64,000 nt of DNA from Pseudoscleropodium purum (lineage: Eukaryota > Streptophyta > Bryopsida > Hypnales > Brachytheciaceae), in the NCBI GenBank assembly GCA_963969395.1, contig OZ017796.1, positions 15,936,501 to 16,000,500 of the forward strand, in the 5' to 3' direction. Positions 1 through 64,000 of the stretch are shown one piece after another. Made by a program: the position numbers and the translations under genes. The first letter of the stretch is position 1, and each line of letters starts with the position of its first letter. The notes beneath the pieces are model-generated. The model saw only the letters and a program-made list of their open reading frames with translations. It had not been told where the DNA came from and ran no database searches.

Positions 1-240
1 TAGTTTGCAAGCAATTGTGGATTTTCTACTCAAAAATAAACTTTAGAGTCCTTTCTTTAACTCAATTTTTAATATTTTTTGAAAAAAATAAAAAGATATG
101 ATGTAGATTATTTATTACTACATTACCACCATTGGTATTAGAATTTTTCAATTTCATAATTAAATTCTTTAACGATTTAGTGTTTTGAATCACTTTGTAC
201 TTCTATCTATTTACTATTTTTTTCCTATATGTTGTGCAAT
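1..240. repeat. Dispersed AT-rich repeat, copy 1
   Basis: This block is recognisably similar to 61145-61385 in the same orientation. Shared stretches include AAATAAACTTT near the start, AAACTCAATTTTTA-like runs, GATGTAGATT.TTTAT.AC, and TAAATTCTTAACAATTTAGT-like sequence. The similarity is broken by many small indels, so this is an old dispersed repeat. No coding frame is visible. Class unknown. Confidence 0.55.
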
Positions 241-292
241 TCCAAATGATCTAAAATTTCTTAAGAATGTAGCCAACTTGCCTTGAAGAATG

Positions 293-578
293 CATTAGAA
301 GAGTTTTGGGGGGTCCAGAAGCCTATTTCGGGCCTATTCCCCCACAGTTGTTCCCTGCAACTAGGGAAATGGCCCATTGTCAGAATTTTTTTTTTCATAA
401 ATAAATTATAAATAAATAAATTTTAGTCTTCAAATTGCAATATTTTATTATTTTTTATTTTTTGGTCAATGACATGGCAGGGTCTCGGCCATGTCAGACT
501 ACTACGCCGAACCTGTTTCCTGCGTTCACAGGCTGTGATAACTTGCAGGCATCTAGAGGCCCCAAAAATCTTCTAATG
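293..578. mobile_element. Miniature inverted-repeat element, CATTAGAAGA family
   Basis: The left end reads CATTAGAAGAGTTTTGGGG and the right end, read inward on the other strand, is CATTAGAAGATTTTTGGGG, an inverted repeat of about 19 bp with one mismatch. The interior is about 250 bp and noncoding. If the target duplication is the TTA/TAA inside the CATTA...TAATG context, this would fit PIF/Harbinger; a TA duplication is also possible. The same end sequence bounds the block 5773-11040. Confidence 0.6.
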
Positions 579-2162
579 AATTAAAAAAGTAACCATCATT
601 ATGGACATTTTTTTCATGAACATGTGACCTTGTGAAGTGCAACTGCCCATATTTTCACAGGGTTCAAAAAATGGTTTTTGTCATTTCAAATGTTAATATC
701 TTGCAATCTACATGGTGGAAAATTCTGAAATTTTTTTCATAGCTTTTCAAACTAGTTTACTACAGGATCCTTCTATTACATGTGTCCAAAAAAAAATTTC
801 ATCAAAAATTTGATGCTTGTATTAGAAATGACGGTTTTGGAGCATTTTTTGTGAAAACATAGTCTCCGACTTTTAGGGGTTAATGCAATGGTTCTTCCAT
901 TTGTTAAAAAAACCAAAACAGTTCCTTACTCTTTCCAACCAGTGAACTGTAAACCAGTGTTGCTATTCTATCACTAAGTTATTATTGGTGGAGCAAAGTC
1001 TCAAATTCATGAAATGTATATTAGAACCGGGAAAATAAGTTTAAGGTACTAAACTACGCTTGAACAGCTCCACTTTTCACGTCTTTCTCGACATGCCTAT
1101 TGTTTCCTGAAAATGAACCAAGGCAAGTCAGCGTCCCTGGACGTAAAGACCTGATGGAAGTGCATTGTTATTGCGGGTCTAGTGACGGTCTTTTCTCAAG
1201 TTGTTTGATCGAGAAGAAAGATTCATTCGAAAATAGCAACATTTCCTTACATATTTGACAATTGTCTGTTGAGATCTGGTTTTCATGCTCCGAAATCTAG
1301 CTCATATATGTATAGGAAGGTGAGTGGCCCATAATTTGGTAACTTATACATTTGATAACGTAACGATCCTAGTCATCCTACCATATCCCATGACAGTCAC
1401 GTGATGTTTGGTATACGATAATCCACGATACACAATGTTTTGATTTGATCATCTATTAATCGGTACATTTGATGATCGTGATCATTTCCCCCAACAAATG
1501 GTGGCACTTGATGTCATTCAATCGAAAGATGCAGTTCGAATGAGGCACTGTGATGTATCTAGGATCAGGGTCTTGAGATCTGCATACACCAAACTGACCA
1601 AAGAAGTCACTCAGTTGCCATCCTGAACACGGATTTCCCTGAGGATTCATCTCTAACTGACTTGAGTAAAACACCTAGTGCCATTGCTGTTTCATATTTT
1701 CTTAGTCAGATAACCACAGTGGGATTGTAGTGACATGCGACCATTTCCATTAAAGAGATATAAACAAACCAAACCACTTCAGAATCACCAATCTCAGTGT
1801 ACGTTTCAACGTATCCCCAAATAGATAGAACAATGCAAAGGAACTGAAAACAAGAATAATTTGCGACTGCATTTGGATCAGAGGGGACCAGCAGATGCAT
1901 CTGACTAACTCGTTAACAATGAAAGTTCGCACAGATTATGCTACTTTTAAAATTTGGCAGTCTTCCAGGACACACAACTACCAAGTCAAGAAGCGATAAA
2001 AGGATATCAAGAAGTATATACGAGATTTTCTCCTTGACAATACAGTAAGAATTAGGAATCCTTTTAAGGTAGTAAGAGTTAAGGATCCTTTACAAGATAG
2101 AGATATGAAATTCATAGCTTATTCACACATCCAAATTGTTTGAGAAAGGAGTATCAAAGCAC
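579..2162. other. Intergenic; holds a dispersed repeat at about 690-885
   Basis: No gene is supported here. The part at about 690-885 is similar to 42473-42665 in the same orientation. Both contain an ACTA.TTTACTAC motif followed by AGATCC or GGATCC and end in a TTTAGGGGTTAA-like motif. Short minus-strand open frames at 1456-1930 were compared with the C-terminal end of the reductase relic just downstream in the window and gave no convincing match. Confidence 0.4.
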
Positions 2163-2800
2163 CTTCCAGATAGCCTGGAGTCCTAGTGTCGGGAGGATAA
2201 ATGAGAGGCAAGCGAATGCCGCGATCAACCAGCTCCTGTAGCAGACACTCAGCCAGGCCACGCAGTGCAAACTCGGTGGTTGAATAAACCGCATAGCCAT
2301 ACACACCAACCTGTAAACGCAAAAGATTAGTCGTCATCAGAAAACCACAAAATAGAAGCCATACGGGGGGTGCTCACTAAGCTAAAATCAAAAACCACTC
2401 ACTGAAAAATATACGATTGGAACTTATTTCGACGTCCAGAACTTGGATGGCTTTGGCGCATTCATACAGCCACAATATCTCTCTTCAAGCATAGGGGACT
2501 TCAGTCTCAAGGGACATGAATGAGATAAATCGCACCTGACCAGCCTGGGAAGAATATATGGATATAGATGATAGGAGGAAGTGCAGCCTTGACAGTGTAA
2601 ATGTTGTATCTATGACGTGATCATAGTTCTCAATTGTTCCGTCTTCAAACTTAAGAACGCAAGAGACTCCGTGACTTAGGATCAGCACCTCAAGGACGCC
2701 AGAGTCAGAGACTGCAGTCTCAATGGCAGCGTTTATGCTCCCAAGATTCTTAACGTCGCCACTATACCTATTGACTTGAGAAGGAATAAGTTCTCGGACA
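2163..2800 (-). pseudogene. 3-ketodihydrosphingosine reductase-like (TSC10/KDSR) fragment, frameshifted
   Basis: This is a relic of a short-chain dehydrogenase/reductase of the type that reduces 3-ketodihydrosphingosine to dihydrosphingosine at the ER in sphingolipid synthesis. Visible pieces, in order on the minus strand, are a region like the NAD(P)-binding fold with ILSHGVS (usually NQGVS or similar), a MID-N-like segment, VKAALPP, SSQAGQ, then across an intron VGVYGYAVYS (the catalytic Y-x3-K region, with Lys replaced: YSTTEFAL), and LIYPPDTRTPG. The intron 2311-2535 has good borders: CAG|GTGCG donor and TTTACAG acceptor. The longer exon carries a one-base loss near 2610 and a second frame change near 2570, apparently with a small deletion. 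The N-terminal glycine-rich motif and the C-terminal exons were not found, so I call it a broken partial gene. The family match is strong; that the enzyme is TSC10 rather than another close SDR is likely. Confidence 0.75.
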
Positions 2801-3571
2801 GCAAAATAATCAAGGAAGTAATCCAGCCGTAAAAATTGCCAGAATTCACATGATTTCAGAGATTCTTAGTAGAAAAGCCTGCAGATGTGATTTCCAGCTA
2901 GATACCTACTTGATTAAAAGTTTAAAAAATAATTATACAACCTACAAGATGTTTGCTAGTACGTCATGAATTTCTTCGTCAACTATTCAATACGGCAAAG
3001 GGCTCGATCCAGATGTCGATGAGGATTGAGTCACGGAAAACTTAGTACAGCATTTTTCAAAACCCTTAAAACATTGGCATCTGCGTGCGTCGCAACACTC
3101 ACGAACATACTAAGGTAGGGACACTCAGGCATCCAAATCACCACTTCATTAGATTATCAGCTGGTATACATATATTCCTTTAACCACTGTGTACCTATTG
3201 CCAAAGAATAGATTCAGAATATCATTCATTAAAATTTCGATGAACTTTTGCATACGGTATCCAATTAATGCTTACGTTGGTGCACTGGAATCCCCTTTCA
3301 TTCGCTAACAAAAATATATAAAAATTTGACAAGTCGAATAAAAGGAAATATGTTGAACGACAATCAGTTTTCTTGTATTAAACATCTCATTCCAGTGTTG
3401 GTAAAATGCCGTTACTTCAAACTTATGTAGACAAAAAATTAGCAGCACTCTTTGAAACAGGTAGATTATCTCTCCAATCTCGATCATTATCGTAACTCTA
3501 TTCTACCTACAACTTCATGATTGAACCGATACGCCCGCTGAGAATGTTACTTCATATTCGGAATGTTCTCT

Positions 3572-4196
3572 TTAGCGCGCAAGCGTTTGTTTCCAGTGTG
3601 AACTCGAACCATCCGCTTCTTCCTTGATGGCATTGTGGAGGAGTACCATCTCCAATGCGGTAGAATTACGCTTCGCCACCTCCTGAAAAATTAATGAGCA
3701 TCAAGAACATTGTTAGATGCTTTATTAGAAGCATAATTCAATTTCAAAAAGTAGCTATTACGGAGTAATAGCTAATAGCTAATAGTATGTTTAGATGAAG
3801 CTACAACACGAATCTATTAATATAAAACTCTGTTGAGATCTAGCTTAAAGCACTCATCTATCAATAGCTGTGTTGAGATAGCTCACTTACAGTACGCATC
3901 ATGACCAACATTTCTTCATCCATATTTTGAACAAACTCCTCGATATAATATTTCTTTCGAGTCTCATCAGCATCAGCTCTGGGGAAGTGACGGAGATAAT
4001 CATCAATTTTGCTCAAAAGATCTCCTCTTACGCCGTCCAAAAGTATGATAAGAGTAGAAGATGCCGTTGCCTCAAGGAAATCGCTGTGCGTCGCCTGAAT
4101 TGGTAAATACGCCTTAATTGACTCAATCGGCAAAAGGACTTTCTTAGTGAAATCTTCGCTCCACAACCAAGCGCAGAGCTGCAGGTATTCTTCCAT
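3572..4196 (-). CDS. Two-exon gene for an unrecognised 138-residue protein
   Basis: I propose exon 1 at 4196-3891 (102 codons) and exon 2 at 3682-3572 (36 codons plus TAA), with a 208-bp phase-0 intron. The donor is ACT|GTAAGTGAG and the acceptor TTTTTCAG|GAG, both good plant sites. The ATG lies in CACGATGG, a favourable context. The product starts MEEYLQLCAWLW and is mostly helical in appearance: amphipathic runs, a central LIILLDGVRGDLL stretch, an acidic/basic DADETRKKYYIEEF segment, and a C-terminus ending HWKQTLAR. No signal peptide, membrane segment or familiar motif is visible. I do not recognise the family. Just upstream (4300-4510) the DNA becomes unusually CpG-rich for this window, which fits a promoter-proximal region. 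It may be a short real gene or the last exons of a longer one. Confidence 0.5.
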
Positions 4197-4249
4197 CGTG
4201 ATAGCTCAAGTACGTACGTACTATTCTGCAAAGAATTTGGAGTGGCTAA

Positions 4250-4520
4250 TTAATAACGCTTCAGTTAGGCAATGTGCCCCGACGACGCAGTCACATCTGT
4301 GCGCAAAAGCAGCAGGAATGAGTTACGGACTCTCCTCAACGAACCATGAACGGAACTGCGATCCTCGTGACACAGTGCGCGAGGTCAGTCGCAACAACAG
4401 TAGTAAGGTTTTACGGAGCAGAGAGCGCGCGAAAGGGACGAGAGCGCGCGCGCAATATGAATCGGACGTTGTCCACACGGTACATTCGCAGACAGTGACC
4501 CTTAACGGACAGAGCCTATG
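4250..4520. promoter_or_regulatory. CpG-rich segment upstream of the 138-residue gene
   Basis: Within otherwise AT-rich DNA this stretch has many CG dinucleotides, for example GAGCGCGCGCGC near 4441-4452 and GAACGGAACTGCGATCCTCG near 4350-4370. It lies directly upstream of the ATG at 4196 on the minus strand. A promoter or 5' UTR role is inferred only from position and composition. Confidence 0.3.
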
Positions 4521-5772
4521 ACCGTGTCCTCAATTTCAATATCTTTTGGTTTGAAATGCTCTACACCGAGTTGTCGTTTAGTTCTAATTTACCAAGTCAC
4601 ACTATTTTGAATTAGTGCAGGCTTTATTGTATCAATTTTCACAAAATAAACTTTTGTTGTAATACTAATTTTTTAAGTAACACTAATTGTCTCCTGCACT
4701 AATAGAACATATCAATGTAGTTTGTCAATTTATTTTGGGTTTGTCCTAGAATATGAATTACAATTGTTTTTTCTTCATAAATGAAATCACATGTCTTCTA
4801 TAAAGTTTCTAGATTTTTGATGAAATTTTAAAACTATCATGAATTTTTGGAAAAAAAATGAAAAAGAAAATAATATGAAATTAAAATTGGAAGGATGCCA
4901 ATGCAAGGACCAAAAGTGTCTTTGGGATAGTCAACAAGCTTTTTGCATATTGTAAAATGGATGATTTTCATTCAATTTTTGGTGTGGAACTTTATGAATG
5001 TTGTATCGATTCTCATCATTGAATTAAGTTCAATTCATGTTAGTTGTTTTTTGATTTTATTGGAGATAATTGATTAAATAAATGGTACTCCTATACAATG
5101 TATATCAATACTTTGAGCCAATTTTCTTTAAAACTAGACCTTGACATTCAAAATTATTTCTTTTGCCTTTAAGCAAAACAAAGAAAATCAAGTTTCCACT
5201 TCATTTGGATTTTTTTTTAAATTCTTAAATATCAACATTGTATTGACATTAGAAGCTGAATATATGTAACAATGTTTTTAAATATTGAGTGACAAAATCT
5301 TATAAGTGTTGATTCATGGGTAGTTGTAAGAAAGGGTGGTACTATTTTTTGACACACTTTGAGTTGTAGAGTTTAGTTTGGCCATAACATTTGGAGAATG
5401 AAGCCAATGTACTTGAATTTTTTTATTGATGATGACCAACTTGTTTGTAAAGAAATTTTTTTAGGGTTTTTAGGGTTTGTGGAGTTCGAGATTTAGGGTT
5501 TTTTAGTATTGTGCAGTTCCCATAATTAATAATGTAGAGCTTAAATTTTAGTGGGATATTTCTAAATTAGAGAGGCACGTGCCCACCAAAAAGAACTTAA
5601 AAATATATTATTTTATGTTGTCCACATGCATGCAAATAGGGGTTCTTTACGAGTGCACTTTTGAATAGTGAAGATGGTTTTTATTTCATTTTTGGAAGAA
5701 AATCTTAAAGAACTTTTTGTACCATTGAACTCCAAATATATTTTAATTCAAGATATCTTTCCTCAATCTTTG
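4521..5772. other. AT-rich intergenic DNA
   Basis: No open frame of note. A short cluster of TTTAGGG-like words occurs at about 5461-5510 (three spaced occurrences, not a tandem array), probably fortuitous or a decayed interstitial telomere-like motif. Nothing else is recognised. Confidence 0.35.
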
Positions 5773-6335
5773 CATTAGAAGAGTTTTGAAGGCAAGGGAG
5801 TGTCAGCCCCATGATTGTCACCTGGGTCTTAGGATTTTCTTTTTTTCGCTTATTGCTCATTTTTATGGGTAATTATGGCTCAAAAGGCCCCAAAAGTGGA
5901 TTTCAAGGATGATTGGAGGAAATCCCTATTTGTAGGGATTAATCTTCCGAAAGTCTTAGAAATGTCATAAGTAATTCCTTTGATCACTTTAAAGACTTTG
6001 AATGAGTAATTGAAGACCAAATAAGGGATTGCTAGTAGTTTGTAATTTGGGACAAAACACAAAAAAATACTTAGTTTGGATTTCGTGAAGGATTGTTACC
6101 AACAAAGTGCATGCGACAAAATTGGCTAAAATCAATAAGCTGGGATTGATCCAACCTTCCTAAAATTACATGCCAAATGTCAGAGTTGGAAATTAGTTCT
6201 TACATTGACCTTTTAGGTAAATCCACAATTAATTTAAGAAGGTGGTCATTACAAGGAGAAAAGTCATTTTACTATAAAAAAAAAAAAATATGCTAAGAGT
6301 GTAATAGAGAAGCCAGACTGCCAAGATTCCTTAGT

Positions 6336-6420
6336 ATGGAAATGATTCCTCCTTGGAGGAATTAAACTTCTACAAATTCCCTATACAGGAATGATTCTTT
6401 CTCGGAGGAATTAAAATCTA
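6336..6420. repeat. Short tandem duplication
   Basis: Two adjacent units share GGAA(A)TGATTC, then CGGAGGAATTAAA or TGGAGGAATTAAA. The second unit differs at a few bases. Noncoding. Confidence 0.5.
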
Positions 6421-8071
6421 AAGAAATAAATTTGTATCTCTTTGAAAAAGTTCAAGTTTGACTTGAAACTTTGCACGAAGAATTTGGGGACTTCCTAAAA
6501 GTTACTCAAAAAGTTTTGTAGTTTTTCAAATTATAGAAGATGACTCCATGGAAAGTCAACCAAAATTGTTAGGGATGAAAATTTGTAATAATTCATTTGG
6601 TGATGGTAAAATCCTATAAAAAATTAGGATAATGTGTTTAAGTCTAAATAAGAGCCTAATCAAGTTTTGCAACATTCTGACAATGGCAACTACCCAAACT
6701 GGAGGTGCCAACAAATTTTAACAGAATTCCAAAACATTATGTAGGTTGACCACCAAACCACGAGCATACGACGTCCGAATTGAGTCATCTTGAACTCTTT
6801 TCTTAAATTTTTGGACCTTCCGGACAACCCTGGCTAGTCAAAATTAGAAAAAAGTACAAACTCCAAAAGTTGTATTTTTTACTTTTTTCACCAAGATGGA
6901 AATGTTATTTTTTGTGAAGAATTTTGATTGGAAAGATAGGGGATAAGGGAACCTTTGGTCTAATCCGGGTTTTCTAAAGCCAACAATGCAATCTGTTTTT
7001 CATTTGGAGTTTTTTTCCAAAAGTTATAGGACATTCAACAATAGGATAAAATTAGGCATAGTAATTGTTAGTTTTAGTGATTTTTAGTTGACTTAGATAT
7101 TTTTTAGAGTAAAAGGAGGTAAGTGGGAGGCCTTGAAAATGTATAAAAAGGCTTTCACCAACTCCCTTTGCACCCCTTTCTTTCATTTTGTGTTTTGGTT
7201 GTCGGAGCCTAATCTCTCTCAGTGGTTTGAGACCCACCACTTGTACTTGGCTCTTTGTTTGTGTGACCATTTGAGGCCAAAATTCTTGCATTTTTGTACC
7301 TTGCCAATTTTGTTGGCATTGTTGATTTTTGATCCTTTGATCAAACCACTTGATATTGAATTGCATTGGAGCAATTAACTCCCTCTTGGTTCATATTTTT
7401 GTAGCTCATTCAAAAGACATGGGGTTCCTTTTGAAAAGCTTGACAATATTTTGTGTCCTTGAGAGTCAACATATTAATCTTCTTGTGTTATTTTTCTTTT
7501 TAAAAAGAATAATCTCTGTTAAAGAGCAAGGCTCTGTTCCCTTAGACAATCTTCCAAAACTTCCTTAAAAAGCCTTGTGAGTTTTAGTTTTTTCTTCTCA
7601 TAGTGGGAGGATAACCCTCAGATTCTCTAAAAATTCCAATTTAGTTTGGATTAAAGGGTTCCCAAGAGGGAACCCAAAGGCAAGCAACGACCTTTTGTTG
7701 TGTTTTTGTGTTTTGAAAACCCCCAGTACTGAATCAGTGGCTAGTCGAAGCCAAGGAAGGGTTGCTTTACGGCCAACAGCAAAGGCAAGTCAAAACACGG
7801 CACTCTACACACGCTACGGTACACCGCTGACGATACTCGGTTGACTCCGCATTGTAACAACCAAACTGCATCCAGTCTTCACGTCCATCAAATCGGGAGG
7901 ATGCCTACAAGGCCCCGAATTTTGATTTTTTCCAATTAAAAAAAAAACGTGAGTGAGAAGGAGGGAACAATGTAGAGTCTGGATTATTGGAACATTCAGT
8001 GCTTGGATTGAAACTCAAAGTTAGAGAGTACCAAATTATTGACTAAAAATTTGAATTTGTCTAAAGAGTCT

Positions 8072-8226
8072 TGAGAAGCCAGATCCAAGTGAAATATGGA
8101 GAGATAGTGAGAAATTGGCCCATAACAAAAAAAATTGAGTTTATTAAAGAATACAAGGAAGCCAAATCAGAGTGAGGTATGGAGATAGTAAGAAGTTAGT
8201 TCATAAAATTGAGTTTATTGAAATAC
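8072..8226. repeat. Imperfect tandem duplication, unit about 75-80 bp
   Basis: Both units carry GAAGCCA.ATC, GTGA.(A/G)TATGGAGA, ATAGT.AGAA and AAAATTGAGTTTATT in the same order. Indels of a few bases separate them. No coding function is seen. Confidence 0.55.
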
Positions 8227-10857
8227 CGAGAGAACCAACTTGAAAGCGAAAGGATCCTGAATCCAGGAAGGAACGTAGGAGAGGCCCAGGTCAGCAAAGC
8301 CATCTGAATTCATTACTTGCTTGTGATACAGGAAATGAGGGAGGTTAACCCTTGGTTAACTAACTTTGATTGAGTTAATTGAAGGCTCCAGAACAGCATC
8401 CTTCCCTATTGAGCTCCAACCTGCCTCTCTGGCTACTGATTTTCATTGTAATTGGAATACAAAACAAGTCCTGTCACTCAGAGCTCTATCCAGCACAAAT
8501 TGGGAAGAAGTTCTTTACTAAAGCAAGTTCAAATTCTTGAGCTCTCAATTCAGCAAAGGAAGTTGAAAATTGCAATTGTGAATTTGAAGCTCATCCAAGT
8601 AGTGGTGAAGGATGGGAGAAGCTCAAAAAGTCAAGGTAAGACACTATTTAAAAGTCATAAGCATTTCTTTGACATAGTTTAAGTTGGTGCCAAAGTTAAT
8701 GAATAAAAAATAAATTAAAGAATCATTTGATGTGGAAAAATTCTAGAAATTAGTTAAATCAAGGAAAAAGTTAGAAGAAGCTTAGTTGGCTAAATTTGAC
8801 TTCAAAAATAGATTAGCAACAATTTAAAAGAGTAGATTTCCAAAGATTGCCTTTGAAAAATTAAGGCCTTGGTGAAAAGAAAAGGAAAAGAAGTAGAAAG
8901 AGAATAAAAGGCAATTTTAGAATAGAATAGAATGAATTGAACAGGAGAAAAAAATTAAACAATTAACATAGAGTTTCAAGGGAAGAAGGAAGGAAGATAG
9001 GATAACCATTGATAAAAATACCCAAGGAAGGAAGTACACCATGCTAGAAAGAAGGGGATAATAATCAAAATTGGAACAAAAGAGAGAAATGTGGACTATC
9101 CACTAATTTCTAATTTCTCAAATGCCAACAATCAAAAATAAGGAGAGGAATGGAAGAAGCACACAACCAAAGAATGGACTTCACAATACCATTTGAGCAT
9201 GAGTTGATTGACAATATCAAGGTGAGAGCTTAATCCCCAACCACTAATTATGTTTTAATTTTCATTTAAGTCTGAAGTTCATATAACAACTAGGACCCTA
9301 GGTAGAATTAGGACCAACCCCTTAGAATTATTTTGAAAGCATAATTAAAATTAAGAAACTCATAGAAAAATTCCATAGCTTTCTAAAAAGATATTTGACA
9401 TTGAAATCTGATAGAATTTAACATTAGAGGATTTTTTCACCCTTGGGAGGGTTGTGGGTTCCCACATTGTGGAAACAACCCTACAAGGGGCCATGGTAGC
9501 TCGCTGATGTGGCATGGTGACTACCACTTTTGAAAAAAAGAATTTTTTTTTTTCTGTTTTTTTCTGCATTTCAAGAGTATTTATTTATTTATTTATATTT
9601 TTGTTGGGAATAGTCATTCCCCAAAACTGCAAGGGAGAGGAGTTCTCGACGCACTTGCTTGAAGTGGCCCTCCTTGAGCCTAGAAATCCTTAATGAGAAT
9701 TGGTGAGCGAATGAAGTTGGTATAGAAGTGGATGAACAATTAGATATTCATCCAAAGAACATTTTGGAAATATCTTAGAAACTAATTAGAATTAATTCCA
9801 AGAGTAGAAGTCAAAGAAGGTCAAAGTAGAAGTAAATTCTAAACTTCTAGGGTAAGCAAGAGTTACTTAAGAATTTGGGTTAATCGGTCAACAATCGAAA
9901 TTCATTCATGAATAACATCTACCAAGAGGTAAAACTAAATTTATATTTTCACCTTCATGTGGTAAATTAAAAAGTTATCACAATAGATGCAAAGTAATCA
10001 ATTAGCTAAAAATAGAAATTGAGCGGTGAAACAATAAGCAAATAAATTCCAACTAATTAACCAAGAAAGTACTCAAATATTAGCATAGAAAAAAAATTAA
10101 AAAATTAAAAAATTAAAAAAATTAAAAAAGAATAAAAATAAGAATAAAAGTAAAAACATAAACCTTAGAAGTAAGATTAATTATACATAGCTAGTTGGAA
10201 AATTAAGGTAAAAGTCATTAAGAAATTTGGAAAAAAATACGACTAATAAGATTTAGCCAAGAATTACTTCAAATAGAGTGAAAGGATTATTAGTAGAAAA
10301 ATTATTAGAAAATTATTAAAAATTGCATAACTTTTTTATCGAAAAATCGAAATCAAATTCATGAAGTGGAATTAGACAATACTTTGAAAATAAAATATTT
10401 TGGAAATAATGCTCAATCCTTTTTGGCATTCTCAAGTTTGGACCTAAAAGCTTTTAATTTATTAAAGGAAATTTGAAGGATAACTTGACCCAGCCCCTTA
10501 AAACCTACCTTAATAAAAAAATTGTATCCAAAAGTTTACCTAAGATCCTCAATCTACTTTGATAGTCAAGAATTGCTTGATTTTAATAACTTCATTAGGG
10601 GTAAAAGTAGGATTTAGTAAAAAAGCTCCATTGCTTGATAGGCAGCTCGTTTATTACAAACCACTCACCTATAGAATTGAACCAATAATAATAGAACTTC
10701 GTTGTGTATGTTGGAATTTGAAGGTGGAGTTCTGAACACTTACTAAAAGGACCATGAGTTCTTAGACCATGGTGAACAAGAAAAACTGTACTACTACAAT
10801 GTCACTACAATAGTTTGACATAGTCAAAATATTGTGATGTCATATAATAATATAATA

Positions 10858-10858
10858 A

Positions 10859-10903
<45 letters not shown>
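10858..10903. repeat. (TA)n microsatellite
   Basis: An almost pure run of TA dinucleotides about 40 bp long, flanked by AATAATAATTA-like sequence. It is a simple-sequence repeat. Confidence 0.9.
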
Positions 10904-10908
<5 letters not shown>

Positions 10909-11939
10909 TTATTACTATTTTAAATACATATATAGAAAGAGTTGAATATTCTAACAGCGAGCCGTTCTTTCACTACAAGGGAAACATCAAGGAGAATAGG
11001 CCTAAAGCAGCCTTTCTTTGTCTTCAAAACTCTTCTAATGGTTGCATTGTTCTTCATATAACTTAAGTTTGCATCTATATAGCCAACATCTAACATTCTA
11101 TTTTTTTCTTGGAATGACTAGTAGCTCAAACTTCCTCTATTACAAGCTTTTTTAAATCTAAAGGGGATCTACTACATATGAAATTTTAATTTTAGCTAGA
11201 TTTTGAAACATGCACTTACTATTTGGAGCTTGATTCTAAACTAGAATGGGAATTTTGCAATTGATCCTACAAACTAGACCTAGACCATTTATTAGCACAC
11301 CTAATTCATTTAAAAATAAGAAATAGAAGCGTTTTTGGCCCTCCAAGCTCTTAAAGATAAAACACTATATTTGTAGAGATTTTATCAATTACAATTTAAT
11401 ATTATTTTTAGACAAATTGACTACAAAATCTGGCAAAAATATGCACAAGTGAAAAAAAGAAAATCCAAAAATTGCAAGCCCAAAGTGACAATTGAGGGAC
11501 TCACACAATTATAAAATGCAACTCTAGATTTTGTGAATTTCTTTTACATTGACAATCAATTATTAATGAAGATGTTAATTATAAGAATACAATCATAAAA
11601 TGAATTACAAAATAACAATAAAGATAAATCATCATAATAAATATTAAAAATAAATCATAAGTATACAATCATCACAATTTTTTTTTAATGTACATTCAAA
11701 AAATGAATCATATGTGTGCAATCATCAAATAAAATCATGAGTATACAATGACAATAGAAATCATATGAAATAACTAAACACAAAAGTTTGTTTATTTTCA
11801 AAACATGTATCATAAAAAAAACAATGCATTATATATAAGTGACACTATTACATGTTATTATATTTATATGAATGCTAAATTTGATGTGGCTAAACAAATT
11901 GAATAAACTTCACTCATTAATTTGACAATTGTTTGTCTT

Positions 11940-12421
11940 TTTAGCAAAAGTTTGTACCAGAAGGAGAAAAAATGCAATAGTAGCATTACAATGAACTATT
12001 AGAACATTTGCATTAGGTTAGATCTTCTCCAAAGAAATAGCTTCATCAAGGCATGCTCTAGAGTCACTTACATCAAATTCTTGTATTGTATGAAGAAATA
12101 CAACAAAATCAGCTCTTCCTCTCATGAGATTTGCATTACAAATGTGATGCTTTGGTAAAACACTACCCAAAATAATGATTTTTGCCTTGGTTAGTGTTGC
12201 AATCAAAACTTCATAATTCATGGCTTTGTAGCTTGGGAAATGTCTATCACAAGTTGATCTTCATTGTGGACCAAGTACATGTATAACATGTCTCTAAATG
12301 ATCCATTTGTAAGAGTTGGACATTGTATGGGAATGTGTGTTTTTTTAGCCCAAAAGCAAATAAAATCTTGGTGGTTTATTTCTTTGCCAAGTCTAGCAAT
12401 GACTTTTGAAGGAGTCCACAA
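11940..12421 (-). pseudogene. Deoxyhypusine synthase relic (C-terminal part)
   Basis: Deoxyhypusine synthase transfers an aminobutyl group from spermidine to a lysine of eIF5A. On the minus strand the translation shows [14 protein letters not shown], then NGSFRDMLY (family: DGSLGDMLY), [25 protein letters not shown] (family: GGGLPKHH, containing the active-site lysine region), [13 protein letters not shown] (family: TAQEFDGSDSG) and, after a stop, NATIAF near 11960. In-frame stops occur near 12220 (KP*IMN) and 12018, and many conserved glycines are changed, so it is not functional. The retained part covers roughly the C-terminal half without an interrupting intron. Upstream sequence beyond 12425 does not continue the match. 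A processed copy or a captured gene fragment are both possible. Confidence 0.82.
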
Positions 12422-12429
12422 TGTGCCAT

Positions 12430-14500
12430 TTTTTTGTTGCTATTTATTGTTAACATGTGATTGTATATAATTGCAGGAGTCATTGAAGGTTGATTGTAGG
12501 CGTCTTGGACTCGGAATACAGTGACAAAGTTAGTTAATCGTTTCATTGCTGTGCTCTCGTTTTGAAATTGTCCACTCATCTCTATTTTTTAAAGATTATC
12601 TTTGTTTGTCTATTTTGTTAAATCTCTTCTACTTCGAATTGCCATTGTCATGGATTCAATTTTAGTTACTGTTGTAGAGTAATTGCAGATATCTAATTAT
12701 TCATTCTATTGTCACGTTATGTGACATTCTACTCCACAAAATTTTCTGAGGTGTATTGTGGGCGCAAGTTCAATATGATTGCTAGAATAGTCATGTTTCA
12801 TTAGTGTTTAATTCCTTTTGTTGCCATCATTTTGGAATGCTCAATTTGTTCATTGAAGGAATTGTGGAAAAAAAGCTTTTGCATCAAAATTCAATGAAAT
12901 ATTAGCAAATAGTTCTACATTAGGTCTATCGGTTGAGAGGAAAAAATGAATGCTACAAATTAATATTTACAGGACCTAGGTTCATAAACAATTTTGAGAG
13001 CACTGACTTTTCCTGAGAGATGGCATTGCAAGTCTTGAGTGTGCATATAGTTGCATTGGCATGAAGGTTTTCAGGTGACTATACTGTCGGGGTGAAAGTG
13101 TTTCTATTTTGGAAATACGCGAGGTATATGGTTGCAATTGAAAATGACTTGGAATTAAAAGATGTGAAAGAAAAATATATCTCTCTTGGTGCAATCTAGT
13201 GTTCAAAATACAGATTGTCTTCAACTACCGAACCTATTTGCACCTAGGACTTGAGGCATCTAGTAATGTCTAACGTTAATTAGGTTTAAAAGCCTCATTG
13301 GTATGTACTACTAATCCAAAGCTTTAAATGCAAACACCTTCAAGTAATTTTAATAACTACTTGAGTACCTACAACTATCTATAGGATAAAGGCAACTTGT
13401 ACTTGCACTTGCGTCACCACCAAACTTTATGGTTTGTTGGTCATTACTCCAGCTTCACCACAAAGAGAAACTAGCACCGTCTACTTGGTGCACATTCAAT
13501 GTCTTGTTGGTCATTAATCCGACCTCACTACCATAATATAGTTAAAAATTGAAAGTGCCTAACCACGAACACAAAATGGGACAAAATCCGCTATAGGGGA
13601 AGGTACTAAAATAAAATCTAAGAAATTCATACTGGATCCTCTTTCCAAACAACACTTAAGCAGAATTTTGAATGGAGAAAGGATGCACTAAATGCATCCA
13701 CCTGCAAACCTCACCCAGACTCTCTAATTAAAAAGGCTGTAGACCTTCTTTTATTCAAACTCTCATAAATTTCACTAAAATGATCCAAATGTTTTGAAAT
13801 TTAAACTCATAGTAAGGTATAAAAGATTTCTCTCATGCTTCTAAATTTCAGAAATAGAAGTGAATTTTACAAGTCATAGTGTTTGCTCAAATCTCTATTC
13901 CTCTTCATTTGGGTGGGAGCAGACCTTCCCTTACTTTGATGCTCATAACTTTTCACTCACAAATCCAAATCAAACAAACTTAGTCTCTTTGAAAACAAAA
14001 AAACTTGAGAAATCAACTTTGTGAATTTCATTGCAAAATCTCATATACATCAAAAAATTTCTCTCCTCAAAGTCCCAATCCTCTTCCAATAAAACTATCT
14101 ATCTATCTAAAGAAAACTCTTGAACCCTCTTCAACTTCAAGGCCATATCAACCCATGCCTAAGCTACATGGACCTCTTTTCTCTAATTGATCCTTCTATT
14201 TGACTTCTCTAAAATCCTATCTACCCCTTCATCTAAGCCAAAACGCCTTTTCGGTCAATGAAAGGGCATCTAAGGTATGGATGTCTCTTTAATCTACGAA
14301 AGGGCAATTTGAATATACTCCTTTCTCTTTCAAACACACCAAACAATTTTTAAAAGTACTTGTACACACAAAATAAAGTCTAATACTTAAGCAAATATCC
14401 ACTAGAGGTAAAAACCTATAGTTTCAAGAAGAAGATCATTCCATCTATAATAATTTGATGATGCATTCGATAGTGGTGGCAACGTAATTCGCACGATCGG
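12430..14500. other. AT-rich DNA, no gene recognised
   Basis: Short open frames exist on both strands but none shows a known motif or coding character. A partly repeated theme, TTGTTGGTCATTA.TCC, occurs at about 13436 and 13504, suggesting a local duplication of roughly 70 bp. Confidence 0.35.
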
Positions 14501-14506
14501 CTTTAG

Positions 14507-15358
14507 TTAACTAGTTAAGGGGTTAACTAGACCTTCTAACCATTGTTGATGATCGCAACTTCCTTTAATGGGCTTGACCATGCAGTAATATTGGTCCTCA
14601 TTTAATTCTTCAAAACTTCCTTTGAATGTCGCTTCTTGACTATTGGATTCAATATATCCGATTTGTAGCAAAATCACTAGCACCCAAGCGTTCTGCTGGA
14701 GATTCCCGTACCATTGCTGCTTTAAACATAATTGTTTGGGCGGTCGAGAAGAACTAGCCTCATCTTGCAGGCGATCATAAAACGGTTCAAGAGTTGATAG
14801 CAAAAGAAGTTGATCCAGCAATTGAGATAAGGAAAATTCAAATTTGAAATCTGGTTGAGGTTCTTCATCTTGAGACTTAGAAAAAACCCTCCAATTTGAC
14901 ATTAAATAGTCACTCTTCACACCAAAATATAAATTCTATAGAATCGAGAAGATTACTTCAAACTGATGAAACTTTTCTAGGATGGAGTCTTTTTTATTAG
15001 CTTCATCAGTTGCAAGTGTTATCTTGAAGCCACTTGAAGCGTCATTAAGAAGTTTCTTTGTTTCGAATAATAAAATCTTATCATAGTAGTAAATTAATAC
15101 AAATTTACAACACAACAATGCAAATTGAACAATAACAATGAAGTCTAGGGTTTCAAGTTTCTTTGAATATACTAGGAAAGAGAGGAGCAACGAGAGTTGA
15201 GAAGGTGGAACTAGTGGCATTTTAGGGTTAGGGTTTAGCATACGTAACTTGTGATCAGGTACACTTAGCTCACTTTGACCACGATTTTGTAATAGAGCAC
15301 TTCGCTTAACGTATTTGAAACATAGTAGTAGGAAGAAATTATGGCAGACAAGCAACAT
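14507..15358 (-). other. Two adjacent open frames of unknown status
   Basis: Minus-strand frames at 14507-14920 (137 residues) and 14936-15358 (140 residues) lie head to tail, just upstream of and divergent from the retroelement ORF1 relic. The first has a protein-like composition (DEEPQPDFKFEFSLSQLLDQ), the second is hydrophobic and cysteine-rich near its start. No family is recognised. They may be spurious frames in a retroelement 5' region. Confidence 0.2.
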
Positions 15359-16336
15359 GTGCTAGTAAGGAGAGAGGATGACTCCAAGACTATGAGGTAG
15401 GAGAAAAGTAATGGCGAGGACAATCCGACACATTATCCAAGATAGCAGACGGGGCTTCTAGACCTTGATTTGAAAATCAAAGGTGCATTACCACATAATA
15501 ATTTACAAGTTGGGCTTGAAGGAGAAGTAGGACAACAACACGGACTTGTCATCACACCATCCACCGAGGTATAGGTTACTAAGAGATTAGATGTTAGACA
15601 ACAAGATCAAGTAGAGTGCCTTATTGCGGAATTCACGAACAAAGAAAGGAGCATTATTCAAACATATAAGGAAGTAGCTAGGAATGTAACTATAATAGGG
15701 CAAGTCATCGGAAGTTCTCCAACCTTCTATGACTTAAATGCATGGGCAAGAGAGACACTACACAATACATTAGAAAGTATTGTATTATTGAGGAACGGAT
15801 ACTTTGAAGCAACTTTCTTCACCGAAGCAGGTAGCTTCTATGCATTAGATAACAATTATTTTATGGAAACGAGTGAGGTAGTTCTTGTAACTTGCTAGGT
15901 AGTCACCCTTATTTTCAGTGATGCATGAGGAAATAGCAACAAAGCTTAGATACCCTACTTGGGTACAGATTAAAGGACTAGGGAAGCACCTTAGGAACAA
16001 CATATGCCTCCCAATCTTAGCAGCAAAGCTAGAGAAAGTAATTAAAGTTGAAACCATAGAATCCAATTGGGCCAAGACTGTAGGATATTGTATCAAGATC
16101 TTGAGGGGAGCATCTACAACCTACCTTCAACCATAGTAATTCCCGAAGAGAAGTTAGGAGAATCAATTGAACATGGCCTTCTATTCAGTGGGCTATTGGA
16201 CCAATGTCGCAGATGCTGCAAATTTGGCTACATTGCTAGACATTGTAACAAGCCAAAAAATCTAAGGGAAGGATGGTTATATCAACCCAAATTCCACGAG
16301 CAAGTAGAGCAAAGACTACAAAAAGAGGAGCGCTAG
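15342..16336 (+). pseudogene. LINE-type ORF1 relic: DUF4283-like domain plus zinc knuckle
   Basis: The reading, over two frames, gives an N-terminal region with several stops and then GSSPTFYDLNAWARETL (position of the DUF4283 fold). After a stop near 15896 come YPTWVQIKGLGKHLRN, AAKLEKVIKVETIESNWAKT and, in a shifted frame, a zinc knuckle CRRCCKFGYIARHC at about 16207-16248. The order 'YPxWVQ.xGL ... AxKxGxVIxIExxxxxxAKT ... zinc knuckle' is typical of ORF1/gag-like proteins of plant LINEs. The knuckle should be Cx2Cx4Hx4C, but the histidine is tyrosine. No reverse transcriptase follows; a miniature element occupies 16444-16725. Clearly inactive. Confidence 0.65.
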
Positions 16337-16443
16337 AGTGATACATTGAATACAACAATACAGAATGGAATCCCAATTAGACTACTTGTATGCCTAAGAC
16401 ACGGTGAACCGGAGGACTTACAACAAGATCAAGTGGAGAAGCT

Positions 16444-16725
16444 ATGGTTGTCATAGTGGACGGACGTCCGGTTTGCCCGTCCGTTAAAGGTACCACCCGT
16501 CCGATACAGTCAACACATAGTTGACTTTCTGATAATGGAAAAATAGGCCACGTGGATGCCATGTAGATTAAGGAACATGTTGGGCGCGGACGAGATCATC
16601 CGCGCCCTGGATTTCGCATTCCGAGGTGACGTGTCATTCCGCAAAATTGCACAAGTTACAAAATTAAAGTTGTCAGTTCCGTCCGTCCCGTCCGATGACC
16701 CTAACTCGCCCGTTATAACAACCAT
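16444..16725. mobile_element. GTCCG-rich miniature element, copy 1
   Basis: The ends are ATGGTTGTCATA and TATAACAACCAT, an inverted repeat with one mismatch. The interior is rich in GGACG/GTCCG/CCGTCC. It is closely similar over most of its length to 58690-58937, including AGTCAACACATAGTTGACTT and AAATAGGCCACGTGGATG. No clear target duplication longer than the AT at each end is seen. The ends (CATGGTTGTC in copy 2) resemble the hAT end CAGGGTTGAC in this window, so a hAT relative is possible. Confidence 0.75.
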
Positions 16726-16739
16726 GGAAACACTGGCTA

Positions 16740-19200
16740 ATTTTGTAGTAGTTTGATAGATAGTTTTCAAGCTTTTTTTAGAGTACTATAAAATTAGAAA
16801 AATATTTTTTTAAATATAAAAATATGGTCAATGTATATTCCTTTAAGGCAAAGGCAACTCCCAAAGAAAAATCATAGAAATTTTTTATAAGTTAGAGATT
16901 GAACTACAAAAGCATAAAATCTCAAGAAAATAGATACTTTGATGTTTTAATTTGTAAAAAATAGGAAAAAATTATAAGACTATTTAAGATTGAAATTTTT
17001 TGAAGACGATGGTGATGAAATTTTACTAAAAAAATGAGCTTGAAATCATCTTTCAAATTGTTCAAAAGTGTACCAGAGAGCCCTATTCACATAAACATGG
17101 ACATAAAATAATTTATTTTTAGATATCTTGTATTAGAAATATACCATCCTAATGTGGAAATGGACTATAAAAATTTCAATCATCTTTAGAACATTAGTTT
17201 TGGGTACTCCATAGTATTCAAACCCCCTAAGCTTGAAAGTGTGCCAATTAGCAAAATTGACTTTTAAATATATTAAAATGATTTTTTTAATTTCTAAAAA
17301 TTATTGGATATAATTACTATGAAAACATCCATATCTAATAATAAAGAATTCAAATTCATTGGATTCATGCTTCAAAAATCAAAAGTTATAACAAGTGACA
17401 AGTCCATCACCATTATGTTTTTTGCAATCATCTATAGCATGATATTTAAATGATCTTCTATATTTATTTAAATTTGTCATATTTAAGCACCACTAATATC
17501 TATGAGGCCAATATGTTATTGACTTATTGTACCACTTCATCCTATTTATAAGGGCTTTAAATTAGTATTTTCTACAAACAAATGATGGATAAAAGTTAGT
17601 AAAAGGTTTAACCTTATATTGTTGCTAATAAGATCATTGAATGCCACTGGGTGACAACAATGGATATGATAAACTCTTGTGATTGGGGATTGACTACTTG
17701 ACGCCATTCATCACGTGCTTTAATTATTAAATTCCTAGAAACACCATATAAAGAGTGAAAAAAAGAATTTTCATACACTTAGACCTCAAATGGATGGCTT
17801 CATGGCTTATGACTCAATAATATTTCAAAAGGTGCCAAGGTAAAATGAATTCTATATGTAGTGATTGACCTATTAACAATTTTGTAACCATGACTAAGTA
17901 GGGATGCTATTGCTTGGAAGTGTGGAGAGTCTTGGATTACATGACCAAACTCATTGCATATTGTGGCAAGAGTTGGAGTTGCAACTATCCTTGTTTTTGT
18001 ATTATTCTACTATTTTTTTTATTTTTTTTGAAACAAGCATGTTGAGGAAATACACTATCAAGGGGTCTGTTAGGAAGAGAGGCTGATTTCATGCCAGGTA
18101 GAGAACCTGTTGCCACCAAGTATCAAACCTACAACCACACCATTTGGTTGGGTACCTCACGACCATCATCTGGTAGTTTAAGGTCATTGCGGACTGTTAT
18201 TCTACTACTTTTGATGATCTTTTGCTACAAAAGATCATCCTTTTGTTGCAAAAGGATGTCCTTTTGTTGTAAAAGGACACAAATTCTTGTTGTTAATCAT
18301 TTTTCACTTGCAAATATGTAGGAAGAAAAAAAAGAAGAAGTAGGATTGCCTTATTGTTGTGTTGATATTTAGAATGTAATATTTTCTTTTCTTTAACAAG
18401 TGAGCCCCACAAGTGGAATTTTAATCTAAATTGGATGTATGATATATTGTTGAAAAGCTTTGAATAATATCATTCGAATGGTATATTATGAGCTCAATTT
18501 GGAGTTTTAACTGCAATTTTCGGTACTACGTACAACAAAGTTGCAAATTTATGTGTCTATTCCAAGCCAAAGATAGAATTTGGTCAAGTTCTCAATCAAA
18601 TAAAAATCCTTGACACAGGTATCATCTTCCTAAACCACACTGGTGTGGCTCACTTTTCACGGATTAGTCACAGTTACATGTGCAGCTTGTTCATCGCGTA
18701 ACCAACACTAAATCCAAGTACATTAAAACAAAACGCCTGAATGATTGAGCTTGCAAAGCACCCACTGCGCTGTAAGTTCGTTGTCTCAAAGACTACAAAC
18801 CTGGATCGCAGAGATGAGGAACAGGACATCTCTGTAGTACAATCCACGTCTAAGATTCTACATTTTCAATTCAAAATCACTTGAACATCATACTGTGAAC
18901 TAACCCACTTAGTTTCCTACTGTCATATTTACGTTACCGTGGCTCTGATCGACAATTTCGCTAAATTGGTGTGATTCAGGCGCCAAAAATTTAGACATTA
19001 ATCTCCAAAGTGCTCTAAGCAACTAGCTAGAACAGGTACGGATTCATGTTTCAAGCCGCGCTCCTGAAACGTGCTTAAGTCGTGGAATTGATACCGCCAA
19101 TTTAACGAAATCGACGTTGCTGTCAAATGTCTATGAAATCTTGTCTATTTTATTCTATGATCACAATTTCAATGGTACTAGAAGACATCGTCCTAAGCTA
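16740..19200. other. AT-rich DNA with a hairpin triplet
   Basis: No gene is supported. The only structured feature is a set of three contiguous palindromes at 18216-18278, entered separately. Some coding-looking frames at 17904-18321 are explained by these repeats and by chance. Confidence 0.35.
18216..18278. repeat. Three back-to-back 21-bp hairpins
   Basis: Unit 1 (18216-18236) has arms GATCTTTTG and CAAAAGATC around CTA. Unit 2 (18237-18257) has arms ATCCTTTTG and CAAAAGGAT around TTG. Unit 3 (18258-18278) has arms GTCCTTTTG and TAAAAGGAC around TTG, with a G-T at the loop-closing pair. The units abut exactly. They differ in the outer bases, yet each remains self-complementary. Confidence 0.85.
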
Positions 19201-19230
19201 AGAACAGACACCTGCTAGCCAGGACGATGG

Positions 19231-21994
19231 TCATAGCATCAGAGGACCAGCATCATTTGTCATGGCAGGCACCAGAGCAGCAGGGCGAGCGGAGAAACTC
19301 GTGGCCTTGGCATAAAAGTTGCCCTTGCCTGTAGATCCAGAGTCCGTGAAGAAAGCTCCCGCCAGGAAGACGTCGCCCAAGCTTCTCCAGTTCCACTTCT
19401 CCCATCCATCAATGTCGCTGCCGTCGTCGTCGATGCGCTTCGTCACCTCCTTGAAGGTGCCGGCCATGAAGAAGTTGCCTTCGCTGTTGATGGTCGGATT
19501 CTCACTTCCGCCGATGGCGTACATCAACCATGGACTGTAGAAGTTGTTCACAATGTGGAAGTATCCAAACCGACATCTGAGAACGAAACGGATCCATCAG
19601 CCATTGATATCTAGCTCCGAAGAAAAACATAACTCCAATGTAGGGCTTGAGGCTCGATGCAAGGAGGGAGGAGGATTAGATCCCATATTGCTAGCTAGCC
19701 CTTCTTAAAATTAACCCACTGCAGAATTGAATTTGATAAAGAAACACAACTGCTGAGATTCAAGCGCATAAATTCATCCGCAGGTTAGGTCAATGCAATC
19801 AATGAGATTGGAGTGCATACACTCATCCTCAAGGTCAAATATAGTGCAGAATTTTGATGTCTGAGACATTGCGTATTGTGATCTCTTAGCATACGTTTCA
19901 TCGAAGGCAAAAATTGTAAAGGGGAACCAACACAATGTAATCTTGAAGATCTCACTATTTGATATCTAGGTCCATAGCTGAATGCATAATGTAACAAGAA
20001 AAACAAGGGATCTAGCCCCAAAGTTGGAGATAGATCGAAATGGGCCGCTACGTACCTCGGAATGCGCTCCACGAGCCCCTCCCCGAAGTGGTTGAACGCC
20101 ACCGTGACCTGCATCCCACTGTCGTCTCTGTCCTTGGAATGCCCTCCGAGTAGCATCACCTTATCATGCTTGGTAAAGTAATTGTTAGAGATGGTCACCG
20201 CAGTCGACCCCTCCGTCACGTCCACCAACCCATCCGCGCAGTGCGCCAGAAAGTTATGATCAATCCAAACATCCCTGGAGCCATAGATCGAAATCGCATC
20301 CCCGTCCGCCTTCCCCCGATCTCCCGCATGATCCGGACTGCCTCGAATCACCGCAGGCCCCGTCTGCTTGATATCGTGAACATGCAACCCATGAATGATC
20401 ACATTGTGGACGTACTGAATGGTAATACAAGCCCCTCCCGCGATGTGCACGTTCACGCCTCGCCCGTCGATGGTCTTGTAGCTGTTCACGATGAGCTCGT
20501 TCTTTAGCTTGATGTTCATGTTGCGAGAGAAGATGATCCAGAGAGGCTCCGTTTGCATGGCGCCGTAGCGGAGTGTGCCGGGGGTGGGGTTGATGACGTC
20601 GTCGTCGCTGGGGTCCGTTACAACGTAGATGGCGCCGTTCTTGCCGCCGATGGCGTTTTTGCCGAATCCGACTGCGCAGTCGGCGAGTGATTGACGGTTC
20701 GCACGCCAGTGACGGTCGCAACGCCAGCAATCATCGATGGGGTTGCCGGTGCCGCAACCCTTTAGCACTCTGCGTGTGGAATTTTCTGGAACGCTGCAAC
20801 AGTTTCACAATGGTTCTCAGGTTAGCTTTGTCGAAAATGGATCACTACAACAGGAAGTGGCTGTTGCAACACATCATCAATTTTTTTTTGCAATGGTTTT
20901 CTGGCGGTTCCGTACTTTGGTTTAGACTCATGGTCTATTGTAAACCATTTTAAAAGAGCTGCAAAGTTGTAGCAAAATTATTGAGCACGGAACCAGTGCA
21001 CATCTATGCCTAAAATGTTGCAAAAACTATTGCATTTGCAAATATTTGCTAACACATTGCACAATGTGTTACTATACCATTGTAAATTTTTTAATGGAAT
21101 TCTGAAGGTCATTGCAAGCCTGTCGCAAACATTATTGCAAACATTTCTGCAACACAGCCTTCTTGAGAAGTGTGAGAAGTGTGTACAAGTGTGAGAAGCC
21201 ATGGCTTTCGAAAACAACGAATTTCAGAGTAGTGTACTTAGGAGGCACAATGTTTAACCGTAGTTTCTGGGAATGGCTTTCTAGCGCGCTTTCTAGCTCA
21301 GCATCAATTTGAATGTTTTGCAACTACATCTGAGAGATTCCAGCTCCGGAACACAGTATGCTTAAAGATCAGACAAAAGTGCGAAACTAATCGCAAAATC
21401 GCAATCTGAAAAAATTGAATCTGGGACAGCCAACCATTCTTGGTAAGAATGTGTTCAACGTGAAGTGATTCCATCCAATGTTGGAATGGGAAAACCCGTA
21501 GGAAGGGATGGAAGTGCTAGGTACTTTCAAACCCATCTCTTCTGAATTTATCTAATTAGATGACCTTAGATGAGTCTCCGCCATTAGCGATGATGAGTCT
21601 CAAATGGAAGAATATGGAAACCAATTTTCAACGTTGAAGACAATGATCTACTTCTTTGAAATGGGTGACAATTTCCAATTAATGAGAGTAGAGTCCCAGA
21701 AAAAATGCGTGTTTTCTACACGAAAAATTCTGGCGAACAATGAGGATCTTCAATGATGCAAAGGGCAACATTTAAACTCGCTAATGGCATTCACCTCAGC
21801 CGCAGAGTAGCCATGGCTTTCAAATACGGCAAACAAACAAAATCTGGTCACCCAGGAGCTGCAACATAGGTTTACCTTTCAGTGAAAACTGGTGCAGAAA
21901 TTTCGCGAGAGACTTCTGACTCCATTGGCCTTGCTGTCCAACACAGGGGTAACATTGCTACCAGCACGAGCAGTGACAGTGCGTTTGACGCCAT
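19231..21994 (-). CDS. Pectate lyase (polysaccharide lyase family 1), three exons
   Basis: A secreted Ca2+-dependent enzyme that cleaves de-esterified pectin by beta-elimination in the cell wall. Proposed exons are 21994-21876, 20793-20056 and 19576-19231, giving 400 residues, which is normal for the family. Introns are 1082 and 479 bp with sites GAAAG|GTAAAC...TTGCAG and GAG|GTACGT...CTCAG. Residues 1-21 form a signal peptide ([20 protein letters not shown]). The mature protein has [19 protein letters not shown] (about 53-66), Ca-site DGDAI (203-207), WIDHN (216-220), CADGLVDV (225-232), and the catalytic RxPxxR motif as RIPRCR spanning the last splice junction (283-288). The C-terminal YAIGGS and NWRSLGD blocks are present. 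I start at this ATG because it opens the signal peptide; an upstream in-frame ATG would spoil it. All key residues are intact. The large intron carries an apparent repeat insertion. Confidence 0.93.
20850..21170. repeat. TTGCAA-rich insertion inside pectate lyase intron 1
   Basis: Within this intron segment the words TTGCAA, GCAACA and TTGCAA.CAT recur about ten times in both orientations, for example TGTTGCAAC, ATTGCATTTGCAAATATTTGC and ATTATTGCAAACATT. This looks like the subterminal repeats of a nonautonomous transposon. It begins close to a CACTACAACAG motif at 20843, but no matching end or target duplication was confirmed. Confidence 0.35.
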
Positions 21995-22148
21995 AGCTGC
22001 TCCTCCTCGTGTCTGATACAATGGTCCGGGATTGTTAATGCTTTTGATAGGAGGTATCAAATAAACTCAAACACCATCGAATGCAAATTGATGCGTAGTA
22101 CCTCCATCACAGTACAAGTCTGAAGTGCTTACGATAATCGTCAAATGA

Positions 22149-22160
22149 TCTCTCTCTCTC
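22149..22160 (-). promoter_or_regulatory. GA-rich tract upstream of pectate lyase
   Basis: On the minus strand a GAGAGAGAGAGA run lies about 155 bp upstream of the proposed start codon. GA/CT tracts are common in plant core promoters and 5' UTRs and can bind BBR/BPC factors. The role here is inferred from position only. No convincing TATA box was identified. Confidence 0.3.
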
Positions 22161-22199
22161 AACTCCCTGAAATATTTTGTGCAGCGTCAGCCATCTCTA

Positions 22200-25100
22200 C
22201 TATCAGGCACCATTTCAAAATTGGAATTCGAACTTCAGCGTCAGTCACAATTTCAATGCAGTCCCGCAAAAATTGCACTATTACAGACACTTCTACTTCA
22301 ACAAACTGACATTAAATCGTGCATCATTACTGTACTGCGATTTAATGCACTCAAAGGCCTCTCACCGTAGTCTGTGCAGGCAGCTCAAATCCTCCCGCCT
22401 CCAACTCCACTTCAACAAGGAAGAAACGCTATCCTGCAACTCCGACTGCGAGCTCTAGTTATCCAATAAGTTCAAACTCCTGGGAACAAAGAGTCCTCCA
22501 AGCTTGTCAAACAATCCAGTCCTGCCAAAAGCCGCCACGATGTGATACAATGTGCAGAAAAGCGAACAATTAACTGCAACCAGTACAGTCGGGTCTGTGT
22601 CTCCCATTCCCATCAATCAGCTCCATGAGTCAGGAGAAGTTCATGCCAAGGGCGATGACTTCCCGGACCCAGTGTAAGGATATTAATTGCAATGCGGATA
22701 TAGACTAAGTTATATATCATGTGTGTGCAGACATTTCAATGAAGCTAGGCCGGACTCTGCACGCAGTCTTCACAAGCCATGAGTGGACTGTTACTATGCA
22801 ACGCAGTAACATTCTGAGACAAGCTTCTGACCTCTGGGAGGAAAAGAGGAAAAGGATTGAACCTCATGATTTCGCTTTTTACTGTCACCCAAGATTGAGT
22901 GTTTCTGTGTGACCTGATTGAGAGTACAGTCTGGGTGAGGAGGACTTTGCGGGTGCAGTGACATTTTGGACAGGATTTTGAATTTGCAAAGGTTGTGTAC
23001 AACAATCTAGAATTTTGTTAAAAATTGCTGTCTACTTTTTTCACTTTTTCACTTTTTGCTCAGTGGGTGTCTTCACGAATTTGGTCGAGGCTACCAAATT
23101 GCATAATATCTTGTTATTTGGGTAGTCACAATACAGATTTTGGTGATTCATAACATATTACCACGGCAGTCTGGAAAGTAAGAGCATGTTCCTACTTTAA
23201 TAATCCAGGTGCAAGACCAAAAAAATTGCCAAAATCTGGCAATATTTGACAAGAAGACCGCTGGTTGTGTCCTTTAAGCCAGAGTTTGGAAGCAGGATAC
23301 GAGTGGTTACTGAGGTTGTTCAGAGTGTGGACTGTAGGGAGAATGGGTAGGTTAATTTCCACAAGTCAGGAAGAAAGTGCTGTGCGGGATGCGACATGGC
23401 AGCAGAGAAAGCGGTGAGTTGTGTACAGCGAATACAGAGCTACATGTTGCTTCACATGCGCTGATGAGAACATGAAAATCTGGCACGGGAGTTGAGCAAA
23501 CACGTAGGATTCCGTTTCGGTCAATGGAGCTTTCCAGGCGTCGTCACAATTTCGGGTTTGGGCTGGATGTTATGTAGCTTTCGTGACAGGCGGATGGTCC
23601 TTGCTACTGGGGTTTCCAATTGCATCAAGGTACACAAATAATGCCTCTATCATTAAGAGTGTCCTACCCCAATTTTCAAGTGGCATAGTTCACAGAATCA
23701 TCCCAAACAACTCTTCATCCATAACACTTGAGTTTTGAGGCGGGTGACCTTTTACAGTAGTATTCTAGATGGAATTGCATCACTTGTTAGTAAATGTTAA
23801 AGTAAGCATTAGGAAGGATTTAGTTTTTGTAGCATTGTATATGGAATAGTTTCATGACAATATTATTGAAGAAGGTTCACCTCTCTCAAACCTCTAGAAT
23901 GTTATGTTCACATTAGTCATTAGAACAAAGTTTTTCTTTTTTTCTTACTAAAAAGTATTGATTATCTTACCCCATGATCGATGAAACTCACATGAAGTGT
24001 ATCCAAAGTGCTCTTAAAATATATTTTTCACTTGATTTTCTTTGATAGACAACATGCTTATTAAAAGTCAACAATCCAGAGAAACAAGCTTGTACTTGTT
24101 TTAGGGTCAGAGTTGGGTTAGGAGACAATATCACTTGTCATGTGTAGAAGAATGGTGCTCTTTTCAACATTTTTAATGTACAAATGTAAGCTTCTGAAAT
24201 GCCATAAGGGATCATTCAAAGGTCACCACCACTGAGTCATTTGGATATATGGGAAAAATCCAAATTAGAATTTACCTTTGGATCAGATAGAGAGCTCCCA
24301 ACTTAGATGACATGATTGGCAAAAAGAACATGAAACATTAGAGTTAATTACAAAGTGTGTGCAATGTTGAACGAGGAACTAGAGTTTGAGGGAAAACACC
24401 AGACGAAATTCCTTGGAACATCAAAAGTAGGGTTTGATGGAGTTTGGTGTTGTGTTTCTTTTGCACTACTCTTAGTTAAACCTTCCTCTGACACCATTGT
24501 TACAGCTGGAGACAACCTTTACAATTTACAATTATCTCTACTGTGTATCACTTACTTATCATGGTCTACCTCAAGAGGAGATCCACACCAAGGATAGCTC
24601 TCACTTCCACTTTGGGGTTGTCTGATCTGTGTCCATGTGACGCAGTTCGTACCTCGCGGATTCCTCTATCGTGTCCCCATGTGTTGGGAATCATTGAGAG
24701 CCTCCAGACAGCTTGCTGTGAAGATCGAGCAAGCTTGATGAGGAGCGCGTGAGCTCGACCAGTTTCCCAACAGCCATTAACTTAACTTATGTTAAGATAA
24801 ACAGGCAGACCCAATGCAAGACCAGCGCACAGCTAAGCTTAAGGTAGAGTTGACGATGAACTGGGTGTCTGGCAGGAGCCTCCCATGTTGCCAACGTGCT
24901 TGCCTGACACCTCCTGATCGACGCTCGCTTCCTTACTGTAAGGGCTCTCGGCAGCAGCTGGGCACTCTGGAACTTGCAGTGGCAGCGCATGTGAATTGTC
25001 CTGTATACTAGCTATTCATTCTTAGTATAAGTTAGTTTTTCATTTGGCGCAAATGAATTTCCTTCAGTTGGCAACGCGGGAACTGAAAGAGACACACTGG

Positions 25101-25400
25101 TCCTGTATTTCATATGTCTGTCGTATGTTGACAGTGAAGTACACTCAGAACTCTTTTATTGTTGTCACCCTCCTCATTATCGCATTCACTGTACTCGCTA
25201 AACTCGTATGTAGGGAAATCATCATACTCTGCCTATGGAAAGGCTCCCCTGTCGGTTGTGACACGCCTTCCAGAATTAACCCTTGACCAGAATGACCCCA
25301 GGGGACTGTATTTTCAAAATGGACCCAAACTGCCAAGAACTTGAGCAGTTTGTTTGATCGTTTTTTCTTGCTCAAGATCAAAAAGAATGTAATTGTTGGA
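22200..25400. other. Moderately GC-rich intergenic DNA, no gene recognised
   Basis: Composition is closer to the genic segment than to the AT-rich DNA that starts near 25400. Short open frames occur on both strands, none with recognisable motifs. The part from 24680 begins TGTTGGGAATC, as many plant LTRs do, but no matching end, target duplication or second copy is visible. Confidence 0.3.
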
Positions 25401-28400
25401 TCTTGTAGTTTGCATTGAGGGTTAGAATCTTAAAAAAAAATTCACATTATTTGACGGTATGATATAGTAGAAATTTAAGTTTGAAGTTTTAACCCCTAAA
25501 TGCCCAAGGCACCAAAATCTAGTGTTTGCAAAACTTTGAAGTTAAATAAAACTTAACCAAGTTTCTATTTTTAATAGTTTATGTTTTTGGAAAGTTCTTG
25601 AAGTTTAGTTTTAGCATCAAAAATCAGATCTCGAAAATAAATCATAGTGATTTTTCTATTCAAGATTTTATGCAAAGGTAACATTGCAATTTTGACATCC
25701 CATAGTGCTGAGAGCTCTTGGAAATGAGCTTCAAATACACTAGATCTTGGAGAAAAAATCACATTCAAAATTCATTTAAAAAAATTATAGAGTAGATTTT
25801 GAGAAGCCATAAATTGATTGGGGTTATACATGTTAGGCCCTTTCAATCTCATAGTTTTTTTGGTCACCAACTTTTTAGATTTGATTTGTGAAAAGAGGAT
25901 TGAAAGACTTCACATCACTTTTGTAGTTTTAACACCCTCATGGTCAAACATTATAATCTTTCACTCCATAAGTGATATTATTGTGTTTTCTTTTCCTGTG
26001 AGATCTCTAGCATGTCTAGTTTGAATTTGTACAATTACAATTTTAAAAAAATTATACAAATGATCAAAATGTTGTCATTTTGTTCAATTTAGAGAAAATT
26101 TCAAGAAACTCAAAATAGGCCTTGAGCATTTAGGGGTTAATTAGGTAAATGGAAAAATAGGGCAATGCATTTTGAAGGAGAATATCATAGTGAGAATATT
26201 TTGAACTTACAATGCTTTTTGTGCTCAATGAAAGACAAGAGAGTTGAAATTGCTCATCTAAAACTTCACAACATTTCGTTCAATTTTGTTGTTTTGGGTG
26301 GAACTTGCAATGCATGGTGGTCATTGAAATGAAAGTAGTATTTGTAAAAAAAAAAAATATCGGTACACTTGTCTTTTCCTTAAGCTCTTTAGATTTGCCC
26401 TTTTTGAGGTGGACAACAATTGCATTGGTTGGATGACTTTTCAGTCCATGCCCAAATTGAACCAAAAAACATGAGTCATGAAATATACTACACCACTCGA
26501 CTTTTAAAAATTCCACAAGGTGGAGTTTAACTTGGAGTTTGATGAAACTATTGCTATTGAATTCATAATGCAATCTAGTTTCTTGAAATAATTTATATTT
26601 AAATAAAATTCAAAATTTGAGAACATGTAGTTCAAAAAAGAGGGGCAACACCTAGAAAATGGTCATTTGGGTCATTAGTGGTTAAATGACATTTCCAACC
26701 TAGCATTTTTTTTCTTGGAACTAAGTAATTATCATTGACTTGGAATTGCATTGGCTTGAATTTGAAGAACTTGTATGTAGTGGTCCAAACCTATGAAATA
26801 AAACAACATAAAGCCTAAAATAGGAACATTGTTCTAGCCCCCTAAGCATTGGTACAACACAAATCAAATTTCTTGATTTGTATAAAGAAGATTGTTGAAT
26901 TTAGAGGTTGGATCATGTAAAGCTTGAAGATACTACTAGTAGCCTACCCACGTAGAAAAAGAGAGAGAGAGTAGTAGTGAATAATATATGAGCAAAAACT
27001 AACCTTGTTTCTTTAGTTTATTAGGCTAACAACTTTCATTTAATTAGTTGTTGACCTACTCAATTACTTATGCATGTGCCATAAATTTTCAAGATTCTTT
27101 AGGTTGCCTTGTAGAAATGAAATTATTCTTTAAGGATTAAGGAATATAAAAGCTAGTCTATACCAAATCAAAAGAGGTGAGAGGGCCAAATATTTGACGG
27201 TTTTGAAATCAAGAAGTTCTTGAAAAAAGATTTTACATTGAAATGAGATATCACAAGTCTCTGAAAAGGTTCAATGACATAGAATTGAGGGCACTTTTTT
27301 CCTATATAGCAGCAAAAGTCTTCAATTTTGAGCCCTTTGGAACTATAGTCAAATCTACTTCAAGGAAGTGGGTTTGACTCAAATTTTAAAGGTTCACTCT
27401 AAGAAGTGCTTGGAGCTAAGAATTTTTCAAATTTTCAAATATTTTTTGCCAATTCAAGCCTTATTGGCAATTCACAACAATCCTAAAGTAATCCAGAGGC
27501 TTGGAGAAGGAGAATTTTTAATTTTCTAGCCCTCTCATTTTTGGTGGAAAATAGGCCTACGTACAACTTCATGTAGAGGTATGACTAAAAAAATTTCTTG
27601 GTAGTCACCTCACTCTTTCTACCACTCGAGGAATGATTCTATTATAACCATTTGTTAAGTATAATCTTTGATCTTGGTGGACATCATTTTGTAGTTTCTA
27701 AATGACAATATTATTGATTTCATAATTTCAAAACAAATGATTTCCATTTAAATATAAAAGTTGATTTTGATGGCCTTACTACTTCTTGAAGTTCATTTTA
27801 GATCATTTGAGTTTTCTACTTTATTTTTTCCATAGTCTTAGTTGCCAAAAATTTAGTGAAAATGAATCTCCATACAATGTATTTCTAAAGTTTGACCTTT
27901 TTGCCCAAATGAAAGTTAGTATAAAAACACAATCAATAATTTTTAAATTAAAAATTAAAAAAAATTATAATTGAATATTTTATTGAAACAAGTTCAACAT
28001 CTATTACCATAGAATATTGATAATTACTAAATTTGATAACACCAATGATGTTCATCTACAATGATGTTATCCATACAAATTTAGTACTTTTGTAATACAT
28101 AAATCTCCTTAACAATCTCTTTAAAAAACTATATTCATTTCAAATTTTCATCAAAATTAATGAAAAAATTGTGAATTATAATAACCTCTATAGATGCAAG
28201 GTTCAATTTTTAACTAAACCTAAAGTTCAAATCTTAAGTGTGAATGAAAAGCATGATTTTATGGTTATAGGTCCATCATTTAGGAATTAATCCCAAAGCC
28301 TCTCATTGACTAAATTTTTTTAGTTTTTTGGACATGTTTTAAATTCCTTGTTTGATTTTTGGTATTTTTATTGTAATTCAATTTCATATTAAGTTTCAAA

Positions 28401-30380
28401 CAACAACTTTTGTACCATTTTGATAACTTTTGCAATAAAATATTTTTATTTCTTTGGAAGTAAATTCAAATACTTTAAGGAGCAAAAAACCATTCTTCTT
28501 CTATACATTGAGGTTGGGTTTGATTTTATAGAAATATATAAACTTGAAAAGCTTGGAATCATTTTATTTTGATTGATGAAATGAAAGCACAAGGAACTTT
28601 TTTAGTGTCCCCTATAGGCACTATAATGGAAATTGCCTATGACAAATACATTTCTTTTAATCTTTTTTAATAAAACATAGGGAATGTGGCCATCACATGG
28701 AAAGGAGAGACATGGAATTTTATTAAAGTGGGAATTTGTGCATTTTTCAGTACTATTTGAAGATATCCCCACCTCAAAAATCAACTCAATTTTTGAAATT
28801 CAATGGTCTAGAATGTAAATTTATGCCTCTAAAATCTAACTTTATTGTAGATTTGAGTGCACATAACCTATACAATTTATAATTTTGGAGTCTCACATCT
28901 AACTATTATGTAGATTTTGAATTTCCAAACTCATTAATCTATATATTTTAGAAAGTATACAAAAAATTCAAACTCTAGGAATAATAGATTTTTATGAATA
29001 GAATTCAATACCTTGAAGTTTGACAATTTGCAAGCCTTGTATGTCTAACCTCACCATACCCTTGACAATCGATATGGGACAATTATATCTTGTAAAATCT
29101 ACCAAATATTAGGTGGAAATAACATTGAAATGCAAGATGTGTCAATGAATTGTAAAGTCTACCAATTTGGATTGTACATGGGGGATTTAAGGAGAATTTA
29201 TGAAAATCCCTCCAAAAAAATCCAACAATCTTCTTCATAAGGAATCCCAAACAACTCTATTGTTAAAATGAAAAAATTCATCCAAAGAAATCCAACAATT
29301 TTTTTTATTTATGAATTTTATGAAGACCAAATCCACATAGACATTACAATACGTAAGAATATAGAAACTACCTAAAACTTAGAGGGACAAACTATAGAAT
29401 TATCACATTAGTCATAGGGAATTTCAAACAAGTTTACTGTGAAGTTATGAAATAAAGAGTTTTGAATCTTCCATTCTATAGGCAATTATAGGATCTCATA
29501 ATAGAAATAATAAATTCTTTTTTGAAATTATTTATTAATATATATTTTTTAAATGAATAGGATATACACTTTTTTGCTATTGGGATTAACATTTTCCAAA
29601 AGATAATTGGAATGATCAACAATTTAGTTTCTATTTTCAATACGTACAAAATTCTATAAACCTTGTGCTCTCTAAAGTCCATACTTTGAATGATTAGAGT
29701 ATTCAAGTTAATATTTTGTTCTACTTATTGTTTTATTCATCCAATCTAATACTTGAATTTTATGAAGACAACTCTATTTTTTTAATCTATTTTATGAATT
29801 TGAGATTAATAATACAATTGTACAAAGATAATAAGTAGAAAATGTATAATATTTTTTCTTAAAGAATTGATTTTAAGAGGTTCAATGTGCATTTTTTGAA
29901 TAAATGAAGCAATGGGCATTCTTGAGATGTAGAAGTGGTACTTATAAAGGTGAGTGTTTAAGTGAAACTTTAGAAGTGCCTTCAAGCATCTCTACCAATC
30001 TTTGTGAAAAGAAAGATGCCAAATTGTGAATGGCATGTGTAAGGTATGAGGAAGGGGCTACTTCATTATTGTTCCCCATCTACATCTTCCAAAAATGATT
30101 GAAGTTGTTAGGAACTCGCAAGCCTTGAGGTATATGTTTTATAAGGTGCTACTTTCAAATTCATCAATGATCCAATATGTTGGACACTATATATAAAAAA
30201 ATGAGCACTTGCATAGAAGGGTCAAATTCTAAAAACTAAGAGCTCTTTTGAAGTTTGAGGTTGAAACTTGGTCACATGCTAGCTTACAACTCTTGCTCAT
30301 TGTAGATTCATTATTAGAGGTTTAGAATATTTTTTTTGGTCAATTAGGCAATGTAGACAAACAAAGGTATAGACTTCTTG
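25400..30380. other. AT-rich DNA without recognisable genes
   Basis: Long runs of A/T-rich sequence with frequent stops in all frames. Motifs such as GTTTTAACCCCTAAATGCC (about 25484) and GAGCATTTAGGGGTTAATTA (about 26124) are inverted relative to each other and resemble the TAGGGGTTAA motif of the repeat at 690-885, so decayed dispersed repeats are likely. No structured element was delimited. Confidence 0.35.
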
Positions 30381-30619
30381 CTTCTAAGGATTTCTTTAGA
30401 GAAGATAATGCGGAAGATAAGATAATGCTTAACTTTGTTCAAGAATTAGGATTTAGAGACAATGAAACTATTCTACTTTGTGTGTGGGGTGGTTCTTATC
30501 TAGATGCAAATGTTAAGACATTTAAACATACCATGCATGAACATATAATACAAGATTACTTTATTGATGTGCCTTTTTTTGGTAATACTATTGCATGCAA
30601 TGTTCATTATTGGTGAATA

Positions 30620-31080
30620 TAATAGAGATCAAAGGTATGTGCATGTGATGACTACTTTGTATAGAAGAGGGATTGCACTAGTCCAATTGACTTATCTCCA
30701 CATCAAAAGATCACCTTAGCATTGTATATGGACTATATGGATGCTATAGATGAGTACTACATGACTAGTGAAAGTACTACCATGGAATCATTGAAGAAGA
30801 TTTATGTAGCTTTTGTGGTGAATTCAAATGGTACCATCTCAAGCAATCAATATACCTTGATTTTGAGATAAAATTGACTATCAATGATACATGTGGTTTT
30901 TCTAGGTATATTTGCATCTCTAAATTGCATGTACTACAATTGGAAAAAATTTCCAATCATGCGGTAGGGAGATTTTGGGATTACAAATGGAAACTTGCAC
31001 TTTCCATTGATCCCATGGTGAATCTCATATGATGCAAATCTAAGTGGCTTCTTTACTAACATAGTAGTCCATTATGGTTT
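30620..31080 (+). pseudogene. PIF/Harbinger-like transposase (DDE nuclease) relic
   Basis: The plus strand reads KRDCTSPIDLSPHQKITLAL (family: a charged patch, then S/PLQK.TAA.R.LAYG), EYYMTSESTTMESLKKI (family: DEY.RIGESTA.ESLK.F) and, after frame changes, SLNCMYYNWKKFP (family: G.IDCMHW.W.NCP, where the Asp is catalytic and here replaced by Asn). Stops near 30664 and 30869, plus frame changes, show it is dead. These blocks are in the order expected for the plant Harbinger nuclease. The second nuclease half was not seen, and no terminal repeats were assigned. Confidence 0.6.
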
Positions 31081-31489
31081 CTACAATTGAGGCATCTACA
31101 ACATCCTATCTATTGGCAAAAAATTTGCCCCTTAAAGCCCTCGAAGGCCCAAGACTATTAAATTAGCTTCCCAAGTTTGGATTCCACTACTAGCTCCATC
31201 CAATGCCAAATTGAATCTCACTAAATTGTCCTCTCCTTTGTTTCTATCCCAACTTATACAACTTAGACTCAATTCCATTGACAAAAAGCATGTAAAATAT
31301 AATGGAAAAACAAGATCCTACCAACATCAAATTCAACATCCCATCTCTCATTGGAATTCAGCTCAATTTCAGAACTATCTGTCCAAAATCAATGAGAGTT
31401 TTGTAACAACCAATAAAATAATTAGGTACAAAACAATCAAACAAACAAGAAAATGTGACTTTTACAAAAAGAACAATGACCAATATAAG

Positions 31490-32850
31490 TGGCCAATCAA
31501 ATTCACTCTTGTAGCCACAACATTATTTAAAAAAATAAAAACCAATCTAACTATCGTACAATATTGAATTCCTATTGCTACAACATAACAATATTTAGAA
31601 ACAAGGACAAGACCAAAACAAGGCACTTCCTACTTGATAATGTAGCCAAAACAAGAATTCAATTGAAACCAAAAAACGGGAAAAAATGCAAAGTAGTGAA
31701 ATTTGATAGCCATACAATTAGTTTCTACTAAAACAACAAAATCACATGGACAAGCTAGTCCACCCTAAATTCTTATAGCCACAAGCGATACAACACTTCA
31801 ATTGAACTGATTCCCCTTCCAAAAATACAGAGCAGTGAATTCCTCTTGCTATATTGTGAGCTTCTATTGAAAGAAAAAAACAAATAGAACTCAATCCAAT
31901 CACTAACAACTCTAATAGCTATAGTTCTAAATTCTAGTTCACTTGAAACAAAAAAAAATTCACCCCCCTCGTAATCCAATGAACTCTTTTTGCCACAATA
32001 TGAAGCTTCTAGCAAAATAATATATCAAATCAAATATATTCCAATCTACTAGCTAACAACTCTTGTAACTACAACCCTAAACTCCAACTTAATTGAAGTA
32101 AAAACAAAACAAAATAAAAGCTAAAGAACTCCTCTTGCCACAATGTGAGCTTCTACTGAAAACAACATAGCAAATTAACATACAAAAGTTTTGCACTATT
32201 AGCATCATATCATGCAAGGATTAACTTGAAAGAATTCAATCAATTGTAAGAAAAAGACCTAAACACAATCCTTCTATTGTATGTCCTCACCTCATTGCCA
32301 TTTCCCACTTCAAACACAAACATTGTAATCTACACCAATGCTTAATTACAAAAAAGTATACAAGTTAACTATAAGATTAACAAACCTAAAAACTAATTGA
32401 AGTCTTTGCTACACATAAATCCCCAAAATTCAAGAATGTCATTACACACAAGGTCAGTACTTGAGTTATAAAGCAATATAGTAAGCACATAGTAATGCTC
32501 ACTTCTATATAGCACTTGTGGTTGCTACTTTTGGTGAAAACCTTGCATCCAAAAGCTCAATGAAATCCAATCTTTAACCAAAATCAACTTAAATTTCACT
32601 CACACAAATGTAAGCAACCATGTGATTGCCAAATAGCAAAGTAAACAAAACAAGCAAATCAATCATCAATTCTTGTAGCCACAACAAAATTTGTTTTGCA
32701 AGTACCGTAAAACAAGAACCCTTCCACTATAGTGTACTTCCACATCCACAACATCACTTTTTATTGAAGGAAAAAAATCTAAACAACCACACAATACTTA
32801 AGTCTTGTAGCCACACTATGATTCTGTAGTCACATTGTGATTTATGAAGG
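31490..32850. repeat. Degenerate tandem repeat, period about 145 bp
   Basis: The clearest unit boundaries are GAA(T/C)TC(C/T)..TTGC.A.A.TGTGAGCTTCTA-like blocks at about 31836, 31979 and 32126, alternating with CTAACAACTCT.(A/G)TA.CTA(C/T)A blocks at about 31904 and 32053. Looser relatives with 'CTTGTAGCCACAA' occur at about 31507, 31772, 32677 and 32805. The repeat is noncoding and strongly diverged. Confidence 0.55.
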
Positions 32851-33922
32851 AAATGATCAATTTCAAAACAAAGCAACAATAAGTATTGAAGCTCAAAATC
32901 TATACCTTGTTTTAGAGCTACATTACTTCATGCACTATCTTCCCTTGCTTGAATTGTTTACTCTTGCATGCCACGAAGCCTCTTATTGCACCTTGAATTG
33001 GAAGAAGGATATCTTACAAAGATGGGATTGCAATTTCTATAGTTTTAGGTTGATTGGTTCAAATTGCCTCCTTGAACTATTGCTTCTTTGACATCTTGAA
33101 TCCTTTGAGCTTGGATTGCTGTGATGCTCTTGCCTTTGGCGACAAGTCTCCTCCCTCTCTTGATTCTCTCGAACAACTCTACCTCTCTTTGACTTTGAGC
33201 TAGCACTCTTAGTAGCTATAGTTGTCACTACCAATTTTGTAGTAGCTAGTTATTTGCTTCAAGTCTCAATTGAAGCTTCATGAGCTTTTCTTTTTGTCAC
33301 AATCTCAAGTATTCTTGGGTAGTAGGAATATCGATTTATAAATTAGGTATTGTCATGAAAAGAAGCATGTTTTGTTCTTGAATTTTTTTTGGCATTATGG
33401 ACATTATTAATTCTACAATTGCCTTCACTTAGGCATACTCCAATCCCTCCATCTTGCATGACTACAAGGCCTCTTTTATAATCTTACTGTCAAAAGGGTG
33501 TTTTCTAAAGACTTGGTTGCTTGGCACATTCTCCTCTAATCCTAAAATGGAATCAATATTGCAATATTGGAATTCTTAATAAGAATAATGGGAATTTTTC
33601 TTGCTTGTTGAAGAACTTCATTGCACTCTATACATCCAACCACTTTGAAAAATCCTTCACAAGAATTGAAGTCAACAATGCTCATAACAAGAATCCGCGC
33701 CTTTTGTTGGTTTGGTTTGATAAAGGTCCTTGGCCATAGCTAACAAATCATTTGGTGAAGTTCAACTCTTGTTTAATGAAAGAACCTATTGGTATTTTAG
33801 TACATGGTGCAAAAGCAAATTACATCATCTTTCATTACACTACCAAAGAAACTTGTTCCGTTTGAGCACAAAATTAATAGAAATTTTGTTGGTGGCGTAT
33901 GTTGGTTAGGAACTGTTGGTTA

Positions 33923-34201
33923 CAGGGTTGACGAATCTCAACATCCGCCCCAAAATAGCGTCCGTTTTCCGGACGTCCGGACGCTAGCGGACACAGCGTC
34001 CCGACCGCCGTCGGAAAGTGGACGGACGGGGCGGACGGCCCGAGGCGGACGCCCAGATCGTGCAGACCAGATTAGTCCGCGCGTCGATGGGACGGACGAA
34101 CGGGGCGGACGGGGGACAGGCGGATGTTGCGTCCGCCGGACCGCGAATGCCAGCGGACACTACGGACACAGCGTCCGCGTTCGGACGTCGTGTCAACCCT
34201 G
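33923..34201. mobile_element. Nonautonomous hAT miniature element (279 bp)
   Basis: Ends are CAGGGTTGACGAATC and GTGTCAACCCTG. The flanking 8 bases are GTTGGTTA on both sides (33915-33922 and 34202-34209), a perfect hAT-type target duplication. The interior is packed with GTCCG/CGGAC words. Its left part (CCGCCCCAAAATAGCGTCCG) and right part (GACCGCGAATG.CAGCGGAC) match the two ends of the 9.75-kb element at 35988-45739, so it is an internal-deletion derivative or relative mobilised by the same transposase. Confidence 0.95.
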
Positions 34202-34936
34202 GTTGGTTAAGAACATTGTTCAACATGTTTCTATACATTTTGTGTTGGTTTTGTCTTCTGTGAATTTGATAGTTGGCCTTAATTTCTAATGCTACTTAGC
34301 CATCTGGACATACCGGACAACCTATTCCAAGCAATTGTCTTTCTCATAGAAGCCACTTGCACCAATTGATTGTTGTTTCTTGCTGGCTCATGCATTGCCT
34401 ACATGTTCTATATGCCCATTTCTTGTTAGTATGCAATCACTGCTCTATAGTTGCTATGTTTTTAATTTATAATTTGTTAAAATTTAGGCTATTTGAATTC
34501 TTTATGGATTTAATTATTGTCCTCTTTCGTAGTTTTTAGTAATTCCGATAATGTGTTTTGCTTTTTTTAATTCTTCTTCTAATTCTGTCATTGGGTCGAT
34601 GCACACTGTCTGCTTCATTTGATTCATAGGACTTGGACAATTGTTTCCATACAATGCTCTTATACCTCTTTCATTCTAAAGTAAATTTAATTATTTCCCT
34701 TTCATTTACATTTATTTCTTTCGATAAAAATTTTCAAATTGATTATTCAAATTTTTTATCCTCCATACAACTCCATTGGGGACTTTATGTTACAAAAAAT
34801 TTAAGGACTCATGGTCCTTTGTACATGCCCAATGCTAGTTTCAGTCCTTCTTATTCATGTGTTCAAACGTTAAGCATAGTTCCACAGATTTAGATCAATT
34901 TGCAAATCACTCATGCCTATCAATAGGAATTCACTG

Positions 34937-35466
34937 TCACCAAACCCTGCTCAATGTATGTGCTACAAATTCATCAAATACTTCATCATGTATTAACAAA
35001 TTGAACTGTATAACGAAATTGCTAAGGATGTCATCAGTTAAATAAAAACCTACAGTAACTGCCTCCATCATGTCTTTGCACTTTACACAGCAGAAGCAAA
35101 TATCATTTCTATATACCTTCAAAATAATTTGCTCGTATGTCAACCTCCTTTTGGGGAAGAACACTTTCATGCTATGTCCTATGCAAGTCTATGCTACACA
35201 ACAATTAGAAACTCCTTACCACTTTTCTTCATGTTATTTATAGTACAAGCCAAAAATCCTAACCACTCCAGCCAAGCATGTAGAATGTGCTCTACTTTTG
35301 TTGTTAACAACATAGCCTTCCATTGGTTATAGTGATTTACTATATCAATCATAGAAACACTTTCTCCACCTTCACCACTTCTAGTATGGAGATATAGTTC
35401 AAAGGCTCTAGCAGAAGAAAAACCATAAAAACCTTCCAACACATTCCCTGTACACATCACAAACAA
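34937..35466 (-). other. Open frames of unknown status left of the hAT element
   Basis: Minus-strand frames at 35194-35466 (90 residues, containing GFYGFSSARAFELYLHTRSG and WLEWLGFLACTI) and 34937-35170 (77 residues) have somewhat protein-like composition. They lie in different frames and match nothing I recognise. They could belong to a decayed element into which the hAT transposon inserted. Confidence 0.2.
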
Positions 35467-35979
35467 TAATGTAGTTAGGTTTCATTTAGTCCTGTGCTTG
35501 GCAAACTGCGCTTCTCTATCCTTGCTAATTCCTCCTTCTCCCTCGGCCGCCCACTGAATTTTTGCAGAAGTTAACAATGAAGTCTTTGTTGAATGTCAGG
35601 AGCATTGTCGCACAATCTTTATAATCTTAGGTGTAATACCTATTCCTGAGGTGTTGTCTGTGTTTTTCTTCATGTCAATGGGATCATCCATTTTTGTCAA
35701 AACTCAACAAAGCCTTGGCAATCTTCATGAATAACAACACACATCGATGCTTCTATTTTTTATTTGGCCTGCAAAGTCATTCATTTAACTTTCATTACGT
35801 TAGTTGCTTGCACCTTCAATATCTAAGCACCTACCTCTAACAAAGAATGAATAAAAAACCTTATGCAATTCTAAAGTTCACATTTCTACTACCGAAGATT
35901 CCACCTACCCTGTCAAAAATACAAATAGTTGTGCACAATTCATTGTAGTTGAAAACTACTAAAATACTTATAGAAGTCG

Positions 35980-35987
35980 AATGACGT
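35980..35987. repeat. Left 8-bp target-site duplication of the hAT element
   Basis: AATGACGT immediately precedes the CAGGGTTGAC end, and the same eight bases follow the other end at 45740-45747. An 8-bp duplication is the hallmark of hAT insertion. Confidence 0.95.
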
Positions 35988-36004
35988 CAGGGTTGACGAA
36001 TCTC

Positions 36005-36120
36005 TACGTCCGCCCCAAAATAGCGTCCGTTTTCCGGACGTCCGGACGTCTGGACGCAGCGTCCCTCCCGTCGTCGGAAGGCGGACGCGCGGGGCCGGGC
36101 GGACGGACGGGGCGGCTTAG
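36005..36120. repeat. Left subterminal GTCCG/CGGAC cluster
   Basis: About ten GTCCG or CGGAC words in roughly 115 bp directly inside the left terminal repeat. Sequence closely follows the left part of the 279-bp derivative. In hAT elements such subterminal words are transposase binding sites; that role is inferred here. Confidence 0.7.
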
Positions 36121-36466
36121 AAAACCCGTTTTGGGTTTTTTGTTTTGATTGTTTTCACCAATGAGAGATTGAGAGTGAAGTCATTTTGATTTTGATTTTT
36201 CTTATATTGCAATTGCGATTCAATAGAGTTGTATATCACTATTTATATAAAAGCTAAAATATGAAATATATTTTTAATTTTTTTTGTTGAATTTCATTTT
36301 GATTTAGAAACAAAATCACTTTAAAATCCAGCGAGATGTATATCATCAATAAACAAACAATTTTATAATAAAATGATTGAAGAAACCATTGTCATTTGTC
36401 AACATGAGCTCCATATATCATGAGCAACTAAACAATCAAACATCTAAATTCACATCTCCACAATTC

Positions 36467-39400
36467 CTATGGACGCCAATCTACATCTCCTCTAACCTTA
36501 GCCCCACTACTCTCTCCTGCAGCTCTCCGTTCAAAATCTTCATTATCGGAGTCATCTTCATTGTCAGAGTCATCTTCATTGTCAGAGTCATCTTCATTGT
36601 TGGAATCAAGTATTGTTGTCTCCTTCAAGTCTTCTCTCGAAGTAGGTTTATTCCCTTCTTTTGAATTTAATTTTTCTTTTTTTACTTTGACAGAACGATT
36701 AAAGGCTTTTTGAATAGGAACCTTTCTTTTCTTTCTATTTGACAAAGTAGCAACATTTTCATCAAGAGGGGTCCTATTCTTCAATGGAGAGATAGCAAAA
36801 GGTTGCATTTCTCTTTTCGCTTTCACGTTACTCGATTCTTGAACCATCAATTTCGATGTAAAGTCGACATGTCCATGAACGGTTATCTCCACTTTGGCTT
36901 TCTTTTGAAGTAATAGAGTGCCGTTTGTTGATTTGATGGATTCTTGTGCCATTCCTTTTGCTAAAATGCGAGCACGCAAAGATGCCAATGGCATCCGATC
37001 ACTATCCGTATCACTTAGGCTTGTAGGTGATGACGCTACTTTCCGTAGATTACCGCCTGTAGAAATTTCTTTGGAAATGTTCATTAGACGTTTTCCATAT
37101 CCAAAGCTCTGAAAATCATTCAATCGTGTGCTAACAGACTTCAACGGTATTGGTGGAAGAGCACTAGATCTCGGTACTTCAAAAATTGACTTCATTGGCT
37201 CCTTTCCTTTATCACTCTTCACAATTGCCGAATTTGTGACTGCCATCCCAAGTGAATCATTATTTTTTTGTACCGCAATATTTGGTTCCCCCTCATCACC
37301 ACTATTGTTGCCCACATCTTTTGGAACGTCCACCTCCATGACTGCATCTTCTCTTTTGTCGTTTCCTTGCACTACATTTAATGCCACAGATGGAGATTGA
37401 GAAATTAAAACTTCTTCATTTCTCCCATCATCATCAATAGCATTCTCATTGATTTTCACCTCTTTGGCAATAGCGTTTGCCTTTTCCGATAGAATGTTTT
37501 CGCTATTCAAGTATCCCGTTCTATTGCAATATGCAGCTAAAGAAGGTAGATTCTCCTCTCCCCCTACATTGTCCTCGTCTTCACAAAAGGTATATGCATC
37601 GTTTGCATTGTCGGGAACGACATCCTTGCGGTTTAGATGATAATCATGCGTATCATTCACCAAATCGGGAAAGTCTTGCATAACGTCTTCATCTCCCCAT
37701 GCTGTCGCACGATTGAAGTCATCTCCGCCATCTACAACTGAAAGGGCCCTTTCCAAATCCTCGTCATCATTGTCATCATCGTCTTCTAACATCGGCCTAT
37801 CTGAATCCTCTGATTCCATCGGATCCACATTATCATTATACCATTTTTTTTCATTTTTTTCCTTCGATGCGTTTAATACTTTGGATTTGGTATACACGTA
37901 CACCAAATCCGTTGCTCTCTCCGGCTTCAATTTATTTCGAGATTTGTTGTGAACAAAAGAATAGTTGCTCCAATTCCGTTCATATGAAGATGATGACACC
38001 GGTTGAGCCAATATCCTCTTCGCTAATGGAGCTATAAACTTGCCACATGCACCTTCAAAATCCCACCAAGCATGTGCGGACAACATTTGATCTCCCGGAT
38101 TCAACATATTGTGGAATGGAGGTTCCTTGTGTCGAAAAGCTACAAATTCCTTCACCACTGCTGCATATTCATCCGGTTTACATATTCTCTCCAAAACTTT
38201 TTTACATCCTGACATTGCATTTGCGTCATCCGCTAGCTCTTTGTCATGAAGAAGGTATGGATTCAAAAGAGCTGCGGCTGATTGGAGATCGTTGTCCACC
38301 ATTCTTCTTCGGGCATAAAAAGACTGTACCAATGAAATTGCAAGTTCTTCTAGCAAACAAAATGGTGGACTTTGTAATCCATTCACGTGCTTCTCTAACT
38401 TCCTCATGATATGCAACACCTTCCCCATGCATGGTGATTTTGAATCCAAATCGCGGAGTGCACATATGATTGGTTCAACCATCTCCACATAATTGATGGA
38501 CCGATTCCAAAAATGGTCATCAAGAACAATTTTCTTCACCGCTAAGGCCAAGTCTTTTGGTTGGACTTTAGCTCTACGTTTCTTCTTGAGAATATGTACA
38601 TACTCAACCCATTGCGGATCTACCACCGTTTGTTCCAATGCTCCTCTCAATTTTGTCAAACGCTCCATCATGATAAATTTAGAGGTGAACCTTATATCCC
38701 CAGGCATCAAAAGACCAAGATTTGGCGAATACTTTCGCAATAGAGCTAGCGGCATATGTATCTTCCTGATAAATTTAGCTACAAGAACTCCTTTATCCAA
38801 TTTGGAAGCAATCCATTTCTGTGCAGCCCAATCCTTCAACAACAAATTCAATGCATGTACCACGCACCCTTAGTAAAAAATATGAGGATATTTTGCAGAT
38901 ATTACATCCCATGCGGACGAATTCACGGGAGCATTATCCGTAGTTATTAATACGACGTTCTTGGACCCCACTTGTTCAATGAACTTTTCCAACACAGTTG
39001 CCAAGTACTCCGCATTTTTTTCACAACCACTTGTATCCATAGATCCAAGAAATTCTTCACCTTCGGATGATACAAGCATGGCATTGATGAGAGGTCGATT
39101 AGTCACCGAGCTCCATCCATCAATGAACAATGTTGCTCCAAATTTTCGAATGCTATCTTCAGTCCGTGCATTCAACTATGTTTGAATGTTGGTCTTCGCC
39201 TCATTCAACAATTTGTACCGAAGGTCGTGGTATGAGGGAGGAATGTATGGCCTACCAAACGCAGCCGTTTTCTTCACTACTTCTTTAAAAGCTGGATTTC
39301 GAGTCACGAAAAATGGTATGTTCGCCAAATAGAAAAAATTTGCCCACACTGAATGTAATTTGCGTCTATGACCTTCTTCAAACCCATTCACTAAGCTCCC

Positions 39401-39943
39401 TTGCCTCTGAGGCCTAGAACTTAATGCCCTCGGGGTTTCACGTTCACCAGAAGCTTCCGTACTCAAAGTCATTTCAGTTGTGGCACATACCATTGATACC
39501 AATTCTTTGGACGCTGGACAAGAGTCTTCGTGGTCAGAATGCGACACAGCCTTTCCGGCCGAAAACTCTTGGACATCTGAAGGGCCAGGGTTGCCATCCA
39601 CATTGTCCATTACAATGCGTTTTGGAAAAACTCCTTCGCAATGCCGAAATAAATCTCGAACTGCCATTGATAATCGTGGACAAAGGCTCACCCCTTTATC
39701 ACGTGCACCTCCGGGCCCAGAATAGTCTAAGTGGCTGAACATACGGCTGAGCTTCCTTGACATGCTCGCTTTGTAAAGCCTACATTTTACTTTACCACCC
39801 TCTTGCACACTAAACCAAGGAGAAAAATCCCCTGTTAGTTTGGCCACTATACTGACAAGTGTATGTTTTACCTCAATTTCAAAAGAAACCAATAAAATGT
39901 TTTCAATTTGAAACCCACAACATGACAATGTATACAATATCAA
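36467..39943 (-). pseudogene. hAT transposase with BED-like, DUF659 and dimerisation regions, two in-frame stops
   Basis: A single reading frame runs from 39943 to 36467, interrupted only by TAG at 39176-39178 and TAA at 38870-38872. In order: a BED-type finger at residues 51-90 (C54, then Y57 where a Cys is expected, H71, C88); an acidic linker; a DUF659/RNase-H region with FIDGWSS and TTDNAPVN (two catalytic Asp candidates); GCVVHALNLLLKD (the C-x2-H motif); PGDIRFTSKFIMMERL (the RW/RF motif); and the C-terminal dimerisation region ending SSSYERNWSNYSFVHNKSRN. A long acidic tail follows, with an EDDSDN repeat from an 18-bp microsatellite at about 36540-36600. The protein would cut and paste the element. 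The true start may lie in an upstream exon, since the frame near 39943 lacks a clear beginning. Confidence 0.9.
36535..36600. repeat. 18-bp coding microsatellite
   Basis: The unit CATTGTCAGAGTCATCTT is repeated about three and a half times in the transposase C-terminal tail, encoding EDDSDN on the minus strand. Repeat length is a multiple of three, so the frame is kept. Confidence 0.85.
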
Positions 39944-40149
39944 TGAAATTAGTTACACAAAGCTTTGAAAATCAAAGCCCCCTCGTCCACCGAACTATGC
40001 ATTACCAAGCAAGAGACTCAATAAATTGAAGCTCATAGCCCTTGGAAATCTTAGCGTTCGGTTTTTCGAGAGTGAATACCAAAGCTTCTCTTCAAACATT
40101 TATAGTCTCCTCCAGAAAATTAAAGGTTCATTTTTAGGGTTTCCATTTA

Positions 40150-40325
40150 AAAACAAGAAACGGCCCGAACGGGGCTGAAGCGGACGGGTCGGACAGGGCG
40201 GTTAGACGGGACTGTCCGTACTGTCCGCCTTCCGACGCCGTCCGCGCTTTGGACACACCGACCGCCCCACTTAAACACTGACCGCCGAAGGTGTCCGCCC
40301 AGTTGTCCATTGGAGCATCCTAAGA
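40150..40325. promoter_or_regulatory. Internal GTCCG/CGGAC cluster upstream of the hAT transposase
   Basis: About 200 bp upstream of the first transposase codon on the minus strand lies a run of CGGACGG, CTGTCCGTACTGTCCGCC and CGCCGTCCGCGC-like words. It has the same word content as the terminal clusters but no terminal repeat. It is a good candidate for promoter or autoregulatory sites, by inference. Confidence 0.5.
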
Positions 40326-40379
40326 GGTCGATATTACTCAAAAAGAGTGGTAACATTTCAAAAAAAAAATAGCCTAATA

Positions 40380-43080
40380 ATCACTGCTAAATGAGGATCA
40401 ATGTAATTGATTTATCATTTAAAAAAAAAAATGTAAACCCTAAACCCTATACCCTAATTACCCTAAACCTTTTCTTTTCTCCCCTAAATTGTTTTACGAA
40501 TGAGGAGAATGTGGTTAAGTTGAATATGTTTGGATTATTTACTCATATTATCCTTTTAAATAGGTTTTGAAAAGATCTAAAGATGGTGGGGATTTTTTTA
40601 AAGTTCATTAGGAAATCAAATGTTTTGCAAAAATAATCAATTCCTTTTTCATCATAAGCAAATGAAATTTTTTAAAAAGGCCCCAATACATAATTAGAAT
40701 AACAGTTTAATGGATTTCAAACTCATGATATTTAATGAAAGGTTGTGTTTTCTAATTAGAAGTGCATCACGATCTTCAAATGAACATCGAGTCTTTCATA
40801 TTTTTTAATGAAATTTTGATTAGATTTGAAAACAAAGAAAAAGAATCAATGTTTTAACTTTCAAATCATGTATGGCTATATTTTTCCTTAAAAACATAGA
40901 AAAATTCGTTACTTGAATTGATTGAGTAGAATACATTATACACTTATACATGTGCTATATTTATTTTGAAGGGTAATTCCAATATTCTTATTTCAGATGT
41001 TTTTAAATATTAATTTAAAAAAAAAGAGGGTTCATTGTTTAAAGATCTAAAAAATTGACAAACATAATTTCTATTATAAATAGGAATTGAATTCGGAATT
41101 CGAATTTTGAAATGATTCAAATGAACAAGATATTGATTATAAAATATTTCTTTGTTTGAGTTTTCAAAATGAATTCACGAAACAATTGCAAACTTTTGAA
41201 TTTAGGTATATGATATTGTTTTCGGTTTGTACTTTGTAGAGTATAATACTTCAATTTTAATCCTAAATAAATGAAAAAACTCCACATGAATGAAATGTTT
41301 CTATGTATTGCACAAAGATTTCTACCAATTACTATGATAATTAAATACATTGTTACATTTCATAAAATATTCTACATAGAAAGAAAAAATCATTTCAGTT
41401 TTCAATCATGATAAACGATGTCTTCTACTCTTTATGTTATATGTTCGTTTTGTATAACGTGTACATTGTACAATCTTTGAGAGCAGGGGAGTTCATTTTT
41501 GACTCTCATTGAAATAGAAAATATATTTGTGTTTGGATTTTGAAATCATTATCTCATTATGTATTCTACGGTCTTGCAAGAATGCATCTTGCTCCTTCCT
41601 TTAAATCCTTTTGATATTTTTTTTTTCCTTTGCTTTCTCATAGGGCTCTTGTTCTTTTGTTCTCTTCATTTGACCAGCCTATTTGGCTTGGCTCTTAGTT
41701 TTTTTCTTTTTTAATGCAATGGTTTATGCATATGTTATAAAAAATATATATTATTTATTTAAAATTAATATATTGATGAACAAACACATAAAGGCATTGA
41801 ATGCTTTCACATTTAAAGTTATAAATCTATCCTAAATCACTCTTGCAAATTTGAATGATTGAATCGAAAATTTGAAAATGTAATTACAAGAGCTTTCAAT
41901 TCAATCAATTGCATAAATCATAAATGTTGAAATGCAACTCGTATGAGTTTAGCATCTATGAAGATTAATTCATGCCATCCATATGCAATTTTCCAATTTA
42001 ATAAAATGCAATTGAGTACTTCAATTTCTTTCCCTTCAATTCTCCAAGTAACATTCACTTCATATCTTTCTCTATTTGTTTATTTAATTTTTGGGAATAA
42101 ATGGAGAAACCATCTTTGTCTATATTTGCACATGCACTCTTATTTGATTGATGAAGAATAGATCTATGAAATATATAATCATTGATTTGTTCATGTTGAT
42201 TTATCTAATATATTTTATATATGTATATATATTTATATATATATATCATTAAAGGAGTATGGAAGACAAGATTGACAGATTGTGTTCAAATGTTGTTGAT
42301 TTTGAAATGATTTAGTACTATATCATTTATAAGAATATTATAATAATATTATGTTATAATATTCCTAAAACAATTGCAACAAATATTAAAATACATGCTA
42401 AGCTAGGTTTGTTAGCCTACCAATTGTTCATTAATAGACATAATTGAGTAGCCCCCTTAAATGAAACATTCAATATCTAATATCTTACAATCCAAATGGT
42501 GGATTTGTCTAAAATTTGTTCCACGTCTTTTCCAACTAATTTACTACAAGATCCTACGGTTACATATGCCTAAAAGTATTTTTCTTTCAAGACTTGGTAT
42601 TTGCACTACTACTGGCAGTTTTGAAGTGTTTTTAGTGAAAAGAACTTTAGGGGTTAAACATCTATACCATGAGATTTTGAAAAAAGAACAATTTGCTTCA
42701 TTGGGGATAACTATAAGTCCATGCTCTTTTTCGATAGCCAAAACACTCTTGCAATGACTTGGACATTTAGCGGTTTACTAAGTGATTAGACGTCAACTAA
42801 TTCAATTTAATAGTAGAATTTTTATTCAACTACCTTCTTACAATTGCTTTATACACAATGCAACGTGAATATTTGGGTACATATATTAAACGTCACAATC
42901 CTTTCGTGAATTTTTGCACATTTTAGCTCATATCTTTGTACAAAAATATCATTTACCAAGAATTCATAAATTTGGTCATAAAAGAAGGCTACCTTTTTTA
43001 ATTTCAAATTTTACATTGAATGAATGAAAAGTTAGTTGAACTATACAATGCCATGAAGACCTCTGTTTATCGTGCAAAAT
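40380..43080. other. AT-rich spacer inside the hAT element
   Basis: No transposon gene is visible. A CCCTAAA-like cluster occurs at about 40434-40470 and a copy of the dispersed repeat seen at 690-885 lies at about 42473-42665, so part of the spacer is made of older repeats or host sequence carried by the element. Confidence 0.4.
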
Positions 43081-43095
43081 ATGGGTTTAGGGTCA

Positions 43096-43580
43096 CTTTA
43101 GGGTCAAACCGCCCTGTCCGCCCTCGTACCCGTCCGCCCCATCTGCCCAGACCCCGTCCGCCCTCGAACCCGTCCGCCCTCATACCCGTCCGTCCCATCT
43201 GCCCAGATCCCCGTCCGCCCCGATACCTGTCCGTCGTCCGCCATGTCCACCCCGTCCGCCTAGACCCCCGTCCGCCTCGATACTTGTCCGCCGTCTGCCC
43301 TGTCCGCCGCGATACCCGTCCGCCCTGTCCGTCGGATTCGCCGTCCACCTTGTCCGCCCCGTCCGCCCCGATACCCGTCCGCCCTGTCCGTCGGATCCGG
43401 CGTCCGCCCTGACCGCCCGTCCACCCCGATACCCGTCCGCCCCGTTACGGCGATGCGTCCGCCCCCCCCCCCCCCCCGGACCGTCCGATCGGACGGACGG
43501 GGCTCTAGGGTTTCGGGGAGGCGGACGGCCGATCCGTCCGCCACCCCCGGCCCGTCCGATGGGGCGGATGGGCCGTCCGC
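43096..43580. promoter_or_regulatory. Dense GTCCG array upstream of the kinase-like gene
   Basis: Nearly 500 bp of short units built on CCGTCCGCC, CCCTGTCCG and GATACCCGTCCG, with a C homopolymer of about 18 at 43457-43478. It ends about 200 bp before the kinase ATG at 43776. Units are irregular rather than a strict tandem array. It is the densest CpG stretch in the window. Possible roles are transposase binding or promoter; neither is shown by sequence alone. Confidence 0.55.
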
Positions 43581-43775
43581 ATTGTCACTTTTGCTTTGCT
43601 CCTTGTGAATGCAAGGTGGAGCGGAGAGCTTGGTGGTTCATCCTCCATTGGCTCCTTTCCGAGGCAAGGCAAGAGTGGTTTATTGGGGCCTCCTTGTTGC
43701 CAATTTTTTGAACACTTGCGCGTGAATTCAATTTCAAATTAAAAAATTTGATCTATATCAATTTCATTTGTCACG

Positions 43776-45234
43776 ATGACGAAGGGGAAGAAGAAGGTTA
43801 CGAAGCTTAAACATGGAGAGGGACCATCAAACTTGGAGGTAGCTCGCCAAAGTCCTTCGGAGGAATGTAAAAAATTCATAATTGAGCGCATCATTCAATT
43901 TTATGAATCGGAAACAACATTGTCTTTAGACAATAAGTACATCAGATATCAAGAGGAGTGCGTGTCTAAATTCAAGGTAGACATGACACAGATGTTGTTG
44001 GATGCATTGAATGTGGCGAAGTGGCATGACGAAATGCATAAAACGTACTTCACCAAATGTTTGGAGAATAAGGTTCATGACGCTTTGTGGAATTCCAAAG
44101 TCATTTTGGTTAAATATGGCAAGGAATATCGACCTAATGACGCCCAGTTTGAAGAAGTGATTCTGAAAGCGGACTTATTTAGGGGGCGATGTGCTCCATT
44201 CGCCAAAACGCACAATCGAGTTGGTTCAATTGGTTGGTGGAAAAGCAATGATGGAGTTGTTGAAGCAGAAAGGACCAGACGGCACCTCATAGCACTTCCA
44301 GATACAGCACGCGTGATTGCTGTTGATGATAGAACGATGAGAGGTGGATATGCAACAATTCGAAAGGTTCGTATTGAAGGATGTCCAGGAATACTTCCTC
44401 ATTGGGAGTTTGCGGCAAAGAAATCCATTCACCACCAAACTCGACCTGATCTTGCAAAGCTAGAACATCAAAACGAATCAATGGCTGTTCAAATTCCACA
44501 CACGGGTGTGATACGGTTTGCTGCGGTGCACGGAACGACGTGTGAAGGTTATGCGTATTGGTGGAATGGTGGGACTCTTCGACAAATGTTGAATATGGAT
44601 AAGGACTTTCCAGACAACATTCAAATCCGTTTGATGTATACGAATCCAACCGAAGAGGAGGTTGTAAAAGCTCACCATTTAGGACGATATCGGAAGAAGC
44701 GCACGGAGTTGACATGGGCGTTTATGCATATAATGTGTGCAGTGCATCTTGCTGGACATTTGCACAATGATCTTTCTCCGGACAACATCTTGTTGCATTT
44801 TCTAGAGGATGAGTCACGTGTGTACATTGGAGTTTGCGATTGAGGCATGACCACCTTAGCTTCTTAGCCAATGAAGTCTTTGTACACATTTACATCAGCA
44901 AATGAGATGAAACAGACTTTGCAGAGGAGATGGTGGGTGGATCCACGTATTGCATATTTGCATAAAGTAGGTGCAGATGTGGAAGTCATTCCGATGTATT
45001 CACGTAAGTCGGAATGGAAACAACATGTCAGAGGCGTATTTCAACGTGCTACGAAAAACACCTAGTGCGACACAATTTGCCTTTCATGACTTTGCAAAAG
45101 TGTTTTATGCTTATTTGAAGCGCATTTCTTCGAAGACTGACGATGAAAATACTAGTTTGGCCCATGTGATTACGCGATTTTCTAATACATATCGTTGGCC
45201 GATGCCAGATGAACATTTCCGCCATTTATATTAG
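43776..45234 (+). pseudogene. Divergent protein-kinase-like gene inside the hAT element
   Basis: The first 355 codons are open. Residues 1-180 form a basic and helical N-terminal region of unknown type. Then come kinase features: a glycine-loop-like RGGYATIRKV (189-198), the ATP-site lysine in FAAKKS (212-217), a helix-C candidate LEHQNES with E230 or E234, a hinge-like EGYAYWWNGGTL (257-268), a catalytic loop HNDLSPDNILLHF (330-342, HRDLKPEN in ordinary kinases) and CD followed by TGA at 44841-44843, where a tryptophan codon (D-W-G in place of DFG) would be one base away. A second stop, TAG, is at 44865-44867. Coding similarity continues with RRWWVDPR and DVEVIP, then a frame change at about 45020-45040 leads to a final segment ending 45234 (WPMPDEHFRHLY). 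The family is unknown to me beyond the kinase fold. Three lesions make this copy a pseudogene. Confidence 0.8.
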
Positions 45235-45564
45235 ATTGGTAGTGCAGAAGTAATAGTTGAATAGGTTATATAGGCATTAAAAATTAGTTTAGAAATATAG
45301 AGTTGGAATGAAAAAAATTATATGTGCAATTAGCCAAATGTGCACAATGTATGGTATTCTACATTAAATTGAATACATTTTGCCCATATTGATTATGTTT
45401 GTATTTGTGTTGATCTCGATTTTTTAAATAGTATATATATATATTTGAAGTCACAAACTTTTTTAGTTTGCCTTTTGAAAATGAATTGGAATTTTTTCAT
45501 AGTTTCAAGACTATCATGGACTCATGGTCAAACTTTATAATCTTTTAAATTGTTTAAAGATTAA

Positions 45565-45739
45565 GGGAGTGACCGCGGGGCAGTTTGGGTAGGGCGGTCG
45601 GGGGAAATAGGGCCGTCAAAGCGGATGGGGCAGACGGGGTGGACGGGGCAGTCCCGGCGGACGCTACGTCCGCGGGGACCGCGAATGTCAGCGGACGTTG
45701 CGGACACAGCATCCGCGTCCGGACGTTGTGTCAACCCTG
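45565..45739. repeat. Right subterminal GTCCG/CGGAC cluster
   Basis: The last 175 bp of the element contain GGACGGGG, GACGCTACGTCCGCGGGGAC and CAGCGGACGTTGCGGACAC-like words. The terminal 90 bp are close to the right end of the 279-bp derivative at 33923-34201. Confidence 0.7.
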
Positions 45740-45747
45740 AATGACGT
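45740..45747. repeat. Right 8-bp target-site duplication of the hAT element
   Basis: AATGACGT directly after the GTCAACCCTG end, identical to 35980-35987. Confidence 0.95.
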
Positions 45748-48700
45748 TGTCGAATAATTTCTTTTAATTCTCATTATTATTTCCTATCACCTCCCTTGTG
45801 CACCTAAATAATTTAAAATTGCAACTACATTGGAATATTAAGTATCAATTTGCATGTGCTTGCTATTGGCTGAGCTTTCGGGAAGGTGGATGAGGAAAAT
45901 TCAATTGTAGGTAGGACAATGAATTTGATTGAAATGTATGATTCTATATCCATTGCTATGAAGCATTACTCTTAAAATTGAATGAATGTGAGACAATTGC
46001 ATTTAAGAGTAGAAAAATGAAAATGTTGAAGACATACATGTCTAGGAAGTTCTATATGTAGAACAATGCATTCTCAATGAAATAGCAAGGACAATGGGAA
46101 GTGCGCATTGGGAAAATGTATAATTTGTGTTTGTTTAGGAAGTTTTAGGACATGGGGGGCGGGGGGGCGGGGGGGGGGGGGGGCACACAGTTTGTAAAAT
46201 TCATTTAATTTCTAGAGGTTAAAATGGGCTAAAAATGTGATTGGAGTGAAGGTAATTGAGAACATTTTTTGCTCTTTTTGAAGAAGAAAAGAACTACATG
46301 ATGAAGAGTTCTTTCGTCTGAGGCATTCGTAATAGGCCAACATTCCATTGTGCCTTGAAGTGCGAAAACCTAATTATTGTATAGAAGAGTGCAGTCACAT
46401 AGTTGCACAAGGTAGTGGTCCTCCCATACACACTTAGCTAAATTAGGCAAGCAGAAATGTTACCCACTATGTTAGAATGAGAGGACACATTCTTTGCATA
46501 ATTATGTGTAGCCACCTCAACTTCTAACTCGTAGCAAAAGTTCAGAAATTCTTTGTATAGAAAAGCTTCTTCTCTATTAAGTATATCTTCTCTATAGTAG
46601 TGGAATTCCATGTCTACATTTCATTGCTTGCAATTTCAATATAAATTCCGGCTCACATGTCAACCTCAAAGTAGAAGAAACGGGGCTGACATGGGACTTC
46701 AGTACTAGAATAGAAAAATTCACACTGATTCTCTTGGGTTGCACAGTGATTTCAAAAGTCCATTGTTCTCTAGGATTGTTGTCAAGCACTTCATTTTGAA
46801 GGTGGTGACTTCTGGCATTTTGGGGCGTAGACTATTGAGGTGTTGTCTTCAACTGGAATTGAGGGTTGTGCTTCTACAATTAGCATATAGATGTTTTGGA
46901 ATACCTTCCACATTACTAAAGCAATTTCACTTATGTTGCACACATGTTTTCACTACAACTACTACCCTATTGCAGAAGCAAAATGTAGCATTCATTAGTT
47001 CTTAAGCTTCACAAATGTAGTATTCAAGTTTTGGCAAATGTGACCGTGAAGCTCTTGTTGTAAGTTGCATCACTCCTTCTCAAGTTGATAACATACCTTG
47101 CTTGTCCAAATATGAATGTAGGATACGCATATCTTGCCTTTCAATTCTTACGCCCAAATGCATCATTACATTTTGATTTCATTGAATGCATATTTGATTT
47201 CTCTCAGTTACTTGTCTTGTAGTTCTAAATTTCCAAATATTTTTTAAGAGAGTTATGTTCACATAACATTGCCTATTGAATGTTTGTGATGTGCACGAGT
47301 TATTTGCTTATGTTTGTTGTGCCCTCTCTCTTATTCAAATGTGTTCTCTCTCAATGTAGTGTACACTTTCAAAGTATAGTACAAAAGTAAAGAAGCATGT
47401 TTCATTGAAATTTGAGAATTGATAGAAGAAGTGCAATACTTCTGAATAGCTACATAGCTGTTCCTCTCGTACAGAACAATTTTGTATGTAAGCCTTTCTA
47501 CCTCTGTTGTGCTATTTGTATTTGAATTTTTTTCAGGAGACTACATTATCCATTCTATTCCAAAATGCAATTGCAATCCGTCACTGCTATAGACTAAATA
47601 TCATTCATACTTTGCAACATGTATTCAATCTTGGTTTTCCAAACAGGAAATCTTTGAAATTTTGTTGTTCTTCTATTAAGTTCAATTCAAAGTTTAAAAT
47701 GCTATATTTCATAGAATGCTCTCAATCCAATTTCAGAAGACTTCCTTCTAAGGAAGTAGTTAATGTGTAGTAGACATTGTTGAACACAAAGACTCTGTGT
47801 TCTTTGTTTTCAAATTTTTTTCACAAGCAAAGTAGGTTTAGTGAGCACTAGAACCTTATGCAAATTCAATTTCAGTGCAATAATTGTCAATTGAAAGCAC
47901 TTGCAAGGCAACCCATTGCACAATTGCATAGATGTATCAATGTAGTTTCTCTAGGCAAATGAATTGCATTGAACACATTAAATAAAAATGCAAGAAGAGG
48001 TTGATCCTAACTCCAAAAAGACGAAATCTCTACCATCTCTCATTCCATCATGTACTGAGAATACTTTTATGCAACGTTTTCTCTCTTCCATTCACTTTAT
48101 TTTTAAGGGAAGCAACAACAATGACTGCTTTGAATTCATATTTGAATACGAAATTTGAGTTGTACTTATTTGTAGTGGCCTTTGCAATGCTGTTCATGAA
48201 TTCAAGGAATGGGTAGTCAAAATTGTTAAAGAAGGTTACTCACAACAATGCACATGTCCATGTTAGTAGGTAAACTAAGTATTTTGCGTGCTACAGGTTC
48301 TTGAATTTCATATTTGTAGTCCTTGACAACATGCGTGTAGAAATACACGCACCACCTTCTTCTACGCATTGAAAAAGTAGTCTTTTGCAACGCATTAATA
48401 TTAGTACAATAGAAAAGTGCTATCACAGAGGTATGATAAATATTCCTCACCTACATTATGCTTTACTTTGTGCTTTTTTTTAAAATACTACTAGATAAAG
48501 AGCTACACTAAATTATTATCCGTGGTTGCTATTGCTTATATTGCTTTGGTTGACAATGTGCACTGCTGCCTTTTGAATCCGAATATGGATGTCTACAATA
48601 TGTTGGTCACGAATAAGAGGTGAAAATATTATGACATTGTTGGTGAAGAGTACTTTGTTATGTAGTAATACTTACGTTCTCTATTGCGTTAATTGGGTAA

Positions 48701-50770
48701 ACAAGATACTTTTTGGTAGGCAGTGTAGTAGATTACTTATTTAGTGTGTAATTCCAACCATGACCAAGAGTGCGGAGAAACACGTTAGCAAGGTAAGCTA
48801 TGACGACATCTTCTTTTGTACTTAACACAAGTTCTGCTCTCTATTTTAGAAAAAAAAAAATTAACTTGTGAGGTAATGCCATACCAAAAAAACACCTAAA
48901 ATAGAACTCCATTTCAAAGGCAATGCTTGAACAAAAATCAGTACAACTAAGGAGATGAAGTTCTTCAAGTGGTCCTCAACTAGTTGATGGAGTACAATGA
49001 GCGCAACTGGAATGAATACACTTCTAGGAGCTGCACTATTACAATGGCGGCTTTGGCCACTCCACATGGAGCGAGGTTATGTGTTATTTGGTCTAGGTGT
49101 CTAGTGTTTCATCCTATATGGTGGAATTGTGTATTGAAGGAGTAGTGTGTAGGTCATATGCTATAAAAACTTTGAAGACTTTGAGAAAAAAGATTCAGTG
49201 ACATAGTTTAGTGCTTTCTCAATTTTGAAGGTCATTGTAGATTTCCAGGACACCGAGCTCATCATTCCAAGACCTTTTGTGGAGAAGTTCAAATTCTTGT
49301 TGAACTTTATGCAGCATGGACACATATAAGAATGTATATGTATGTTTTATTAATAAACTTTGTATATATATGAATGCTACTAATGTTCACATTGTGTATA
49401 CGACTTACTAGTGAATATATCATTCTTGTTTTTGTGACACAGTAGGCAATGGAGTGGCCCTTTTGTATAGCTCTGCATTTGAATGTGATAGTACAACATG
49501 TTTTTAGTCGTTGATCAAAGAACATAAAGTTTTGTTCTTCTAATGGAATTAGCATTTGTTTGATCAAAAGTATGTCTTTCTTATGCTAGCGTCCGTAATA
49601 GACACACATACATTGCTGTCAGTCTAAGTGAATGCACTAACGACTCCACAACCAGTTTTGATAGTAAAAAATAGTCCAAGATTTCATTGAACACATTTGT
49701 ATCCGCCTTGCAAGGTAGGGGTTTTGAATGCACAGGTTGTTTTGGAGTGAAGTATGCGTAAGGATTTCTACTTGTTTACAAGAAAGGTATTAGAAGACAG
49801 GGAAGCAATAGCTTGTGCATCTAGAGTATTGAAGAGAAGGATTGAACATAGTAGGTGAGTGTCTTCTCTAAGTCCAATTGAATGCAACTCTCAATGCTTT
49901 CATTGAATTTCAATCTGTTCAACCATGTGGTGAACTAGTATTATGTCAACGTGCATGATTTCTACTTCTCCACACATCATTAAAATCCATTTTCATTTTA
50001 CGTTTCAAATACTGCCAATTATGTTCTTCCCGTAGTCCTACCAATCTCTTGTGTCCTTTTTTTCCTATTCTATCATGCAAATCCTACCACAAGTCAGAGA
50101 CACAAATAAAGTGAAGAAGGTAATGTTATGAAATATGCACGTTCTAAGATCTGCAGTTCTGTGCACAAGGTAGTATAGTAGTACCCTACAAGAAAGACTA
50201 CTAAAATTGTTGAGCAACACTGTCAAAGTATTGCATAGTGAAAAGAAGTTTGGCCACAATGGTGGCTATGGTGCATGCTCAATATGGAAGGCATACTTAT
50301 TTTCTTCTATGGAGACATATAATTTAGGGCTTCAAAAGTATTCTCTTATAATCAAATTGAAGATGTACACATTCAATTTAGTACTATCAGTTCAAGGGCA
50401 TTGCATGTTGGAAACTATTTCTAAAGGAAAAAAACCTAACGCTGTTCTTACATCCATGTGGCTTTCTTGCAGAACATAGGACTTCTCAATATTGCTAGTG
50501 AGGACAACTTCAGCAAACTTCAGAGTGAATATTGATTTTTTAGAATTCTGTATGACACGTGTATGGCATTGGTCAATATAGAATTGAATGGGAAGTGACA
50601 ATTGCATTCTATGAGGAAATTGTCAAGGTGTTTTTTGTAACTCAAATTTAGTTAATGGAATCATCGTTGTAGGTTCATGTAGACCTTTGCTTTATCATGA
50701 AGCTAATGTGAATTTGATTTTTTTTTTTCTTATATGCGCATGTCCTTACGAATGTGCTATTTCACTCTGT
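45748..50770. other. Noncoding DNA between the hAT and CACTA elements
   Basis: No recognisable gene. A G-rich tract with a run of about 15 G lies at 46154-46185. A CACTACAACTACTACCC motif at 46951 resembles a CACTA end but has no demonstrated partner. The stretch may be the 5' part of the CACTA element that follows. Confidence 0.35.
46154..46185. repeat. Poly-G tract
   Basis: Almost uninterrupted G with a few C, unusual in AT-rich surroundings. Length may be affected by sequencing. Confidence 0.8.
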
Positions 50771-50775
50771 TCATA

Positions 50776-53700
50776 GGCAAAGAAGGCAATGTCACAGATG
50801 ATGAGGTGGCACACTAGATTATTAGCATCATATCATGTCGAGAGATCAATAGCTTTGAGGCAAAGATTATTTCAATACATGTGCGCATGCAGAGACTGTC
50901 GAGGTGCTAGAATTCTGAATGTTGACAATGTAGCCCGACATCATCAGCTATGTGGTTGAGATCTATACCTTTAGTATCCTTTACTAGTGAGCTCAAAATT
51001 GGAACAAAGTGGCTTCTGTTATTTTAAGTTCACTCCAAAAAGTTGCGTCTCCATCTTCTTTGTTATTTTTTGAAACTTGAAGCATAATAACGTTAGTGCC
51101 ATCAAGAATGTTGGAAGTATTTTTTAAACTTGAACGTGTTCCTGAATGTGCAGACGGAAGATGGACAAAGTGTCAGAGATCCAAGTGACAAAGGCATGGA
51201 AAGAGAGGAATACTATCATGGACTAGAGAATGATGACAGAGGGCTAGATGATTTTGTATGGCCAGAGAGGAGCAACGTTGATGTGGCTGCTACTGTTCAC
51301 AATGCCTTTGCACGCGTGGACAACATCCATAGCAATATGTAGGAGGTGCACCAATTTCAAGAGAATGAAGTAGAACTTGATGAGGACTTTCAAACATATG
51401 GTCTTGATTATGAATTGTTGCTATGAGAATCCACTAAAAGAGTTTACAAAGGGAGTAAGTTGAACCGTTTGGAAGTTGCCATAGTCCTCATGACAATGTG
51501 CAATCTCTTCTCCATCCCATATACATTTGTAGATGAGTTGTTGAAGTTCTTGTCGCAAGATTTGCTTCCTAAATCAAATACTCTTCCACGCACTACATAC
51601 AAGGCAAAGCAAATGGTATTGAAGTTAGGACTCAAGCATGAAGCCATTCACTACTCTCTAGATGAACATGTATTATTTAGAGTAGATAAGAAGGACTTGG
51701 TTGCATGTTCCCATCCTAGTTGCAACAAGTCAAGGTACATGGAAGGCTCCAACACAATTCAAGTGAAAGTTTTGCGGTACTTTCCTATTATAGACCAACT
51801 GCAAAGAATGTTTTGTTGCCCCAAGATTGCAAAAATGATGACTTTCTATGAAGGTAACTAGTCTGAAGAACAAACCATGAAGTCAGTGGTGGATGGACAA
51901 CAATGGAAATACATAAATGAGAAGTTCCCTGATTTTGCAGTTGTCTCCACAAATCTTTGCATAGGTGTGGTAGGCAATGGAATGAATCCATACGGCAATG
52001 AGTCCATGAAGCACTTCGTGTGGCCTTTGCTAGTAGCCCTCTACAATCTGCCTCCTTGGATGACAAGCAAACCATTTTTCTTGAAGTTAGTAATGTTGAT
52101 TCTAGGTCCCTAAGCACTATCATTAGAGGTCATTGACATTTATCTTGAGCCATTACTGGAAGATTTGTTGAAATTGTAGGACGGTGTTCACACTACTAAC
52201 ATGTCAAAACTTGTAGGAGAAAGGCAATTCACTCTACGGGTAGTATTGATGTGGTTGGTACACGACTTCCCCACATACGGCCTTTTCTTGGATCAACAAA
52301 CAAAGGGATATAAGGGTTGTCCACTATGTGGAGAAAATACATGTGCTAAGCATTCAGGCAATTTACAGAAGATAATTTATTTGGGTTCTCCTAGATTTCT
52401 AGGCCTGCACCATCGATTCAAAAATACTAAGAGAGCTTTCAACAGGAAAACAGAGAGAGCACCTCTTCTACAATGTTAGATTGGACAATAGATTTACAAC
52501 AATGGTATGGAACGGGAGAGATTTATTTGCAGAGGTGGAGTGGAAGATTCTAATGAAGAACCTGTGAAGAAACATGGAGTAAAATGGGTTAGCATATTCT
52601 TCCAGTTGCCTTATTGGGCGGTATGTGAATCATACTCATTGATAAGTCTTGTGTCTTTTTTCATTTTTTTTTGGTACATGAGCATATATAAGCAATGGCG
52701 GATGAAATTTGTAGAAATGAAGTAGGAAAATACATAGGACACATAAAATTTAATATCATAAATGTAAGTTTTTGTAGGAAATGATTTTGATCATTGAGAA
52801 GATGGAGAGGTTGTCGGCAATGAGATATTAGAGATTGGATTGCATGAGAACTAAAGTACTTATGCAAGGAACAAGAGTTTAGTGTACATTCTCAAAGGAA
52901 GTGGAACTTGCTTATTATTTTGTTGCAATTACATAACCTGAGAGGGACATAAAGTAACAAAAGCATGTGTCACCATTGCAAGATCTTCTATGCAAGCACA
53001 AGCTAGATGTGATGCATTGCAAGAAAACATATGTGAAACTTTGATGAAGTACTTTTTAGGCGAAAATGATATTGTAGCAATGAGGCTAGATTTGGAAGGC
53101 TGCAAACTGAGGGAGCACTTATGGCTTCATGAGACAAGTCCAAGAAGCAAAAAGTTCATTATGCTAGAAGCAAAGTATGTTTTGTCTGATGCTAATAAAG
53201 TGACATTTTTCCAAACATTGAGAGCTTTGAGAACTCCAAGTCAATACATATCAAACATACAATGTAGAATTAAGAAGGGAAAGCTGAGGGGCTTGAAGTC
53301 ACACAACTTCCATGTTATAATGCAAGAGATTCTTCCTGTTTGCATATGCAATATAAACAATTTGCCATTATAAAATTGAGTAGAATATATCAAAGAGTAT
53401 GTGACAAGGTGATCATGAAGGATTTGGAAGATCAACTTTTATGAGATGCGGCGGAGACTATGGTATTGCTTGAGAAATAATTATCCTCGTCTGCATTCAA
53501 TATTATGATGCATCTATCCTATCACATAGTCTAGGAGGTATTCATTTGTGGGCCTATACAAAATTGTTAAATGTACCCCTATGAGCGGTAACTACAAGGG
53601 ACTCAAAAGTTCAGTGAGAAACCTTGCCAAACCTGAAGGAAGTATGACTGCAACTTACAAGGTCGAGGAAGCTATAGATTACATGACGGAGTACATATTG

Positions 53701-53871
53701 AACTATAATTCCACGCATACAAGGGTTTGGAATACTAAGGAGGACCCAAGAATGAAGGACAAAATATTGGAAGGCCGTGGGGTGGAGAACATACTAAGTG
53801 ACAAACAGAGAGAACTTTTTCATAATTTTGTAATAGACACGTTTGGATATAGTGAAGACCATTGGAAATAA
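50776..53871 (+). pseudogene. CACTA/En-Spm transposase relic (Transposase_21 and DUF4218)
   Basis: At 50776-50958 a segment with MCACRDCRG and a downstream RHHQLCG fits the N-terminal transposase-associated zinc-finger domain. From 51130 to 52479 one frame is kept with several stops (51340, 51424, 51859, 52111 and about 52177) and shows LPRTTYKAKQ, LGLKHEAIHY, VLRYFPIIDQLQRMF, WKYINEKFPDFA, GMNPYG, LYNLPPWM and GCPLCGENTC, the signature order of Transposase_21. About 52507-52660 has KKHGVKWVSIFFQLPYW. The DUF4218 part follows at 52990-53373 (LRGLKSHNFHVIMQEILPV) and 53560-53871 (RNLAKPEGSMTATYKVEEA). Introns are likely between these blocks. The protein would mobilise CACTA elements, but stops and frame breaks show it is dead. 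Confidence 0.85.
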
Positions 53872-54829
53872 ATAAAGCACTTGTCCATGTTTGTCTATAG
53901 AACTTTAGTAGGTGATCCATTTTTTGAAGAAAAGCAAAGCACTTAGAAATAATATTGAAAGTGGTTTTCCTAAACATAAGTAGTTGTTATATTCTTTGTG
54001 ACTAAGGGATGTATATGGCAGGCTGGCAAGAGTGGACATTGCTAGTGAAATTGTAAGCCTTATTGAATGTGAACTTAGAAATTATGGTATGTCTCTCAGT
54101 TTTTATGCAATATTGTTTCAAATAAATTAATTTGAAATGTGAGGTCTATATTGAGGAAGAGTATTCATAGTTGGGTAGCACTAATGAAAGAATGAAGTGA
54201 ATGGGACTTCAATATAAAAGGCAGTTTTGCTTTTGTTTGCAGGTAGGAAGGTAGATATTTTACTAGATAGACCGTGCAAAATGAGGCTAGGAACATATTT
54301 AGAGGCACTGAAATAAACTAGAATAAGTAGAGGAGAACCGAGTGGACTTGAAAAGGTCGAGAGTTTTAGGCTGGACTGTCTTCTACATTATTAGAAACAA
54401 TTATCAAATTTAACATTGAAGTTGACCATGTCTTTGGAAGTTCAATTGCATAATGAGTCATGAGAGAATGTTAGTGATTCGAATTGTCTGCGAAACAACT
54501 GTACAAAAATGCCATGTTCAATGAATCAGGTATGGGAAGTCTATTTCACTTTAGAAGGAAGCATAATAATGCATTATATGATGTAGTATAGTGTCATTTA
54601 AATAGTTGAAGAAGCATGCAAAATTACATGATTTAGTTGAGTAGAATATAGTCAATAAAACCAGAAGTGACACACCAATGTTGTTTAGCATGGGAATCCA
54701 AACTGATGTCCTTAAGGAAAAATAGTAAGACTCTAGGAAGATGAAATGTTCATTAGAATGTAATAAAATTCATTTATTGATGCAAACGATATAGTGCACT
54801 AAAGTCACAAAGAGACAAACAGAGGAGAG

Positions 54830-55598
54830 AATGGCGTCGTCGACATCCACACATGCAAGGTAGAAGGGGGGGGCATCATTTCCAGAGGAATTGGCAAAGT
54901 TTCCATTGTTTGGAAAGTGATTCAAGGATGACATAAAATTGGCAGAGGAGTCAAGAGTGGATGTTCCTAACGTCGTTAGGGACATTTCTATTCCTCCTAA
55001 ATTCAAGTGCAAAAAATTTAGAAACATGTGGGCTTTTGGTAACAGATTGAGAGTAGCTAGTGGTGAGAGAAGGTTTGAAACACAAGACTGTGGTGTGTTT
55101 GCGACATTCAGAAGACCTTGGCATGCAAGTGCAAGGGATCGGAATGTTATTGAAGTGGATGTTGAATATGTGGGCAAACTTGAGGAAATTGTAAAGCTCG
55201 ATTACCACCAAACTTGTGTTGCTATTTTCGTGTACTATTGGATTAGAGCAAACTACAGGGGACCAAATGCAACTCTGAAGAAGGACAAGTAGGGATTTAC
55301 AGTTACTAATTTTGGAGCTTGTGAGCATTTTGGCAAAGAATCATTTGCCTTCTCAAAACACTATGAGAGAATATACTTTAGTGGTGCTATAGAATTGCTA
55401 GGCTGGAGAGTTGTGTTTCCACGAAAAGTTCGAGGGAGGCAAGTGGATAATTCCACCAAAGATAGTGAAAATTCTATGTTGTTTCGAAGAGGCAGAGATG
55501 TTGATCACAAAGGTCTTTGTCCTCTGGAATTTATACTAGAAGACATTCAATATTCAAGAAAAATAGTAAGGGAGATCGAAAGACAAGATTTATTTTAG
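54830..55598 (+). pseudogene. CACTA transposase C-terminal DUF4216 region
   Basis: The frame at 54939-55292 followed, after one TAG (55290-55292), by GFTVTNFGACEHFGKESFAF and then GWRVVFPRKVRGRQ matches DUF4216, the region found at the end of plant En/Spm transposases. Earlier blocks are FRNMWAFGNRL-like and VGKLEEIVKLDYHQTCVAIFVYYW. It lies in line with the DUF4218 part, 900 bp downstream across a noncoding gap, as expected for the same element. Confidence 0.7.
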
Positions 55599-55899
55599 GG
55601 CGCAATAAGGCAAGATGAATTATTTGACTGCAATGTAGGAGACTCATCAGACTTGAATTGACGAAGATTGAATGATAGTGGTAAGCTTTTGAAATCAAGC
55701 ATTTCTTTTTTTATTTTCTATTTGTTGTTAATTGGTTTCCTTGTTATATTTTTCTTTCCAATAGAACATACACAGAGTGAACAACATATAGTTGAGCGAG
55801 AAACATATAGTTCAAGGGGGTTCTACCTCAATGTTTATGCAAACATTTTTGAAAATGTGATGAATTGGTGAACTTCTATGATAGACTATTAGTGTTGTG

Positions 55900-57657
55900 A
55901 CTGAATGTGGATGAAATAGAACAACAATGTCAGAAGCCCATGTGATTCTTCAATTTGTAAGACTTTTGAGTAATCAACTTTGTAAAAAATGACAAGCAAT
56001 GTTGAGTTTGATGTACATGATTTAATGTTTTTGAATTTGCAATGATGTTAGGAAATCTAATTTGCAACAGTGGACGTCTCTTACAAGGAAGTGAGGAAGT
56101 TGGTCATTTCATACATATTTGGCAATGGAAAAGTAAATTTGTAAAGGCCATGGCATTATTGTAGCATTTATTTTAGGTTTGTTTGTAGTTGCTGATTACT
56201 ACCTCTATGGAAGAATACAATGAAGGTGTTCTAATTGAATGAAAATAATGACGGAATTTTAATGTTGATTAATGTATGCATGCAAGCAAAAGGAGTGGAC
56301 GTTTCTTTGACGTAAATGTGCAAGTGTTATATGAGAGGGTACAGAACAGAAGATGCAATAGTGAACTTGAAATGTCAACTTGTCCTAATGTGGTAGGTGT
56401 ATACCCTCTTCAGTGTTTTCATTACTCTTCATTTGTAGTAAATGTGATATTTTTAAACAATAAGTGGAGAAGGCTATTTTTCACTTGCTCTCACTACAAG
56501 TTGTTCAAAAGGTCCTTATGACATAGCATTTTTATTAGCGCAATGTGGCAGTTGTAATGACTAATGAGCTCATTGTACATTGTTAACAATCCAAGTTATG
56601 CAACTTCCTTACAATTACTACAAGAGTGATGGACGATGCACAACAAGGGAGTGCAAGAAGTTGAACAAGTAAACATATATTTCCAATGTAAGACATTGTT
56701 TGTAACAGTGCACCATTGTCAAGTGACAAACACGAAGTCCATAGAGCAAGTGTTCCAAAGTGGATTCAAGCTTGAAACTATGCATTTTGTTGCACACTGT
56801 AGAATTTTCCTTCTCAAGAGAAGATGGAAAAAATTTGATTGTATAATGCATTAAATTTCATAATGCTTTGCCCCAATATGATTAGTGCAGTGTATGAAGT
56901 GAATTGCTTTCTTCTGGGGCATATTAGTCCTCCATGAATTCTACCTATTGTTACTATGTTAAAAATATTTTCAAAAATATGCCTGAAGATGAATGTACTT
57001 CAGCAAATAACATGCAATGCTGAATGGGATTTCTAGTCTTTCTTTCTAAAATTGAATTTCTCACATGGAGTAGCTCAATGAAATTGATATAGTAGCAAAT
57101 ATCATAGTTATAGCTGAGCAATGGAATTTTTAGTTCTTAAATTAGCATTTCTATAGGCAAAGTTAGTGTGGATAGTGACTTATATGTAGTTGCTAAGTGT
57201 ACAAACAAGGGGTGCATAATTATTTAGGATAATTATGGAAGGAGATTTTCATGTACAAAAATTCTTTAAAATGTAATGAAAATGAGAATGCACTGCAAAT
57301 GTATTTGCCTTAGCCTTGGACTTGGTAGTTTGCATTCCAACTCTTCGAATTCATTTGGAGTTCATAGGAAGTCCATAGTGTATTGTGGACCCTTGAATTA
57401 TGTGGACTACTTTGTATTTTTCATACTGTAAAAGTTATTAATGATGGTGAAAAGGAATTTACAATAGTAGTAGTAAATGCTACATTGCTAGCATGATATT
57501 TTTAAATACAATAATTTTAGTGGACAACAGGGAATATTATATCCAACAAGGGGACCTATTCTTTTGGTGTAAATGAATCCATTTCAATGAAATTTTTTTT
57601 TATGTTGGTACCAACACATTTGTATTGGTTATGTGTTGGTTTTTAAGGACCCTCTTG
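55900..57657. other. Noncoding 3' part of the CACTA region
   Basis: No gene recognised. Frequent stops in every frame. It probably represents the 3' noncoding part of the CACTA element up to the candidate end at 57662. Confidence 0.3.
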
Positions 57658-57662
57658 TAGTG
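57598..57662. mobile_element. Candidate right terminus of the CACTA element
   Basis: The sequence GGACCCTCTTGTAGTG ends at 57662; read inward on the other strand it is CACTACAAGAGGGTCC, a good plant CACTA terminal repeat. Just inside are inverted words CCAACACAT and ATGTGTTGG that can form a hairpin. The following three bases are TTA. No matching left end was found in the window, so the assignment is tentative. Confidence 0.4.
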
Positions 57663-58685
57663 TTAAATCCTAGGTTACTTATTCTCCAATAACCTAGTAG
57701 GTTTGCAATCTCCTAACTGTCTCTCATTGTTGTATTCATAAATTTTCTAGATAAATTTGTTGCCAAGATGCACACTTTGTTGATTTCTTCTAATTTGATC
57801 TCAATTGATTGCTAGAGTACTCCTCGTCAATTGCCCTTCTTCTTCATACTAGAAATTCTTATTTTTAGAGTTTGTACACTCCCTTTCTACAACTACTATG
57901 CGCCCTTGAGCTTACTCTTCCTCTCTATGGCCTTGAAGGTTAGACTTCACCTATTCTTGAGCTTCAACTCTATCTAATTCCAACACCATTGTATTGGATT
58001 CAATCTGTATTGTGCTACATGCAACTTGCAACTTGGCTTCAATGTCATGAAATTTGACCATACCATGTAGTAGGTTCCATTGTGCCACCACGCTACTTGG
58101 TCCTCCTACTCAATTGGCCACAACCTTGAGGCACCATAGAAATCCATACTTTGCAAATTTAACATGGTGCAAATCAAATCACCCAAGTACTATAGATTCA
58201 AGTGTGAGGCATAATTTATAACATGGCTTGCAGTGAGAAACAACAAAGGTTGCATTTAATGGGACACAACATCTCCCCAAAGCACACCAAACCATTTAAT
58301 ACTGCAATATGGTGAGGCCTAGTGGAGATACTCAAATGCTCTTAGTACCCATAATAGGACCTTGTAGTTGTTGGATGTAAAACCATTACAGAATGTGGCC
58401 ATTTCAAAGCCTTCCTATTGTAGCATAAGATGACTATTATGCAATCATGTTTTGTCCATTTTGTATGCAACTTAATAGAAATTATGCACTCTAAAGCAAA
58501 TTGCTTCAAAATTTTACAACTAATTCATATTCCTTCTAAGAAACATGGCTTATGTTATTTATACTTCTCTACAAACCAAAAAAGTTGATAATTCCTTTAA
58601 TGAATCAAATAAGAAATTTTTATCCACACTAATAAAGTAGCTTGCCTTAATTCAAAACACACTTGAAGGTGCAATCATCACCCTT
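57663..58685. other. Intergenic DNA, nothing recognised
   Basis: AT-rich with stops in all frames. No motifs, terminal repeats or tandem structure were identified. Confidence 0.35.
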
Positions 58686-58689
58686 CGTC

Positions 58690-58937
58690 ATGGTTGTCAT
58701 AGTGGACGGACATCCGGTTCGCCCGTCCGTTAGAGGTCCCGCCCGTCCGATACAGTCAACACATAGTTGACTTTCTGATAACGGAAAAATAGGCCACGTG
58801 GATGCCATGTGGATTAAGGAACATGTCGGGTGCGGATGAGATCGTCAGGGTGCGGACAAGATTCTTTTTTGGAATGAAAGTTACAAAATTAAAGCCATCC
58901 CGTCCGATGACCCTAACTCGCCCGTTATGACAACCAT
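58690..58937. mobile_element. GTCCG-rich miniature element, copy 2
   Basis: Ends ATGGTTGTCATA and TTATGACAACCAT. It is closely similar to 16444-16725 through AGTCAACACATAGTTGACTTTC and AATAGGCCACGTGGATGCC, and near the right end through CCGTCCGATGACCCTAACTC. An internal segment is shorter and contains a local duplication of GGTGCGGA. With one base more on each side the ends read CATGGTTGTC...GACAACCATG. The flanking eight bases do not match, so a target duplication is not shown. Confidence 0.8.
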
Positions 58938-58949
58938 GGTAGTGACAAA

Positions 58950-61900
58950 AATGAATGGGTTTTAAAAAGGTTGTTGAAAATTTTATCCTTGGTGTACAAA
59001 TCTTACTTCACATTCATTTGTTCCATAGTCAGAATACTCTTGTAAAATAGTCCATTCATTAGTAAAAAAATGATATTTTACCTAGTGGTTAATCCCTCAA
59101 GTTTCAATGCCTTTTTCATTTGAAACCACTCAAAATTGCAATTTCTATTGCAAAGAGCAAAATTTATTGCAAAAAGCAAAAAACATTAAATTTTTTCCCA
59201 CATCAAACTAGAGGATCTTGCACTAGACTAGTGTAAGAATGTATGGAAGAAATTTTAGAAAATTTGATTGTGTACATTGCAAAATTTTTGCATTTAAAGT
59301 GAAGAAAACAAGTTTTTTTGCACCTTAATCTACTAGATTTTTTTACTTTCAATCTTCTTAGCTAAAAACTTTTGCACTATTGATTTTGAAACTCTAATCT
59401 TTTATGTTGAAGAATTGAGTTTAAGAGTCTAGGATAAAAATTTGAAAATCAACAACTTAATTTTGACTCATGAAAAAATTGTTAAATAGTAGTTTCAAGA
59501 TTGAAGGGAAAACTAAACCATTAATAGTACTAAGAAGGAATTGAAACACAATAATCATTAGATATTTCATGAGGCCATTGGAAGATTGCGAGATCCAAAG
59601 ATGTTCCTATAAGTCTACCTTTGTTGGTGGTTGTAGTTGGAACAAATTTGATGTGGTCAAAAGACTACACATCAAACAAGGGAATTATTATATCTAAACA
59701 GTTGTTTCAATTTAAATTAATAAAAAAATGAAAGAAAATCTAGAAAATCCATTTATAATCCATTGATTTAGTTACTTATCTATCATTTGACCATTTACCA
59801 TAAGAAAATTTTTGATGGCAAAATTAACAAATGAATCTATTGACATTTTGTGAGATTGAAGGGTAGAAACTAGAGAGGTTGTTTTCATAATGACATGCAT
59901 TGTCCATCATGAATCCTCAAAGTGCATGCCACATGGGATAATTTGAAGATGAGAGCTTAGCTACTCATTGTCAAACAAAGAAATTGTGTCTAAAGTAGAA
60001 TTTTAGACCTCATTTTGACATAATAGCCTAGCAAATTTGGGCCATCAGACCACCAATCATTAACATTCTTGAGAAGCATTCATAAGCCTTCTAAAAAATA
60101 TTTCAATAAGTGAAAAACTTTTGGAATTAATGAAAACCAAGTTAAAATGGCCCTTCCATGGATCCAATCTCTTCTTGATGCTCAATAATGAGATTGTTCA
60201 AGCAAAAGATCTTAACCTTGTGAAATTTTTTGTTTTAAAAAATTGTAAAGATTAAATTCAAAAATGAATCCTACAACTTATTTTTCAAGAAGATGCTCAA
60301 ATTGTCAAAAAAATAAGCTATCCATAACTTTACATCACTAATCTAAATAGAATGAATCAATGCTTCCCATGTAGATAAAAAATACACTCTATGAAAAAAA
60401 AATTAATTTAAAAAAAAAAATTCTTTTGGGTTTCTTTTGCCCACCAAACTAATATTTGAGCTTACTGTGCCATAACTTTTGTTCATGTGCATTGATTAAG
60501 ATAAAAATTATATTCCCCCAAAGCTAGTTTATTTTTACACCTTCACGAAAAGTTTTGGAAAATTATGACAAATATTTAGACTATAAAAGCCTACCAAAAA
60601 TCCAATTTGTCCTTCAAAGGAATAATAGAATTTTAGAAATAAAATTTGGCAAAAAATACTTCTAAAAAAATATTCCAAAATTTTGGAATAATATTTTTGT
60701 AAAAAATGTATGAAAAAAAAAATTATCAATTTCTAAGCATCTATTGCATCATATTTGTCAACTTTAATTAATTATTCAATATTAAGTGCCAACCCTAACC
60801 ATTGCAAGTAGTTCTTTTATTAGTATATTTTAACCGCTGAAGAACCAAACACATTTTTTTTGGCAACATGGTGTTTTCACTCATCGATTAACAAATAGTT
60901 TTAATTTTTTTCTTTGAATTTTCAACACAATATGTAGATGAGGAGTAGCTTCAAGTTGTAACAATTTTTATAACATTTGACTATATGATCAAAAAATTAT
61001 TGTTTAACATATAGTTTCTTTCAAAGTCTAGGGAACCCTCTTGATAGGTCAGTAGCTTGAAGAAATCCATTTTATGAAATAAAAATTTGAAACTGGTTTT
61101 CTACATTTATATATACTTGAAAACTTTTGAAGGTTATAAAGTGTTTTAGTTTGTGAGCAATTATGGAATATCCATGCCAAAATAAACTTTGAAGTCATGT
61201 TTAAACTCAATTTTTATTTTTAGAAAAAATAAAAATAGAGGATGTAGATTGTTTATCACAACATCACAAATATTTTTCAACTTCGAATTTCTTAATTTTC
61301 TAACTAAATTCTTAACAATTTAGTATATTTAATCATACTTTATCACTTTTTTCTTATTATTTTTTTCAAGCATGAATATGAAATATATTTTATATGTATT
61401 CTCAACTTATTTCTTCAACATGCTATGGAAAAGATGCAAGTTGTAGGATGTGCACATTTTTGGATGAAATTTAGAAAGTGTTGAAATTACTTCTTTTTGA
61501 AATTCAAGCATCATAATCTTGCAATTGGAAAAGTTTTCTACTCTTAAATTTCAAGAGGGTGTAGTCTAACAAGTTAATTTAAAGATCCTATGGATGAATT
61601 TGTTAATGAATAAATATTAATAAAGATTTTAGCCATGCTTTGGATACAAGTATTTTAAAGCAATTTTGGGCCTAAAAACATTGCAGTCTTTAGGAAACAA
61701 ACCCTCTTTCTACTTTATTCTATAAAATGTAGAATGTTAGAAGACAATATTATATACTTATAGAAATACTATGTATGATTGAAACCACATTTAGAAAATG
61801 TTAAGAGATTGGTGGTTTTGTACTAATGTTTTGTGTAAGAGTCATATAAAATTATGAAAATAGCTTCCATTGGTTTTCTCTTGAAGATGCTAGCTAGGAC

Positions 61901-62630
61901 TATCCTCAATCAAGACATATACATTGGCCTTTTAAAGCAGAGGTTCATTGAGCTTCAAAGTGAAGGAACTCAATCATGCTCTCCATGTATGCCTCATATA
62001 TAGTGAGTGGACCAATTGCGAATTATTTCTTTTAAAATTTAAGATAAGATTCCATTACAAGTTGCAATCAAGTACAAAAATTTATTTAAATTTAGTCATA
62101 GAGGGTGATTTGAAGGTCTCTATATAGTCACTACATATGACATTTAAACTTAAAGCTCACTTTTTAAAACGCTATTCAAATTTTTTTTAGAACACTAGAT
62201 TGATGCTCTAACATTCTTGACCCAAAATAACATCATTTAGACTACAATACCCACTTAATTGAGGCAAAAAAAGTAGCAATGTTGGGTGCTTCTACTTTAG
62301 CTTGAGATCTATCATTTTAAGAGCATAGCCACCCAAGCGTATCAGAAATGATGTACCATAATAGTTGTTGTAGGCCCTCTAACTACAAGTGGAGCTCAAA
62401 ATCCCATTGTTAGATGTTGTGACTCTACATGATAATTGGCTCAAGAGTCATGTGGTTGCTTCTACTACTTCTTCATTGTTGCCTACTTATATTTTTCATC
62501 AACAAATTGTTACCTGCTACAGTATAAATTTAGGGGCATATTCCAACAAAAACTAAGGACAAATTTTCCTCAATCTATGGTCCTATGTCACCAAAGATGC
62601 CCTCAGTTGTTGTATGGTTGATCTTTTTTT
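58950..62630. other. AT-rich DNA, no gene recognised; repeat copy at 61145-61385
   Basis: Many short open frames with no coding features. The repeat shared with the start of the window falls at 61145-61385. Confidence 0.35.
61145..61385. repeat. Dispersed AT-rich repeat, copy 2
   Basis: Similar to 1-240 in the same orientation, with shared motifs AAATAAACTTT, AAACTCAATTTTTA-like, GATGTAGATTGTTTATCAC and TTCTTAACAATTTAGT. Moderately diverged. Confidence 0.55.
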
Positions 62631-63107
62631 TAAGTGGCTACTCTAGAAGTTCCCATTGAAAGAGCAATGGTGGGGATGCAAATTCCTCCAAGGGCTTGTA
62701 ACTAGAAGGTATTGCGATGGAGCTCAACCCACCTAGATGGCCATGCTCAAAGGGATTGTTTGCATGGATAGTCCAACTCCAACCTCGTGCATCTAAGGGG
62801 TGGTTTGCATGCACTATTAGAGCCCCGCAACTCGATGATGATGTCGGGTTCCTCCCTCTCTCCACCTTCCTTCAAAGGAGGAATTTCAAGCCCGCTCTCC
62901 TTCCCATCAACCAGACCTTCTAATGAAATACACAATCATCTACTACTTATCTCCTTGTCCCACTAAAGTTCAAGCTATAGTCCTTACTTTATCTTACTTA
63001 AGTAATTTCTTTAGTTTTATTATTTCTCTTTCTCTTTGGAGTTTTAGGTTGAATTGACAACCAAAAGCATGAAGACAAGAGGCCCAACCTAGGAATAGGA
63101 TCATAGG

Positions 63108-63388
63108 GTTGGCCCGACCTCCAAATTGGGGGCTAGAGAGGATTGACCCCTCTATTGCCCCACTAGAGAGAAAATGTCAAAATTGCCCCCTATTCCGTGC
63201 CGCTTAAATTTTGTAATTCACCACATTCCCCAACTAATTTGGGATTTTTGATTGCAAATGTGAATTCAGAATTTGCAAATTTGATCATATGTGGCAAATA
63301 GAAAATTTCAGTGTTTTCTACAAGGGTTAAACATGGGGCAATAGAGGAGTCAATCCTCCTTGGCCCACATCGGGGTCAGGTTGGTCCA
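63108..63388. mobile_element. Miniature element with about 50-bp inverted repeats
   Basis: The left arm contains GAGGATTGACCCCTCTATTG followed by CCCCA; the right arm, read on the other strand, contains GAGGATTGACTCCTCTATTG followed by CCCCA. Similarity extends outward about 25 bp to GTTGGCCCGACC and ACCAACCTGACC. The interior of about 170 bp is AT-rich and noncoding. Confidence 0.7.
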
Positions 63389-63403
63389 TGTGATTAGGCT
63401 CTA

Positions 63404-63685
63404 AGAGCATTCCCACCCGTCCTCCAAAATGGATGACCTCTCTCCGGGCCTTGCTTGGAAGTGGTGGCCAGCCTCCAAAACAAGGACCTTTTGGAGGCCA
63501 GATAGTGGCCTCCAAACCGGCCTCCAAACATGAAGAGAAAAAACCTGTTTTTCCCTCCCACTACTGCGGAACAAGCGCTTTCACCTCGCAGCTCGCTGTT
63601 TCACCTCTGTCGCGCCAGAAGTTTCACCTCCGTCTAATGTTACTGGTTGCCGCAAGGCACCTTCGTGAATTATATGGGATGCTCT
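63404..63685. mobile_element. Miniature element with AGAGCATTCCCA-type ends
   Basis: The left end reads AGAGCATTCCCACCC and the right end, on the other strand, AGAGCATCCCATATA. The interior is rich in GGCCTCCAAA words in both orientations, as in several plant miniature elements with GAGCAT ends. A target duplication could not be fixed. Confidence 0.45.
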
Positions 63686-63697
63686 GAAGTGCAGAAG

Positions 63698-63752
63698 CTG
63701 AATTGAATTGAATTGGAAGTTCTTGAACTAAATTGAATTGAATTGAATTGAA
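63698..63752. repeat. (AATTG)n-like simple repeat
   Basis: GAATTGAATTGAATTG runs on both sides of GGAAGTTCTTGAACTAAA. It is a pentanucleotide microsatellite with an interruption. Confidence 0.8.
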
Positions 63753-64000
63753 AGTTCTCGAAAGGAAAATCACAAACCTGGTAGCGATGATCTCATTGCT
63801 AATTTCATTGAATGAGTTTTTGTTGGAAAAAATTATAAAGCACATGTTGCTGCACAATAGGGTTTAGAATGAACCTTCCCACTAATGAAGAATTAGACAT
63901 CTTAGAGATCACTTAGAAAAAGAAAACTTGGTCATACTTGTCCAAGCTTATCAAACTTCATTAGATTTCTACATTAAAATATACATTCATAAATTCTGAT

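What the first reader, a model, noticed from the sequence alone, without database searches (positions are those of the whole stretch)
35988..45739. A 9.75-kb hAT transposon carries a protein-kinase-like gene as cargo
Seen directly: terminal inverted repeats CAGGGTTGAC...GTCAACCCTG, a perfect 8-bp duplication AATGACGT on both sides, a hAT transposase read left and a kinase-like gene read right, all between the same ends. Known: hAT elements normally encode a transposase and sometimes carry captured host fragments. Inference: here the second gene is not a mere fragment. It spans about 486 codons with the ATP lysine, the catalytic loop HNDLSPDN and a DFG-like site, has its own promoter-like region, and has decayed no more than the transposase. 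A two-gene hAT lineage with a resident kinase would be a new kind of element, for example one that phosphorylates its transposase or a host factor.
Basis: partly seen in the sequence, partly recalled or inferred. Interest (0 to 1): 0.92.

Follow-up and report, generated by a model that had tools for sequence, protein, structure and literature searches.

The report
Moss-like hAT transposons with resident kinase
A cut-and-paste transposon family, multiplied across a plant genome that is probably a moss, carries its own protein-kinase gene beside its transposase (or beside a RING-finger gene), so the kinase looks like a working part of the transposon and not a stray captured fragment.

Summary
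Confirmed. Window 35988-45739 is one 9752-bp hAT insertion (CAGGGTTGAC ends, perfect 8-bp duplication AATGACGT) with a decayed hAT transposase read left and a decayed kinase read right. The kinase is resident. In the same 313-Mb genome 113 other scored kinase copies are 92-96% identical. Of 9 whose surroundings I fetched, 7 have the same transposase in divergent order; 2 have the same ends and kinase but a ~1075-aa RING-finger gene instead, plus a third frame. Four of the nine have perfect, different 8-bp duplications. Of 114 kinases, 29 have a scored transposase divergent at 4-8 kb; random placement gives 0.05. Related intact kinases with conserved catalytic residues exist elsewhere, including Ceratodon purpureus. 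Shared variants give omega 0.63 (p=0.004), but recent singletons are neutral. GTCCG-rich blocks mark both ends and precede each gene. Against a simple picture, 17 of 20 left ends sampled in order are short gene-less derivatives. The kinase's substrate is untested; I favour host proteins over the transposase, weakly. Nearest parallel read: the kinase-like gene of Oxytricha TBE elements, another superfamily.

The parts
35988..45739 (.). whole element, 9752 bp, ends CAGGGTTGAC...GTCAACCCTG
35980..35987 (.). target duplication AATGACGT, left
45740..45747 (.). target duplication AATGACGT, right
36467..39850 (-). hAT transposase gene (zinc-finger-like start by eye, DUF659, hAT dimerisation region, long acidic tail); two stops inside the frame; 5' end not resolved
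   Evidence: 71 scored copies in the genome, this one included
43776..45234 (+). protein-kinase-like gene, about 500 aa in undamaged copies; here two stops and a gap with frame shift
35988..36130 (.). GTCCG-rich left subterminal block (8 motifs)
40150..40330 (.). GTCCG-rich block upstream of the transposase (6 motifs)
43090..43600 (.). GTCCG-rich block upstream of the kinase (29 motifs)
45560..45739 (.). GTCCG-rich right subterminal block (6 motifs)
40331..43089 (.). A+T-rich intergenic spacer between the two divergent genes, no GTCCG motif
33923..34201 (.). 279-bp gene-less relative with both ends of the same family, duplication GTTGGTTA

Best explanation
This is a decayed copy of a multi-gene hAT lineage in which a protein kinase is a standing part of the element. 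Shown: transposase and kinase genes lie divergently between common ends at many loci and, where duplications are preserved, were inserted as one unit; a sister form with the same ends has a RING-finger gene in place of the transposase and keeps the kinase. Inferred mechanism: the transposase acts on the shared ends in trans, mobilising its own form, the RING-kinase form and the many short derivatives; the GTCCG blocks at the ends and before each gene are binding sites through which an element protein (most simply the transposase) ties gene expression to transposition; the kinase is a trans-acting accessory enzyme. Because the kinase is kept also where the transposase is absent, and stands there beside a RING protein, I think it acts mainly on host proteins that limit the element (silencing, repair or cell-cycle factors), about 45%, rather than on the transposase itself, about 35%; something else about 20%. 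The confidence below is for the resident-kinase lineage, not for the substrate.
Against: Singleton variants are neutral for both genes (omega 0.91 and 1.08), and the transposase's shared variants are not significant (0.74, p=0.077). Divergence of the two genes is not significantly correlated over 8 elements (Spearman 0.36, p 0.38; Mantel r 0.35, p 0.15). Most sampled ends carry no gene (17 of 20). Of 8 RING genes without a scored kinase, 3 showed no kinase DNA in the piece fetched. In other organisms I have indirect hints only for transposase plus RING on one contig (equal contig lengths), none for transposase plus kinase. No expression, binding or phosphorylation data exist here.
Confidence: 0.88

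Rival explanations
1. Recent hitch-hiking: one hAT element captured a kinase gene by chance and the chimera happened to amplify, the kinase having no role.
For: The scored copies are one dominant expansion in this genome; recent singletons evolve neutrally.
Against: Same kinase family, in frames of about 480-545 aa and down to 29-35% identity, in other organisms including Ceratodon; shared variants under constraint; kinase kept in the RING form; kinase preceded by a GTCCG block like the transposase.
Confidence: 0.08
2. The kinase phosphorylates the element's own transposase, setting its activity, localisation or copy-number feedback.
For: Shared element; the transposase has a long acidic tail with conserved stretches around PFA-SP and SSGAEVKGDSDY (read by eye).
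Against: The kinase is retained in elements with no transposase (L025, L027), though those could still serve in trans; no site or interaction tested.
Confidence: 0.35
3. Two neighbouring elements (one with transposase, one with kinase) fused at this locus only, the inner GTCCG blocks being relics of lost ends.
For: Four GTCCG blocks, two of them internal.
Against: The same order recurs at many loci, several with different duplications; the forms with a third frame have a further block, which fits one block per gene better than lost ends.
Confidence: 0.03

Closest known systems
TBE transposons of Oxytricha (Tc1/mariner), PMC4724952, passages read
   Same: [quoted passage not shown] the paper reports dN/dS of 0.1-0.3 overall and purifying selection on all three genes.
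   Different: Other transposase superfamily, ciliate host, three-gene layout; its kinase was not compared with this one here.
hAT superfamily elements such as Ac (recalled)
   Same: 8-bp duplication, short CAGGG-type ends, hAT dimerisation region in the transposase, repeats near the ends, many short non-autonomous derivatives.
   Different: Classical hAT elements encode only the transposase; here a kinase, and in a sister form a RING-finger gene and a further reading frame.
VANDAL21 and MuDR (Mutator superfamily; recalled, the paper calls failed)
   Same: DNA transposons with accessory genes beside the transposase; VANC is an anti-silencing protein acting on short motifs in the element.
   Different: Other superfamily; no kinase; no homology tested.
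Gene-capturing elements such as Pack-MULEs (recalled)
   Same: Transposon holding a kinase-like sequence.
   Different: Captures are usually fragments of host genes; here a full-length family; a close host relative was not found, but host kinases were not searched directly.

Membership tests
hAT superfamily | 8-bp target-site duplication | tested here: met
   window and 4 of 9 sampled gene-bearing copies perfect, 1 with one mismatch, 3 none, 1 without left end; 10 of 17 short copies perfect
hAT superfamily | short terminal inverted repeats | tested here: met
   CAGGGTTGAC/GTCAACCCTG perfect over 10 bp
hAT superfamily | transposase with hAT dimerisation region | tested here: met
   PF05699 32 bits above cut-off 21.4; DUF659 79.9 bits above cut-off 34.7
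hAT superfamily | active transposition | not testable with these tools
   8 copies 1.2-2.8% from consensus and stop-free transposase frames suggest recent activity
eukaryotic protein kinase superfamily | sequence match to Pkinase | tested here: met
   31 of 33 family members at E<=0.01, best 9.1e-12; P0001, the one listed in full, is below the curated cut-off (24 against 31.7 bits); the window copy alone does not match
eukaryotic protein kinase superfamily | catalytic residues (Lys, Glu, HxD...N, DxG; recalled) | tested here: met
   K217, E236, D334, N339, D357 invariant in 33 rows, H332 and G359 at 90% or more; DWG in place of DFG, DWA in P0072 and P0073
eukaryotic protein kinase superfamily | bilobal kinase fold | tested here: met
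   [not shown]
eukaryotic protein kinase superfamily | phosphotransfer activity | not testable with these tools
   none
TBE elements | Tc1/mariner transposase | tested here: not met
   transposase is hAT by Pfam

The most novel reading that the evidence does not exclude
A modular hAT lineage divides its genes between element forms (transposase-kinase, RING-kinase, with a zinc-finger-like third gene) that share ends and a common promoter motif; kinase and RING protein form an element-encoded counter-defence that disables host silencing or repair factors, so that the forms cooperate in trans.
Probability: 0.35. Interest if true: 0.93.

Novelty: new variant of a known kind. Interest (0 to 1): 0.84.

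Why it matters
DNA transposons of the hAT type are usually thought of as one-enzyme parasites (recalled). A lineage that keeps a full-length kinase, and swaps the transposase for a RING-finger gene while keeping ends and kinase, would show hAT elements building multi-protein strategies. It makes two questions testable: whether transposons use protein phosphorylation and ubiquitin-type enzymes against host control, and how short motifs tie the expression of several genes to transposition.

Tried and rejected
Rejected: single-locus chance capture and two-element fusion at this locus only. The plain NG86 dN/dS values (kinase internal 0.22, terminal 0.47; transposase 0.55 and 0.61) do not allow for the C-to-T-rich spectrum; I rely. 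In one search the label intact covers 10 copies, of which L010 has a one-base insertion; one search uses 9. L020 was dropped from both (433 gaps), so 29 of 30 kinase copies were used; the transposase set is 15 of 15. The random placement used a guessed length of 11.0 Mb for contig C49, which is in fact longer (a hit lies at 11.46 Mb). One search profiled the window element and 7 of the 9 fetched ones (not L022, L023).

Led nowhere: scans of viral and prokaryote contigs for the kinase found no relative; PDB by sequence gave nothing below E 0.1 or, by profile, below 1e-5; a search with the kinase P0010 scored 87 places, all of the same expansion at 54-56% identity. Correlation between the two genes was not significant. 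Paper searches answered: 18, 26, 27, 38, 39, 90; apart from TBE, no listed title or abstract tells of a transposon with a resident kinase, and one search returned nothing; most papers are not held, so this is a weak search.

Full report
What is there. Window 35988-45739 is bounded by CAGGGTTGAC and GTCAACCCTG and flanked on both sides by AATGACGT. Between the ends, a hAT transposase gene is read to the left (DUF659 and hAT dimerisation region) and a kinase-like gene to the right from 43776. Both are broken in this copy: two stops in the transposase, two stops and 35 gapped positions in the kinase. A 279-bp relative at 33923-34201 has its own duplication GTTGGTTA, and its two ends match the two outer ends of the large element, so both outer ends belong to one mobile family.

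The same genome. The window lies in a 313-Mb assembly of 52 contigs. That it is a moss is inferred from the nearest named kinases. The kinase query gave 1419 first-look candidates and 114 scored copies, the window's own included; the transposase 1074 and 71. By hand count, 69 of the 114 kinase rows have no stop in the 355-aa query and 43 of 114 also have an open frame of 504 aa or more. An exact left-end pattern occurs 1138 times, its reversed control never.

Linkage. Seven of the nine hold the transposase in divergent order. Duplications: L024 AGAAAGCT, L025 GTTTTATA, L028 TCTTTTTC and L030 ACTAATTG are perfect, L027 has one mismatch, L022, L026 and L029 have none, and L023 lacks about 300 bases of its left side. 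In coordinates alone, 29 of 114 scored kinases have one of the 71 scored transposases divergent at 4-8 kb; random placement gave a mean of 0.048, at most 1 in 500 trials. Adding the kinases, 34 of 71 transposases are paired. Of the 41 unpaired I probed 8: four show kinase DNA at the expected place (L048, L052, L053, L055), two further along (L056, L057), one piece (L058) ends 18 bases into the kinase, and one has no match (L049).

A second form. L025 and L027 have the same ends and kinase, but where the transposase should be they have another gene, in L025 an open 1075-aa frame with a RING finger (zf-RING_11 E 2.7e-5, 24.2 bits, below its cut-off of 27). Two of its relatives, P0100 and P0104, pass a RING cut-off. 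It is common in the genome (1577 candidates, 43 scored); 13 of 43 have a divergent scored kinase within 15 kb, one of them 12.6 kb away. Of 8 unpaired ones probed, 5 show kinase DNA, one third-frame DNA, one a right end, one nothing. Its six relatives include P0101 and P0103, whose longest contigs have exactly the lengths of those of transposases P0083 and P0093 (17649 and 7321); I infer that they share contigs, that is, RING and transposase sit near each other in other organisms. Between spacer and kinase L025 and L027 also hold a reading frame with a CxxC-containing start and a Ser/Tyr/Gly-rich tail; it has a TAG at one place in the three copies that cover it, so its gene structure is unresolved. 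L050 and L051, beside transposases, contain it too.

Selection. Substitution counts on trees looked strongly constrained, but the mutation spectrum in the non-coding spacer is dominated by C-to-T. Against that spectrum, singletons are neutral (kinase omega 0.91, p 0.51; transposase 1.08, p 0.54), while variants shared by two or more copies give 0.63 (p 0.004) for the kinase and 0.74 (p 0.077) for the transposase. That is what one expects if copies decay freely after insertion while the multiplying lineages are constrained. Shared variants include recurrent C-to-T hits, so this is a rough test. The majority sequences of both genes have no stop. The divergence of the two genes is not significantly correlated over 8 elements.

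Regulatory layout. GTCCG/CGGAC occurs 54 times in the element, 49 of them in four blocks at the two ends and before each gene. The seven other elements profiled show a similar pattern, with a further block in the two forms with the third frame. Binding of an element protein there is inference.

Short derivatives. Of the first 20 left ends on contig C1, taken in order, 2 lead into a transposase (both with a scored kinase), 1 into the RING gene (kinase not checked), and 17 are short elements with both ends; 13 of these are 243-384 bp long with 10 perfect duplications and 3 with one mismatch (one of them compared over 7 bases), and 4 have a changed right end.

Meaning. The element is a member of the hAT superfamily by every feature that could be tested. 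That a hAT lineage keeps a kinase is not described in anything listed by the six paper searches that were answered; [quoted passage not shown] The substrate is unknown. The kinase's presence in transposase-free elements, together with a RING protein, makes host targets somewhat more likely to me than the transposase.

Noticed in passing
window 33923-34201: 279-bp short derivative of the same family with duplication GTTGGTTA, about 1.8 kb left of the large element.
   Followed up: yes
L034:4431-7655 (element L025) and L027: RING-finger gene (1075-aa frame in L025) in the place of the transposase.
   Followed up: partly
L025/L027 joined copies, about 9094-10353; L050, L051: Third reading frame with a CxxC-containing start and a Ser/Tyr/Gly-rich tail; the same internal TAG in the three copies that cover it (L025, L027, L051), cause unknown (old mutation, intron or read-through).
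   Followed up: partly
genome G000, e.g. C1:2666020/2681549, C1:41126616/41147258, C48:14744502/14763386: Several gene-bearing copies come as near inverted pairs with equal scores: inverted duplications or assembly folds.
   Followed up: no
left ends of 8 sampled elements: The six transposase forms shown begin ...CTCTACGTC, the two RING forms ...CTCAACGTC, so the ends may mark the form.
   Followed up: no
L055: A short derivative of the family lies nested inside the kinase of another element.
   Followed up: partly
transposase alignment A2: Long acidic tail with conserved stretches near PFA-SP and SSGAEVKGDSDY at the C terminus, unusual for hAT (recalled).
   Followed up: no
window 19785-20804, minus: Reading frame resembling pectate lyase (recognised by eye, no call).
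   Followed up: no
window 16444-16727 and 58690-58939; 1-224 and 61147-61367: Two further repeat pairs in the window, 80% and 75% identical.
   Followed up: no
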